The notes under the pieces are model-generated. The model ran no database searches, had not been told where the DNA came from, and saw only the letters and a list, made by a program, of their open reading frames with translations. A stretch of DNA of 44,140 bases from Clostridiales bacterium (GTDB lineage Bacteria > Bacillota > Clostridia > Christensenellales > Aristaeellaceae), in assembly GCA_015056265.1 (NCBI GenBank), contig SVGR01000007.1:1-44140 (forward strand). The letters run 5' to 3'. Of the stretch, positions 1 through 44,140 are shown one piece after another. The position numbers and the translations under genes were made by a program. Position 1 is the stretch's first letter; every line of letters begins with the position of its first letter.

Positions 1-553
1 TTTCGTTTACGTCATCCCGGGTTTCCAAAAGGGCGGCCCATCCATCCGGCAAAAGGCCCCGGCATCCTTCTTCAATCGCAGCAAACAGCGCCCGATTGGT
101 GCGCAGCGCTTCCCTGCCGCCCTTTAACAGCACGCTGTTTCCGCTCTTTAAGCACAGCGCCGCAATCTGCACCAGGGCGTCCGGCCGGGATTCAAAAATC
201 ACCCCGATCACGCCGATGGGGCAGGAAATGCGGTACAGATTCAGGCCTGCCGTAAGCTCCCTGGCCAATTGAATCCTGGACAGGGGATCGGGCAGCGCGA
301 TCAGGGAATCAATGCCGGATAGCACATCCTGCATCTTCTTTTCATCAAACTTCAGCCGTTTCAGGAGGGGCATGGCCAGATTTTCCGCTTCCGCATCCGT
401 AAGATCCATTTGGTTCTGAGCATAAATCGCCGGGGCATTTTTCTGCAGCGCCTCTTGAATACTCAACAGTGCTGCATTTCGCTTTTCAATTTCCAGGGCC
501 GCCAGGCTGTACGCCGCCTGTCTGGCCGACGCTGCCAATTGCTTTACCTGCAT
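1..553 (-). CDS. proA: Glutamate-5-semialdehyde dehydrogenase (gamma-glutamyl phosphate reductase), N-terminal part
   Basis: The first 184 codons of ProA, which reduces gamma-glutamyl phosphate to glutamate semialdehyde in cytoplasmic proline synthesis. The frame runs off the left edge, so the catalytic Cys region is not in the window. It is recognised from the N-terminal pattern MQVKQLAASARQ, the LPDPLSRI segment, and the stretch YRISCPIGVIGVIFESRPD followed by KSGNSVLLKGG, which is the nucleotide-binding part of this aldehyde-dehydrogenase-fold family. The ATG at 553 follows a GGAGG site about 10 nt upstream. An earlier overlapping ATG at 560 leads into a different, short frame. A proB partner, if present, is not visible here. 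The assignment is firm; only the end is missing. Confidence 0.93.
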   Translation of the reverse strand, partial: MQVKQLAASARQAAYSLAALEIEKRNAALLSIQEALQKNAPAIYAQNQMDLTDAEAENLAMPLLKRLKFDEKKMQDVLSGIDSLIALPDPLSRIQLARELTAGLNLYRISCPIGVIGVIFESRPDALVQIAALCLKSGNSVLLKGGREALRTNRALFAAIEEGCRGLLPDGWAALLETRDDVNE

Positions 554-575
554 CCTTCATCCCTCCAATGGAGGC

Positions 576-604
576 ATTATAGCTGATTTTTCTCGGGAAA
601 TCAA
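576..604 (-). promoter_or_regulatory. Sigma-A promoter of proA with overlapping palindrome
   Basis: On the minus strand, TTGATT (604-599) and TATAAT (581-576) are 17 bp apart, about 23 nt upstream of the proA start codon. An 18-bp palindrome with 8-bp arms, CGGGAAAT-CA-ATTTCCCG at 594-611, covers the -35 box and could be an operator. Confidence 0.75.
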
Positions 605-693
605 TTTCCCGTCGATGAAGATACAGGAAAAGTACCATCGCAAAAGAGATCAATTCTTTTCCACATAAAATGAATGAAAAGAAGAAGTTAATG

Positions 694-715
694 TGTCTAT
701 ATAAGCGTGAACCGG
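694..715 (+). promoter_or_regulatory. Putative ECF-type -10 region upstream of the sigma factor gene
   Basis: The 22 bases here match 18 of the 22 bases at 13930-13951, where a clear ECF-type promoter lies. The shared core is GTCTATAT, then AGCGT, then CCGG. A matching GGAAC -35 box is not evident at this copy, so the promoter call rests on the shared -10 region and on its position about 30-50 nt before the sigma gene. Confidence 0.45.
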
Positions 716-745
716 TTCCAATCCCCAGGAAAGGAGATGTGCCCC

Positions 746-1273
746 ATGATTCAGCCATTGCCCCTGGAAAGCGCCGTTACTGCTACCTGTCCCTTCACAA
801 TGGAAGAAATCCTGGATGAATATGGCAAAGACGTATGGTATCTGTGCCTGATGTATTTGAAGAACCGTTCTCTGGCCGAGGACGCTTTTCAGACCGTTAT
901 GATAAAAATATGGGAAAAACGATCAACCTTTCGAGGGGATAGCAGCCTGAAAACCTGGGTGATGCAGATTACTGCCAATACCTGCCGGAATGTGCTGCGC
1001 AGTGCATGGTTCCGAAGGCTGAAAACCACTCTTCCGGAAGAAGCACTCTTTTCTGCAGCAGTATCCGATGATACGGAGCGCAGGGAGGTGCGGCAGGCCG
1101 TATTGCATCTGCCCGACAAATACCGGGAAGTAATCCTGCTCTATTACTTTCAGGGCATGAAAATCCACGAGATTGCATCCACCCTGAAAATGAAGGAACC
1201 GACTGTATCAACCAGGCTTAAGCGGGCCAGGGATATGTTGGCCCAACAATTGAAAGGAGGCATGGAGGAATGA
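746..1273 (+). CDS. ECF-type sigma-70 family RNA polymerase sigma factor
   Basis: A 175-aa alternative sigma factor with only regions 2 and 4, the ECF layout. Region 2 is visible as VWYLCLMYLKNRSLAEDAFQ followed by the KIWEK / FRGDSSLKTWVMQI segment. Region 4 starts at LPDKYREVILLYYFQGM and ends in the helix-turn-helix with TVSTRLKRARDML. The ATG at 746 is preferred because an AAGGAG site ends 9 nt before it; upstream in-frame starts lie on or before that site. The stop overlaps the next start by 4 nt (ATGA), so the two are translationally coupled, as sigma/anti-sigma pairs usually are. The operon leader shares a -10-like motif with the chagasin-like gene at 14013, suggesting autoregulation and a shared regulon. 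The inducing signal is unknown. Confidence 0.9.
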   Translation: MIQPLPLESAVTATCPFTMEEILDEYGKDVWYLCLMYLKNRSLAEDAFQTVMIKIWEKRSTFRGDSSLKTWVMQITANTCRNVLRSAWFRRLKTTLPEEALFSAAVSDDTERREVRQAVLHLPDKYREVILLYYFQGMKIHEIASTLKMKEPTVSTRLKRARDMLAQQLKGGMEE

Positions 1274-2427
1274 AACAGGATGAATTTCGCCGTTTACTTC
1301 AGGCAGATGCGGCCTATACCCCCCTTCCCCCAGCCCTCCGTACAGCCGCCCTGGATGCGGCCTATGGAAAGGAGAAGCCCATCATGAAAAAGAAAATAAC
1401 GGTATCTTTGATTTTTTCCCTGACTCTTTTGCTGATTTGCTCCGTAGCCCTGGCCGTAGCGACTCAGGCGGGCATTCTGGATTTTACCGGTCGATACGCT
1501 GGCAGCTATGTGCCCCAAAACGCCGGGGATTATGTGCAAAAGGGAAATACCACAGTGGAAAACGAAGTATTTTCCGCCTCCATTCGGGAGCAATACTATG
1601 ACGGCCGCACCGTGCGGATCATCATGGATTTTACACCCAAGGATGAAAATGCGATCTTCATCGGCATGGATTCCTGGGGCGAGGATTCCTGGCAGGGTCT
1701 GATTCACCTGAATTACGAAAGTCACGACCTCCAGGACAAGCGTACCTTGAAAGATATGCTTTCAGAATATGAAGCGGCTTACCTGTGCGGCTTTACGCTC
1801 ATGCTACCGGAAAATGGCGAAGTTGCAGGCGGTACCGGGGATTATGTGCTCAATCCCGAAACCGGGGTGCTCACCTGCTATGATGAAACAGAATTCGCAT
1901 TGGATCAGGAAAAGCGGGAAGTGATCATCCGCGCCTCCGCATTCCCAGTTCTGGGCGTAGAAGACGATGATTTTATTCTGGATTTTGATCATGCTATCCG
2001 AACGGATGTTACATTGCCCCTCACCACTGCGGCAGCCGAAACCAAAGCATATGAAAGCGTGGAACCCATGGAGTTTCCCTCTGTCGGGGTACGGGTGGAT
2101 CGATTGTTGATCGAAGTGAAACCCCAGGAAATTTACGCTACCCTCGAATGTACCATCACCGATGAAGCAGCCTATAACAATACCGAGGGCGGCCTTTGGT
2201 TTGAATTCATTGATCCAAACAGTACCGAAACAGAGCTTTTCAAGCAGCAGCTCTCTTCCGGGCTTACTGGCGGCGCTTCGGTCAGTCAGCCGGTGGACGG
2301 CATATTCTTTCAGCACGAAACACTGGGCCTCAAAGAATTGTATGATTGCTATACGCTGCGAGCCTACAACGCCTGGACCAAGGATCGTTACGAAACCCAT
2401 ACCTTCGTCATGAAACCGGTAGAATAA
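1270..2427 (+). CDS. Membrane-anchored anti-sigma-like / DUF4179-like protein
   Basis: A 385-aa protein coupled to the ECF sigma gene. About 42 residues precede a hydrophobic segment (roughly residues 43-66), followed by a large extracellular region of some 320 residues rich in beta-type sequence and acidic residues. This fits a single-pass anti-sigma protein whose short N-terminus would hold the sigma factor and whose outer domain would sense the envelope. No zinc-binding HxxxCxxC motif of the ZAS class is present, so the sigma-binding role comes from gene order. A second in-frame ATG at 1384 has its own AAAGGAG site; starting there gives a protein beginning with a signal-peptide-like sequence. 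It could therefore be made in two forms. DUF4179-like is a family impression only. Confidence 0.65.
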   Translation: MKQDEFRRLLQADAAYTPLPPALRTAALDAAYGKEKPIMKKKITVSLIFSLTLLLICSVALAVATQAGILDFTGRYAGSYVPQNAGDYVQKGNTTVENEVFSASIREQYYDGRTVRIIMDFTPKDENAIFIGMDSWGEDSWQGLIHLNYESHDLQDKRTLKDMLSEYEAAYLCGFTLMLPENGEVAGGTGDYVLNPETGVLTCYDETEFALDQEKREVIIRASAFPVLGVEDDDFILDFDHAIRTDVTLPLTTAAAETKAYESVEPMEFPSVGVRVDRLLIEVKPQEIYATLECTITDEAAYNNTEGGLWFEFIDPNSTETELFKQQLSSGLTGGASVSQPVDGIFFQHETLGLKELYDCYTLRAYNAWTKDRYETHTFVMKPVE

Positions 2428-2439
2428 GCATAAAATTTA

Positions 2440-2464
2440 GGAGAGGGCATTTGCCGCCCTCTCC
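2440..2464 (+). terminator. Terminator hairpin after the sigma operon
   Basis: GGAGAGGGC and GCCCTCTCC form a 9-bp stem with a 7-nt loop, 12 nt after the stop codon. A T-rich stretch (CATTGCATTTTTT) follows and also carries the smpB -35 box. Confidence 0.7.
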
Positions 2465-2466
2465 CA

Positions 2467-2495
2467 TTGCATTTTTTCCGGAACTATGCTATAAT
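2467..2495 (+). promoter_or_regulatory. smpB promoter
   Basis: TTGCAT and TATAAT are separated by 17 bp, with the -10 box about 31 nt before the smpB ATG. It overlaps the tail of the preceding terminator. Confidence 0.8.
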
Positions 2496-2526
2496 ACACT
2501 TCCGATGAAAGAAAGGAGGCGCGTTT

Positions 2527-2997
2527 ATGGCCAAAAAATTGGGCATTAAGCCCATTGCTCAAAACAAAAAGGCGCGCCACGATTATTTCATCGAGGAAAG
2601 CCTGGAATGCGGCATTGAGCTGAAGGGCACGGAAGTAAAATCCATGCGCCAGGGCAAGGTGAACCTGAAGGAAAGCTACGCCATCGTAAAGGACGGGCAG
2701 GTATTCGTTCAGGGCATGCATATCAGCCCCTATGAGCAGGGAAACATCTTCAATACCGATCCCCTCCGCCCCAAGCGGCTTTTGCTCCATAAGAGCGAGA
2801 TCCGGAAGCTGGGCGCTCAGGTGCAGCGCCAGGGCTATGCCTTGGTTCCGTTGGATGTATACCTCAAGGATGGCCGCATGAAAATGAGCCTGGGCCTGTG
2901 CGTGGGTAAGCATCTCCACGATAAGCGAGCCAGCACGGCGGAGCGGGATGTGAAACGGGATATGGCCCGGATGGTGCGTTCCAATCGGGGTGAATGA
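2527..2997 (+). CDS. smpB: SsrA-binding protein SmpB
   Basis: A 156-aa small basic protein that binds tmRNA and delivers it to stalled ribosomes for trans-translation. The family pattern is intact: an N-terminal QNKKARHDYFIEE, then GIELKGTEVKSMRQGKVNLKES, the GQVFVQGMHISPY strand, and the basic C-terminal tail with HDKRA and repeated K/R that enters the mRNA channel. Length is typical (about 150-160 aa). A GGAGG site lies 7 nt before the ATG. Its partner tmRNA gene begins 229 nt downstream on the same strand, the usual Firmicutes arrangement, with a structured repeat element placed between them. Confidence 0.97.
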   Translation: MAKKLGIKPIAQNKKARHDYFIEESLECGIELKGTEVKSMRQGKVNLKESYAIVKDGQVFVQGMHISPYEQGNIFNTDPLRPKRLLLHKSEIRKLGAQVQRQGYALVPLDVYLKDGRMKMSLGLCVGKHLHDKRASTAERDVKRDMARMVRSNRGE

Positions 2998-3045
2998 TTT
3001 TCCTGTTTCATCACAAATATCAATGTTCCACTAACTACGGGATGC

Positions 3046-3216
3046 GTCGAAGGGTTTCCCTTCGACTTTAATCCGCAACACCGGCTTTGCCGGTGTGAGG
3101 AGCGGTCACACCGCTTCCTATATCAATTTCTGGCCGTAAAATCAGGCGATTTATCGCCGATTTTACAAGAAATTGATGTGATCGAATAAAAGACTGCTTT
3201 AGCTGGCTTTTATTCG
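3046..3216 (+). repeat. Structured dispersed repeat element, copy A
   Basis: About 171 nt of consecutive hairpins between smpB and ssrA. Stems: GTCGAAGGG/CCCTTCGAC (3046-3066); ACACCGGC/GCCGGTGT (3078-3096); AGCGG/CCGCT (3101-3115); a 10-bp closing stem 3122-3131 with 3168-3177 enclosing TAAAATC-GGCGAT/ATCGCC-GATTTTA (3137-3165); and CGAATAAAAG/CTTTTATTCG (3183-3216). A second copy lies on the opposite strand at 14676-14867. Single-stranded or closing-stem blocks are shared (TAATCCGC, GAGGAGCG, TTCCTATATCAATTT, GAAATTGATG, GATCGAAT), while most stem arms differ yet still pair. It could be a conserved non-coding RNA or a MITE / IS200-derived hairpin element. The seen facts are the repeat and the pairing; the function is open. 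Confidence 0.8.
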
Positions 3217-3225
3217 CCAGTACAT

Positions 3226-3574
3226 GGGGGTGTACTGGTTTCGACGGGGATCGTCGGGGGCATGGTAAGCGAGCCGCGGACCCTGGCCGCGTAAAAACGG
3301 GGAACTTAAAATTAACTGACAACAATCAGTACGCTTTCGCTGCCTAAGGGCGGCGCGCCGGCCCTGAGTTGCCTACGGCTCAGGATCCCGGTGTCACATT
3401 AGTGGGGAACGGGGCTGCGTAAGCTTTGCCGCAAGCCCGGCATCATGAAGCTACTGAAGCTGCAAGCCTGTCAGGGGGCGTGCAGCGGAGGGAATGATAA
3501 TATCCTGACTGCGCTCGGAGAAAACTGTGAATCTGAATCTTCGGACAGGGGTTCGATTCCCCTCACCTCCACCA
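3226..3574 (+). ncRNA. ssrA: Transfer-messenger RNA (tmRNA)
   Basis: A one-piece tmRNA of 349 nt. The 5' end GGGGGTG pairs with CACCTCC at 3564-3570 (one G-U pair) to make the alanine-type acceptor stem. The discriminator A and an encoded CCA end it at 3574. The T arm GGGTTCGATTCCC and the 5' TGGTTTCGACGGGGAT motif are both present. The tag reading frame ends at about 3345 with a stop after codons for D-N-N-Q-Y-A-F-A-A, the proteolysis tag tail. The resume codon is not obvious: in frame it may be ACT rather than the common GCN, giving a tag of about ten residues. Pseudoknot-like GC stems follow the tag. smpB lies just upstream on the same strand. Confidence 0.96.
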
Positions 3575-3577
3575 ATC

Positions 3578-3615
3578 CGGGAAACCTTGAAAAATCAAGG
3601 GTTCCCGATTTTTTA
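3578..3615 (+). terminator. Terminator of ssrA
   Basis: CGGGAA-CCTTGA pairs with TCAAGG-TTCCCG around an AAAA loop, with one mismatch, followed by ATTTTTT. It starts 4 nt after the CCA end. Confidence 0.88.
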
Positions 3616-3715
3616 TTGCAATACAAGGGTTTTCTGGTGTTTTTACATGATAATTTATTATCAAATATGATAATAGATAATCATATATTTCTTCAAAATG
3701 CAACACGAAAATCAC

Positions 3716-3743
3716 ACAAAAAAGCCCACATTTCTGTGGGCCA
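3716..3743 (-). terminator. Terminator of the GH5 gene
   Basis: On the minus strand GCCCACAGAAATGTGGGC (3741-3724) is followed by TTTTTTG, 21 nt past the stop codon of the GH5 gene. The 100 nt between here and the ssrA terminator are AT-rich with two palindromes and no gene. Confidence 0.85.
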
Positions 3744-3762
3744 TTTCTTTGGGTAATTCTTG

Positions 3763-4968
3763 TTATTCCACCAGGAGAGGCTGCATGGCGTTGAGCATCA
3801 TGGCTTCCACAATTTCGGGATAAGCGAAGGCAGCGGTGCCCCGGCGCAACACGCCAAAGCGTTCACCGGTACCGGAGAACACATGATTATCCCACAAGCA
3901 GCAGGGAATGCCCCGTGCTGCAGCGCCGGCCACATAATAGGCGGTGTAATCCACCCGGGCCTGCAAATTGCCGTCCTTTTCCCGGGCGCCGAATTCGCCG
4001 ATCACCACCGGGATGCCTGCAGCAATGAACTTGTTATAGATCCGGTTCATGAACAATTCGATATCCCGGGTGCTGGCCGAGGTCAGCCGATTGAAGGTAT
4101 TGGTGCCCTTTGCATCCAATGCGAAGGCATAGGGCGTATAGGCATGGATGGACACAATGATCTTATTATCCGCCGTATCTGTGGGCAGCACAAAATTCAC
4201 CAGCTGATCGGGAGACGCCGCATAGGGCGGCACCATCAGATAACGATCGGCATTTTCCCCGCCAGCGGCGCGCACCGTATCCACAAAGAGCTGATTGAGG
4301 GCATTGATCCGGGCATAGGCATCCTTGCAATCGGCATTACCGGCAGAGGGACTCCATTCAAAGCCGGTACCCTTCAGCCGGGGTTCATTCATAGATTCGA
4401 AGATCAGTTTCTGATCATAATTCCGGAACCGATCCGCCAATTGACGCCAGATGGAAGCAATATAGCGATCAGAGGTTTCGGCATATTTGGTGAGCGGATA
4501 ATAGTATTCCGGATACACATCGTGATGCGTATTGAGGATCACATACATATCCCTTTCAATGGCCCAATCCACCACCTGCTGCACCCGGGCCAGCCATTCC
4601 TCATCAATATTGAAATCCTGATCCACATGCTGATGCCAGGAGACGGGCAAGCGCAGAGTTCTGAACCCCGCCTGATGCAGCGCCTCAATCATGTTTTCCG
4701 TAGTTTTTGCCCCGCACCACATATTTTCCAGATTCATATGATTGCCCCGATAGCCATCGGAAAAAGCATCGAAGGTGTTGCCCAGATTCCACCCGGCCTT
4801 CATATCCCGGGTAAAGCGCAGCGCCTCATTATCCGGAATGGTCTTCTTCCAGACGTTGCCGATCACTGGAACCTTTATTTCCGTTTCCTGCCGGGCATGC
4901 GCCGCAGTGCAGCCCATACTCAGCGCCAAAATTAGCATCACTGCAAGCGCGATCATGCGTTTTTTCAT
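3763..4968 (-). CDS. Secreted GH5-family endoglucanase (cellulase-like)
   Basis: A 401-aa glycoside hydrolase of the GH5 TIM-barrel fold, expected to cut beta-1,4-glucans or related hemicelluloses outside the cell. The N-terminus MKKRMIALAVMLILALSMG is a signal peptide; Cys20 makes a lipoprotein conceivable, but the lipobox is poor. Family marks are GWNLGNTFDA (59-68), LRLPVSWHQH (106-114), the acid/base Glu195 in ESMNEPR, the HAY segment (275-277), and the probable nucleophile Glu325 in VVIGEFG. No cellulose-binding module or dockerin follows. The ATG at 4968 is chosen because the GGAG site lies 8 nt before it; the in-frame ATG at 4974 is only 2 nt from that site. GH5 subfamily and true substrate cannot be told from this reading. 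Confidence 0.9.
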   Translation of the reverse strand: MKKRMIALAVMLILALSMGCTAAHARQETEIKVPVIGNVWKKTIPDNEALRFTRDMKAGWNLGNTFDAFSDGYRGNHMNLENMWCGAKTTENMIEALHQAGFRTLRLPVSWHQHVDQDFNIDEEWLARVQQVVDWAIERDMYVILNTHHDVYPEYYYPLTKYAETSDRYIASIWRQLADRFRNYDQKLIFESMNEPRLKGTGFEWSPSAGNADCKDAYARINALNQLFVDTVRAAGGENADRYLMVPPYAASPDQLVNFVLPTDTADNKIIVSIHAYTPYAFALDAKGTNTFNRLTSASTRDIELFMNRIYNKFIAAGIPVVIGEFGAREKDGNLQARVDYTAYYVAGAAARGIPCCLWDNHVFSGTGERFGVLRRGTAAFAYPEIVEAMMLNAMQPLLVE

Positions 4969-5061
4969 TTTCATCGCTCCATTCAGGCTTTTTTTGAATT
5001 GTATCACATTTCCTGGAAAAAGGGAAGCCCCTGCAGCCGCCAACTTTCGACATCGTTCAAA

Positions 5062-5090
5062 TTGACTTGCATCACAAAATTGATTATAAT
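5062..5090 (+). promoter_or_regulatory. Promoter of the Ibr-like operon
   Basis: TTGACT (5062-5067) and TATAAT (5085-5090) lie exactly 17 bp apart, about 50 nt upstream of the first gene. One base from consensus at -35 and perfect at -10 suggests strong or tightly repressible expression. It diverges from the GH5 gene. Confidence 0.85.
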
Positions 5091-5141
5091 GGAGAAAGGC
5101 GTGCGCCATCATGTTATCCCCATCACAAAAGGAGCATTCAT

Positions 5142-6116
5142 GTGAAGTGCTTGATTCCAGTAAAACTGTGGCTTCACCACAAAATCCATGCCAAACACCC
5201 AGAAAAACGTCGTTTTTGCGCCAGTTACGTCAATATTTTCCATGTTTTCCTGGCCTTAGGTGTTCCCTCTCCCCTACAACTATCCAAGGCATATATGATG
5301 CGCATCCTGAAGGAAAAGGATGAGGACTGGTGGCAGCAAAATAACGGGTCTTTGGATCAGCCCTGGTTTATCCGCAAGTATTGCCTGGAAAACGGCCTGA
5401 TGCCCGCCCCTGCCGAAGAAGAAATATCCTCCGCTCCAGAGGGACATTTCCTTGCACCGGGAAGGAATGCGGATACATTCATCCCGCTGCGGCTGGAGCG
5501 AAATACTGAATATCCGCAACAAGGCCGGATCATCGCCGGCCCCGGGCCGGATACCCGGGCCTTTACAGACATCATGGAACAATTGGGCTTCCTTCCGGAA
5601 GAAGAGGGCTACAGCCGGGTCATTGACAAATATAGCGGCCCCTTATTCGACCGGGGCACGGAAACGGGCTGCCGGCTGCTGGAAATGGGCTACGGCGTGT
5701 TCACGGCAGAAGCAGCCCTGGGCAAGGCCATTTTATCCGGCAAATATACGCCGGAAAAGACCTGCTGGGTGCTGCCCGATCAGGAAGCAGAATGGCTGAT
5801 GCTGCGCTGTCCCGCCAACGCCGCCGCCTATCCTTATCTGCTGCAGGGCGGCGGCCTGCGCGCGCCAGGAGGCGTTCGTTTTCCCTTGAGCCGGGCCAGC
5901 CGGCTGCAGGACATTTTGAAAAACACCCCCTTCCATGTGGATCCCGAAGCACAACAGCGCCTGGATATGTGGCAGAAAGCGGCATTGCATGCCTCCATTT
6001 ATCAGCCCCGGCGGCATAAACAGCATCCGCCTACGGCTACTGCAACGGATATTTTTCAGACCTTGCTTCACTCCACCCCCGCTGTTCCCCTGGATTTGAC
6101 GGATGATGAACCATAA
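5142..6116 (+). CDS. Unrecognised protein leading the Ibr-like operon
   Basis: A 324-aa protein I do not recognise. The start is a GTG at 5142, 7 nt after AAAAGGAG; extending upstream in frame gives sequence with no ribosome site. The N-terminal 50 residues are basic and His-rich with a helix-forming stretch (ASYVNIFHVFLALGV). Residues around 70-100 contain EDWWQQNNGSLDQPWFIRKY. The middle part has two Gly-rich turns (IIAGPGPDTR and LLQGGGLRAPGGV). The C-terminus is Pro/His/Lys rich (RRHKQHPP). No membrane segment or cysteine pattern is evident. Its stop overlaps the SNF2-like gene by 14 nt, so it should be made together with it. The strong promoter just upstream makes it the first gene of a five-gene unit. 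Confidence 0.7.
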   Translation: MKCLIPVKLWLHHKIHAKHPEKRRFCASYVNIFHVFLALGVPSPLQLSKAYMMRILKEKDEDWWQQNNGSLDQPWFIRKYCLENGLMPAPAEEEISSAPEGHFLAPGRNADTFIPLRLERNTEYPQQGRIIAGPGPDTRAFTDIMEQLGFLPEEEGYSRVIDKYSGPLFDRGTETGCRLLEMGYGVFTAEAALGKAILSGKYTPEKTCWVLPDQEAEWLMLRCPANAAAYPYLLQGGGLRAPGGVRFPLSRASRLQDILKNTPFHVDPEAQQRLDMWQKAALHASIYQPRRHKQHPPTATATDIFQTLLHSTPAVPLDLTDDEP

Positions 6117-7419
6117 TTCCCTTCATCCTGCCCAGGTACAGGCGGTAGAAAAGCTGAAAAGGCTGCGGGTAGGCGCACTGTACTATGAGTTTCCCATTGG
6201 AAAAATCGATACTGTGCTGGCACTGGTGCGCTATCGGCTGCAGAAAAATAAGATTGACAGGGTTGTGTGGCTATGCGCACGGAGGAAATTAGAGGAACTG
6301 CACCGCAGCCTAATCCAGGAGCACGAAGACGCCGCCCCATTTATCCAGGTGCGCAGCATCGAGACGCTTTCCCACAATCTTTCCTATTTTCTTGATTTGG
6401 AACAGCAAATCAGCAGCCAAAGGACCATGCTGGTCATTGACGACGGGCTGCTGATCAAGAACCCCTCCGCCATGCGCACCCGGCGGGTGATTGCCTTGAG
6501 CAAGCTGTGCCCCTACCGGCTGCTGATTAGCCCGGTGCCCTTTACCCGGCGGGTATCGGATATGTTTTCCCAGTGGTATGCCCTGGATGAAAGAATTTTA
6601 GGCTATCACACCTATTGGGCCTTTTGCCTCAATCATCTGACCGAATCCTACCAGCCCCGGAACATGGATTATCTGGCCCGGGCCATTGAGCCCTACACCG
6701 CCCAATTGCTCAAAAGCGATTGGCAGCCCGCCGCCGACCGGAAAGAATTTATCTGGCAATTCCCCCTGCCCCCTGCCGCCATGCGGGAATACAAGCGGGT
6801 GATGGCCCGATTCATCAGCAAGGCGTTCTACGTCCCCAATGGAATCTATTGCCTGCTGCAGGCCTGTCAGCAAGTGGCCTGCGGACGGCGGATTCTGGAG
6901 GATTCGCCGCTGAAAACGGCGCCCCTGTATCCTTCGCCGGATCAGGATCCCCGGCTTTCCGCCCTGCTCCAGGTAGTAGATTATTTCCCCGGTGCGCAGT
7001 TCCTGATCCTGTGCCGATATCAGGCAGAATGCGTTTTGGTTTACGATGCCCTCACCGCCCGGTTCGGCCGGGGACACGCCTTCCTCTATCCTTTCTGCGC
7101 TGCCGATCATCAGCCCCATTTCCTTATCATGCACATCACGGCGGATGAGCGGCCCACCATTCCTCTCAAGGCCAATGTGATTGTGCATTACAGCAGCCAC
7201 TGGGATTGGCGCAAGCGGCTGGAAAAGGAAAACCAATGCCGCATCGCCATGGGCCAGGGCCAGCTTACGGTGGTCAGCCTGGCGGCTGCCGACACCATCG
7301 ATATTCATATTCTCCGCTGCATCTGGCGAAAGGAAAGCCTGATGGCCCATATGCGTGCCCAGCTGATCCAGACCATGCAGCGCAAACAATCAGGAGATAC
7401 AAATGCCCAAAATTTATGA
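6103..7419 (+). CDS. SNF2-like superfamily 2 helicase homologue with eroded ATPase motifs
   Basis: A 438-aa protein laid out like a short SNF2/SWI2 ATPase. The Walker A position reads EFPIGKID (29-36), with Ile in place of the Thr of GKT. The Walker B position reads MLVIDDG (109-115) followed by KNPSA, matching the DEAH-x-IKN pattern but with DDGL instead of DEAH. LLISPVPFTRRVSDMFSQWY (140-159) corresponds to the LTGTP motif with SPVP. Near the C-terminus, ENQCRIAMGQGQ (376-387) sits where the Q-R-x-x-RxGQ arginine-finger motif belongs, followed by TIDIHI. The fold looks kept but the nucleotide chemistry looks lost or altered, so a DNA-binding or scaffold role is plausible. No clear ribosome site precedes the ATG, so translation is probably coupled to the preceding gene. 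It overlaps the IbrA-like gene by 17 nt. Confidence 0.65.
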   Translation: MMNHNSLHPAQVQAVEKLKRLRVGALYYEFPIGKIDTVLALVRYRLQKNKIDRVVWLCARRKLEELHRSLIQEHEDAAPFIQVRSIETLSHNLSYFLDLEQQISSQRTMLVIDDGLLIKNPSAMRTRRVIALSKLCPYRLLISPVPFTRRVSDMFSQWYALDERILGYHTYWAFCLNHLTESYQPRNMDYLARAIEPYTAQLLKSDWQPAADRKEFIWQFPLPPAAMREYKRVMARFISKAFYVPNGIYCLLQACQQVACGRRILEDSPLKTAPLYPSPDQDPRLSALLQVVDYFPGAQFLILCRYQAECVLVYDALTARFGRGHAFLYPFCAADHQPHFLIMHITADERPTIPLKANVIVHYSSHWDWRKRLEKENQCRIAMGQGQLTVVSLAAADTIDIHILRCIWRKESLMAHMRAQLIQTMQRKQSGDTNAQNL

Positions 7420-8710
7420 AGAGCGCAATGTGCTGGACGCTGCCCTGGATCGGCTGCACGAACTATTCGAGCATTTCGATCATGTGTATTTTTCCGTTTC
7501 TGGGGGCAAGGATTCCAGCGTGATGGTGCAATTGGCGGACCGGGTGGCCGGGGAAATGGGCAAAACCTACGACGTGCTCTATATCGATTTTGAAGCCCAA
7601 TACGCCCGCACCATCGCCCATATTCAAGAACTGAAAACCCTGCCCCGTATCCGCACCTTCTATCACGTGGCCCTGCCGATGGCGCTGCGTAATGCGGTTT
7701 CCATGCTGCAGCCCAAATGGATTTGCTGGGATGAAAAGGCAAAGGAGCTGTGGGTGCGTCCTCTGCCCAAGGACGCCATTACCCTCAAAAACTGTCCCTT
7801 TCCCTTTTTCCGGCCGGGGGAAGAATTTGAGGATTTTATCCGAGAGTTTGCCATCTGGTATCAGCAGCAGCATCCCGGGAGGGTGGCCTGCGGCGTGGGT
7901 ATCCGGGCGGATGAAAGCCTGTTCCGCTTCCAAACCATCGCCTTCCCCACCCGCAAGGAAGAATACGCCCATCATCACTGGACCACCCGGATCCAGGATG
8001 ATCTCTACAACGTCTATCCCATCTACGACTGGAGTGTGGAGGATATCTGGGGCGCTGTCAGTCAGCTTGGGCTGATGAGCAACGAAATCTATGAGCTGAT
8101 GTACAAAAACGGCCTGAGCATTTATCAGCAGCGGCTGTGTCAGCCCTATGGGGATGATCAGCGCAATGGCCTGGATCAATTCCGCGCCCTGGAGCCGGAA
8201 ACCTGGGAAAAGGTGCTCAGCCGGGTGAACGGGGTGAACTTCGGCAATATTTATTGCCGCACCACCGCCCTTGGCAACATCAAATCCTTCAAGCCGGACG
8301 ATATGAGCTGGGAGCAGTATACTGTATTCCTGCTGGAAAGTATTGGGCTGTACAACCGGGAATTGATGCTGCACTATTACGGAAAGATCCGCAAGTTCAT
8401 CCGCTGGTATGAGAAGCAGGAGGGCATCACCATTGCCGATATTCCCGGGGAAGCAGATAAAAAGCTGGAGCAGCAGCGAAAGGCCATCAGCTGGCGCCGC
8501 ATCGCCCGGGCCATCGAAAAAAATGATTTCTACATGAAGCGGCTATCCTTTTCTCAAACCAAATCCGACGAAAAGAAATTGGAAACCTTTGTGCGCACCT
8601 GGAGCAATTTTCTCACCAGAGATACCGAAACGGAAGATAAAGATCTGCACCGTTTCATAGAAAGGCGTGAATTGGATGAACATCATTCGTCTGAATCAAA
8701 CCAGCCCTGA
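7403..8710 (+). CDS. ibrA: IbrA-like PAPS-reductase-family (DUF3440) protein
   Basis: A 435-aa member of the phosphoadenosine-phosphosulfate reductase / ATP pyrophosphatase group. The PP-loop is SGGKDS at 33-38. Other family marks are IDFEAQY, ALRNAVSMLQPKWI, GIRADES, WTTRI, the long YPIYDWSVEDIW segment, QQRLCQPYGDDQRNG and LEPETWEKVLSRVNG. These match the DUF3440 pattern of E. coli IbrA, known together with IbrB as an activator of the eib immunoglobulin-binding genes; its biochemical reaction is not established. The wider family includes DndC, which works in DNA phosphorothioation. Start at 7403 follows CAGGAGAT. The stop lies inside the next gene. Full length and motif-complete, so it is probably active. 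Confidence 0.85.
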   Translation: MPKIYEERNVLDAALDRLHELFEHFDHVYFSVSGGKDSSVMVQLADRVAGEMGKTYDVLYIDFEAQYARTIAHIQELKTLPRIRTFYHVALPMALRNAVSMLQPKWICWDEKAKELWVRPLPKDAITLKNCPFPFFRPGEEFEDFIREFAIWYQQQHPGRVACGVGIRADESLFRFQTIAFPTRKEEYAHHHWTTRIQDDLYNVYPIYDWSVEDIWGAVSQLGLMSNEIYELMYKNGLSIYQQRLCQPYGDDQRNGLDQFRALEPETWEKVLSRVNGVNFGNIYCRTTALGNIKSFKPDDMSWEQYTVFLLESIGLYNRELMLHYYGKIRKFIRWYEKQEGITIADIPGEADKKLEQQRKAISWRRIARAIEKNDFYMKRLSFSQTKSDEKKLETFVRTWSNFLTRDTETEDKDLHRFIERRELDEHHSSESNQP

Positions 8711-9032
8711 TTTCTATATGCTGATGGGCCCTGTTTTCGGCTCCCGTCAGGTAGAAAAGGATACCAAAGACCGTTTTTACGATGATCCGGGAAAGCAATG
8801 GTATCTGATTCCCGGAAAAGGCGCCGCATCCGTAAAAGACGGCGTGCTGCGCAATTTCTGGACCCGGGAGGAAAAGGACGCCCAGACGCTGATCGAAGCG
8901 ATGCTGCAGGATTATCCTGCTCTCACCGGCGTAGCGCCCCTTTGCTATCGGGATGCTTTCTATCGGGCAGGGTTCCTGACGGTATTATACCGCAAAAACT
9001 TTGTGGAGGTCAGCCGATATGAAGCCGATTGA
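8676..9032 (+). CDS. Small GNAT-like protein of the Ibr-like operon
   Basis: A 118-aa protein nested between the IbrA- and IbrB-like genes, overlapping the first by 35 nt and the second by 14 nt. The ATG at 8676 lies 10 nt after AAAGG; a GTG at 8667 is too near that site. The second half, with strands around GAASVKDGVL, a helix at EKDAQTLIEAMLQDY, and AFYRAGF followed by RKNFVEVSR, resembles the last part of a GNAT acetyltransferase fold. The acetyl-CoA-binding Q/RxxGxG/A loop is not visible, so enzyme activity is doubtful. A dedicated partner of IbrA or IbrB is the simplest reading, inferred from position alone. Confidence 0.6.
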   Translation: MNIIRLNQTSPDFYMLMGPVFGSRQVEKDTKDRFYDDPGKQWYLIPGKGAASVKDGVLRNFWTREEKDAQTLIEAMLQDYPALTGVAPLCYRDAFYRAGFLTVLYRKNFVEVSRYEAD

Positions 9033-9543
9033 TTTCCCGGTGCTTCAGGTAAAAATGGTGCCTGCAGAAAAGATAACAGCCAACGATTACAACCCCAACC
9101 GGATGGCCTCCCCGGAATTGCAGTTGCTTCGGATTTCCATTGAAGAGGACGGATACACCCAGCCCATTGTGGTCTATTACGATGAGCAGCAGGATCTGTA
9201 TCAGGTCGTAGACGGCTTTCACCGGTATCTGGTCAATGAAATGCACTTTCATCAGCCCATGCTGCCGGTAGTGGTCATTGATAAGCCCCTGGATCAGCGC
9301 ATCGCCAGCACCATCCGCCATAACCGGGCCCGGGGTACCCATCAGATCCTGGACATGTCCCAGATCGTGTGCCGGCTGCTCAATCAGGGCTGGAGCGACG
9401 ATAGAATCTGTAAATATCTAGGAATGGAATTGGATGAGGTCATCCGTCTCAAACAGATCAGCGGCCTGAAGGAGGCCTTTGCCAATCACGTTTTCTCCAA
9501 ATCCTGGGAGGAATTTGAGCATAGGATCACCGAAGAAGAGTAA
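9019..9543 (+). CDS. ibrB: IbrB-like ParB-domain protein
   Basis: A 174-aa protein with a ParB/Sulfiredoxin-type N-terminal domain. Residues 24-29 read YNPNRM, and then LRISIEEDGYTQPIVV and VVDGFHR (63-69), the last being the counterpart of the ParB GERR / DndB DGQHR loop. The second half (IRHNRARGTH, MSQIVCRLLNQGWSDDRICKYLGM, KQISGLKEAF) looks like the helix-turn-helix part of IbrB. ATG at 9019 follows GGAGG by 9 nt; an upstream TTG frame start is less likely. In E. coli, IbrA and IbrB act together as expression activators. Here it ends the operon, before a strong hairpin. DNA binding or nucleotide-dependent switching is inferred from the family. Confidence 0.85.
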   Translation: MKPIDFPVLQVKMVPAEKITANDYNPNRMASPELQLLRISIEEDGYTQPIVVYYDEQQDLYQVVDGFHRYLVNEMHFHQPMLPVVVIDKPLDQRIASTIRHNRARGTHQILDMSQIVCRLLNQGWSDDRICKYLGMELDEVIRLKQISGLKEAFANHVFSKSWEEFEHRITEEE

Positions 9544-9589
9544 TTTTTCCCACTTTTTTGCGGAAAAAACGCCTGAAATTGCATCGAAA

Positions 9590-9628
9590 AACGGGTTTTC
9601 TGCCTTGATTTTCGGCGGAAAACCCGTT
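9590..9628. terminator. Bidirectional terminator between converging genes
   Basis: AACGGGTTTTC and GAAAACCCGTT form an 11-bp stem with GGC/GCC pairing inside. The T tract is on the minus-strand side (TTTTTCG), serving the epimerase gene; it can also end the Ibr-like operon from the other side. Confidence 0.75.
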
Positions 9629-9645
9629 CTTCTGTATCGAATTGT

Positions 9646-10485
9646 TTATTCTTCCATCATCGCCGCCACCCGGCATGCCCGTTCAAAGGCTTGGGCGAAG
9701 TAATCCTCCAGGGGCATTTTTTCATACGCATCATTTTCGTGACGGCCAGGCTTACTCTGCCGCACCAGTTCAAAGGTCAGCGGCCCCCGGAAGCCGTGCC
9801 GCTTCATCCGCGCCACAATCCCCTGCCAATCACACTTGCCGTCAAAGGGCAAAAGATGCAGATCATCCTTCCAGGTGATGCCCCCTGCCGGATCGCATAC
9901 CCCCAGATTGTCATTCAGATGCGTGGCAATCAGCCGGTCACCATGCAGGGCCAGCATATCCTTTCCGTAATTATAGCAATTCTCATGGCCCGTATCCCAA
10001 CAGAATCCCACATACGGGTCGTCCCGGTACCGCTCCATCAGCGCCGCCAGGTATTCTTCCCCTTCGGTGTTTTCCAAGGCGATTTTCACCTGCAGGGCCC
10101 GGGCGCGCGCCACCACCCGATCAAAATTTTCCAGTCCAAAGACCGTGGGCGTATGCTTATCAAAGCCAATGATGGTATGCGCCACCATGATGGGCACCTG
10201 CAGCCGATGACAAAGTTCCAGACAGTCCAGCAATTCCTGCACCGCATCCTGGGTCTTTTCCGTCCTCTCCCACATATCCGCCGCCAGCAGATGGGGGGCA
10301 TGGATGGATTGGAATAACATGCCCTCCCGCCGGGCGGCCTCTGCCAAGGGCGAAAGATCCACTCCCCGCTCCCACCGAGTGAAAAAGCCGTCAAAACCAG
10401 CCTTTTTCAGCATGGTCAGCTGCTCCGTCAGCGCCGGACCGTATTGGGAACTCAGGCTCATACACAGAATCATTCTTTTCATCAT
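9646..10485 (-). CDS. Sugar phosphate isomerase/epimerase (xylose-isomerase-like TIM barrel)
   Basis: A 279-aa protein of the AP-endonuclease-2 / xylose isomerase-like TIM barrel family. The metal-site residues appear in order: SIHAPH, HTIIGFDKH, ALENTEGE, FCWDTGHEN, THLNDNLG and FELV near the end. Such proteins usually epimerise or isomerise sugars or inositol derivatives in the cytoplasm. Start may be 10485 or 10482 (two adjacent ATGs after GAGGAT). It lies 7 nt after the DUF4129 protein gene, so it is the last gene of the MoxR operon although nothing links it functionally. Substrate unknown. Confidence 0.8.
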   Translation of the reverse strand: MMKRMILCMSLSSQYGPALTEQLTMLKKAGFDGFFTRWERGVDLSPLAEAARREGMLFQSIHAPHLLAADMWERTEKTQDAVQELLDCLELCHRLQVPIMVAHTIIGFDKHTPTVFGLENFDRVVARARALQVKIALENTEGEEYLAALMERYRDDPYVGFCWDTGHENCYNYGKDMLALHGDRLIATHLNDNLGVCDPAGGITWKDDLHLLPFDGKCDWQGIVARMKRHGFRGPLTFELVRQSKPGRHENDAYEKMPLEDYFAQAFERACRVAAMMEE

Positions 10486-10492
10486 TTCATCC

Positions 10493-11755
10493 TCACTTTA
10501 TTTCTTTCCGGATCGCGTCCGCTTCCCCTGCATCAATGGGATGGTCGCTATACCGTGCCTTTTCATACAGTTGATAGAATGCTTTGGAGTATTCCTGCGT
10601 CAGGCTCTTTTCTTTTTTTACGGCTTCTCTGGCGGTCAGGCCCACCGCCTCAGGCCTACGCATCAGAAACTGCTGATACAGCCGCCGCATCCGTCCCCGT
10701 CCGTCCAATTGCTGCCAGGGCACCGGCCGGGTATGGGAAAATGCCCGCTGCAGTTTGTCCTTAAAGATTCTCTTACGTTCATCTATATCCAGGGTGCTTT
10801 CCGCCTCATCCACATAATCCTCATTGGAGGCGTCGGTATAGCGCCGCAACATTTCCATCAGCCTGCGAATCAGCGACCGGAGCTTTTTGAACAGAATCCG
10901 CCCCAGCACGATGAGCAGCACCAGCACGGTCAGCGCTGCAACGGATATCAGGAAAATTTCCAGGGCCGGGGACATTCCCTCCCCATCGCCCTTGCCCCCC
11001 ATGGGGAGCATGGACTGCGGCGACGCCTCCTTTGGTATCTCCCCTAAGGGCACAGGCTTTGTGCGGAAAATATTGGCCAACCATTCAATGGCAGCGCCAA
11101 TCCAACGCTTGAAAGCCTCCCAGGCATTTTCCACCAGCTGCCCCAGCGCCCCCCAACAGGCGGCTGCCAGCGCAGGGATGAACAAAAGCGTCACCAACAC
11201 CTGATTGCGCCGGCGCATAAGGGCGGGGGGCTTACGCTCCCCATGGGTGCTTTCCCGGATCCCCTGGCGGTTCAGCGTCATCAGGAATAAAAACAGATAG
11301 ACCGCAAATCCCGCCTGCATGGGCACATGGATCGTTTCCAAATTCAGCCTGCCCATCAGAAACTGCCCCGCCAGATGCGCAAACACCCCCAGCGACCAAT
11401 GAAGAGGAGACCATTCCGCCCATGTCTTTCTTCCCCAGGCAGGAGGCAGCAAAATCAGATAAACAATGCCCGGCCCATAGGGAACAAAGGCTTCATAGCC
11501 CACTTTCATTCCATGGCGAACACCCAGGAAGATTAATATGAGGCAGCCCAGCAACGCAAACGGCATTCTTCCTTTTCCAGGCATGCAAAATCCCATCACG
11601 CCCCATACCCAGCAGCCCGCCGCCATCAGCATGCCAAAACCGGGAAGATCGGGCAGCAAAAGCGCCCCGCTCATCAGGAAAAGAGGCAGCAGCATCAGCA
11701 CAAGGCTCAGCGCAGCCAGAGCCTTCATGGGCAAAAGACGCCATTTATCTGTCAT
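10493..11755 (-). CDS. Membrane protein with C-terminal DUF4129 domain
   Basis: A 420-aa integral membrane protein. About six hydrophobic segments fill the first 200 residues, another spans the middle (ALEIFLISVAALTVLVLLIVLG), and a cytoplasmic C-terminal domain follows. That domain, RRLYQQFLMRRPEAVGLTAR ending with YEKARYSDHPID, matches the DUF4129 pattern normally found at the C-terminus of TgpA-type transglutaminase membrane proteins. The transglutaminase part with its Cys-His-Asp triad is absent. ATG at 11755 overlaps the DUF58 stop (ATGA). Together with MoxR and DUF58 it makes the usual three-part unit, of unknown but envelope-linked function, in a reduced form. Confidence 0.75.
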   Translation of the reverse strand: MTDKWRLLPMKALAALSLVLMLLPLFLMSGALLLPDLPGFGMLMAAGCWVWGVMGFCMPGKGRMPFALLGCLILIFLGVRHGMKVGYEAFVPYGPGIVYLILLPPAWGRKTWAEWSPLHWSLGVFAHLAGQFLMGRLNLETIHVPMQAGFAVYLFLFLMTLNRQGIRESTHGERKPPALMRRRNQVLVTLLFIPALAAACWGALGQLVENAWEAFKRWIGAAIEWLANIFRTKPVPLGEIPKEASPQSMLPMGGKGDGEGMSPALEIFLISVAALTVLVLLIVLGRILFKKLRSLIRRLMEMLRRYTDASNEDYVDEAESTLDIDERKRIFKDKLQRAFSHTRPVPWQQLDGRGRMRRLYQQFLMRRPEAVGLTAREAVKKEKSLTQEYSKAFYQLYEKARYSDHPIDAGEADAIRKEIK

Positions 11756-12831
11756 ACGCCTTCCGCCCCCCTCTCCATCAGGTGCAGCGTTACCGTATTG
11801 CCAACAGCCCGCAGCATCTGCAGCCGTTCCTCCACATCCGGGCTGGTGTAGGCGGACAACACCAGGATATCCGTTCCCCGCAAGAAGCAAAGGCCCTCCA
11901 GGAAGGACAAAAAATTCTTTTCCCTATGGATACGCAGCCGGGCACAGGCGGAAAGGATCTCCTCTCCCCGGGCGCTTCCGCCTTCCGGGGGCAAAAGAGC
12001 GCAGCCCTCCTGCTTGCCCAGGGGCATATTGGCGGCCAAGCCTGCCGCCACCCCTGCCCGCAGGGTATTGAGGCATACGGTTGCGGCAATGGAAATGGCA
12101 TTTTCGATCATGGCCTGCTCATATTCCATCAGATCCGCCCATTGATTTTCGCTCATCTGGCAGTTGATCACCACCATCAGCCGGGTATCGGCGGTATACT
12201 CATGGGTTTTCACCTGCAGTTCACCCATCTTGGCAGTAGCGGGCCAATGTACCTCCCGGGGGTGATCCCCCCGCTGATAGGGCCGGATACCGCTCACCCG
12301 GAAAGGATCCTCCAGCATATGGCGGCGCACCGTTAAATCCCCCTGCAGCCGGGAAACAGGAAGGGGAAGTTGGGTATCCGGCAGAAGCCTGGGATACACC
12401 AGCATCTCCGCTGGGGTATACAATTCCACATGATCCACCCCAAGGGCCAGCAAATCCCCCACCGACAGTGTCACATTGCCCACATCGTAGGCGCCCCGGC
12501 GCAGGAAATGCACCCGATGCCGCCGTGTAATCTGCTGAAAGGGACGCAGGGTAAACACACTTTTATGGTACATTTCCCCTTTAACGGAGAGATTCTCCTG
12601 CTTGCCCAGACGGATGTGGGGAGATATGCGGGATTCAGCCCGAAGCCAGGGGATGAACAGGGGCCGGTCGTTACGCAGCACCTCAATCATCTCGGCGTAT
12701 TCGCCCTCAAATAATGCACTTTCCGAAAAACGGCGGACGTATTTCAGCCCCCGCAAGCCGAATTTGCGGATAATCATGCGCTGCAGCAGGCCCAATCCCA
12801 GCACAGCCAGCAGCAATACCAGCCCGTTCAC
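11752..12831 (-). CDS. DUF58 domain-containing protein
   Basis: A 359-aa protein with an N-terminal hydrophobic segment and the DUF58 signature GIRPYQRGDHPREVHWPATA (181-200), which precedes a von Willebrand-like fold. DUF58 proteins are nearly always encoded beside MoxR ATPases, which are thought to remodel or load metal or partner complexes on them. The start is a GTG at 12831 overlapping the MoxR stop (GTGA), so expression is coupled. The following gene overlaps in the same way. Role in cell-envelope biology is inferred from family context. Confidence 0.88.
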   Translation of the reverse strand: MNGLVLLLAVLGLGLLQRMIIRKFGLRGLKYVRRFSESALFEGEYAEMIEVLRNDRPLFIPWLRAESRISPHIRLGKQENLSVKGEMYHKSVFTLRPFQQITRRHRVHFLRRGAYDVGNVTLSVGDLLALGVDHVELYTPAEMLVYPRLLPDTQLPLPVSRLQGDLTVRRHMLEDPFRVSGIRPYQRGDHPREVHWPATAKMGELQVKTHEYTADTRLMVVINCQMSENQWADLMEYEQAMIENAISIAATVCLNTLRAGVAAGLAANMPLGKQEGCALLPPEGGSARGEEILSACARLRIHREKNFLSFLEGLCFLRGTDILVLSAYTSPDVEERLQMLRAVGNTVTLHLMERGAEGV

Positions 12832-13778
12832 CGGATCGCCTCGGTAGGGGCAGCTACCCGCTCCAGAATGGAGAGAACAAATTTTTCATTTTCACTGCGC
12901 CTGCCAAACAAGCCCCGCAAAATAATCCTGTGGGCCAGCACCGGCACCGCCAATTTCTTCACGTCATCGGGAATCACATAATCCCTGCCCCGGATGGCCG
13001 CATAGGCCTGTGACGCCTGCAGCAGTGCCAGCATGCCCCGGGGGGATACCCCCAGCTGCACCGTATCGGGATCCCGCGTCTCCTGGCAGATGGCAGCAAT
13101 ATATTCCATCACCGGCCGGGATACCTGGCACTGGGAAAACAGCCGCTGGGCATCGCAGATTTCATTCTTTTCCGCCACCGGGCCAATTTCAGAAAGGGGG
13201 CTGGAACGAATGAAGCGCTCCATCAGCTGCATGGCCTCCTCCCCATCCGGATACCCCATGGAAAGCTGCATCAGAAAGCGATCCAGCTGCGCCTCAGGCA
13301 GCGGGAAGGTTCCCTGGGTTTCCACCGGATTTTGGGTAGCAATCACCGTAAAGGGCGCATCCAAAGGCCTGGTTTTGCCCCCTTCCGTCACCTGCTTTTC
13401 CGCCATGCATTCAAGCAGCGCCGATTGGGTGCGGGGGGTGGCGCGATTGATTTCATCGGCCAGCAAAATATTGGTAAACACCGGGCCGGGCATAAATTCA
13501 AATGTGCCCGTTCCCATCTGGTATACGCTGACGCCCGTCACATCCGAGGGCAAAAGATCGGGGGTAAACTGCACCCGGCTGAAGGCGCAGTTGAGGGATT
13601 TGGCCATACTGCGGGCCATCACGGTCTTGCCGGTGCCTGGCACGTCCTCCAGCAGGATATGCCCGCCGGCAATGATGGCGGTCAGGATCAGATCCATCTG
13701 CTCCTCCCTGCCAATGATCACCCGGGCCACATTTTTCTTGATCTTTCCGGCCAACACTGCGATATCCTGATATTGCAT
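12828..13778 (-). CDS. MoxR-family AAA+ ATPase
   Basis: A 316-aa AAA+ chaperone-like ATPase. Walker A is DVPGTGKT (45-52), Walker B is LLADE (105-109), followed by the sensor segment VIATQNPVETQGTFPLPEAQLDRF characteristic of MoxR. The C-terminal lid has SPRGMLALLQASQAYAAIRGRDYV. It likely acts on the DUF58 protein encoded immediately downstream. Length is typical. It is the first gene of the operon, with a clear promoter about 45 nt upstream and a GAGGTGAC ribosome site. Confidence 0.95.
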   Translation of the reverse strand: MQYQDIAVLAGKIKKNVARVIIGREEQMDLILTAIIAGGHILLEDVPGTGKTVMARSMAKSLNCAFSRVQFTPDLLPSDVTGVSVYQMGTGTFEFMPGPVFTNILLADEINRATPRTQSALLECMAEKQVTEGGKTRPLDAPFTVIATQNPVETQGTFPLPEAQLDRFLMQLSMGYPDGEEAMQLMERFIRSSPLSEIGPVAEKNEICDAQRLFSQCQVSRPVMEYIAAICQETRDPDTVQLGVSPRGMLALLQASQAYAAIRGRDYVIPDDVKKLAVPVLAHRIILRGLFGRRSENEKFVLSILERVAAPTEAIR

Positions 13779-13816
13779 TGCTTGTCACCTCTGTGCAACG
13801 GTTTGATTTCCTTTCC

Positions 13817-13845
13817 AGTATACCATTCTTTCCCCGCCATCGCAA
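13817..13845 (-). promoter_or_regulatory. Promoter of the MoxR operon
   Basis: Minus-strand TTGCGA (13845-13840) and TATACT (13822-13817) with a 17-bp spacer, upstream of the moxR-like start at 13778. Confidence 0.75.
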
Positions 13846-13908
13846 GCAGGCGAAAGGGGGGCAATTCCGCCCTTCACAAATTATTCAAAAAATTTTTTTG
13901 TAAATGCG

Positions 13909-13935
13909 GGAACTTTTTTCTCTCTCATTCGTCTA
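13909..13935 (+). promoter_or_regulatory. ECF-sigma-type promoter of the chagasin-like gene
   Basis: GGAAC (13909-13913), a 16-bp spacer, then CGTCTA (13930-13935): the -35 GGAAC / -10 CGTC layout typical of ECF sigma factors. The sequence from 13930 matches the region 694-715 before the ECF sigma gene at 18 of 22 positions, so that sigma factor is the obvious candidate to read it. Confidence 0.65.
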
Positions 13936-14012
13936 TATTAGCGTCACCCGGTGAGCAAGAAACCCAAACGAAAAAAACGCCTGCCCTGCAGGCCTGTATG
14001 GAGGAAACAAAA

Positions 14013-14660
14013 ATGATGAAGAAGATTCTGGCTATCCTGGCTGCCCTGACCCTGATGATTCCCTTTGCCCTGGCTGAAGAAACCGAAACCCCCGAAGTTT
14101 TCACCGTCTATCCCCCCGTGGCCGCTCATGCCCAGTTCGCCATGCCCGCCAATCCCACCACCGGCTATACCTGGACTGCTTTCCTGCTGACTGAAGGCGT
14201 GGTGGAACTGGGCAATCCCGATGGCGATTATGTGGCTGACGAAGCCGAAGAAGGCATGGTCGGCGTTGGCGGCACCCATTATTTCGAAATCACTGCCGTG
14301 GCCCCCGGCGAAACCATCCTGCTGCTCAACTACTTCCGTCCCTTTGATCCCACCGATATGAAAACCACCGCTTACCTGGTGTCCGTGGATGAAGAAGGCA
14401 ATCTCTACATCCGTGATCTGGAAGGCGCAGCCCCCATCATCGGCCAGGTAACCAACATTGACGAAGAAAGCCATGCCGTCACCCTGATGACCGGAACCCA
14501 CGGCGAAGTGATCGCTTTCTTCGGCGAAGATATGCCCCTGCCCACCCTGGAAGAAAACGTGAAGATCTGGTTCAACGGCGCCATGACCATGTCCATCCCC
14601 GCCCAGATCGGCGTCATCGCCTGGGAAACCATCGCTCCCCCCCAGGCCCGGCCCATGTGA
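14013..14660 (+). CDS. Secreted chagasin-family (I42) cysteine protease inhibitor-like protein
   Basis: A 215-aa secreted protein. A signal peptide (MMKKILAILAALTLMIPFALA) is followed by a chagasin-type Ig-like domain bearing the three loop motifs of MEROPS I42 inhibitors: NPTTGYTW (47-54), GVGGTHYF (84-91) and YFRPFD (107-112), the last in place of the usual RPW. I42 inhibitors block papain-family cysteine peptidases. About 90 further residues form a second domain, with QVTNIDEESHAVTLMTG and GEVIAFFGEDMP, that I do not recognise. ATG at 14013 is 8 nt after GGAGG. The promoter looks ECF-type. The target peptidase is not in the window; it may be a host, neighbour or own enzyme. Confidence 0.8.
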   Translation: MMKKILAILAALTLMIPFALAEETETPEVFTVYPPVAAHAQFAMPANPTTGYTWTAFLLTEGVVELGNPDGDYVADEAEEGMVGVGGTHYFEITAVAPGETILLLNYFRPFDPTDMKTTAYLVSVDEEGNLYIRDLEGAAPIIGQVTNIDEESHAVTLMTGTHGEVIAFFGEDMPLPTLEENVKIWFNGAMTMSIPAQIGVIAWETIAPPQARPM

Positions 14661-14675
14661 CGGTAAACTACCCTG

Positions 14676-14867
14676 CGAATGAAAACAGCCAAAGCTGATT
14701 TTCATTCGATCCCATCAATTTCTAAAAAAAGGATTGACGGATCCGCTAACGGAAACGCCAATCCTATTTTTTCGGCCAAAAATTGATATAGGAAACGCCA
14801 TTGGCGCTCCTCGCCGCCCTACATGCCGCCGACTGCGGATTACAGTCGAAGGGTTGCGACCCTTCGA
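14676..14867 (-). repeat. Structured dispersed repeat element, copy B
   Basis: Reverse-strand copy of the element at 3046-3216. Read on the minus strand: TCGAAGGGT/ACCCTTCGA (14867-14846); AGCGCC/GGCGTT (14808-14794); closing stem ATCAATTTTT with AGAAATTGAT (outer end 14787, inner end of the 3' arm near 14723); inside it a stem GGATTGGCG/CGTCAATCC capped by TCCG/CGGA, completely different in sequence from copy A; and CGAATGAAAA-CAGC/GCTG-TTTTCATTCG (14708-14676). The second hairpin of copy A (ACACCGGC) has no good counterpart. The element ends 16 nt after the stop of the inhibitor gene and points toward it. Confidence 0.78.
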
Positions 14868-14897
14868 TTCATCCCCGGGAGGGCGACAGACTGAGTA

Positions 14898-14959
14898 GGA
14901 TTCTTTGCAAGCCAAAGAATCCCCTTCTCACCCTCTCCCCAAGAAAGCTGCTTGGGGAG
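14898..14959. repeat. Two REP-like hairpins flanking copy B
   Basis: GGATTCTTTG/CAAAGAATCC (14898-14922) and CTCCCCAAG/CTTGGGGAG (14935-14959). The second is followed on the plus strand by TTTGTTTATTT and may work as a terminator for the upstream gene. Copy A lacks both hairpins. CTCAGTC and CACCCTCTCCCC sequences of this kind occur as repeats in gut Clostridia (memory, not checked). Confidence 0.55.
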
Positions 14960-15055
14960 TTTGTTTATTTATGAATGCTATGATCTATCCCCACTGCACA
15001 TTTATAAATGGTTCTTATCAGCTTAAATCATAGGTGGTATAGCCATATGACAAAA

Positions 15056-15286
15056 TCATTTTCTGCAAATTCCAAAAATCTTTTCGATTCCTGCTTGCTG
15101 AAAATAATCCTTTTTATTAAAAACGATTCTGGTTAATATACCCTGGGGATAAAAATCAAAATAAGCGGGAGATGCATCAATATTTCTTGCGGCAATACAT
15201 CCCTGATACATTCAGCAAAAATGATTGGGGCGTGATTGGCAAATGGAATCCCTGCCGAAGTCACAGAGATGATATCCGTATATTTT
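15056..15286 (-). pseudogene. Possible degraded gene remnant
   Basis: In the 670-base stretch without a gene (14661-15332), the minus-strand frame from 15286 to 15056 reads as protein-like sequence interrupted by a TGA at 15212-15214. Before the stop it gives GYHLCDFGRDSICQ and after it an ATG-led run of 51 codons containing NIDASPAYFDFYPQG, LTRIVFNKKDY and GIEKIFGICRK. The aromatic, Lys-rich composition looks like the C-terminal part of a real protein. I do not recognise the family. The rest of the stretch is AT-rich with no further signal seen. Confidence 0.3.
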
Positions 15287-15332
15287 TTACTTTATTTTCA
15301 TCCAGGTCTCTTGAAAGCTTTGTTTTCATTCT

Positions 15333-15860
15333 TCATTGCAGTTCCTTCGACATAAACAGCACCAGATCATCATCATTGCAGCAGGGGGCATATTGATCCA
15401 GCACCTTCCCTTTATACCATACACCGCTGCCATCGGGTAAATATCCACGCTTCACATAGATCCTTTGGGCAGGGCCGTAACCGGAATGGACGCCCACAGC
15501 CAGATACACCTGACCAGCATATTTGGCGGCTTCTTTTTCCGCCGCATCCAGAAGGCGGCTTCCAATGCCTTTCTTATGCACATGAAAAAATACGCACAGA
15601 TCCTCAATCTCAGGGATCCCCTGATTTCCGAAAGGACCTTCTTCCGACTGCAGCACCAGCGTGCACAGGCCGCATACTTCCCCCTGATATTCCGCAATGA
15701 ATACCAGGCGGCGTCCGCTTTCCTGTTCCTGATAATAGTTTTCGTATGTTTTTTTCTCGGGATGCCAGTTATAGGAAAGATAGGTATCGAAAATGATTTT
15801 AGCATCCGCCATTTCCATACTGCGGATTCTGATCAATCCGTCATCGAAGTAAATCATCAT
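15333..15860 (-). CDS. GNAT family N-acetyltransferase
   Basis: A 175-aa cytoplasmic acetyltransferase. The GNAT core is visible as IAEYQGEVCGLCTLVLQ (strand pair), EIEDLCVFFHVHKKGIGSRL, with the acetyl-CoA loop HKKGIGSRLLD (motif A, R/QxxGxG/A type), then AAEKEAAKYAGQVYLAVGVH and the end motif AQRIYVKRGYLPDG. The last part, with DDDLVLFMSKEL, is typical for the family's close. Start at 15860 or 15857 (two ATGs after GGATGGGGGCG). Substrate cannot be told. It stands alone between the remnant above and the fba terminator. Confidence 0.85.
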   Translation of the reverse strand: MMIYFDDGLIRIRSMEMADAKIIFDTYLSYNWHPEKKTYENYYQEQESGRRLVFIAEYQGEVCGLCTLVLQSEEGPFGNQGIPEIEDLCVFFHVHKKGIGSRLLDAAEKEAAKYAGQVYLAVGVHSGYGPAQRIYVKRGYLPDGSGVWYKGKVLDQYAPCCNDDDLVLFMSKELQ

Positions 15861-15886
15861 ATCGCCCCCATCCTTTTTTATATGAT

Positions 15887-15918
15887 AAGACCATGGCAGC
15901 AAATGCCGCCATGGTCTT
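15887..15918 (-). terminator. Terminator of fba
   Basis: Perfect 11-bp stem AAGACCATGGC/GCCATGGTCTT about 35 nt after the fba stop, followed on the minus strand by ATCATATAAAAAA; no strong T tract, so efficiency is uncertain. Confidence 0.6.
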
Positions 15919-15952
15919 TCTGTGCGGCAAAATCTTTACCGCTGATTTTCAA

Positions 15953-16918
15953 TTAAGCCTTGCCGTTGCAGCCCAGCACGTTTACGATCTTATGCTGCAC
16001 CATTTCGCCCAGGGCCTTGCGGGCGTCAGTGAGATACTGACGGGGGTCGAAATGATCGGGATGATCATTGAGGTGCTTGCGGATCATAGCGGTGAAGGAG
16101 ATGCGCAGGTCGCTGTCAATATTGATCTTGCAAACGGCCATGGAGGCAGCCTTGCGCAGCTGTTCTTCGGGGATACCCACGGCGTCGGGCAGCTGGCCGC
16201 CGTTTTCGTTGATGATCTTCACGAAATTCTGGGGCACGGAGGAAGCGCCGTGCAGCACGATGGGGAAGCCGGGCAGACGCTTGGATACTTCTTCCAGAAT
16301 GTCAAAGCGCAGGGGCGGGGGCACCAGGATGCCTTCGGCATTGCGGGTGCACTGAGCGGCGGTGAACTTATAAGCGCCGTGGCTGGTGCCGATGGCGATG
16401 GCCAGGGAGTCGCAGCCGGTGCGGGTGGCAAATTCTTCTACTTCTTCAGGACGGGTGTAGCTGGAATCGGCGGCGGAAACCTTCACATCGTCTTCCACGC
16501 CGGCCAGACGGCCCAGTTCGCCTTCTACAGTTACGTTGCGGGCATGAGCATAATCCACAACCTTTTTGGTCAGGGCGATGTTGTCTTCAAAGCTCAGATG
16601 GCTGCCGTCGATCATAACGGAGGTGAAGCCGCCGTCGATGCAGGCCTTGCAGGTTTCAAAATCGGGGCCGTGATCCAGATGCAGAGCGATGGGCAGGCCG
16701 GTTTCCTGAACGGCGGCTTCCACCATCTTCACCAGATAAGTGTGGTTGGCATAGGCGCGGGCGCCCTTGCTGACCTGCAGAATCACAGGTGCATTCACAG
16801 CCTGAGCGGCTTCGGTGATGCCCTGAACGATTTCCATATTGTTGACGTTGAAAGCGCCCACAGCGTAGCCGCCTTCATAAGCCTTTTTGAACATTTCCTT
16901 GGTATTAACCAGAGCCAT
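15953..16918 (-). CDS. fba: Class II fructose-1,6-bisphosphate aldolase
   Basis: A 321-aa zinc-dependent aldolase that splits fructose 1,6-bisphosphate into dihydroxyacetone phosphate and glyceraldehyde 3-phosphate in glycolysis. Class II marks: GAFNVNNME (21-29), the zinc ligand segment ALHLDHG (78-84), SVMIDGSHL, then the second metal ligand in VEGELGRLAG, AIGTSHGAYKF, VLHGASSVP and the C-terminal KINIDSDLR. ATG at 16918 follows AGGAGG by 9 nt; an upstream in-frame start lacks such a site. A TATAAT -10 box lies about 35 nt upstream. Monocistronic, bounded by its own hairpin. Confidence 0.96.
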   Translation of the reverse strand: MALVNTKEMFKKAYEGGYAVGAFNVNNMEIVQGITEAAQAVNAPVILQVSKGARAYANHTYLVKMVEAAVQETGLPIALHLDHGPDFETCKACIDGGFTSVMIDGSHLSFEDNIALTKKVVDYAHARNVTVEGELGRLAGVEDDVKVSAADSSYTRPEEVEEFATRTGCDSLAIAIGTSHGAYKFTAAQCTRNAEGILVPPPLRFDILEEVSKRLPGFPIVLHGASSVPQNFVKIINENGGQLPDAVGIPEEQLRKAASMAVCKINIDSDLRISFTAMIRKHLNDHPDHFDPRQYLTDARKALGEMVQHKIVNVLGCNGKA

Positions 16919-16977
16919 AATAATCATCCTCCTTAGAATGCAATCCAATTTATTATACATGAAAAATTCTCATTTGA

Positions 16978-17021
16978 ACAGCCCCCGGGCAGGAATTATC
17001 CCGCCTCAGGGGCTGTTTTTT
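16978..17021 (+). terminator. Plus-facing terminator hairpin upstream of fba
   Basis: CAGCCCC/GGGGCTG with inner GCGGGAT-type pairing, followed on the plus strand by TTTTTT. No plus-strand gene precedes it: both neighbours (fba and the 17025 gene) are on the minus strand, where the stem has A residues before it and only a weak T run after it. Confidence 0.6.
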
Positions 17022-17024
17022 CAA

Positions 17025-18578
17025 TTATTTTCGATAGATTTTCTTTAAGTAAGAGATATATTCCACATGGAGCCGGGGAATAGCATCATCTGTTAAGCTC
17101 GGCTCAATCACTTCGCCATAGACGGTCAGGATCATCTTGTCCAGAATTTCATCCTGCAAATAGCCTTCACAAACCAGAATAATGGGCTGATCTTTGTTTT
17201 TATTGATATTCCCCTTCAGGATCAGCCTGCCGTCGGTACGCTCCACTTCTTTGGTATACACCTCCAGCTTGATCCGGCCGCCCACATGATCCGCGGGTTT
17301 TGCGCTGATTTTCTTGGCAGTAAGCCCTTCAGTCAGGGTTTTGCGATAGGCGCTGATACCTTTGGAGGCGTCTTCGTAACTGGGAATGAAAGAAAAACGA
17401 GCGGTGCAATCTTCCTTTCCATTCTCGCTTGCAGTAATTTCGATGGTATGCTCTATCCAATCCTCTGCCTGTATCTTTTGGGAAAATGTTCCGTCTTCCT
17501 TTACGGTCAATTCCTCGGGAGCATTCTCATCGATTTTTATCGTCACTTTTGCCCCGGGAGAAGTCTGACCGGATACCATAATTTTATCCCGAATTACATC
17601 TCCGTAAGGGTATTGGGTAAGTATCAGTGTCGCCATGCCGTCATCAGCGGATATAAAATGAGAGAGCGTGTTTTCCGAAAGGTCTGCTTTGTTGGCAACA
17701 GCAATGATTTCATTCTTACCGGGCTGCAGTTGAATATCGGCGGTGTATCTTCCCTCGCTGTCTACCTCTGCCACCCACTGCCGATCACCAATTTTCACGA
17801 ATACATCCGCCTTTTTTTCGGAAACACCAGTGAATGTGAAGCTTCCCGAAGGCACATTGAGAATCATGCGGCTGTCATCCGGCATAAGATCAGCAACCGG
17901 TGAAAGCCGCTGGCCCTTTAGATATCCACGGCCTGCCATTCCAGGCAACAAATCCCCCACCCGGTCATAGGTTCCGTCCGCCTTGATATGCTTCTTTTGG
18001 CTGGCCTGCGTCTTCTGTGAATAACTGCAGAAATAGGCCTTGCCGTTATAAAAAGTCAAATTGTAATAACCCGATTCATAACTGTAGGGCGGATATGCAT
18101 TATAGGCGCCTTCGAAATATCGATCCCGGGCCCGGGAGGATTCAAACTCCACACGGATCAAATCCAGATACCCCTGGAAATAGTGTTCCTCCAATTCATC
18201 TCCCAAGGCAATATACTGCTTCTTAGTCAAATCATCCAGATGCCACACATTGTGTGTGAACGCATCTTCAAACACCTGTACCCGATACCGGCCATTTTTC
18301 AATTTGGGATGATAGGCCTCAAAAAGGATCGTCCCATCAGAAAAACGGGCCCTGATTTCTGCCTCTGTCTCCCCCAGGCTCATAAGCAGCGCCATATGTT
18401 CTTCCATGTTTTCCAGAGTAACAAAAGTCCATTCACCGGGTTTGGAGATCGTAAACTCCACGCCCTCTTCCACGGATAATACCCGGGAAGAGCGGCTGCC
18501 TTCCGTCAGTTCCGCCCGGGCAGGGAAAACCATGACGAAGCAAAGAATAAGCATCAAAAGAAAATTCATCTTACGCAT
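17025..18578 (-). CDS. Secreted 517-aa protein, paralogue 2 of a tandem pair
   Basis: A 517-aa exported protein with a signal peptide (MRKMNFLLMLILCFVMVFPARA). It is a tandem paralogue of the gene at 18611, also 517 aa. The layout is: about 200 residues of unrecognised N-terminal domain (EEGVEFTISKPGEW, NAYPPYSYESGYYNLTFYNGKAY); a beta-rich stretch with two Ig-like domains (VFVKIGDRQWVAEVDSEGRY and KIMVSGQTSPGAKVTIKID, the latter like bacterial Ig / glucodextranase domain B repeats); and a C-terminal OB-like domain (VGGRIKLEVYTKEVERT, KMILTVYGEVIEPS). GGGGG site 8 nt before the ATG. It is the last gene of a surface operon starting at 22954. Function unknown; extracellular or wall-associated binding is likely. 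Confidence 0.8.
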   Translation of the reverse strand: MRKMNFLLMLILCFVMVFPARAELTEGSRSSRVLSVEEGVEFTISKPGEWTFVTLENMEEHMALLMSLGETEAEIRARFSDGTILFEAYHPKLKNGRYRVQVFEDAFTHNVWHLDDLTKKQYIALGDELEEHYFQGYLDLIRVEFESSRARDRYFEGAYNAYPPYSYESGYYNLTFYNGKAYFCSYSQKTQASQKKHIKADGTYDRVGDLLPGMAGRGYLKGQRLSPVADLMPDDSRMILNVPSGSFTFTGVSEKKADVFVKIGDRQWVAEVDSEGRYTADIQLQPGKNEIIAVANKADLSENTLSHFISADDGMATLILTQYPYGDVIRDKIMVSGQTSPGAKVTIKIDENAPEELTVKEDGTFSQKIQAEDWIEHTIEITASENGKEDCTARFSFIPSYEDASKGISAYRKTLTEGLTAKKISAKPADHVGGRIKLEVYTKEVERTDGRLILKGNINKNKDQPIILVCEGYLQDEILDKMILTVYGEVIEPSLTDDAIPRLHVEYISYLKKIYRK

Positions 18579-18610
18579 TTCATTTCCCCCTTTTCACGGC
18601 TTATTTTCAT

Positions 18611-20164
18611 TCACTTATAATAAACCGCAAGCTGCACTTCCATCCTGGGAATGGCAGGCTCTGTCATAGCAGGCTCTATCATCTGGCCAAATACGATGAC
18701 GGTACCCTTGTTCACCAGGATGTCATCGCCATAATTGGGGAAGATCAGCTGAATGGGCACACGGTAATTTTCCCCTTCATGCTTGATAGCAACCATCTTT
18801 TCCGCCACGGCATAGCCGTCAAAGTAGGTGACGTTTCCCGTTTTCCAATCGTAATCGAAGTTGATTTCATACCGCTCGCCGATATGTGCCTCCGGATTTT
18901 CATACATATCCGCGATAACAGCGCTCAATTTCTTTTCCGCCAGCAGCTTCCGATAGGTATTGACCGCCTTCTGCGCGCTCTCAGGCATCGGCAAAAAATC
19001 GAAGATGGCGCCGCAATCCTCCAGCCCTTCCTGGGAGGCGATGATCTCTATTTTGTGATCGTCAAAGAAGCTGGCTTCAAAAGAGTATTCAAAAACGCCC
19101 TTTTCATTGACGGGAACGGCAACCGCCTCCTGATCATCCAGACGAATCTGCACGCTGCCCTGGGGGCTGGTTTTCCCCTTGACCTTCATGCCCTTTTCGC
19201 TGACGGATCCATACGGACATTCCATGAGCACCAGTTCCGCCGTTTCAGGATCGGTGGTGATGGTCAGCTGCGCCGTTTCATCCAGCCGTTTTGCCTTGCT
19301 GGCCGTAACCCGGATGACGTTTTCCCCGGCTTCCAGGGGCACCTTACAACTGAATTCCCGCTCCTTCACCGTGGCCTGATAGGTCTTATCGCCTGCCTGC
19401 AAGGATATTTTGGCGCCGGATTCCGTAATGCCCATAACCGTATATTCGCCCGGGTGCAAATTCAGCGCCAGAGAATCGCTGCCCAGAATCAGATCCGTCG
19501 GATGGGTTTCCTGGGCCCATTCCTTATTCTCCCGGCGGAAACTATCCGACCGGAGAAAAGCCTTGTTTACAATATCATATACGCCGTCCGCCCAGTGCTT
19601 GGTATGAGTGGCCGGCTTGGTATCGGCATAGATCAGCAGATACGCCTTGCCATGGTAAAAATGAATATTCACCATGCCCGATTCGTAATCATAAGGCGGA
19701 TAGGAAATCAAACGGCCGTTGATATACCGGTTGGATATTACGTCATCCAGGCCGTACAACTTATATCCATGATCGGACAGCCAAAGCGTGCTTTCCAATT
19801 CCTGAGGCAGACGCTTGAAGGGCCCGTCCATCATGGAAACGCTGTCCCAGGCATAGCGTGTCCATTCATCCTCATAAACCTCCAGCCGCATCCAGCCCTC
19901 CATGCCCTCCCGGTACAATTCCATGATCACATGGCCCGATTCAAAGCGGCGGCGCACATTATTCTCCGTATTCCCATGGGCGACACACAGATCCATGTAC
20001 TCCTCATAATTCTCGGGCGTGACAATGGTATACTTCTCCCGATTGGGCAGGCGGACGGAAATCCCCTCCTCTTCCACTGCAAACCAGCTGGAACTGGCGG
20101 ACGACGCCAAAGCCAGACACGGCATCATGAGCAAAACCAGCAGCAATAGGATCGTCTTTTTCAT
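18611..20164 (-). CDS. Secreted 517-aa protein, paralogue 1 of a tandem pair
   Basis: A 517-aa exported protein (signal peptide MKKTILLLLVLLMMPCLALA) with the same layout as its downstream neighbour. The N-terminal domain has EEGISVRLPNREKYTIV, YPPYDYESGMVNIHFYHGKAY. Ig-like units follow (ISLQAGDKTYQATVKEREF, MKVKGKTSPQGSVQIRLDD). The C-terminal OB-like domain (HIGERYEINFDYDWKTG, KGTVIVFGQMIEPA) ends in AIPRMEVQLAVYYK, matching AIPRLHVEYISYLKK of the paralogue. Identity looks moderate, so the duplication is not recent. GGAGGG lies 8 nt before the ATG. It starts 24 nt after the GtrA gene. No catalytic motif is recognised. Confidence 0.8.
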   Translation of the reverse strand: MKKTILLLLVLLMMPCLALASSASSSWFAVEEEGISVRLPNREKYTIVTPENYEEYMDLCVAHGNTENNVRRRFESGHVIMELYREGMEGWMRLEVYEDEWTRYAWDSVSMMDGPFKRLPQELESTLWLSDHGYKLYGLDDVISNRYINGRLISYPPYDYESGMVNIHFYHGKAYLLIYADTKPATHTKHWADGVYDIVNKAFLRSDSFRRENKEWAQETHPTDLILGSDSLALNLHPGEYTVMGITESGAKISLQAGDKTYQATVKEREFSCKVPLEAGENVIRVTASKAKRLDETAQLTITTDPETAELVLMECPYGSVSEKGMKVKGKTSPQGSVQIRLDDQEAVAVPVNEKGVFEYSFEASFFDDHKIEIIASQEGLEDCGAIFDFLPMPESAQKAVNTYRKLLAEKKLSAVIADMYENPEAHIGERYEINFDYDWKTGNVTYFDGYAVAEKMVAIKHEGENYRVPIQLIFPNYGDDILVNKGTVIVFGQMIEPAMTEPAIPRMEVQLAVYYK

Positions 20165-20188
20165 TTTGCTTTCCCTCCTGCAAAAAAC

Positions 20189-20662
20189 TTATCCATTCTT
20201 TTGCTTTTTGAATACCACATAGCGGCTGGCCACATAATTGAAGATGACCACCAGCACATTCATGATCAGCTTGTCCACCTTATCGTTGACGCCCATGAGA
20301 TGCAGCACATTGAACAGCGCCAGATCGAAGATCAGAAGAGAGGCGATCCGGGCGGAAACGAAGAGGAAAAACTCTTTCCAGCCCCCGGTTTTTGCCCCTG
20401 CATCGCTCTGGAACACATATTTTTTATTGGTAAAATAGGCAAACAGCACCGACAGCACCCAACCCAGAATCTGAGCAGCATTGATGATGATCAGATAGGT
20501 CAAGCTGCCTTCGGGGTAGCTGTCCATGGCAAACACTTTGGTAATGCCCAGATAAACCGCCCAGTTCACCAGGGTGGTCAACACCCCGAAAACGGCATAA
20601 ACGAATAATTCGCGCAGTTTTTCCCGGTGCTTATTCAGAAATGCAATGATAATTTTCTTCAT
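20189..20662 (-). CDS. GtrA family membrane protein
   Basis: A 157-aa protein with four membrane segments, of the GtrA family, thought to flip or present undecaprenyl-linked sugars for surface glycosylation. Marks: FVYAVFGVLTTLVNWAVYLG, then the loop ILGWVLSVLFAYFTNKKYVFQ, and ISARIAS-like FVSARIASLLIFDLALF ending in NYVASRYVVFKK. ATG at 20662 is 9 nt after AGGAGG. It overlaps the preceding 90-aa gene by 32 nt. Its position between a large membrane protein and two exported proteins suggests they belong to one surface-modification unit. Confidence 0.88.
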   Translation of the reverse strand: MKKIIIAFLNKHREKLRELFVYAVFGVLTTLVNWAVYLGITKVFAMDSYPEGSLTYLIIINAAQILGWVLSVLFAYFTNKKYVFQSDAGAKTGGWKEFFLFVSARIASLLIFDLALFNVLHLMGVNDKVDKLIMNVLVVIFNYVASRYVVFKKQKNG

Positions 20663-20903
20663 TCGGCTGTTCCTCCTGTGCGGCATATTTCAGGGTATCC
20701 CCATCATCCCCCCTGGCATAGGAGGCGGAGAGGATATCGGAAAGGGATTTTTGCAGGGGATTTTTTCTGCCTGCGGTCAGATAGGCCACCTGATCCTCCT
20801 CCAGATGGATCACCTGAATATTCTGATACTTCATGGTATCCGCCCACAGCACCCGCACCTTCCGGTTATGGGCCAGGGAATAAGCAAGGAAGCGCCTTAC
20901 CAT
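20631..20903 (-). CDS. Small hypothetical protein of the surface operon (90 aa)
   Basis: A 90-aa protein with no membrane segment or signal peptide. It begins with a basic helix (MVRRFLAYSLAHNRKVRVLW), continues with strands (IQVIHLEEDQVAYLTAGRKN), and ends in an acidic tail. The strand-rich middle recalls small SH3/Sm-like folds, which is only an impression. It is probably real because it overlaps the end of the upstream gene by 7 nt and the start of gtrA by 32 nt, a compact arrangement, and has a GGGAGG site. Function unknown. Confidence 0.6.
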   Translation of the reverse strand: MVRRFLAYSLAHNRKVRVLWADTMKYQNIQVIHLEEDQVAYLTAGRKNPLQKSLSDILSASYARGDDGDTLKYAAQEEQPNEENYHCISE

Positions 20904-22954
20904 GCATCCTCCCTCATTTCTGCAGAATAGATCACGATCTTATCCCAGCCTGATTCGATCTCATACACCTTTTCAAAATACCTGTCCAGGGCGTAGGTAT
21001 CCACCGTCATGCTGCTGCGTTCCGAATTGCCCACCAGGATATAATCCACGTCATATTTGGCCAGCACCTCCAGATTGCCGTAGGGATCGGCATAGAAGGC
21101 ACAGATATCCGCCTGCCTGTCCCAGGTATTGAAACCGTGAAAATACAGCCAGGTATCGGGACCGCAGACGATCCGCCTCCCCGCCAGACTGCTGACAAAA
21201 TTGATGTGCTGGGTGCCGGAGAGAAAAACGGCATGTTCCGGCGTGCTTTCCTCGATGTAATCCGCCGCTTCCACCTCCGCTTTGGAGAACATCTGCCAAT
21301 TGCTCACCGCCTCATGGGCGATGGATAATGCCCCGGTAAAGAAGCAGGCAAAGGCACACAGAGCGGCGATCACTGGCTTTGCCCGCAGGCCCTTCAGTTT
21401 GCCCAGCAGCTCCAGCCCATAATCAGCGGCAATCACGCAGCAGATCATGTACCAGATATACAAAAGCTTGTTGTTATCGTAGATATTGGGCTGGAATTGG
21501 ATCAACTCCGCCGCCAGGAAAATCACAAACGCGCCGCTGGCCAGGAATCTTCTTTTCTGATTCTTTTCCAGCAGGGCCAGCAGAATCAGCACAAAGGGAA
21601 TGCCGATATTTTTTAGGTAGAACCAGAAATATCCGTCCAGCATCCCCTGGCTGCCGTTGACCCAGTTAAACTGGAACTGCAAGAAATTTTCATTCCCCAC
21701 TGCCTGATTGAAGGTCCAGGTAAAGAGCTGAGGAGCGGCGCACAGCACAGCCAATCCCCCGAAAATGCCCCAGTGAAGCAGTGCCTTTTTTCTCTGTCCC
21801 CTGCAGCGGATGAAATCATAGGCCATCCATCCTGCGCTCAGCAGTCCCAGGGCCAGGAAGCAGTGGGTATTGATCATGGGCAGCATCCCCGCCCAGATTC
21901 CCAGCAGGATCAGCTGCCGGCAGGGCACTTCCCTGCGGATGAATACCCCCACAGGGCCGTCCTTATTCAGATTCACCTTCTCAGGCAGCGCCTGCCCCTG
22001 GGGAAGGAGACTGTCGTACAGCAGATAAATGCAGGGGATCACCTGGCACCAGCCGCCCAGGGTGGTGCGTTGGGGGATCATCATATCGGCGATCACATTG
22101 CTCCAGCGCAGATTATACGTCGTAAATTCCGCATGATTGGCCGGGGTCTGATACCAGCCGTTCATTACCAGCCGGATCCGCTCCCACAGCCCTTCCACGC
22201 TCTGCAGTTCATTCTGCCCCACCGTTCCCAGGGCCATGCCCTGCATATCAAACAGATAGACAAACCCAAGGCCGCCGTTTATAAAGAAAAACAGCGCGGC
22301 CAGCACGGCGCCCTTCCAGGTTTTTGCCATCCGCTCCGCCAGAATCAGATAACCGGAAAAGGTGAGGCCCATCATCACAATTCCGGGGAACACCATGGCA
22401 ATCTGCAGCGAGCAGCCCATCAGCAGAAAGGAAGTGGACAGGGAATCGGTAAGGAAGGGATAGGTGAGCAGTGCCCCCGGCAGGATGGAATAATCCGGAG
22501 GGAACGCGGCGTTGCGCAGACTGGTGGCAATAGACAGATGCAGGGGCAAATCCCCGTAGGTGCTCTGACCCACATACAGCGCCCCTTCCGCCGTGGGCCG
22601 CAGCACATGAGTATACTGCAGATATGCCCCCAGCACCGTCAGCGGCAGCGCAACCGACAGCAGCATCCTGCCCAGCTGCTTGTCCGCATCGGAAAAAGCG
22701 GCGCTTTCCACCCCCTTCTGACGGAAATACCATGCGCCGCCCGTCAGCAAAAAGATAAGCAGCAAAGCGCACAAATGGGCAGCCACAGTGAATTTCAGCA
22801 GGAACGCAAACAGCGCTGGCAGCCACATCATCAGCGCCAGCCCCAGGCAAAGCCCCAGCCATCCCCTGGCAATGGGCCGCACCCGGGGAAGCAAAAAATG
22901 CACGATGCCCATCCCGCACACTTCAAAAACCAGGAAATACAAAATGCCTGCCAT
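20897..22954 (-). CDS. Large multi-pass membrane protein, possible GT-C-type glycosyltransferase
   Basis: A 685-aa integral membrane protein with roughly 13 to 15 hydrophobic segments and a soluble C-terminal domain of about 150 residues. An acidic motif in an early extracellular loop, TYGDLPLHLS, resembles the catalytic Asp of lipid-dependent GT-C glycosyltransferases. The C-terminus has AADYIEESTPEHAVFLSGTQ and YADPYGNLEVLAKYDVDYILVGNSE, like the soluble tail of several GT-C or YfhO-type proteins. ATG at 22954 follows GGAGGAAGG. It leads an operon that also encodes GtrA and two exported proteins. The class is inferred from topology and the single acidic motif; the sugar and acceptor are unknown. 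Confidence 0.65.
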   Translation of the reverse strand: MAGILYFLVFEVCGMGIVHFLLPRVRPIARGWLGLCLGLALMMWLPALFAFLLKFTVAAHLCALLLIFLLTGGAWYFRQKGVESAAFSDADKQLGRMLLSVALPLTVLGAYLQYTHVLRPTAEGALYVGQSTYGDLPLHLSIATSLRNAAFPPDYSILPGALLTYPFLTDSLSTSFLLMGCSLQIAMVFPGIVMMGLTFSGYLILAERMAKTWKGAVLAALFFFINGGLGFVYLFDMQGMALGTVGQNELQSVEGLWERIRLVMNGWYQTPANHAEFTTYNLRWSNVIADMMIPQRTTLGGWCQVIPCIYLLYDSLLPQGQALPEKVNLNKDGPVGVFIRREVPCRQLILLGIWAGMLPMINTHCFLALGLLSAGWMAYDFIRCRGQRKKALLHWGIFGGLAVLCAAPQLFTWTFNQAVGNENFLQFQFNWVNGSQGMLDGYFWFYLKNIGIPFVLILLALLEKNQKRRFLASGAFVIFLAAELIQFQPNIYDNNKLLYIWYMICCVIAADYGLELLGKLKGLRAKPVIAALCAFACFFTGALSIAHEAVSNWQMFSKAEVEAADYIEESTPEHAVFLSGTQHINFVSSLAGRRIVCGPDTWLYFHGFNTWDRQADICAFYADPYGNLEVLAKYDVDYILVGNSERSSMTVDTYALDRYFEKVYEIESGWDKIVIYSAEMREDAW

Positions 22955-22990
22955 GGCCTTCCTCCGCCGCTGAAAAATGTCGTCCCTTTC

Positions 22991-23019
22991 ATTATACGGC
23001 AATTCTTCCGAAAAGGCAA
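22991..23019 (-). promoter_or_regulatory. Promoter of the surface operon
   Basis: Minus-strand TTGCCT (23019-23014) and TATAAT (22996-22991) with a 17-bp spacer, 37 nt before the start at 22954. No other promoter was seen inside the operon. Confidence 0.78.
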
Positions 23020-23045
23020 TTGATCCCTCCGGAATTTGCTCATTG

Positions 23046-23074
23046 TTTACAGTTTGGCCTTTTCATGCTATACT
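23046..23074 (+). promoter_or_regulatory. Promoter of the zinc-ribbon gene
   Basis: TTTACA (23046-23051) and TATACT (23069-23074), 17-bp spacer, 33 nt before the ATG; diverges from the surface-operon promoter. Confidence 0.75.
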
Positions 23075-23106
23075 ATTGATGAATTGACGAAAAAGAGGTG
23101 GATATC

Positions 23107-23313
23107 ATGCGCTGCGGCTGCCCCAACTGCGATAGTTTTATGATTCATTCCGAGCGGGATAATGCCTGCGTATGCCCCGATTGCCTGTATCGCTGCTATG
23201 CCTGTCAGGGCACCGGCACCGCCCTGAGCCGGGAGGCCGTGCTGGCCATGAAGGGTGTCTCCCCTGCCACCATGGAAGAAAGAATGCAGGCAGAAAAGAA
23301 GCGGGAAGGCTGA
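23107..23313 (+). CDS. Small double zinc-ribbon protein
   Basis: A 68-aa cytoplasmic protein with eight cysteines. MRCGCPNCDSF gives a CxCxxC cluster and CVCPDCLYRCYACQG gives CxCxxC plus CxxC, enough for two rubredoxin-like zinc knuckles. The rest is a short charged helix ending EERMQAEKKREG. ATG at 23107 is 9 nt after AGAGG. Such small ribbon proteins often bind nucleic acid or partner proteins; nothing more specific can be said. A dedicated promoter lies upstream. Confidence 0.75.
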   Translation: MRCGCPNCDSFMIHSERDNACVCPDCLYRCYACQGTGTALSREAVLAMKGVSPATMEERMQAEKKREG

Positions 23314-23425
23314 TTCCCCCCTGTATTTCCGCTGTTTTCACCCCGTTTTGTCCTAAAAAACTGCCTATTTGCTTGATTTTTCTTTCCCTTTATAGGATAA
23401 TAGGCCTATCTGGAGGTGATAATCC

Positions 23426-24613
23426 ATGCTGCGCATCGGACAGTTTACGGATACATTTCTTCCCATCATGGATGGGGTGGGCCGGGTGGCCCTGGCTTTT
23501 TCCGAAACCCTGTGCCATATGGGCCATCAGGTTTCCGTTGTTACTCCCATGTATGATACCGGCTTCAGAGGCGGCTATCCCTTTGAACTGGTGGATTTTT
23601 TGGGCATGAGTCTGCCGGGCATGAGATACTACAAGCAGGGCGAAGCCCCCTGGGATGCCCATTACCGCAAGCGGATGAAGATGATCCCCCTGGATATCGT
23701 ACATGCCCACAGCCCCTTTACCGCAGGGTCCGAAGCACTGCGGCTGGCCGTCCAGCGGAAGATTCCCCTGGTGGCCACCTTCCATTCCAAATACTACGAT
23801 GATTTCCTCAAGGCCACCAAATCCGAAAAGCTGGCCCGGCTGGGGGTCAAATTTGTGGTGGATTATTATGATCGCTGCGACGAAGTATGGACGGTGAGCC
23901 AGGGCACGGCTGATGTGCTCCATGAATACGGCTACGAAAAGGAGATCATCGTTATTCCCAACGGTGTTTCCATGCGCACAGCGGAAGAAGCCTCCATCAA
24001 AGAGGCAGAGCGCCGCTGGGGCCTGCAAAAGGATCCCATGATCCTGTTCGTTGGCCAGATGAATTGGAAAAAAAATCTGCTGACGGTGCTGGAGGCCTGC
24101 GCCATCATGCAGAAAAATGATACCCCCTTCCAGCTGGTATTGGCCGGCCAGGGGCCCGATATGAAGGAAATTGAGCAAAAGATTTACGATCTGGGCATCG
24201 AAGGCCGCTCCCACCTGGCGGGACATATCACCGATGCAGCCCTGCTGGACGGCCTGTACAGCCGCGCCTCTCTTTTCGCCTTCCCCTCGCTCTATGATAC
24301 TGCGGGAATGGTGGTCAGGGAAGCGGCGGTAATGGGCACCCCGTCTGTGATCGTCCGGGGCAGCAATGCCGCCGAGGTCATCGCCGATCAGCAAAACGGC
24401 TACCTGTGCGAAAACACCCCGGAGGATCTGGCCCGAATCATGACGGATGCCCTTGCCAATCCGGAACGGAATAAAGAAATCGGCCTGCAGGCTCGCAATA
24501 CCATTCCCGTTGCCTGGGAAACCATCATGGAAACGGTGGTTGCGCGCTATCAGCATCTGATTGATCTGAACCGGGAAGGAAAACTGCAGAAAAAATATCT
24601 GCGGATCGTCTGA
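23426..24613 (+). CDS. GT4-family glycosyltransferase
   Basis: A 395-aa GT-B-fold glycosyltransferase. The N-terminal domain opens with IGQFTDTFLPIMDGVGRVA, the glycine-rich acceptor loop of the GT4 family that includes diacylglycerol and phosphatidylinositol mannosyl- or glucosyltransferases. HAHSPFTAG and TFHSKYYDDF follow. The nucleotide-sugar domain has VIPNGV, ILFVGQMNWKKN and the EX7E-like region SLYDTAGMVVREAAVMGTPSV. GGAGGTGAT lies 9 nt before the ATG. A promoter-like TTGATT-17-GATAAT sits upstream. The next gene begins 28 nt later. Making a glycolipid is the likely role, inferred from the family. Confidence 0.88.
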   Translation: MLRIGQFTDTFLPIMDGVGRVALAFSETLCHMGHQVSVVTPMYDTGFRGGYPFELVDFLGMSLPGMRYYKQGEAPWDAHYRKRMKMIPLDIVHAHSPFTAGSEALRLAVQRKIPLVATFHSKYYDDFLKATKSEKLARLGVKFVVDYYDRCDEVWTVSQGTADVLHEYGYEKEIIVIPNGVSMRTAEEASIKEAERRWGLQKDPMILFVGQMNWKKNLLTVLEACAIMQKNDTPFQLVLAGQGPDMKEIEQKIYDLGIEGRSHLAGHITDAALLDGLYSRASLFAFPSLYDTAGMVVREAAVMGTPSVIVRGSNAAEVIADQQNGYLCENTPEDLARIMTDALANPERNKEIGLQARNTIPVAWETIMETVVARYQHLIDLNREGKLQKKYLRIV

Positions 24614-24641
24614 TCCTGCAAAAACACAAAGGAGAAACACG

Positions 24642-25664
24642 ATGATCAGCAACGGACTAAAAAAATTTGCCGAAGAAATGAACCTGACTGTGGAAAACAG
24701 CGTGGCCTACGGCTGGCTGAAAGGATGCCTGGTGGCATTCAGCGACGGCATGGGCTTCAAGCGGCTTTCCATCTATACCGGTCCCCTCGCCTCTGATGGG
24801 GATCAGGCCGGTCTTTCCCTTCCCTCGGATCAGGTGATCCAGAAGGTTTTGGGCTCCCTTTCCCTGTCCAATCCCTACAAGCTGCTGGTAAAAAATAAGG
24901 ATCTGCCCGCCGCCGCTGCCGCTCAGGAGGGCAAGGCGGTGGTGATGCACTTCCAGGACACCATCGGCCCCATGAAGCGCATCCGCGCCTTTACGGAAGA
25001 AATGCTGCCCATGCTGGCCCCCCTGTGCAATGCCCGTGCATGCGCCCATTGCGGCAGCCCGCTGGATGTGGATGCTCTGCCCGTGCTCACCGGAGAAGGG
25101 GCGGTACTGCCCTTCCATCTTCAGTGCCTGGAGGATGTGGAAAGAAAAGTGGACGCCATGATCAGCGAGCAAAAACCAGCTCCCTTCCTGCTGCCCATCC
25201 TGGGCGCTGTGAGCGGCGCCATCGTGGGGGCAGTGCTTTGGGTGCTGGTGGGGATGCTTGGATATATCGCCGCCCTGGTGGGCACGGTCAGCGCCTTCCT
25301 ATCCTTCAAGGCCTACACCCTGCTGGGCGGCAAGCCCGGAAAACCCCTGCTTTTCACCCTGATCCTGTGTATGATTCTTACGGTATGCCTGGGCACGCTG
25401 GGCGGCCTGGTCTGGGATATACATACCCTCTGGACGGAAAATAACTATGCCGCCATGACCGCCCATCTTTCCTATACGGAAGGGCAGTTTATTCTGGATA
25501 TGCTGCCCGTCGTGTGGCAGGATGAGGAAGTGCGCTCTACCATTTTCTCAGACGCCGGATTGGGCCTGTTTTTTGCGGCGCTGGGCTGCTACGGCATCCT
25601 GCGCAATGCCGCCATTAAGCCGGAAACGCTGCTGAAGCCCAAGCGGCTTAGCGGAAAGATCTGA
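24642..25664 (+). CDS. Membrane protein with CxxC motif, unknown function
   Basis: A 340-aa protein not recognised. The first 170 residues are soluble and include ACAHCGSPL followed later by HLQCLEDV, which may form a zinc knuckle. Then come hydrophobic segments at about 183-225 (FLLPILGAVSGAIVGAVLWV and a second), 234-256 (LLFTLILCMILTVCLGTLGG), and one near the C-terminus. It lies 28 nt after the glycosyltransferase gene and shares its transcript, ending at a strong terminator. Confidence 0.75.
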   Translation: MISNGLKKFAEEMNLTVENSVAYGWLKGCLVAFSDGMGFKRLSIYTGPLASDGDQAGLSLPSDQVIQKVLGSLSLSNPYKLLVKNKDLPAAAAAQEGKAVVMHFQDTIGPMKRIRAFTEEMLPMLAPLCNARACAHCGSPLDVDALPVLTGEGAVLPFHLQCLEDVERKVDAMISEQKPAPFLLPILGAVSGAIVGAVLWVLVGMLGYIAALVGTVSAFLSFKAYTLLGGKPGKPLLFTLILCMILTVCLGTLGGLVWDIHTLWTENNYAAMTAHLSYTEGQFILDMLPVVWQDEEVRSTIFSDAGLGLFFAALGCYGILRNAAIKPETLLKPKRLSGKI

Positions 25665-25678
25665 TTGCATCCGCTCCT

Positions 25679-25710
25679 CGCCCCGGGAATGCCCGGGGCG
25701 GATTTTTTAT
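25679..25710 (+). terminator. Terminator after the GT4 operon
   Basis: CGCCCCGGG/CCCGGGGCG, 9-bp GC-rich stem with a 4-nt loop, followed by GATTTTTTATT. Confidence 0.92.
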
Positions 25711-25883
25711 TGCCGCCAAAGAAGGGATGGTTCCCGCTGCTTTTTCATTTTTTCCGGCTGAAAACCTGTACTTTGCCGAAATCATACCATTTTTTCGCGA
25801 AATTGTTCTATCTTTTTTTTCGTTCCTGTGCTATACTTGCCGTAGATTCATGCGTTGATACGCTCATAACAGGAGGTTTTTTC

Positions 25884-26972
25884 ATGTCCAGACTGCGTAT
25901 TGGTATTATTGGCTGCGGCGGCATTGCCGGCGGTAAGCATCTTCCCTCCCTGAAGGCCCTGAACCGGGCGGATATCGTGGCCTTCTGCGATCTGATTGAA
26001 GAGCGCGCCCAGAAGGCCGCCAAGGAATACGGCACTCCCGACGCCAAGGTATACACCGATTACAAGGAATTGCTCAAGGACGAAACCATCGATATATGCT
26101 ATGTGCTTACCCCCAACCGCAGCCATGCGGATATCTCCATTGACGCCATGTACGCCGGCAAGCACGTCATGTGCGAAAAGCCCATGGCCAAAACCGCTGC
26201 TGATGCCCGTCGCATGGTAGAAGCCGCCAAGGCCACCGGCAAAAAGCTGACCATCGGCTATCAGCATCGCCAGAAGGCCGCCACCCAATATGTCAAAGCC
26301 GTTATCGACCGGGGCGACCTGGGTGAAATATACTATGCCAAGGCCCTGGCCATCCGCCGCCGGGGCACCCCCAACTGGGGCGTGTTCCTCAATGAATACG
26401 AACAGGGCGGCGGCCCCCTCATCGATATCGGCACCCACTCTCTGGATCTGACGATGTACCTGATGAACAATTATAAGCCCCGTATGGTAGTGGGCACCCG
26501 CTACAAGAAAGTGGAAAATGCCGAATGCGGCAATCCCTGGGGCGGCTGGGGTCCCGATGAAAACAAGACGCTGGAAGACGCCGCCTTCGGTTTCATCGTC
26601 ATGGAAAACGGCGCCACCATTACCCTGGATGCCACCTGGGCCCTCAACACCTCTGAACCCATCCCCGAGGGCAGCTGCCAGCTGTGCGGAAGCAAGGCCG
26701 GCGCCCAGATCAAATTTGATCAGGTGGTGGTAAACAAAGGTGAATTCAACCGGCTGGTAGAAATCAAGCCCGATCTGAGCGCCGGCGGCGTGGCCTTCTA
26801 TGACGGTGTGGCCGATACGCCCCCCATTCTGGAACAGCGCCAGTGGCTGGATGCAGTGGAAAACGATACCGATCCCACCGTCCTTCCCGAACAGGCCTGT
26901 GTGGTCAGTGAAATCCTGGAAGCCATCTACGAATCCGCCAGGACCGGCGAACCCTTCTACTTTAACAAGTAA
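25884..26972 (+). CDS. Gfo/Idh/MocA family oxidoreductase
   Basis: A 362-aa NAD(P)-dependent sugar dehydrogenase of the Gfo/Idh/MocA family. The Rossmann start is IGIIGCGGIAGGKH (6-19), the catalytic Lys lies in CEKPMAKT (97-104), and the second half has DIGTHSLDL with the family His. The long insert with NPWGGWGPDE is typical of one common subgroup of gut bacteria. AGGAGG is 8 nt before the ATG, with a TATACT -10 box about 45 nt upstream. It leads a four-gene sugar operon. Substrate unknown; a hexose, inositol or uronic derivative is expected. Confidence 0.92.
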   Translation: MSRLRIGIIGCGGIAGGKHLPSLKALNRADIVAFCDLIEERAQKAAKEYGTPDAKVYTDYKELLKDETIDICYVLTPNRSHADISIDAMYAGKHVMCEKPMAKTAADARRMVEAAKATGKKLTIGYQHRQKAATQYVKAVIDRGDLGEIYYAKALAIRRRGTPNWGVFLNEYEQGGGPLIDIGTHSLDLTMYLMNNYKPRMVVGTRYKKVENAECGNPWGGWGPDENKTLEDAAFGFIVMENGATITLDATWALNTSEPIPEGSCQLCGSKAGAQIKFDQVVVNKGEFNRLVEIKPDLSAGGVAFYDGVADTPPILEQRQWLDAVENDTDPTVLPEQACVVSEILEAIYESARTGEPFYFNK

Positions 26973-26981
26973 TCCATCCGA

Positions 26982-27008
26982 AACCGCCTTCCCAGGAGGG
27001 CGGTTTTT
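26982..27008 (+). terminator. Intra-operon hairpin with T run
   Basis: AACCGCC/GGCGGTT followed by TTTTCT between two oxidoreductase genes; the gap is only 59 nt, so it may attenuate rather than stop the transcript. Confidence 0.65.
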
Positions 27009-27031
27009 CTGCAAAGAAAGGAATGCTGATT

Positions 27032-27976
27032 ATGAAGCAATTCGCCATGCTGGGCAAATGGCATGTCCATGCCCCCGGCTACGCCAATGAACTGAACGCC
27101 CTGCCCGGCTGCCGGGTAAAAGCGGTGTGGGATCCGGATGAAGCTGCAGCCCGTGCCTGGGCCCGTTCCCTTGCCTGCCAGGCCGATACGCTGGAAAACA
27201 TCCTTGCCGATCCCGATATCGAAGGCGTTATTATCTGCAATGCCACCTCCGATCATGCCCCTCTGATCATCCAGGCCTGCCGTGCCGGGAAGGCAGTTTT
27301 TTCGGAAAAAGTGCTGGCCCTCACCACACAAGAAACGCTGTCAATCAAGCAGGCGGTGCTGGAAACAGGCGTCCGTTTTGCCATCTCCTTCCCCCATTTC
27401 AGCGAACCTGCCATTCGCTTCGCCCTGGAAATCGCCCGCTCCGGCAAGCTGGGCGCCCTCCATTATGCCCGGGTGCGCAAGGCTCACAACGGCGCCACCG
27501 GCAACTGGCTTCCGCCCCATTTCTATGATCCCATCGCCTGCGGCGGCGGGGCCATGATCGATCTGGGGGCCCATCCCATGTATCTGCTCTGCCATCTGTT
27601 GGGCGATCCCATTCGCGTACAATCCGCCTTTGCCGATCTTACCGGCCACGGGGTGGAGGATAACGCAGTCAGCCTGCTCACCTTTCCCGGCGGCGCCGTG
27701 GGGGTGTCCGAAACCGGCTTTCTTTCCCATCGCCACCCCTTCCTGATGGAAATCGGAGGAACGGAAGGTACCCTGTTGCTGCGGGACGACCAAGTAACCT
27801 ATTGCTGCAGCGAAACGGATAACAAATGGCTCTCCCCGGATAAACTTCCCGATGCCCTGCCCTCTCCCCTTGCCCAGTGGGCCCTGGCAGAAAATCAAAA
27901 TGATATTCCCGATTATCTGGGTATCAATGCCGCCCTGCGCCTCACCCGGGTAATGGAAATGGCCTATGGCCGCTGA
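27032..27976 (+). CDS. Gfo/Idh/MocA-like oxidoreductase, divergent subgroup
   Basis: A 314-aa second family member. The N-terminus (FAMLGKWHVHAPGYANEL) lacks the classical GxGxxG, having LGKWHVH, and the catalytic segment reads FSEKVLAL in place of CEKP, keeping the Lys. GGAMIDLGAHPMYLL supplies the family His. The ATG at 27032 is preferred because AAAGGA is 9 nt upstream; an ATG at 27023 overlaps that site. Both oxidoreductases may act in sequence on the same sugar, as pairs in gut operons do. The next gene starts 14 nt later. Confidence 0.85.
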   Translation: MKQFAMLGKWHVHAPGYANELNALPGCRVKAVWDPDEAAARAWARSLACQADTLENILADPDIEGVIICNATSDHAPLIIQACRAGKAVFSEKVLALTTQETLSIKQAVLETGVRFAISFPHFSEPAIRFALEIARSGKLGALHYARVRKAHNGATGNWLPPHFYDPIACGGGAMIDLGAHPMYLLCHLLGDPIRVQSAFADLTGHGVEDNAVSLLTFPGGAVGVSETGFLSHRHPFLMEIGGTEGTLLLRDDQVTYCCSETDNKWLSPDKLPDALPSPLAQWALAENQNDIPDYLGINAALRLTRVMEMAYGR

Positions 27977-27990
27977 AAGGATCTATTCAT

Positions 27991-29616
27991 ATGAATTGCT
28001 ATGCTCTTGGCATTGACTTTGGCACCCTCTCCGCCCGTGCCGCCCTGGTAAGTGTGGCCGACGGCGCAGTGGCCGCTTCTGCATCCCATGATTACCCGCA
28101 TGGGGTGATGAGCCATACCCTGCCCTGCGGAAAACCCCTGGGCCCCGGCTGGGCGCTGCAGCATCCCATGGATTATCTTCAGGCCCTGGAGGCTATCGTC
28201 CCTGCTGTTCTGAAAAAAGCGGGCGTCCGGGGAGATCAGGTGCGCGCCATCGGGGTAGATTTTACCACCAGCACCACCCTGCCTACCCTTGCCGACGGCA
28301 CGCCCCTGTGCACCCTGCCAGAATTTTTGCACGAGCCCAATGCTTATGTAAAACTGTGGAAGCATCACGCCGACAGCCAGGCACGGCATATTGAAAGCAT
28401 TGCACGGGAAATGGGTATTTCTTGGCTGCACAACACAGGCGGCCGCATTTCCCCCGAATGGCCTCTGCCCAAGCTGATGCAGATTCTGGAGGAATGCCCA
28501 GCGCTGTTTGATAAAACCGATCTCTATCTGGAGGCAGGCGACTGGATCGTATGGCAGCTGACCGGACAATTCAGCCGCAGCGCCAGCTATGCGGACAGCA
28601 AGAATTTCCACGAAAACGGCTATCCACCCCCGGCATTTTTTGAAAAAGTACACCCCCGCTTCGCCGGCATTCTGGATCATCAGTTCCGCGGCCCTGTGCT
28701 GCCCCTGGTATCCTGCGCCGGCATTCTGACGGAAAGGATGGCCGAAAAGCTCCATCTTCCCGCCGGTATTCCCGTGGCCCCTGCCATGGTGGATTCCCAT
28801 GCCGGCGCACCGGGGGCCGGGGTGGACGGGGCAGGGATTCTGCTCTCCGCTCTGGGCACTTCTGCCTGCCATATCCTGATGGACGAAAAGAATCTGGATA
28901 TCACCGGTATCGCCGCCAAGGGCATGGAAGGCATCGTTCCGGGTCTTTGCACTTATGAGGCCAATCAGTCCATGGGTGAGGTGCTGGCCTGGTTCCTGGA
29001 TCACGCTTGTCCTGCCCGCTGCCTTCAGGATGCTCAGGCCCAGGGCCTTTCCCTGCATCAATATATGAATGAAAAAGCTGCCCTGCTGCCCCCCGGTGGA
29101 AGAGGGCTGATCGCCCTGGATTGGTTCAACGGCAACCGCAGCATCCTGGTGGACAGCCGGCTGAGCGGTATGCTGCTGGGGCTTACGCTGCGCACCCAGC
29201 CGGAAGAAATCTACCGGGCGCTCATGGAGGCGTCCGCCTACACCATGCGCACCATTCTGGAAAACTATGAGCATCAGGGCCTGCCCATCCGCAAAATCAT
29301 CGCTGTTGGCGGCGTAGCCCGCAAAAGCCCCCTGCTGATGCAGATCATCAGTGACGTCACCGGCAGGGAGATCAGCGTTTCCGCTGCCAAGGAGGGGCCT
29401 GCCCAGGGCGTAGCCATCGTTGCCGCTGCCGGAACCGGGCTGTTTCCCGATCTTCCTTCCGCCATCCGTGCCATGGGTCAGGGCGCGGAAAAGGTTTACC
29501 GTCCCGGTTCCTGGCAAACGCAATATGAGCAATTGTATCGGGAATTCATCCGGCTGCACGATTATTTCGGTCGGGGAGAAAATGAGATCATGCACTGGCT
29601 GAGCAGCATGCATTGA
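27991..29616 (+). CDS. araB: FGGY-family kinase, ribulokinase type
   Basis: A 541-aa carbohydrate kinase. Phosphate motif 1 is GIDFGTLSARA (7-17). The AraB-type pair VDFTTSTTLPTLADGTPL and NAYVKLWKHHA is what separates L-ribulokinases from xylulo- and glycerokinases. Later marks are the FGGY-like ALDWFNGNRS, the adenosine motif IIAVGGVARKSPL, and the family's GREISVSA. It would phosphorylate L-ribulose (or a related pentulose) with ATP for entry into the pentose phosphate pathway. AAAGGA precedes the ATG. No araA or araD is present in the window, so the sugar may be different. Confidence 0.82.
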   Translation: MNCYALGIDFGTLSARAALVSVADGAVAASASHDYPHGVMSHTLPCGKPLGPGWALQHPMDYLQALEAIVPAVLKKAGVRGDQVRAIGVDFTTSTTLPTLADGTPLCTLPEFLHEPNAYVKLWKHHADSQARHIESIAREMGISWLHNTGGRISPEWPLPKLMQILEECPALFDKTDLYLEAGDWIVWQLTGQFSRSASYADSKNFHENGYPPPAFFEKVHPRFAGILDHQFRGPVLPLVSCAGILTERMAEKLHLPAGIPVAPAMVDSHAGAPGAGVDGAGILLSALGTSACHILMDEKNLDITGIAAKGMEGIVPGLCTYEANQSMGEVLAWFLDHACPARCLQDAQAQGLSLHQYMNEKAALLPPGGRGLIALDWFNGNRSILVDSRLSGMLLGLTLRTQPEEIYRALMEASAYTMRTILENYEHQGLPIRKIIAVGGVARKSPLLMQIISDVTGREISVSAAKEGPAQGVAIVAAAGTGLFPDLPSAIRAMGQGAEKVYRPGSWQTQYEQLYREFIRLHDYFGRGENEIMHWLSSMH

Positions 29617-29626
29617 GGGTGGGGCC

Positions 29627-31297
29627 ATGAAAAACCGCTATATTTCCCTGATGAACCGCACCCTGGACGCCTATTCCATCGATCATATCCACGCCTATTT
29701 TGCCGAGGTCAAGCGGGATGGTCTGACGGAGCACGGTTTCCCCCGCCTGACTGCCAATATTGGTATTCTGATTGCCCATGGTCTGCGCCCCAATTTGCTG
29801 CCCGTTTTCCTGGAAATGATGGATTTTTGCTGCGAAAGCTTTCTGAAGGTCAAGGCCGCCAATGATTTTTCCGTAAAGGAAATCATTTTCTGCCTGATGC
29901 TGCTGGAAGAAAAGCGCATCGTGCCCAAGCCCCGCATCGACAAATGGAAGGCCCTTCTTGCCGCAATCGTACCCCAGGATTGCTATTCCTGCTATGCCTC
30001 CGCCCCGGATGACCGGGTTTACAACTGGGCCCTTTTCACCGCCGTCAGCGAATATATGCGACAGCATATCGGCCTGTGCGACAGCCGGGATTTCATCGAT
30101 ATCCAGCTGGCCTCCCAGCTATATTGGGTGGATGAAAACGGAATGTATCAGGATGCTCCCCCGACCAATCCTATGATGTATGATCTTGTGGGCAGGGCCT
30201 TGTTCGCCGTCCTGCTGCATTTCGGGTACCGGGGAAAATACTACCATGCCATCGATGCCGCCCTGAAAAAATCCGGCCCGCTGATGCTTGAGATGCAATC
30301 GGTCTCCGGTGAAATTCCCTTTGGTGGAAGAAGCGCCCAGTTCATCCATAACGAAGCCCAGCAGGCCATCCTGTGCGAATATGAGGCTCGGCGGTATGCA
30401 AAAGAGGGGAACTTTTCCTTGGCTGCCCGGTTTAAGGCTGGGGCTGAAAAATCCCTGGACTGCATCGAAGCATGGCTGAATGAACGGCCCATCCGGCATG
30501 TAAAAAATTCCTTTCCTACCGAAAGCAATTACGGATGCGAGGCATACGCCTATTTCAACAAGTATATGATCACCACCGCCTCCTTCCTCTATGCCGCCTG
30601 CCTGCTGTGCGATGATGCCATTCCTTCGGCAAATCCCGATGCATCTAGGCCCTATGTTCTCGCCTTGCCTCCCCATTTCCATAAGATTTTTCTGGCCGCC
30701 GGCGATTATTTTTTGGAATGGGATACCTGCGCCGATCCCCATTACGATTGCAGCGGCCTGGGCCGCATCCACAAAAAAGGGGCGCCGTCCGCCCTCTGCC
30801 TTTCCCTGCCCTGCCCGCAAAAGCCCGATTATACCATCGATCTGCCTGGTGCCATCGATCTTTCCCTCTGCGCCGGATATCGAGTACAAAATGCGGATCA
30901 TTTCGCCCTGAGCCGGGAGGTGCCCTATGAAATTCTCTCTTCCGCCCAGGATGCCTTTGCCGCCCGAATAACCCTTCGGAATCTCTTCTCCGATCAAACC
31001 TGCCTGATTACGTCATACTGCGTGGACGCATCAGGCGTGCAAATTTCCCTCACCGGTACCGATGATCTTTGCTTCCTTTTGCCTGCTTTCACATTTGACG
31101 GCAGGGATCACACCCAACTGCAATGGGATGACCACTCCCTCGCCATCACGTATCGCCATTTCACCTGCCGCTATACCACAGACGGCTGCATTGAGGACAG
31201 CGGAAAAATGGGCTGTAACCGCAACGGCCATTACAAGGCCTTTGTTGCCCGGGGCCGCCATCAGCTATCCATCCATATTGGAATCATGCCCGCCTGA
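29627..31297 (+). CDS. Probable (alpha/alpha)6-barrel carbohydrate enzyme
   Basis: A 556-aa cytoplasmic protein (no signal peptide). The first 330 residues are helical, with SGEIPFGGRSAQFIHNEAQQ, a His/Glu/Arg-rich loop, and SNYGCEAYAYFNKY, which recall GH154 / DUF2264-like (alpha/alpha)6-barrel enzymes acting on uronic-acid or unsaturated sugars. The last 200 residues are beta-rich, as in the sandwich domain that follows the barrel in such enzymes. It begins 10 nt after the kinase stop and ends the sugar operon. Enzyme class is inferred from sequence texture and context; the exact reaction is unknown. Confidence 0.55.
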   Translation: MKNRYISLMNRTLDAYSIDHIHAYFAEVKRDGLTEHGFPRLTANIGILIAHGLRPNLLPVFLEMMDFCCESFLKVKAANDFSVKEIIFCLMLLEEKRIVPKPRIDKWKALLAAIVPQDCYSCYASAPDDRVYNWALFTAVSEYMRQHIGLCDSRDFIDIQLASQLYWVDENGMYQDAPPTNPMMYDLVGRALFAVLLHFGYRGKYYHAIDAALKKSGPLMLEMQSVSGEIPFGGRSAQFIHNEAQQAILCEYEARRYAKEGNFSLAARFKAGAEKSLDCIEAWLNERPIRHVKNSFPTESNYGCEAYAYFNKYMITTASFLYAACLLCDDAIPSANPDASRPYVLALPPHFHKIFLAAGDYFLEWDTCADPHYDCSGLGRIHKKGAPSALCLSLPCPQKPDYTIDLPGAIDLSLCAGYRVQNADHFALSREVPYEILSSAQDAFAARITLRNLFSDQTCLITSYCVDASGVQISLTGTDDLCFLLPAFTFDGRDHTQLQWDDHSLAITYRHFTCRYTTDGCIEDSGKMGCNRNGHYKAFVARGRHQLSIHIGIMPA

Positions 31298-31303
31298 TTT
31301 CTT

Positions 31304-32284
31304 TCACGGACGTGCTTTTTTCCGCGTCCCTTTCGGGCATGTCAGCAGGATAAAGCACAGGCATCCCAGGGCAGGATATACCCCTGCCACAATTTCCTCA
31401 AATCCCATCAATGCTGTCACAGCGGCCGCCATCCCTGCCCAGGGAAGCGGCCGTTTTGTCCACGCAGCGCATATTTCCGAAAGGCCCTGCACAGCAGCGA
31501 TCAACGTGGTAATTACCGCCAGATACATGGCGCAGCCCGCCAGATAATACCCCGTCTTTCCATATGCCCGCAGCAATTCCACTACTGGCAGAGGCGATGC
31601 GGAAAGCGTCCCGCTGTAGGGCAGCAGCGCCCCATTGGCCAGCAGCAGCATACCGCCCATCCCCGCCCCGGCCCAGGCGGCCGCCCGGCAGCAGCCCCGG
31701 CTTTGGCGCTGTCCTCCGGCTTGGCATAATACTCCCGCTGCCAGCATCACATTCATCCCCGCATATCCCAACACCGAAATGACTGCCCCTGCACAATCCA
31801 GGAATGAAAGCGGAACTGCCGCTTCTTCTCCGCCGGGAAGCGCCATGCACAAAATGAATACCCCGATCATCCCCGGCAGCATCAACCGGCTCAGCCACGC
31901 CATGACATTCAGGGAACGGCGAGCCATCCATAAACTGACTGCCAGTGACCCGGCCATTCCCAGTGTTCTGGCATGATGGATGGGCACCATCAGCGCCGCC
32001 AGTTCCCCTGATGCCGCCGTCATGCTTCCCGCCGTTGCTGTCATCAGCAGCGCCGGGATGGCCGCACCCCATCCCCTGCCCCCCGGCAGCAGCCCTGTCA
32101 TCCCCCGACGTCCCCTTTTCATCACCCGGCAGCATAGCCCGGCCATCGCCACTGCGACAAGAAGAATCAGCCCCCAGGATAAATCACCCCAGCGGCTGAA
32201 AAATTGCATAATTTCCCTGCCGGAGGCAAATCCCGCCCCCATCATTGCCCCCAGAATGCATATGGCAACGTCCCTTTCCCCCAT
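31304..32284 (-). CDS. YkvI-like membrane transporter
   Basis: A 326-aa protein with about ten membrane segments, resembling B. subtilis YkvI of the amino-acid/permease superfamily. The first segment carries the family's GAMMGAGFASGREIMQFFSRWG motif. The ATG at 32284 is chosen by the GGAGG site 7 nt before it. It is close to the tRNA-Leu promoter on the opposite strand and converges with the sugar operon, whose stop is 6 nt away. Substrate unknown. Confidence 0.78.
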   Translation of the reverse strand: MGERDVAICILGAMMGAGFASGREIMQFFSRWGDLSWGLILLVAVAMAGLCCRVMKRGRRGMTGLLPGGRGWGAAIPALLMTATAGSMTAASGELAALMVPIHHARTLGMAGSLAVSLWMARRSLNVMAWLSRLMLPGMIGVFILCMALPGGEEAAVPLSFLDCAGAVISVLGYAGMNVMLAAGVLCQAGGQRQSRGCCRAAAWAGAGMGGMLLLANGALLPYSGTLSASPLPVVELLRAYGKTGYYLAGCAMYLAVITTLIAAVQGLSEICAAWTKRPLPWAGMAAAVTALMGFEEIVAGVYPALGCLCFILLTCPKGTRKKARP

Positions 32285-32359
32285 GGCCGTCCCTCCTCCT
32301 GCCACAGGGTATGCACGTTCCTTTTCTCCACATGCCTGTAATTTTATCCGCTTCCCCCC

Positions 32360-32388
32360 TTGACAGCCCAACAGAATAATTGTATAAT
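32360..32388 (+). promoter_or_regulatory. Consensus promoter of tRNA-Leu
   Basis: TTGACA (32360-32365), 17-bp spacer, TATAAT (32383-32388): both boxes perfect. The tRNA begins 9 nt after the -10 box, so there is almost no leader. Confidence 0.92.
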
Positions 32389-32397
32389 CTTGTTTGC

Positions 32398-32481
32398 GCC
32401 GATGTGATGGAATTGGCAGACGTGACGGACTCAAAATCCGTTGATGGCGACATCGTGTGGGTTCGAGTCCCACCATCGGCA
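32398..32481 (+). tRNA. tRNA-Leu (anticodon CAA)
   Basis: GCCGATG pairs with CATCGGC to form the acceptor stem. The anticodon loop is CTCAAAA inside the ACGGA/TCCGT stem, giving anticodon CAA for UUG. A class II variable arm (GATGGCGACATC) and the T arm GGGTTCGAGTCCC are present. The CCA end is not encoded. Confidence 0.96.
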
Positions 32482-32488
32482 CTGTTTT

Positions 32489-32518
32489 GACGGCTTGCGC
32501 TTGCAAGTCGTTTTTTTA
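32489..32518 (+). terminator. Terminator of tRNA-Leu
   Basis: ACGGCTTGC/GCAAGTCGT (one G-U pair) with a GCTT loop, followed by TTTTTTT. Confidence 0.85.
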
Positions 32519-32570
32519 TTCATGCATTAAACAAAATATGCCAATGATGGTATCAATAAGAATTCATTTG

Positions 32571-32643
32571 TATGCTATATTCTCCATAAGCGGAATGATT
32601 ATCAATCCGCCCCGGCTCATCCAACTACACCGGGGCATTTTTC
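32571..32643 (+). ncRNA. Candidate small RNA between tRNA-Leu and ferredoxin
   Basis: An extended -10 element TATGCTATATT (32571-32581) precedes about 55 nt holding a GCGGA/TCCGC hairpin (32590-32610) and a GCCCCGG/CCGGGGC hairpin (32609-32636) with TTTTT after it. The two hairpins share two bases. No reading frame fits between. A possible small RNA; it could equally be a stray terminator. Confidence 0.35.
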
Positions 32644-32663
32644 ATTCCGAATAAAAAAACGCA

Positions 32664-32691
32664 TAAAAAAACCGCCGGTCAAACCGGCGGC
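32664..32691 (-). terminator. Terminator of the ferredoxin gene
   Basis: CCGCCGGTTTGACCGGCGG on the minus strand followed by TTTTTTT, starting 16 nt after the stop codon. Confidence 0.9.
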
Positions 32692-32706
32692 ACAGGTGGA
32701 TCAAAA

Positions 32707-32877
32707 TCAGGCCTGTTCGGGAGCGCCAACGGGGCAGTTATCGGCGCAGGCGCCGCAATCGATGCACTTATCGGCGTCGATTTCGTACTTGCCATCGCCT
32801 TCGGAAATGGCCTGCACGGGGCAATCGGCTTCACAAGCGCCGCAGCTGATGCAAGCATCGGTAATTTTGTATGCCAT
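32707..32877 (-). CDS. 2[4Fe-4S] ferredoxin
   Basis: A 56-aa clostridial-type ferredoxin, the soluble low-potential electron carrier of anaerobic metabolism. Two clusters are complete: C9-x2-C12-x2-C15-x3-C19-P and C38-x2-C41-x2-C44-x3-C48-P. Sequence starts MAYKITDACISCGACEADCP and ends VGAPEQA. GGAGGTG lies 9 nt before the ATG. It is a single-gene unit with its own promoter and terminator. It is too short for most gene-length cut-offs. Confidence 0.97.
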   Translation of the reverse strand: MAYKITDACISCGACEADCPVQAISEGDGKYEIDADKCIDCGACADNCPVGAPEQA

Positions 32878-32918
32878 AATAAAGCACCTCCATACGTATT
32901 CGCTTTCGCGTCTTATAT

Positions 32919-32947
32919 ATCATACCACTATCATGGAAAAATTGCAA
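32919..32947 (-). promoter_or_regulatory. Promoter of ferredoxin
   Basis: Minus-strand TTGCAA (32947-32942) and TATGAT (32924-32919), 17-bp spacer, about 42 nt before the ATG. Confidence 0.7.
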
Positions 32948-32970
32948 GCAGTTGTTTCAGAAGAAACAGA

Positions 32971-34707
32971 TTAAAAACCATTTTCCTTATTGATGGCGTC
33001 AATCTCACTCTTTTTCATGATCCGGGCGCAGGTATTGCAGGGGGTCAGCTTGGCGAATTTTCCCGTTTCCAGTTCGCCGTAGCTGAATTCCGTCAGGGGC
33101 AGATACCGATCCTTCACCCCAGAGCAATACTGGTCTTCATGGTAATTCTTACCGTTATTGGGATTGTAGTACAAGGGCGTGGAATCGGCGGGATAATCAA
33201 TGAAGCGGCCGGTATCATCCCAGATGAGAATCTTGGTCCAAAGCTTCAGGTTATCCCACAGCCATTTGATGTTCTGCCCCTGTTCATTGGCAGCCTTCTG
33301 CACCCGGATACAGCCGTGACTGGCCTTTTTGCCCAGCATGGGCACTGTATTGGAATAATCCCGCTGGGAGGAAGGGGTATGCTCATCGCCGATATAGGGC
33401 ACCTCGTGAATCAGCGTACCATCGTTCACCCGCATCCCATAGGCGCACCACAGATTACCCGCCGGGAACCCGCCGGAAAAACTGCAGAGATAGTATTCAC
33501 CGGAGGGGGTCTCGTTCCAGGGCTGCTCGTCATTGTTAAGGCCGGTGGAAACCAGCAGGGTGCCGATGCACTTGCCTTCAGAGAAAATATACATCTTCTG
33601 CTCCAGCTTATCAATCAGCAGGCCGTAATCCGTGCGGGGATTTCTTGTTTTCAACAGGGATGTTTTCACATAGCCACGAATCAGATCATCGGTATTGCCG
33701 CTGCCCCTGTGGCCTTTTTTATTGTATCTGTCGCCATAGGAGGAATTATACGCTTCAACCAGGGACCAGCCGTTATCCAGCGTTTCCAGCACATGTACCC
33801 CCTGGGAATCGCAAGTGATTTCGCCCACGATGTTCTCCCGTTTGGTGCTGTTATCGGGGGTTTTGCGCAGGGCATACTGGGTTTTCTGATCGCCTTCGAT
33901 GACGATCATGGGCTGCATCATCACTTCCCAGATGGCGGCTTCGTCCATCACGCCCACTGGCAGCGTCCAGAAGTTCAGTCCTTCATCCGCCTGGGTGGTG
34001 ACTGCACTGGGGATAATGATGCGGGGCGTGGGGGCCGGGGTGGCGGTGGGCACAGGGGTAGGCGTCGGGATCCCTGTGATGGTGAGAAAAATCTGTTGGG
34101 CGCTGCTGGAAAAACCGGTGTTGTCCGTCAGCTTCATTTGCACCGGATACCGACCGGGCACTACGCCGGCGGCCAGGCCGTCCCAGACAAATTCATTGTC
34201 CCCTTCCTGCACCTTTTCTTCCAGGATCACATGCCAAGTGCCATCCGCCAGCTTGATCTGCATCAGCAGCGTACCGGGCATATTCACCTTGGCGCAGACA
34301 GGCCACTTTTCCCCTTCCAGAATGCTGCTGTCCGCCTGGATAGACTGGATCCGGGGACTTTCCGTCCCCACTGTCACCGGCCGGGATACGGTCTGGGTGC
34401 CCAGGGTCAATTGCAGCAGGTATTCTCCGGGCGGGCAGGGATTGCCGTTTGTGTCAAAGCCGTTCCAGGTCAGATGGTTTTCACCGGCAGCGGCATTGAA
34501 GCCGTTCCAGATGGTAGCGGCCAATTGCCCGTCACCCGTACGCAGCTCCACATGCGCTTCTCCGCCGACATCGGCAAAAAAGCTGATCCGCTCTGTCTTG
34601 CCCGGACGAATCACATCCGGGGCCACGGTGAAATCCGTCTCCTGGGCCAGGGCCCAGAGGGGAATGAGAAGCAGAAGAAAACTGATCAACAGAAATCGCT
34701 TGTGCAT
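32971..34707 (-). CDS. Secreted L,D-transpeptidase (YkuD) with Ig-like and Cys/His domains
   Basis: A 578-aa exported enzyme expected to make 3-3 cross-links in peptidoglycan or attach proteins. Order: signal peptide (MHKRFLLISFLLLLIPLWALA); two FlgD-like Ig domains (WNGFDTNGNPCPPGEYLLQL; WDGLAAGVVPGRYPVQMKL); a Pro/Thr linker (TPTPVPTATPAPTP); an SH3-like stretch; the YkuD domain with catalytic SHGCIRV (463-469, Cys466) and the upstream His in GTLIHEVPYIG; and a C-terminal mini-domain with His523, Cys528 and CNTC (557-560), like the zinc-binding YHxxxC...CxxC tails of some secreted nucleases. ATG at 34707 follows AGGAG by 7 nt. The last domain is an uncommon addition for this family. Confidence 0.9.
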   Translation of the reverse strand: MHKRFLLISFLLLLIPLWALAQETDFTVAPDVIRPGKTERISFFADVGGEAHVELRTGDGQLAATIWNGFNAAAGENHLTWNGFDTNGNPCPPGEYLLQLTLGTQTVSRPVTVGTESPRIQSIQADSSILEGEKWPVCAKVNMPGTLLMQIKLADGTWHVILEEKVQEGDNEFVWDGLAAGVVPGRYPVQMKLTDNTGFSSSAQQIFLTITGIPTPTPVPTATPAPTPRIIIPSAVTTQADEGLNFWTLPVGVMDEAAIWEVMMQPMIVIEGDQKTQYALRKTPDNSTKRENIVGEITCDSQGVHVLETLDNGWSLVEAYNSSYGDRYNKKGHRGSGNTDDLIRGYVKTSLLKTRNPRTDYGLLIDKLEQKMYIFSEGKCIGTLLVSTGLNNDEQPWNETPSGEYYLCSFSGGFPAGNLWCAYGMRVNDGTLIHEVPYIGDEHTPSSQRDYSNTVPMLGKKASHGCIRVQKAANEQGQNIKWLWDNLKLWTKILIWDDTGRFIDYPADSTPLYYNPNNGKNYHEDQYCSGVKDRYLPLTEFSYGELETGKFAKLTPCNTCARIMKKSEIDAINKENGF

Positions 34708-34742
34708 GGCGGTCTCCTTCAAAATTCAAAGTAATCATGGTT

Positions 34743-34771
34743 ATTTTATCATTTTTCTTCTGTGCTGCCAA
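34743..34771 (-). promoter_or_regulatory. Promoter of the L,D-transpeptidase gene
   Basis: Minus-strand TTGGCA (34771-34766) and TAAAAT (34748-34743), 17-bp spacer, about 36 nt before the ATG. A TATAAT facing the other way (around 34835-34840) serves the redox operon. Confidence 0.7.
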
Positions 34772-34876
34772 GAGATAATCGTGTACAAAATGTAAATCTT
34801 CATTGGATTTTGTTTTGATTCATCGAAATTCGTGGTATAATTATTATGAATTAATTTCCCCGAAAGGAGAAAACAC

Positions 34877-35758
34877 ATGAAAAAACTGATGCTTCTTTTA
34901 CTCGCCCTGATGCTTGCGCTTCCCTCCGCCCTTGGGGAAGGAACCGGTGCCCTTACGCTTGACCAGCTGAAGTCCCGGATAGATACCAATCCTTACGTGA
35001 ATCTGATTGATGTCCGGGATGCCGCCGCCTATGACGCCGCCCATCTCCCCAACGCCATGAACATGCCCCTGGATGAGCTGCAGGCAGAAATGCAGGCCAT
35101 TTTGGACGGCGGGTTTTCCTATATGGATGCGGAAATCATTGTGTACGGCCAGGAGGAGCCGGATAGCCGCAAGGCTGCTGATATCGTAAGCGCCCTGGGC
35201 TTTACTAATGTTTCCTTCGCCTGGGACATTGCCGCTTGGTCTCATAAGCTGATTGATACCCAGACGGAAGCCGCCCAGGCCATGCGCATTCTTGGGGGCA
35301 TGGATGCCATGGATATCCACGGAAATCCTGTCACAGAAGAACTGATCTTTTCCCAAAAACTGACCATGGTGAACGTATGGGCCACCTACTGCAATCCCTG
35401 CCTGCAGGAAATGCCTGATCTTGGCCGAATCGCCCAGGAAATGAAGGATCAGGGCGTGCAGATCGTAGGCGTCGTCAGCGATACCCTGGATTACTACGGC
35501 AACCGGGATGAGAAAAATATCGCCCTGGCCCAGGAAATTGCCCAGTCCACCCAGGCGGATTATGTGCATATCGTGCCGGATCTGACCATTATGCAGAAAC
35601 TGCTGCCCCAAATTTCTTCCGTCCCCACTACCTTCTTCCTGGATCAGGCGGGCAATCTGGTAGGCGGCGTCTATCTGGGCTCCCGCAATTATGAGCAGTG
35701 GATGGCCATTATCAATGAAACCCTGCCCCTGGTAAACGGGGCGGAGGTTGCCCAATGA
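34877..35758 (+). CDS. Rhodanese-like plus TlpA/ResA thioredoxin-like fusion, secreted
   Basis: A 293-aa exported two-domain protein. After the signal peptide comes a rhodanese-like domain (residues 25-125: LIDVRDAAAYDAAHLPNAMN, then EIIVYGQ) in which the catalytic Cys position after VY is Gly91, so sulfur transfer is not expected. The second domain (from about 150) is a TlpA/ResA-like thioredoxin with the active site WATYCNPCLQEMP (Cys172, Cys175) and VPTTFFLDQAGNLVGG near the end. It would exchange disulfides outside the membrane. The stop overlaps the next start (ATGA), and the operon continues with a CXXC mini-protein and a polyferredoxin. Confidence 0.88.
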   Translation: MKKLMLLLLALMLALPSALGEGTGALTLDQLKSRIDTNPYVNLIDVRDAAAYDAAHLPNAMNMPLDELQAEMQAILDGGFSYMDAEIIVYGQEEPDSRKAADIVSALGFTNVSFAWDIAAWSHKLIDTQTEAAQAMRILGGMDAMDIHGNPVTEELIFSQKLTMVNVWATYCNPCLQEMPDLGRIAQEMKDQGVQIVGVVSDTLDYYGNRDEKNIALAQEIAQSTQADYVHIVPDLTIMQKLLPQISSVPTTFFLDQAGNLVGGVYLGSRNYEQWMAIINETLPLVNGAEVAQ

Positions 35759-35910
35759 GGGCGGCCGGCCATTGGCTCAAAGCATACGGCGGCTGGGTAC
35801 TCCTGGCCGCCGGCGCCGCATTTCTGGCCATCGGCGTTCTCCGGGGGGAACATATGACGGTGCTTGCCAAGGCCATCCGGGTGTGCCTGGAATGCATCGG
35901 TCTGGGTTAA
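35755..35910 (+). CDS. CD1871A-family CXXC mini-protein
   Basis: A 51-aa single-pass membrane protein: MRAAGHWLKAYGGWVLLAAG, a hydrophobic helix, then a C-terminal region with KAIRVCLECIGLG. The CLECIG(L/I)G tail is the hallmark of the small CD1871A family found beside TlpA-like and NapH-like genes in Clostridia. Start overlaps the thioredoxin stop; the polyferredoxin starts 10 nt after its stop. It may pass electrons across the membrane through its Cys pair, an inference from gene order. Confidence 0.8.
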   Translation: MRAAGHWLKAYGGWVLLAAGAAFLAIGVLRGEHMTVLAKAIRVCLECIGLG

Positions 35911-35920
35911 GGAGGCTGGC

Positions 35921-37018
35921 ATGGCAAAGAAAAAGCATTTCTTTTCTCCCCGGCTGATGATTCAATTGGCATTTACCGCCATCACCAACGGCTATATGGC
36001 CGGCTTCGCCAGAAAAACCATCTATCAGGGCCCCGCAAAGCAGATTTGCCTGCCGGGGCTGAATTGCTATTCCTGTCCTGGCGCATTGGGTTCCTGTCCC
36101 ATTGGCTCCCTGCAGGCGGTCCTGGCCAGCCGGGATTTTTCCTTTTCCTTTTATGTGCTGGGATTTCTGATGGCGGTGGGTGCCCTGTGTGGACGACTGG
36201 TATGCGGCTTTCTATGCCCCTTTGGATTGGTTCAGGATCTGCTGCACAAAATTCCCTTGCCAAAGAAATGGAAAATCCGCCGCATCCCCGGCGAAAAAAA
36301 GATCGCGCACCTGCGGTATGCTATCCTGATCCTGTTTGTGATTCTGCTGCCCTCCCTGGCGGTCAATGATATCGGCCAGGGGGATCCATGGTTCTGCAAA
36401 TATATCTGCCCGTCCGGCACCCTGATGGGCGGCGTGCCCCTGGTGGCTTTGGATACGGCGAGTACCCCAGCACAAAGTGCGGCGCCTTCCTCCCTCTCCC
36501 CTGCCGCCGGCGGGATTTCCCCGTCCCTTGGCGGCCCTGCCCTCACTCCCTCACTCAGCGCCGGCCCCTCCCTTTCCGGCGGACTCCAGGGAGGGCAGAA
36601 CACACAGCCCGCTGTGCAATCCGTAAGCGGCGGATACCGGGATGCCGCAGGCCCCCTGTTCAACTGGAAACTGACGCTGCTGCTTGTGCTCCTGGCCTTT
36701 TCCATTGTGTATTATCGGCCCTTCTGCCGCTTTCTCTGCCCACTGGGGGCTCTTTACGGCCTGACCAATCCCATTTCCATCTATCGTTTCAAGCTGCTTA
36801 AGGACCGCTGTGTCAACTGCGGCGCCTGTAAACGCGCCTGCAAATTGGGCATCGATCCGGTGAAGACCCCCAACTCACCGGAATGTATCCGCTGCGGGGA
36901 CTGCATCCGGGCCTGTCCCCATAAGGCGCTGCTGCCCACTCTTGGCATCAAACGGCAAAAGAAAAATGCATCCGGCTGCAGCGGCAATTGCCAGGGCTGC
37001 AGCGGATGCGGAAAATAA
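35921..37018 (+). CDS. NapH/CcoG-like membrane 4Fe-4S polyferredoxin
   Basis: A 365-aa membrane protein with about five membrane segments and four cysteine-rich sites. CLPGLNCYSCPGALGSCPIG (43-62), then CGFLCPFG and CPLGALYG, are the NapH-type CxxxCP motifs. The C-terminus has two [4Fe-4S] sites: C297, C300, C303, C307 and C322, C325, C328, C332. Residues 179-245 are a Ser/Pro/Gly/Ala low-complexity insert between membrane parts. The last 15 residues are CSGNCQGCSGCGK-like, adding five cysteines. With the two upstream genes it forms a transmembrane electron or thiol-redox unit. GGAGG is 6 nt before the ATG. Confidence 0.88.
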   Translation: MAKKKHFFSPRLMIQLAFTAITNGYMAGFARKTIYQGPAKQICLPGLNCYSCPGALGSCPIGSLQAVLASRDFSFSFYVLGFLMAVGALCGRLVCGFLCPFGLVQDLLHKIPLPKKWKIRRIPGEKKIAHLRYAILILFVILLPSLAVNDIGQGDPWFCKYICPSGTLMGGVPLVALDTASTPAQSAAPSSLSPAAGGISPSLGGPALTPSLSAGPSLSGGLQGGQNTQPAVQSVSGGYRDAAGPLFNWKLTLLLVLLAFSIVYYRPFCRFLCPLGALYGLTNPISIYRFKLLKDRCVNCGACKRACKLGIDPVKTPNSPECIRCGDCIRACPHKALLPTLGIKRQKKNASGCSGNCQGCSGCGK

Positions 37019-37034
37019 TCCCGATCACCCCTTC

Positions 37035-37072
37035 GCCCCATCCGGCATATGCTGCTGGTGGGGCCTTTCTTA
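37035..37072 (+). terminator. Terminator-like hairpin after the redox operon
   Basis: GCCCCA/TGGGGC with inner CGGCA/TGCTG pairing, followed by CTTTCTT. A second small hairpin, CCGGCTG/CAGCCGG, lies at about 37079-37097. Confidence 0.6.
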
Positions 37073-37122
37073 TGGCCCCCGGCTGAAAGACAGCCGGAAA
37101 AAGAAGAAATGGGGTATGTAAT

Positions 37123-38085
37123 ATGCCTTCCTATATGCGCTCTGGATGTCAACAACCGGATGGACGCACCGGCAGCGGCCTGATCGTGCTGGATGAAAGC
37201 GGCTCCATCCTCCATCCCGCCGCCGGCGCCCGCCAGCGTTTCTGCTATCGGGTCTATGCTGCCGATGACCAGGGCACCAGCTATGCGCCTCTGGAATATG
37301 TGATCCTGGGCCTGGGCGCCAATATAAGTCAAAACGATTTCTATGCCGTATCCGTATCTGTAAACGGGGTGATGCAGAATGTGGTCTGGGGTCAGAATGC
37401 CTGGATCTTAAACGACGCCGATCCTGATGGCAATACCGGCTGCACCGGCCTGAAGCTGGCCTTCCCCCTAAACAACGCCACCGATGTGATGGGCGTATGC
37501 CTGACCATGCAGCAGCTCTACACCGTGGGCATGCTGGGCAGCTGCCTGTATGCGGACGGGGCATCCTTTACCGGCATCGCCCTGCCCGCCCCCCAGCAGG
37601 CGGAAAGCGAATCCTGCCCCGCCACCGCCTATCAGGAGGTGGATGTGTGCGTTCCCGTCACCATCACCCCTTATGCCACCGTGGGTGATGCCACGGTTAC
37701 CTGCTGCGGCGCGCCCACCGTCACTCAGGGGAACGGCACTTGCGAAGGTGTCGTAGGCGGCCAGTGCTCCTTTACCGTTTCCCAGCGGATGTGCGTAGCC
37801 CTGCCTGTCACCTTCGGCGCCAACACCCAGGCCGGCGAGTATACCGTGGCCTGCGGAAACGCCGGCGAAGGCAGCTGTGAAAACTGCGATCCTGATAATG
37901 CAGCGGTAAGCGCCGTCCGCAGCGCTGTGGAGCGGGGCATGATCCGCATGCAAAATGCTATCGCTGTCCAATCCACCGCAAAAATTGCACAACCCGCCGT
38001 CCGGGGCTGCAGCCGCTGTCAGGCCCGGATGAATCAGACCCGCATCCAGGATCTGGTACGGGATCCCATGATTTGGCGGGACTGA
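37123..38085 (+). CDS. Cysteine-rich hypothetical protein (320 aa)
   Basis: A 320-aa protein not recognised. It has no signal peptide. The first 160 residues are beta-rich (GSGLIVLDESGSILHPAAGA, LEYVILGLGANISQNDFYA). The middle holds a Cys-rich beta domain (VDVCVPVTITPYATVGDATV, then TCCGAPTV, CEGVVGGQCSFTVSQRMCVA). The C-terminal part is helical with CSRCQARMNQTRIQD. Around 15 cysteines in a protein without export signal suggest a disulfide- or metal-stabilised assembly, as in spore coat layers, though nothing proves this. GGGG lies 8 nt before the ATG; a terminator follows. Confidence 0.7.
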   Translation: MPSYMRSGCQQPDGRTGSGLIVLDESGSILHPAAGARQRFCYRVYAADDQGTSYAPLEYVILGLGANISQNDFYAVSVSVNGVMQNVVWGQNAWILNDADPDGNTGCTGLKLAFPLNNATDVMGVCLTMQQLYTVGMLGSCLYADGASFTGIALPAPQQAESESCPATAYQEVDVCVPVTITPYATVGDATVTCCGAPTVTQGNGTCEGVVGGQCSFTVSQRMCVALPVTFGANTQAGEYTVACGNAGEGSCENCDPDNAAVSAVRSAVERGMIRMQNAIAVQSTAKIAQPAVRGCSRCQARMNQTRIQDLVRDPMIWRD

Positions 38086-38099
38086 TCCCATAATAACAG

Positions 38100-38147
38100 C
38101 AGCCGCAGCAAATTACACATGCTGCGGCTGTATTCTATTCTTTTCGG
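38100..38147 (+). terminator. Terminator of the Cys-rich gene
   Basis: Perfect 11-bp stem CAGCCGCAGCA/TGCTGCGGCTG with a 9-nt loop, then TATTCTATTCTTTT. Confidence 0.8.
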
Positions 38148-38196
38148 AACCAATCCGCAAACAAAGCATACAATGAGATCAGAAGGAGGGATGCCC

Positions 38197-38538
38197 ATGC
38201 GTCAGGAGGCCAGCGCCCCCGTTTCACCCTTTGCCGCCCTCAGCTATCAGGAACAGCAGGATCGATGGTTGGAGTGGCGCTCCCGCCAGCTGGAATACCA
38301 TCCGGTATCCGCCGCCTCGGCAGCGCCGGAAAAGCCCGTGGAATCTGCCCCGCCCATGCGACAGCCGCCGCCCCTGCAGCCCTGTTTTCCTGCCCCCGCA
38401 CCCACCCGGCACGGCGAATTGGATAAACTGTGGGCAAAGCATCGGAACGCCCTGCGACAGGCAGGCTGTTTTCACTCTGTCACAATCCCCGGAAAAACTG
38501 CTCCACCGCATGCCAGTGCCGGATCAACCCCAGAATGA
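38197..38538 (+). CDS. Small proline-rich hypothetical protein
   Basis: A 113-aa protein with no recognised domain: MRQEASAPVSPFAALSYQEQ, a charged helix (DRWLEWRSRQLEY), a Pro-rich middle (PPMRQPPPLQPCFPAPAPT) and a short helix. ATG at 38197 is 6 nt after GGAGGG; the ATG at 38191 touches that site. Its last 59 bases overlap the 3' end of traX on the other strand, so one of the two annotated ends or both are unusual. Probably real given the ribosome site, but modest confidence. Confidence 0.55.
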   Translation: MRQEASAPVSPFAALSYQEQQDRWLEWRSRQLEYHPVSAASAAPEKPVESAPPMRQPPPLQPCFPAPAPTRHGELDKLWAKHRNALRQAGCFHSVTIPGKTAPPHASAGSTPE

Positions 38539-39265
38539 GCAAATGGCCGGGATAGGCAGCGTAGGCAATCCATTTGGGCATCCGGAAACGCATGTTCATG
38601 GGGATCAGAATCAGGGGCAGCGCCCCAACGGCCCAGAACTGCAGCCTGCGGATCAAGCCCAGTAAATCGCTGCCATAGGGCATAAAGGAAAGAGTGGATG
38701 GTAAACGGATGCCGAAGAAATCGGATACCATGCCCGTTCCTCTTCCCCAATAGAGACAGAAGGCCAGCATGCCGAAAAACAGCGCCCATTTATCCTTGCG
38801 GCAGCTGTACAGCAACAGGATCAGAAGCACCCCATTCCAGCCGTAATCGATCTTTATAACGCAGGCGGTAAAGATGCATAGGATAGGCGCCCAGATATGG
38901 CTGCCCCACTTTTTTTCCTGTATGCCGGCAATCGCCAGCAGCCCCAGCAGCAGCGTAGCGAAAATATTGAACTCATACCACTTATGATCCAACGCCCACA
39001 TGAACACCGGCTGGGAAATCAGCCCCACTGCCAGCAGGCGCAGCGCATACTTCCATTTGTTCCGGGTATATTCCGTCCCAACCACCACGCACCAGGCGAA
39101 CAGCGGGAAAGCGAACCGGCCGATCAGCCGCAGTTCCTCCACCCGGGGAAGCAGCTTTGCCCCCACATGATCCACAATCATCAGTGCGATGGCGATCAGC
39201 TTCAGCAGGGACGTCTGCTCATTGCCCGCCGTGCGTTTAATCTTTTTTCCCTTCGTCAGTTCCAT
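38480..39265 (-). CDS. TraX family membrane protein
   Basis: A 261-aa membrane protein of the TraX family, whose namesake acetylates F-pilin; chromosomal Firmicutes members have unknown targets. The family start is visible as LLKLIAIALMIVDHVGAKLLP followed by LRLIGRFAFPLFAWCVVVG, and the region WYEFNIFATLLLGLL with seven to eight membrane segments. The start at 39265 is chosen by similarity; in-frame ATGs up to 39319 exist and the ribosome site is weak (GGAG close to the ATG). Confidence 0.85.
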   Translation of the reverse strand: MELTKGKKIKRTAGNEQTSLLKLIAIALMIVDHVGAKLLPRVEELRLIGRFAFPLFAWCVVVGTEYTRNKWKYALRLLAVGLISQPVFMWALDHKWYEFNIFATLLLGLLAIAGIQEKKWGSHIWAPILCIFTACVIKIDYGWNGVLLILLLYSCRKDKWALFFGMLAFCLYWGRGTGMVSDFFGIRLPSTLSFMPYGSDLLGLIRRLQFWAVGALPLILIPMNMRFRMPKWIAYAAYPGHLLILGLIRHWHAVEQFFRGL

Positions 39266-39392
39266 CACTCCACACCGCCTTTTTCCCGAACTGCGCATTT
39301 TGCCCCATTTCATGCCCATTCATTTACATTTTTGCCACAACAATATCACAATTTCCGGGTATAATTCAATCATGGTAGCTATCCATAATTCA

Positions 39393-39441
39393 CTGTCCCG
39401 CCGGTGGAACGCTGAAAAGGCGCGTTTTCCCGGCGGGACAG
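39393..39441. terminator. Long hairpin between nitroreductase and traX
   Basis: CTGTCCCGCCGG/CCGGCGGGACAG, 12 bp, continues after one mismatch into 7 more pairs (GGAACGC with GCGTTTT) around a 9-nt loop. It lies 28 nt after the nitroreductase stop, without a T run on either strand. It may be a processing site or a Rho-independent end lacking its tail. Confidence 0.5.
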
Positions 39442-39468
39442 ACGATTTTGGGGAATTGCAATTCCGGC

Positions 39469-40026
39469 TCAGCGGATCATGCTGATCTTATTATCTCCCA
39501 CGGGATGGGCTTCCTTGTCATCGGCAGGATGGCCCACTGCAATGCCGATCACAAAATCATATCCTTCCGGGAAGCCCAGGGCGGCACGGAAGGCAGGGGC
39601 CTTTTCCGTCTGGAAGGCCTCCCGGGGCATGCCCAGGATCACGCTTCCCAGCCCCATGCTTTCCGCCGCCAGGGCGATATTCTGCACTGCAATGCCGCAA
39701 TCGATGGCAGCCCATCCATTTTCCGGATTGGCAGAAATGAAAATAACGGTGGGCGCATGGTAAAAAACATGGAATGCTTCATCCGCAAAACGGGGACTAC
39801 GGCTGGCCGGATCCTTTTTCATCACATTTTCCCGGACGGAAGCATTTAATTCATCCAGCAATTCCGCCTTCTGCACGGCGGAAAAATGCCAGGGCTGGCG
39901 ATTGACCGCGGATGGAGATTCCACTGCCGCCTTCAGCAGGGCGTTCAGCTGTTCCTCGGTAATCTGCCTGTTTTTGTAGGCACGGTGACTGCGGCGGGAG
40001 GCGATGAGGGCCAGGGTTTCATTCAT
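39469..40026 (-). CDS. Nitroreductase family protein
   Basis: A 185-aa FMN-dependent oxidoreductase of the nitroreductase fold. Marks: ASRRSHRAY (FMN phosphate contact), ESPSAVNRQPWHF, AAIDCGIAVQNIALAAESMGLGSV, and GFPEGYDFVIGIAVGHP with the conserved G-x-P near the end. It reduces nitro compounds, quinones or flavins; the natural substrate is unknown. AAGGAG is about 10 nt before the ATG. It diverges from tadA with about 70 nt between. Confidence 0.93.
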   Translation of the reverse strand: MNETLALIASRRSHRAYKNRQITEEQLNALLKAAVESPSAVNRQPWHFSAVQKAELLDELNASVRENVMKKDPASRSPRFADEAFHVFYHAPTVIFISANPENGWAAIDCGIAVQNIALAAESMGLGSVILGMPREAFQTEKAPAFRAALGFPEGYDFVIGIAVGHPADDKEAHPVGDNKISMIR

Positions 40027-40096
40027 GGACGATCACTCCTTCTTGCATTTTGATGGGGATTTATGATATAGTGAAGAAAAAACGGGAGAAAGAACC

Positions 40097-40537
40097 ATGC
40101 TGGAAGCGGAAAAATGGATGCTGGAAGCCCTGAAGGAAGCATCCCTTGGGGAAAACGAGGTGCCGGTGGGAGCCGTCATCGTAAAGGATGGCCGCATCAT
40201 CGCCCGGGCCCACAATCAGCGGGAGACCCACGGGCCTCTGGCCCATGCAGAAATGCTGGCTATGGAGCGTGCATTTCAGTCCCTGGGCGAAAGGCGTCTT
40301 CACGGCTGCACCCTGTATGTGACGCTGGAGCCCTGCCCCATGTGCGCTGGTGCCATGGTAATGGCAGAGCTGACCGGCTGCGTATTCGGCGCCTTTGATG
40401 CCCGCCAGGGCTGCTGCGGCAGCGTATACCGCCTGCCGGAGGATCCTGCATTTTTCCATACCGTTCCCTGTATTGGCGGGGTAATGGAGGAACGCTGCGC
40501 CGCACTCCTTCAACAGTTTTTTCAAGCCCGCCGTTGA
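40097..40537 (+). CDS. tadA: tRNA-specific adenosine deaminase TadA
   Basis: A 146-aa zinc deaminase that converts A34 to inosine in tRNA-Arg(ACG). Catalytic marks are complete: HAE (50-52, His and the proton-shuttling Glu) and PCPMC (79-83, two Cys ligands). GVMEERCAALLQQFFQARR at the C-terminus fits TadA rather than a generic cytidine deaminase. CGGGAG lies about 8 nt before the ATG. It stands alone with a terminator downstream. Confidence 0.93.
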   Translation: MLEAEKWMLEALKEASLGENEVPVGAVIVKDGRIIARAHNQRETHGPLAHAEMLAMERAFQSLGERRLHGCTLYVTLEPCPMCAGAMVMAELTGCVFGAFDARQGCCGSVYRLPEDPAFFHTVPCIGGVMEERCAALLQQFFQARR

Positions 40538-40564
40538 TTGTCAAAAATAGTATACCATGCCCTT

Positions 40565-40593
40565 CCCCTCTTTTTCAAGAGGGGGTATTTTTT
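40565..40593 (+). terminator. Terminator of tadA
   Basis: CCCCTCTT/AAGAGGGG, 8 bp with a 4-nt loop, then GTATTTTTTC. Confidence 0.9.
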
Positions 40594-40662
40594 CATTCAT
40601 CGTTCATTCGCGATAAAATCATGGCCAAATCGTGAACAAGGTGTAACATTCATGAAAAACCC

Positions 40663-40691
40663 TTGCGATTTTCTCCCGCCTGTGTCATAAT
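40663..40691 (+). promoter_or_regulatory. Promoter of the PpiC foldase gene
   Basis: TTGCGA (40663-40668), 17-bp spacer, CATAAT (40686-40691). The leader carries a hairpin CCTGCAT/ATGCAGG (40707-40723) shortly before the gene, and the only ribosome-site candidate (GAGG) is weak. Confidence 0.65.
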
Positions 40692-40745
40692 GTTGTTGTT
40701 AAAAACCCTGCATGAGATGCAGGAAGAAAGCGAGGCCTTTCCCCT

Positions 40746-41999
40746 ATGAATAAGTTTTCCCGTTTGATGGCGCTGCTGCTGACGCTGTGCCTGGTGTTGC
40801 CCGTGTTCGCCATGGCTGAAGAAGCCGCTGAAACCCCTGCAGAGGATCTGGTAATGTTCTCTGTGGACGGCGAAGAGATCCGCTGGTCTCAGGTAGAATA
40901 TGAGACAGAATATCTGGTTTCTGCCGGTTATCTGGAAGATTACGATTACCAGACCGCAATGGGCTTTATGGTGCAGAATGCCCTGATGAATAAGATGGTT
41001 AAGGTTTGGGGGCTGGATCAGTTCACCGAAGACGAACTGGCAGCTTTCCAGGCGGAAGCCCAGGCCATGTGGGATCAGACCATCGAAGAGAATATGATCT
41101 ATTTCCTCTCCGAGGATACCGAAGAAGGCCGTGCCCTGGCCCGTGAGACCATGGAAAGCTATCTGTTCTCCATGGGATACAGCGTGGATGTACTGGCCAG
41201 CCAGATTAAGTCTGCCGCTGTCAACGATGCCCTGATGGCCAAGATCAGCGAAGGCAAGGATCTTGCCGTCACCGAAGCGGAAGTGCGTGAAGTATTCGAA
41301 ACCTACGCTGCCCAGGATCAGGCCATGTACGAAGGCAATGTGGGCATGTACGAAATGTACACCAACTATTACGGCGCCCAGTCCTGGTATGTGCCCGCCG
41401 GTTTCCGCGGCATCACCCATATCCTGCTGGAAGTGGATGAAGAACTGATGACCGCCTACACCACTGCCCAGGCCGCCCTGGAAGAGGAACCCGCCGAAGG
41501 CGAAGAAATCACCGTGACCCAGGCCGATGTGGACGCCGCCCGGGACGCTATCCTGGAAAGCTGCAAGGAAGAAATCGACGCCATCTATGCCTGGCTGGAA
41601 AACGGCGAATCCTTTGAAAACCTGATTGCCCTCTACGGCACCGATCCCGGCATGCAGGATGCCACCACCCTGGCCGAAGGCTATGCCGTTCATAAGGATA
41701 GCATTATGTGGGATCCCGCCTTCACTGCCGGCGCCTTCAGCGATAAGATGCAAAAGCCCGGCGACGTCAGCGATCCCGTGGTAGGCTCTTATGGTATCCA
41801 CATCCTCTATTACCTGCGGGATATCCCCAGCGGCATCGTGGAACTGTCCGATGACATCTATACCGAAATCGAAACCTACCTGAGCACCGAAAAGCAGAAT
41901 GCCGTCATCACCGAGGCCATGGACGCTTGGATTGCCGATGCCGAAATCGTTTATTATCAGGAAAACATCAACGCCATGCTGGGCGTAACCGCCGAATAA
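40746..41999 (+). CDS. Secreted PpiC-type peptidyl-prolyl isomerase (PrsA/SurA-like foldase)
   Basis: A 417-aa exported foldase. A signal peptide (MNKFSRLMALLLTLCLVLPVFAMA) is followed by a helical N-terminal chaperone domain and, from about residue 215, a parvulin domain: FRGITHILLEVDEE, GESFENLIALYGTDPGM, FSDKMQKPGDVSDPVVGSYG and IHILYYLRDI. It lacks the lipobox Cys of typical PrsA, so it should be released or held by other means. Acidic overall. A palindromic leader and a weak ribosome site hint at controlled translation. A bidirectional terminator follows. Confidence 0.88.
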   Translation: MNKFSRLMALLLTLCLVLPVFAMAEEAAETPAEDLVMFSVDGEEIRWSQVEYETEYLVSAGYLEDYDYQTAMGFMVQNALMNKMVKVWGLDQFTEDELAAFQAEAQAMWDQTIEENMIYFLSEDTEEGRALARETMESYLFSMGYSVDVLASQIKSAAVNDALMAKISEGKDLAVTEAEVREVFETYAAQDQAMYEGNVGMYEMYTNYYGAQSWYVPAGFRGITHILLEVDEELMTAYTTAQAALEEEPAEGEEITVTQADVDAARDAILESCKEEIDAIYAWLENGESFENLIALYGTDPGMQDATTLAEGYAVHKDSIMWDPAFTAGAFSDKMQKPGDVSDPVVGSYGIHILYYLRDIPSGIVELSDDIYTEIETYLSTEKQNAVITEAMDAWIADAEIVYYQENINAMLGVTAE

Positions 42000-42015
42000 T
42001 CCGGTAAAAAGCAAA

Positions 42016-42042
42016 GCCCGATCACTCGATCGGGCCTTTTTT
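42016..42042. terminator. Bidirectional terminator between converging genes
   Basis: GCCCGATC/GATCGGGC with an ACTC loop; TTTTTT on the plus side and GGGCTTTGCTTTTT on the minus side. Confidence 0.9.
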
Positions 42043-42054
42043 ATGCGCTGCTTT

Positions 42055-42972
42055 TTACTTTCCTTTGGTAAGCCTCGTAAACAGATCGGTAAAAATGGCG
42101 TCCCGGTTGATATGCCACACGTAGGTCATGGGATGGCGGCGGGGATCGAAGGAGAAATGATGATCATACTGGGGAATGGGACTGGGGATTTCCCGGCTTT
42201 GCATCAGCCGATTATCATCATTCAGCAGCCAGCCGATGGCGGTAATATCCCAGATCACCCGGCTCCAGGCCTTGCCCTTGGCATAGCTTTCCGCCTCCTG
42301 GATGGTATTATCGCACAGATAATCGCACAACGGCCCCTTGCCCCGCAGCCAGTGGATCAGTTCCGGCCCGGTGGTGGCCACAGCGGATACCACACCCATG
42401 CAGGGCAGCTGCACCAGCCGCACCCCGCAGCCGAAAATAATCCGGGCAGAGGCCACGTCCTGCATCAGATTAAATTCCTTATTGTCCGGCCAGTGGATAT
42501 CATGGCCGCCCAGCCAGACCACCACCATCTTTTCCCGGATTTCCGGCTGCATCAGCAAAGCAGAAGCCACATTGGTGATGGCGCCGATAGCTACCACATA
42601 AAGAGGCTTTTCTTTTGTATACTCCATGGCAATGGCGGCGATTTTCCGGGCCGCTTCCGATTCCACGGGGGTATTTTCGTCGGGAAGGTATTCCGTGCTG
42701 CCCCGGTAAACCTGGCACACCAGATCCTGCCGACCCGCCAAGGTTAAGATTTTGATGATTTCATGATAGCTTTTTTCCATACCGTCGGCAGGGCTTTCGG
42801 ATTTGGCATTCAGGAAGGGGGCGGCGCAGACGGCCCGTACCCGCAGCTTTTCCGGGGCATGAAGCATATAGGCAATGGCAAACTGATCGTCAATTTCGTT
42901 ATACGTATCGGTATCCAGGATCACGTCCACCGGGCCCTTGGGGCACTGGGGAGCGGCGAAAAACTCAGCCAT
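42055..42972 (-). CDS. Inosine-uridine-preferring nucleoside hydrolase family protein
   Basis: A 305-aa nucleoside hydrolase. The calcium-binding Asp cluster of the family is DTDTYNEIDD (20-29), and YVVAIGAITNVASALL plus MVVVWLGGHDIHW follow, with a later VIWDITAIGWLL in place of the usual H-D pair. It would split nucleosides to base and ribose; substrate preference is uncertain. AAAGGA is about 11 nt before the ATG, with a TATACT -10 box 40 nt upstream. Confidence 0.88.
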   Translation of the reverse strand: MAEFFAAPQCPKGPVDVILDTDTYNEIDDQFAIAYMLHAPEKLRVRAVCAAPFLNAKSESPADGMEKSYHEIIKILTLAGRQDLVCQVYRGSTEYLPDENTPVESEAARKIAAIAMEYTKEKPLYVVAIGAITNVASALLMQPEIREKMVVVWLGGHDIHWPDNKEFNLMQDVASARIIFGCGVRLVQLPCMGVVSAVATTGPELIHWLRGKGPLCDYLCDNTIQEAESYAKGKAWSRVIWDITAIGWLLNDDNRLMQSREIPSPIPQYDHHFSFDPRRHPMTYVWHINRDAIFTDLFTRLTKGK

Positions 42973-43059
42973 ATTATCAAATTTCCTTTCATTTTTTTGT
43001 AGTATACCATATCCAGCCGCGAATTGCCATGTTTTTTTTACATGCGCTGTATTTTTCCC

Positions 43060-43088
43060 TTGTTTTCCGGACAGGTTTCCATTATACT
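43060..43088 (+). promoter_or_regulatory. Promoter of rnz
   Basis: TTGTTT (43060-43065), 17-bp spacer, TATACT (43083-43088), 35 nt before the ATG. Confidence 0.65.
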
Positions 43089-43122
43089 CTTTTCAAAGCA
43101 ACCCAAACGGAGGCATTTCCCC

Positions 43123-44052
43123 ATGATTGATGTCACCCTGATTGGCACCGGCGCCCTACAGCCCCTGCCTGGCCGTGCCCTGGCCAGTGCCGCCTTCACC
43201 CTATCCGGCCACAGCCTGCTTCTCGATTGCGGAGAGGGTACCCAATCCGCCGCCAAGGCCGCCGGGATCAGTCTGCTGAAAATTGCCGCCGTCGCCCTGA
43301 CCCACTATCACGGGGATCATGTTTTCGGTCTGCCCGGCCTGATGCAGAGCATGAACATCGCCCAACGAACAGAGCCTTTGTATATTCTGGGGCCGGATGG
43401 GCTGGAAGACGCCCTGTCCCCCATTCTGGCCCTATGCCCTAATCTGGGATATGAAATCCGTTTGCTGCATTTGCCCCAGGAAGGCCTTTCCTTGCATACG
43501 CTTTCCCCTGCCTGGCCCCTCCAGGCCCGCCTTACCGCTTTTCCCACCCGGCATCGGGTGGAAAGCCAGGGCTATTGCCTTTCCCTGTCCCGATCCGGCA
43601 AATTCCTTCCGGAAAATGCCCTGGCTTTGGGTGTGCCAGTTTCCCTGTGGAAGGCCCTTCAGCAGGGGCAGCCCGTAGAAACAGAGGGCCTCATTATCCA
43701 TCCTGATCAGGTTATGGAACAGCCCCGGCGCGGGCTGACGGTTGTCTATACCGGCGATACAGCCCCCTGCCCTGCCGTTACAGAAGCGGCAAAGGGCGTC
43801 GATCTTCTTATTTGCGAAGCTACCTACGGAACGGATGAATTGCTGGAATACGGCATGGAATACGGCCATTCCACTTTCCTTCAGGCGGCGGAAATGGCCC
43901 GCCAGGCCAATCCGCGGGCCCTGTGGCTGACCCATTTTTCCCCCAGGATCGATGATCCAAATGATTTCCTCGCTTCCGCCGCCGCCCTGTTTCCTGCCGC
44001 TGTTTGCGGACAGGACGGCATGAAAACCACCCTTGTCTTCGACCAGGAATAA
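43123..44052 (+). CDS. rnz: Ribonuclease Z (tRNase Z), metallo-beta-lactamase fold
   Basis: A 309-aa zinc endoribonuclease that trims the 3' trailer of tRNA precursors. The fold's motif II is HYHGDH (61-66), followed by VFGLPGLMQSM. DCGEGTQ, TRHRVESQGYCL (the family's PxxHxxxxxGY site), VYTGDT, EATYG, GHSTFLQAAEMA and LTHFSPRI complete the tRNase Z pattern; the substrate-grasping exosite arm is short. This role fits with the tRNA-Leu at 32398, which does not encode CCA and would need 3' trimming before CCA addition. ATG at 43123 is 10 nt after GGAGG. Monocistronic, with its own promoter and terminator. Confidence 0.93.
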   Translation: MIDVTLIGTGALQPLPGRALASAAFTLSGHSLLLDCGEGTQSAAKAAGISLLKIAAVALTHYHGDHVFGLPGLMQSMNIAQRTEPLYILGPDGLEDALSPILALCPNLGYEIRLLHLPQEGLSLHTLSPAWPLQARLTAFPTRHRVESQGYCLSLSRSGKFLPENALALGVPVSLWKALQQGQPVETEGLIIHPDQVMEQPRRGLTVVYTGDTAPCPAVTEAAKGVDLLICEATYGTDELLEYGMEYGHSTFLQAAEMARQANPRALWLTHFSPRIDDPNDFLASAAALFPAAVCGQDGMKTTLVFDQE

Positions 44053-44059
44053 TATCATG

Positions 44060-44090
44060 CCCCGCACAAAAAAAGTGCGGGGTTTTTTCC
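44060..44090 (+). terminator. Terminator of rnz
   Basis: CCCCGCAC/GTGCGGGG with an A7 loop, then TTTTTT. A second copy of GCAC plus T6 follows. Confidence 0.95.
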
Positions 44091-44140
44091 GCACTTTTTT
44101 CGACGCATTTATTGAATTTTCTCCATGAACGTATCATAAA

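Follow-up and report, generated by a model that had tools for sequence, protein, structure and literature searches.

The window, the whole 44,140-nucleotide stretch of DNA that was analysed, carries an operon of five open reading frames (Table 1). All four junctions overlap, by 14, 17, 35 and 14 nt in gene order. The promoter-like site upstream is the only one with 11 of 12 consensus matches between positions 4900 and 9900; the total of four promoter-like sites in this region equals the mean for shuffled sequence (3.9). Coordinates and promoter match thus bear out the sequence-only reading of five overlapping frames behind a near-consensus promoter.

Table 1. Features of the five-gene operon in window coordinates.
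Feature	Position	Strand	Remarks
Promoter-like site TTGACT-N17-TATAAT	5062..5090	+	11/12 consensus matches; upstream of the operon
AGGAG	5130..5134	+	7 nt 5' of the gene 1 GTG; read off the sequence
Gene 1	5142..6116	+	GTG start at 5142; 324 aa
Gene 1, first α/β domain	5460..5714	+	residues 107-191
Gene 1, second α/β domain	5757..5957	+	residues 206-272
Gene 2	6103..7419	+	438 aa; SNF2-family protein, catalytic motifs lost (apparent pseudo-SNF2)
Gene 2, degenerate motif I	6187..6216	+	EFPIGKIDTV; intact copies of EMGTGKTRTA type (alignment with intact copies)
Gene 2, degenerate motif II	6433..6459	+	VIDDGLLIK; intact copies of IVDESNLVK type (alignment with intact copies)
Gene 3 (IbrA)	7403..8710	+	435 aa; PAPS_reduct (PP-loop) domain and DUF3440
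IbrA, intact PP-loop SVSGGKDSS	7493..7519	+	S33, G35, K36, D37 and S38 at >=95% of 235 homologues
IbrA, Cys108	7724..7726	+	C in 189/234 homologues
IbrA, Cys246 (RLCQPYGDDQRNG motif)	8138..8140	+	C in 179/235 homologues
Gene 4	8676..9032	+	118 aa; predicted GNAT fold without acetyl-CoA loop motif (apparent pseudo-GNAT)
Gene 5 (IbrB)	9019..9543	+	174 aa; ParB-type NTP-binding fold
IbrB, Box II DGFHR	9211..9225	+	D65, G66, H68 and R69 at 1.00 (rounded) of 220 homologues; F67 at 0.90

Genes 1, 2 and 4

The gene 1 protein has a helical N-terminus followed by two small α/β domains. The second of these appears to resemble the DNA-recognition domains of UvsW/XPB-type helicases; gene 1 has matches to UvsW and XPB domains. 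Among viral structure models, Foldseek matches include helicase and HepA-related models; an uncharacterised phage protein ranks first (E 7.5e-4), and a helicase model has E 0.018. In the PDB the best E is 0.11, and XPB chains are found with probabilities of 0.51, 0.28 and 0.11. The top VIA-align rows for residues 107-191 are YciH/eIF1, a non-helicase domain. Alignment to seven UvsW N-termini with hhalign (probability 2.5%, P 0.018) counts against a UvsW-like reading, although it reproduces the register of the structural match. Neither gene 1 nor gene 4 has a match below E 0.05 in four libraries, including Pfam, PADLOC and PHROG. Gene 1 of the window, like that of four relatives, gives no convincing match to HARP, XPB_DRD or any Pfam domain, and XPB_DRD (PF18458) is absent from the 199 genomes of the phylum searched. 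The cysteine-rich N-terminus and the GSEKQVAWA segment of viral gene 1 homologues are missing from the window copy and from that of G002. A further new reading is that gene 1 probably carries DNA-recognition domains of the helicase type; it may serve in DNA recognition. Weak profile matches of gene 1 to the solved chains of AcrIIA11 (E 0.034, then 0.012) and AcrIF23 (E 0.1) were discarded as evidence.

Gene 2 has a single significant match, the PHROG DNA helicase phrog_62 (E 4.7e-21), and no Pfam family. The protein is 26-31% identical to seven intact SNF2 proteins of viral or plasmid origin, which places it in the SNF2 family. Neither Walker motif is intact in the window protein, which has PIGKID and DDGL in their places. 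Scored with the patterns GK[ST] (a lenient Walker A; a stricter one missed five viral rows) and DE, both motifs are missing in all eight complete chromosomal copies, from which L026, cut at a contig edge, is excluded. Both are present in 91 of 92 distinct viral copies, the viral SNF2 scan having kept the best 80 of 167 loci; the exception, L136, is an 824-residue protein. Identical or near-identical sequences were removed before these counts, the homologue counts and the IbrA tree. With SNF2 proteins longer than 600 residues dropped, 23 columns are lost and 31 others kept; manual assignment puts 22 of the 23 within or next to motifs I, Ia, II, III, V and VI. The dN/dS ratio of gene 2 is 0.12-0.26 (three pairs). 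Judged by its motifs, the window SNF2 protein is a catalytically dead pseudoenzyme under purifying selection, which is new here. Two further Clostridia matches, L033 and L034, are SNF2 proteins of 1156 residues that lie apart from IbrA and do not belong to the module.

The predicted structure of gene 4 (AF2, pLDDT 95.9) has 50 listed Foldseek matches, all of them GNAT or GNAT-related folds by manual classing. The best has E 1.1e-3 with probability 1.00; among the matches listed none reaches E 0.001 or better. A scan for the acetyl-CoA loop pattern R/QxxGxG/A finds no match in the window protein or in any of 72 chromosomal gene-4 hits, and finds it in 9 of 29 viral hits, some of which are copies of one contig; the pattern missed at least one case, L201. 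The dN/dS ratio is 0.25-0.30 (three pairs). By its model, gene 4 is a GNAT fold lacking the acetyl-CoA loop motif, which is also new here. The labels SNF2-like and GNAT-like hold by ancestry and fold, but not for active enzymes. Because the SNF2 protein is dead by its motifs, the window copy is not an intact active module.

IbrA and IbrB

IbrA exceeds the Pfam cut-offs for DUF3440 (94.2 bits, cut-off 25) and PAPS_reduct (46.4 bits, cut-off 22.5). Besides the PP-loop, Arg168, Glu171, Ser172 and Arg175 are kept in at least 95% of 235 homologues. The two cysteines at positions 108 and 246 are mostly present or replaced together (CC 174, PA 26, CS 15, AS 9), and no cysteine is near-invariant.

The PAPS_reduct score would fit a true PAPS reductase of sulfate assimilation with unrelated neighbours, and phage papers (PMC11318856, PMC10434257) count PAPS-reductase-like genes among those for host metabolism or auxiliary metabolism. 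Against the NCBIfam PAPS reductase models, however, IbrA scores only 14.2-22.8 bits (cut-offs 154-254). Furthermore, the cysteines vary, and IbrB, which sulfate assimilation does not need, is encoded near IbrA on the same strand in every one of the 39 full-flank viral loci (best 80 of at least 515). This explanation is therefore rejected as very improbable.

IbrB matches ParB_N (30.1 bits, cut-off 26.3) as the sole family over cut-off in its 174 residues, and phrog_2159 with E 4.5e-68. In PADLOC it matches a type II methyltransferase model and nothing else. No ParA is found among the five operon proteins or ten scanned neighbours, and no helix-turn-helix Pfam family reaches E 1 or better in the five proteins. 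By eye, the C-terminal half of IbrB may carry a helix-turn-helix; the IbrB portion of L242 matches HTH_23 with E 0.07.

The kinship of the pair to DndC and DndB, pointed out earlier, holds at the level of superfamilies only. PADLOC DndC models match IbrA over only 63-65 residues (E 1.2e-4 and 2.5e-4), which does not place it in the DndC family, and IbrB has no Dnd match in PADLOC. Like the Dnd/Ssp systems (DndC/SspD, DndB), the operon combines a PP-loop enzyme, a ParB-superfamily protein and DNA-acting ATPases. The best DndD score in the window genome (78% complete) is 19 bits against a cut-off of 245.85; no protein exceeds it.

E. coli ibrAB reportedly activates prophage eib genes, to our knowledge the only phenotype of the pair. 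IbrA and IbrB could thus be transcription co-activators in a gene-control complex, whose SNF2-, DNA-recognition- and GNAT-type subunits tune access to promoters or RNA polymerase. The possible helix-turn-helix and the mostly ordinary genes around chromosomal copies agree with such a role, as does the ability of ParB-fold proteins to regulate transcription (PMC12704722). The complete PP-loop in nearly all 235 IbrA homologues is unexpected for a pure regulator, and the absence of a Pfam helix-turn-helix also speaks against this explanation. We regard it as unlikely.

Recurrence, fusions and genomic setting

The five-gene order recurs in viral contigs, on a Paenibacillus plasmid and in seven other complete Clostridia loci; the arrangement in the window is therefore not due to chance. 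On the P. larvae plasmid the place of gene 4 is held by a weakly recognised GNAT. Of 77 additional viral loci found from SNF2 (best 80 of 167), 75 encode both IbrA and IbrB no more than 6 kb away and on the same strand, and 60 contain gene 1. The 39 full-flank viral loci found from IbrA (best 80 of at least 515) contain a gene-2 type helicase in 18 cases, three of them with the helicase downstream of IbrB, gene 1 in seven and gene 4 in five. Among chromosomal Clostridia loci (best 80 of 329), 64 are of the form IbrA-gene 4-IbrB, 37 of these with full flanks, and no gene 1 or 2 was found in them. As the best 80 of longer lists were sampled, all these proportions are biased in favour of window-like proteins. 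The IbrA-IbrB pair alone, in the same order and with overlapping genes, is carried by one E. coli plasmid and one E. coli phage, and many other pairs stand alone. The five genes are not obligatory for IbrA and IbrB.

Products of the module are also found fused: IbrB-IbrA (L242), IbrA-GNAT (L012), SNF2-GNAT (L201) and gene 4-IbrB (L025). In L252 a separate SNF2 gene lies beside IbrAB, and a gene-1-like stretch (E 2e-4) precedes the SNF2 part. These results divide the proposal of a complete module. The recurrent set, the fused products, the DNA-motor ancestry and the membership of IbrA in the PP-loop/PAPS-reductase superfamily agree with a module; the three-gene chromosomal loci and the E. coli pairs speak against its completeness. 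The neighbourhood is conserved elsewhere, and IbrA/IbrB homologues do occur without the other three genes, as in the E. coli plasmid and phage, which goes halfway towards refuting the proposal on its own terms. Full-text literature searches, covering main texts with most subscription papers outside their scope, recognised no description of the five-gene module.

In the IbrA tree, computed with FastTree only, midpoint-rooted and with long viral branches, the copies with a dead motor form one group, likewise new here, near chromosomal operons that mostly consist of IbrA, gene 4 and IbrB only. IbrA is found at E <1e-200 in 8 of 200 genomes of the family, window included. At E 1e-100 or better the counts are 7 out of 28 genomes for another genus and, with the window counted, 4 out of 391 for the class. 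The 25 commonest families listed for 129 neighbouring proteins of 21 chromosomal loci are mostly housekeeping, with a phage integrase family matched by two of the 129. These comprise all 55 neighbours listed from the eight five-gene loci and 74 of 93 from three-gene loci (L038, L054 and L073 excluded); the viral scan covered 143 of 148 listed proteins, again with the 25 commonest families listed. Insertion at a tmRNA gene, about 1.5 kb from the operon, was considered and dropped, since the ten scanned neighbours lack an integrase and other copies lie mostly amid housekeeping genes.

Loss of the motor and GNAT motifs, intact homologues in viral contigs and the two integrase matches might indicate a decaying prophage remnant without function. 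However, all five frames are open in eight species (the window and seven others), and across genes 1 to 4 dN/dS stays under 0.31 wherever dS could be estimated for a pair (gene 1: one pair). Moreover, the window proteins are 70-81% (IbrA) and 71-81% (IbrB) identical to those of the other seven five-gene copies. Decay is rejected as very improbable.

The patchy presence of IbrA would suit a system of defence or conflict directed against phages or plasmids, with IbrA and IbrB marking or destroying nucleic acid or nucleotides, and PMC10853773 and PMC12839542 place ParB-superfamily and PP-loop proteins in known defence systems. Nevertheless, copies with an intact motor occur in predicted viral contigs (91 distinct) and on a plasmid. 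The PADLOC (2023) system models match only partially (E 7.6e-5 or worse), the four-library search recognised no effector nuclease in the five proteins, and the chromosomal neighbours listed are mostly housekeeping. A defence role is improbable.

A proposed captured DNA-acting complex

Our best reading is tentative: the five genes would code for a single DNA-acting complex of several subunits, which would stem from a phage or plasmid and have been captured on the chromosome of gut Clostridia, with IbrA and IbrB as the remaining core. In the phage form, gene 1 with its UvsW/XPB-like recognition domains and the SNF2 motor of gene 2 would bring or remodel branched DNA. Gene 4, whose fold is found fused to SNF2, IbrA or IbrB, would bridge parts of the complex. 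IbrA would be a PP-loop ATP pyrophosphatase that catalyses ATP-dependent adenylation of nucleic acid, presumably DNA, possibly followed by sulfur transfer, and IbrB its NTP-binding partner or switch. In the window lineage the motor and GNAT proteins would now be pseudoenzymes that persist in a DNA-binding or scaffold role. The working core would be formed by IbrA and IbrB, which retain catalytic or nucleotide-binding motifs. Loss of the motor motifs in a protein that evolution has kept points to the same ATP-using and nucleotide-binding pair.

Modification of DNA by the operon is plausible. The more specific idea of a previously undescribed five-subunit phage or plasmid machine for nucleic-acid modification is possible but doubtful; here IbrA and IbrB would modify DNA presented by a UvsW/XPB-like helicase, and Clostridia would have captured the machine, made its motor and acetyltransferase structural and used it on their own nucleic acids.

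The E. coli pair (DUF3440 and ParB-like) resembles the window operon in families, order and gene overlap. The plasmid and phage copies examined lack the helicase, gene 1 and GNAT, whereas the window has five genes with two apparent pseudoenzymes. A kinship to SMARCAL1/HARP is presumed, and no model match bears it out. Unlike branch-remodelling helicases of the UvsW/XPB/SMARCAL1 type, the operon has its recognition part and motor in separate genes, and the window motor appears dead. Like L025, fusions described in PMC12704722 join an acetyltransferase-type domain to a ParB fold; according to that paper, such a fusion binds GTP and a DndB-like protein binds ATP/GTP. The terms phosphoadenosine, PAPS and Ibr are absent from the main text of that paper. 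The Heimdallarchaeal virus HeimV2 carries IbrA- and IbrB-like proteins, nearest to those of Firmicutes phages or elements according to PMC8813620.

In phage genomes, IbrA-like proteins are often annotated as PAPS reductase, a sulfur-metabolism helper. This label is probably misleading for the IbrA family, because IbrA is linked with a DNA motor and with a ParB-type protein through fusions and shared operons. The SNF2 protein, retained after apparent loss of its catalytic motifs, provides a clean case of pseudoenzyme capture. The loci form a natural series: viral contigs with five genes and an intact motor, chromosomes with five genes and a dead motor or with three genes, and the examined plasmid and phage of E. 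coli with just two. This series shows which parts are dispensable and opens the unexplained biochemistry of IbrAB to direct tests.

The operon and its setting

Five reading frames overlap by 14, 17, 35 and 14 nt, just as the sequence-only reading had described, and the near-consensus promoter it proposed is confirmed with 11 of 12 consensus matches. The genes encode a putative helicase-type DNA-recognition protein (gene 1, with a good start site as read from the sequence), an SNF2-type protein (gene 2), IbrA (gene 3), a GNAT fold (gene 4) and the ParB-like IbrB (gene 5). IbrA and IbrB both pass Pfam cut-offs and a PHROG match indicates the helicase ancestry of gene 2. Genes 1 and 4 have no family match below E 0.05 in the libraries scanned, Pfam and PHROG included.

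The source assembly comprises 2.36 Mb (78% complete, 5% contamination), with the operon on contig C54. The genes scanned in the flanks are ordinary; they encode a sigma factor, SmpB, tmRNA, a GH5 cellulase, a TIM-barrel protein, MoxR and DUF58 proteins, a GNAT and an aldolase. Pfam gives no match at E 1e-5 for two of the ten neighbour proteins scanned; phage-family matches and integrases are absent among these ten. Usual integration sites include tmRNA genes, and one lies about 1.5 kb from the operon.

Features of the operon region in the window
Feature	Position	Strand	Remark
smpB	2527-2997		upstream of the tmRNA gene
tmRNA gene	3226-3574		after smpB; tag DNNQYAFAA
GH5 cellulase gene	3763-5112	-	between tmRNA and operon; Pfam Cellulase, E 3.6e-66
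five-gene operon	5142-9543	+	
IbrB gene	9019-9543	+	gene 5

The SNF2 protein and gene 1

Alignment of gene 2 of the window with intact copies shows that motif I has changed from GTGKT to PIGKI, motif II from DES to DDG and motif III from GTP to PVP; motifs V and VI are gone as well. The Walker A and B motifs (motifs I and II) are also absent from all seven other complete chromosomal five-gene copies. With Walker A scored as GK[ST], both are present in 91 of 92 distinct viral SNF2 copies, the sole exception being a different SNF2 protein of 824 residues. When the eight dead sequences are compared with 88 viral ones, 23 columns conserved in at least 85% of the latter turn out to be lost in the former. 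We assign 22 of these to motifs I, Ia, II, III, V and VI or to positions beside them; the remaining one, L210, lies elsewhere. A further 31 columns are kept at 85% or more in both sets. Judged by its motifs, the motor of the window is dead, so this operon does not amount to an intact and active module.

Gene 2 reading frames are open in eight species. Codon differences are least frequent at position 2 and most frequent at position 3 in all eight comparisons, and the three pairs computed give dN/dS values of 0.26, 0.16 and 0.12, which are rough because dS is 1.6–3.0. Thus, by these sequence measures, gene 2 is still kept as a protein.

Gene 1 is present in two of 60 relatives, the window included. 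In the viral locus L252, an SNF2 protein (5265-7358) carries a gene-1-like stretch N-terminal to its motor (E 2e-4) and is encoded by a separate reading frame directly after an SNF2-IbrA-IbrB cassette. The position of this stretch ahead of the SNF2 part suggests for gene 1 the role of a helicase accessory domain. The C-terminal tail of gene 1 and the viral N-terminal region show weak profile similarity to the anti-CRISPR proteins AcrIIA11 (E 0.012) and AcrIF23 (E 0.1), which perhaps reflects small modules shared by mobile-element proteins.

IbrA, IbrB and their candidate chemistry

Among 235 IbrA homologues, the PP-loop residues S33, G35, K36, D37 and S38 are conserved at 95% or more, as are R168, E171, S172 and R175. 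Cys108 is found in 189 of 234 homologues and Cys246 in 179 of 235; most homologues have either both or neither (CC 174, PA 26, CS 15, AS 9). PP-loop enzymes split ATP into AMP and pyrophosphate as they activate a substrate, and IbrA, as a member of the superfamily, would do the same.

In 220 IbrB homologues, D65, G66, H68 and R69 of Box II (DGFHR) are nearly invariant, as are N102, A104, R105, G106 and H108. Box II presumably resembles SerK and sulfiredoxin. PMC12704722 states that the same fold serves both proteins as a module for binding ATP. Residues ~105–150, in the C-terminal half of IbrB, read by eye like a ParB-type helix-turn-helix; the IbrB portion of an IbrB-IbrA fusion (L242) matches HTH_23 at E 0.07.

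In the phage form IbrA is accompanied by a motor with probable DNA-recognition domains and by a ParB-fold protein, partners that point to a nucleic-acid substrate. This reading as a whole, with ATP-dependent activation of nucleic acid by IbrA, is put forward tentatively, at slightly less than an even chance. What the sequences show directly is the operon, its recurrence and the dead motor; the chemistry is inferred. Of the main rivals, a role in gene control is unlikely and a role in defence is more improbable still.

Recurrence and evolution of the module

Profiles built on the proteins of the window were used to scan the fetched loci. Among 77 new viral loci found via the SNF2 protein (best 80 of 167), 75 have IbrA and IbrB on the same strand no more than 6 kb away; gene 1 is recognised in 60 and gene 4 in 12 at the cut-off used. 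The search via IbrA gave 79 new viral loci (best 80 of at least 515). All 39 with full flanks contain IbrB; a gene-2 type helicase is present in 18 (upstream in 15, downstream in three), gene 1 in seven and gene 4 in five. A scan of 143 proteins encoded next to viral copies turned up integrases, repressors, endolysins and RecT, among others.

On a Paenibacillus larvae plasmid the genes run in the order gene 1, helicase, IbrA, weakly recognised GNAT, IbrB. The IbrA-IbrB pair stands alone on a plasmid and in a phage of E. coli. In the haloarchaeal plasmids L016 (6974-10170) and L017 (6989-9809), a second PAPS-reductase-like gene comes after the pair; in L016 its annotation is PAPS reductase family and an annotated GNAT lies in between, and in L017 it matches the IbrA profile weakly (E 7e-5). 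On a Streptomyces sp. plasmid (L021), a gene-4-like protein is encoded downstream of IbrA-IbrB; an uncharacterised gene of 1.45 kb overlaps IbrA on the upstream side and type I-E CRISPR cas genes adjoin.

Among the best 80 of 329 chromosomal loci, seven hold the five-gene set and one further locus is cut at a contig edge. IbrA-gene4-IbrB, with genes 1 and 2 not found, occurs in 64 (37 with full flanks), and IbrA without recognised gene 4 or IbrB in eight (L033, L034, L039, L044, L045, L077, L092 and L094; six inspected closely). An IbrA-gene4-IbrB operon occurs as well in the assemblies of L039 and L077 (L063 and L088, respectively), so the lone genes may be paralogues. These three-gene, pair-only and partial loci beside the five-gene loci make the five-gene set a recurrent form, yet not an obligatory one. 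The idea of a module thus stands in that the set recurs in viral, plasmid and chromosomal loci; IbrA-IbrB often occurs without the other genes. Among the papers listed by the full-text literature searches, none was recognised as a description of the five-gene module.

Single-frame fusions link IbrB with IbrA (L242), IbrA with GNAT (L012, same contig as L191), SNF2 with a GNAT whose loop is intact (L201), and gene 4 with IbrB (L025, one of the seven five-gene chromosomal loci). In L201, L012 and L242 the two partners are both detected by Pfam, with ParB_N of L242 slightly below cut-off (25.2 versus 26.3). Such fusions are evidence, short of proof, of physical or functional partnership.

The presence of IbrA is patchy. 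In the family, it is found in eight of 200 genomes at E <1e-200, the window included; with the threshold at E 0.001 the count is 15 of 200. Seven of 28 genomes of another genus have it at E 1e-100 or better, as do four of 391 genomes of the class, the window included. In a midpoint-rooted FastTree tree of 204 IbrA proteins, the nine dead-motor rows, which comprise the window, seven complete loci and the truncated L026, cluster as a single group (support 99). Near it stand 57 chromosomal rows, mostly three-gene operons (support 99). The join of both groups (support 93) takes in one viral row (L105), and two further viral rows attach just outside. All of these rows, together with viral five-gene copies, fall within a group of 90 rows (support 99). 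More than one capture is possible. The simplest reading is a capture from a mobile element, after which one line lost the activity of the motor and the other lost genes 1 and 2.
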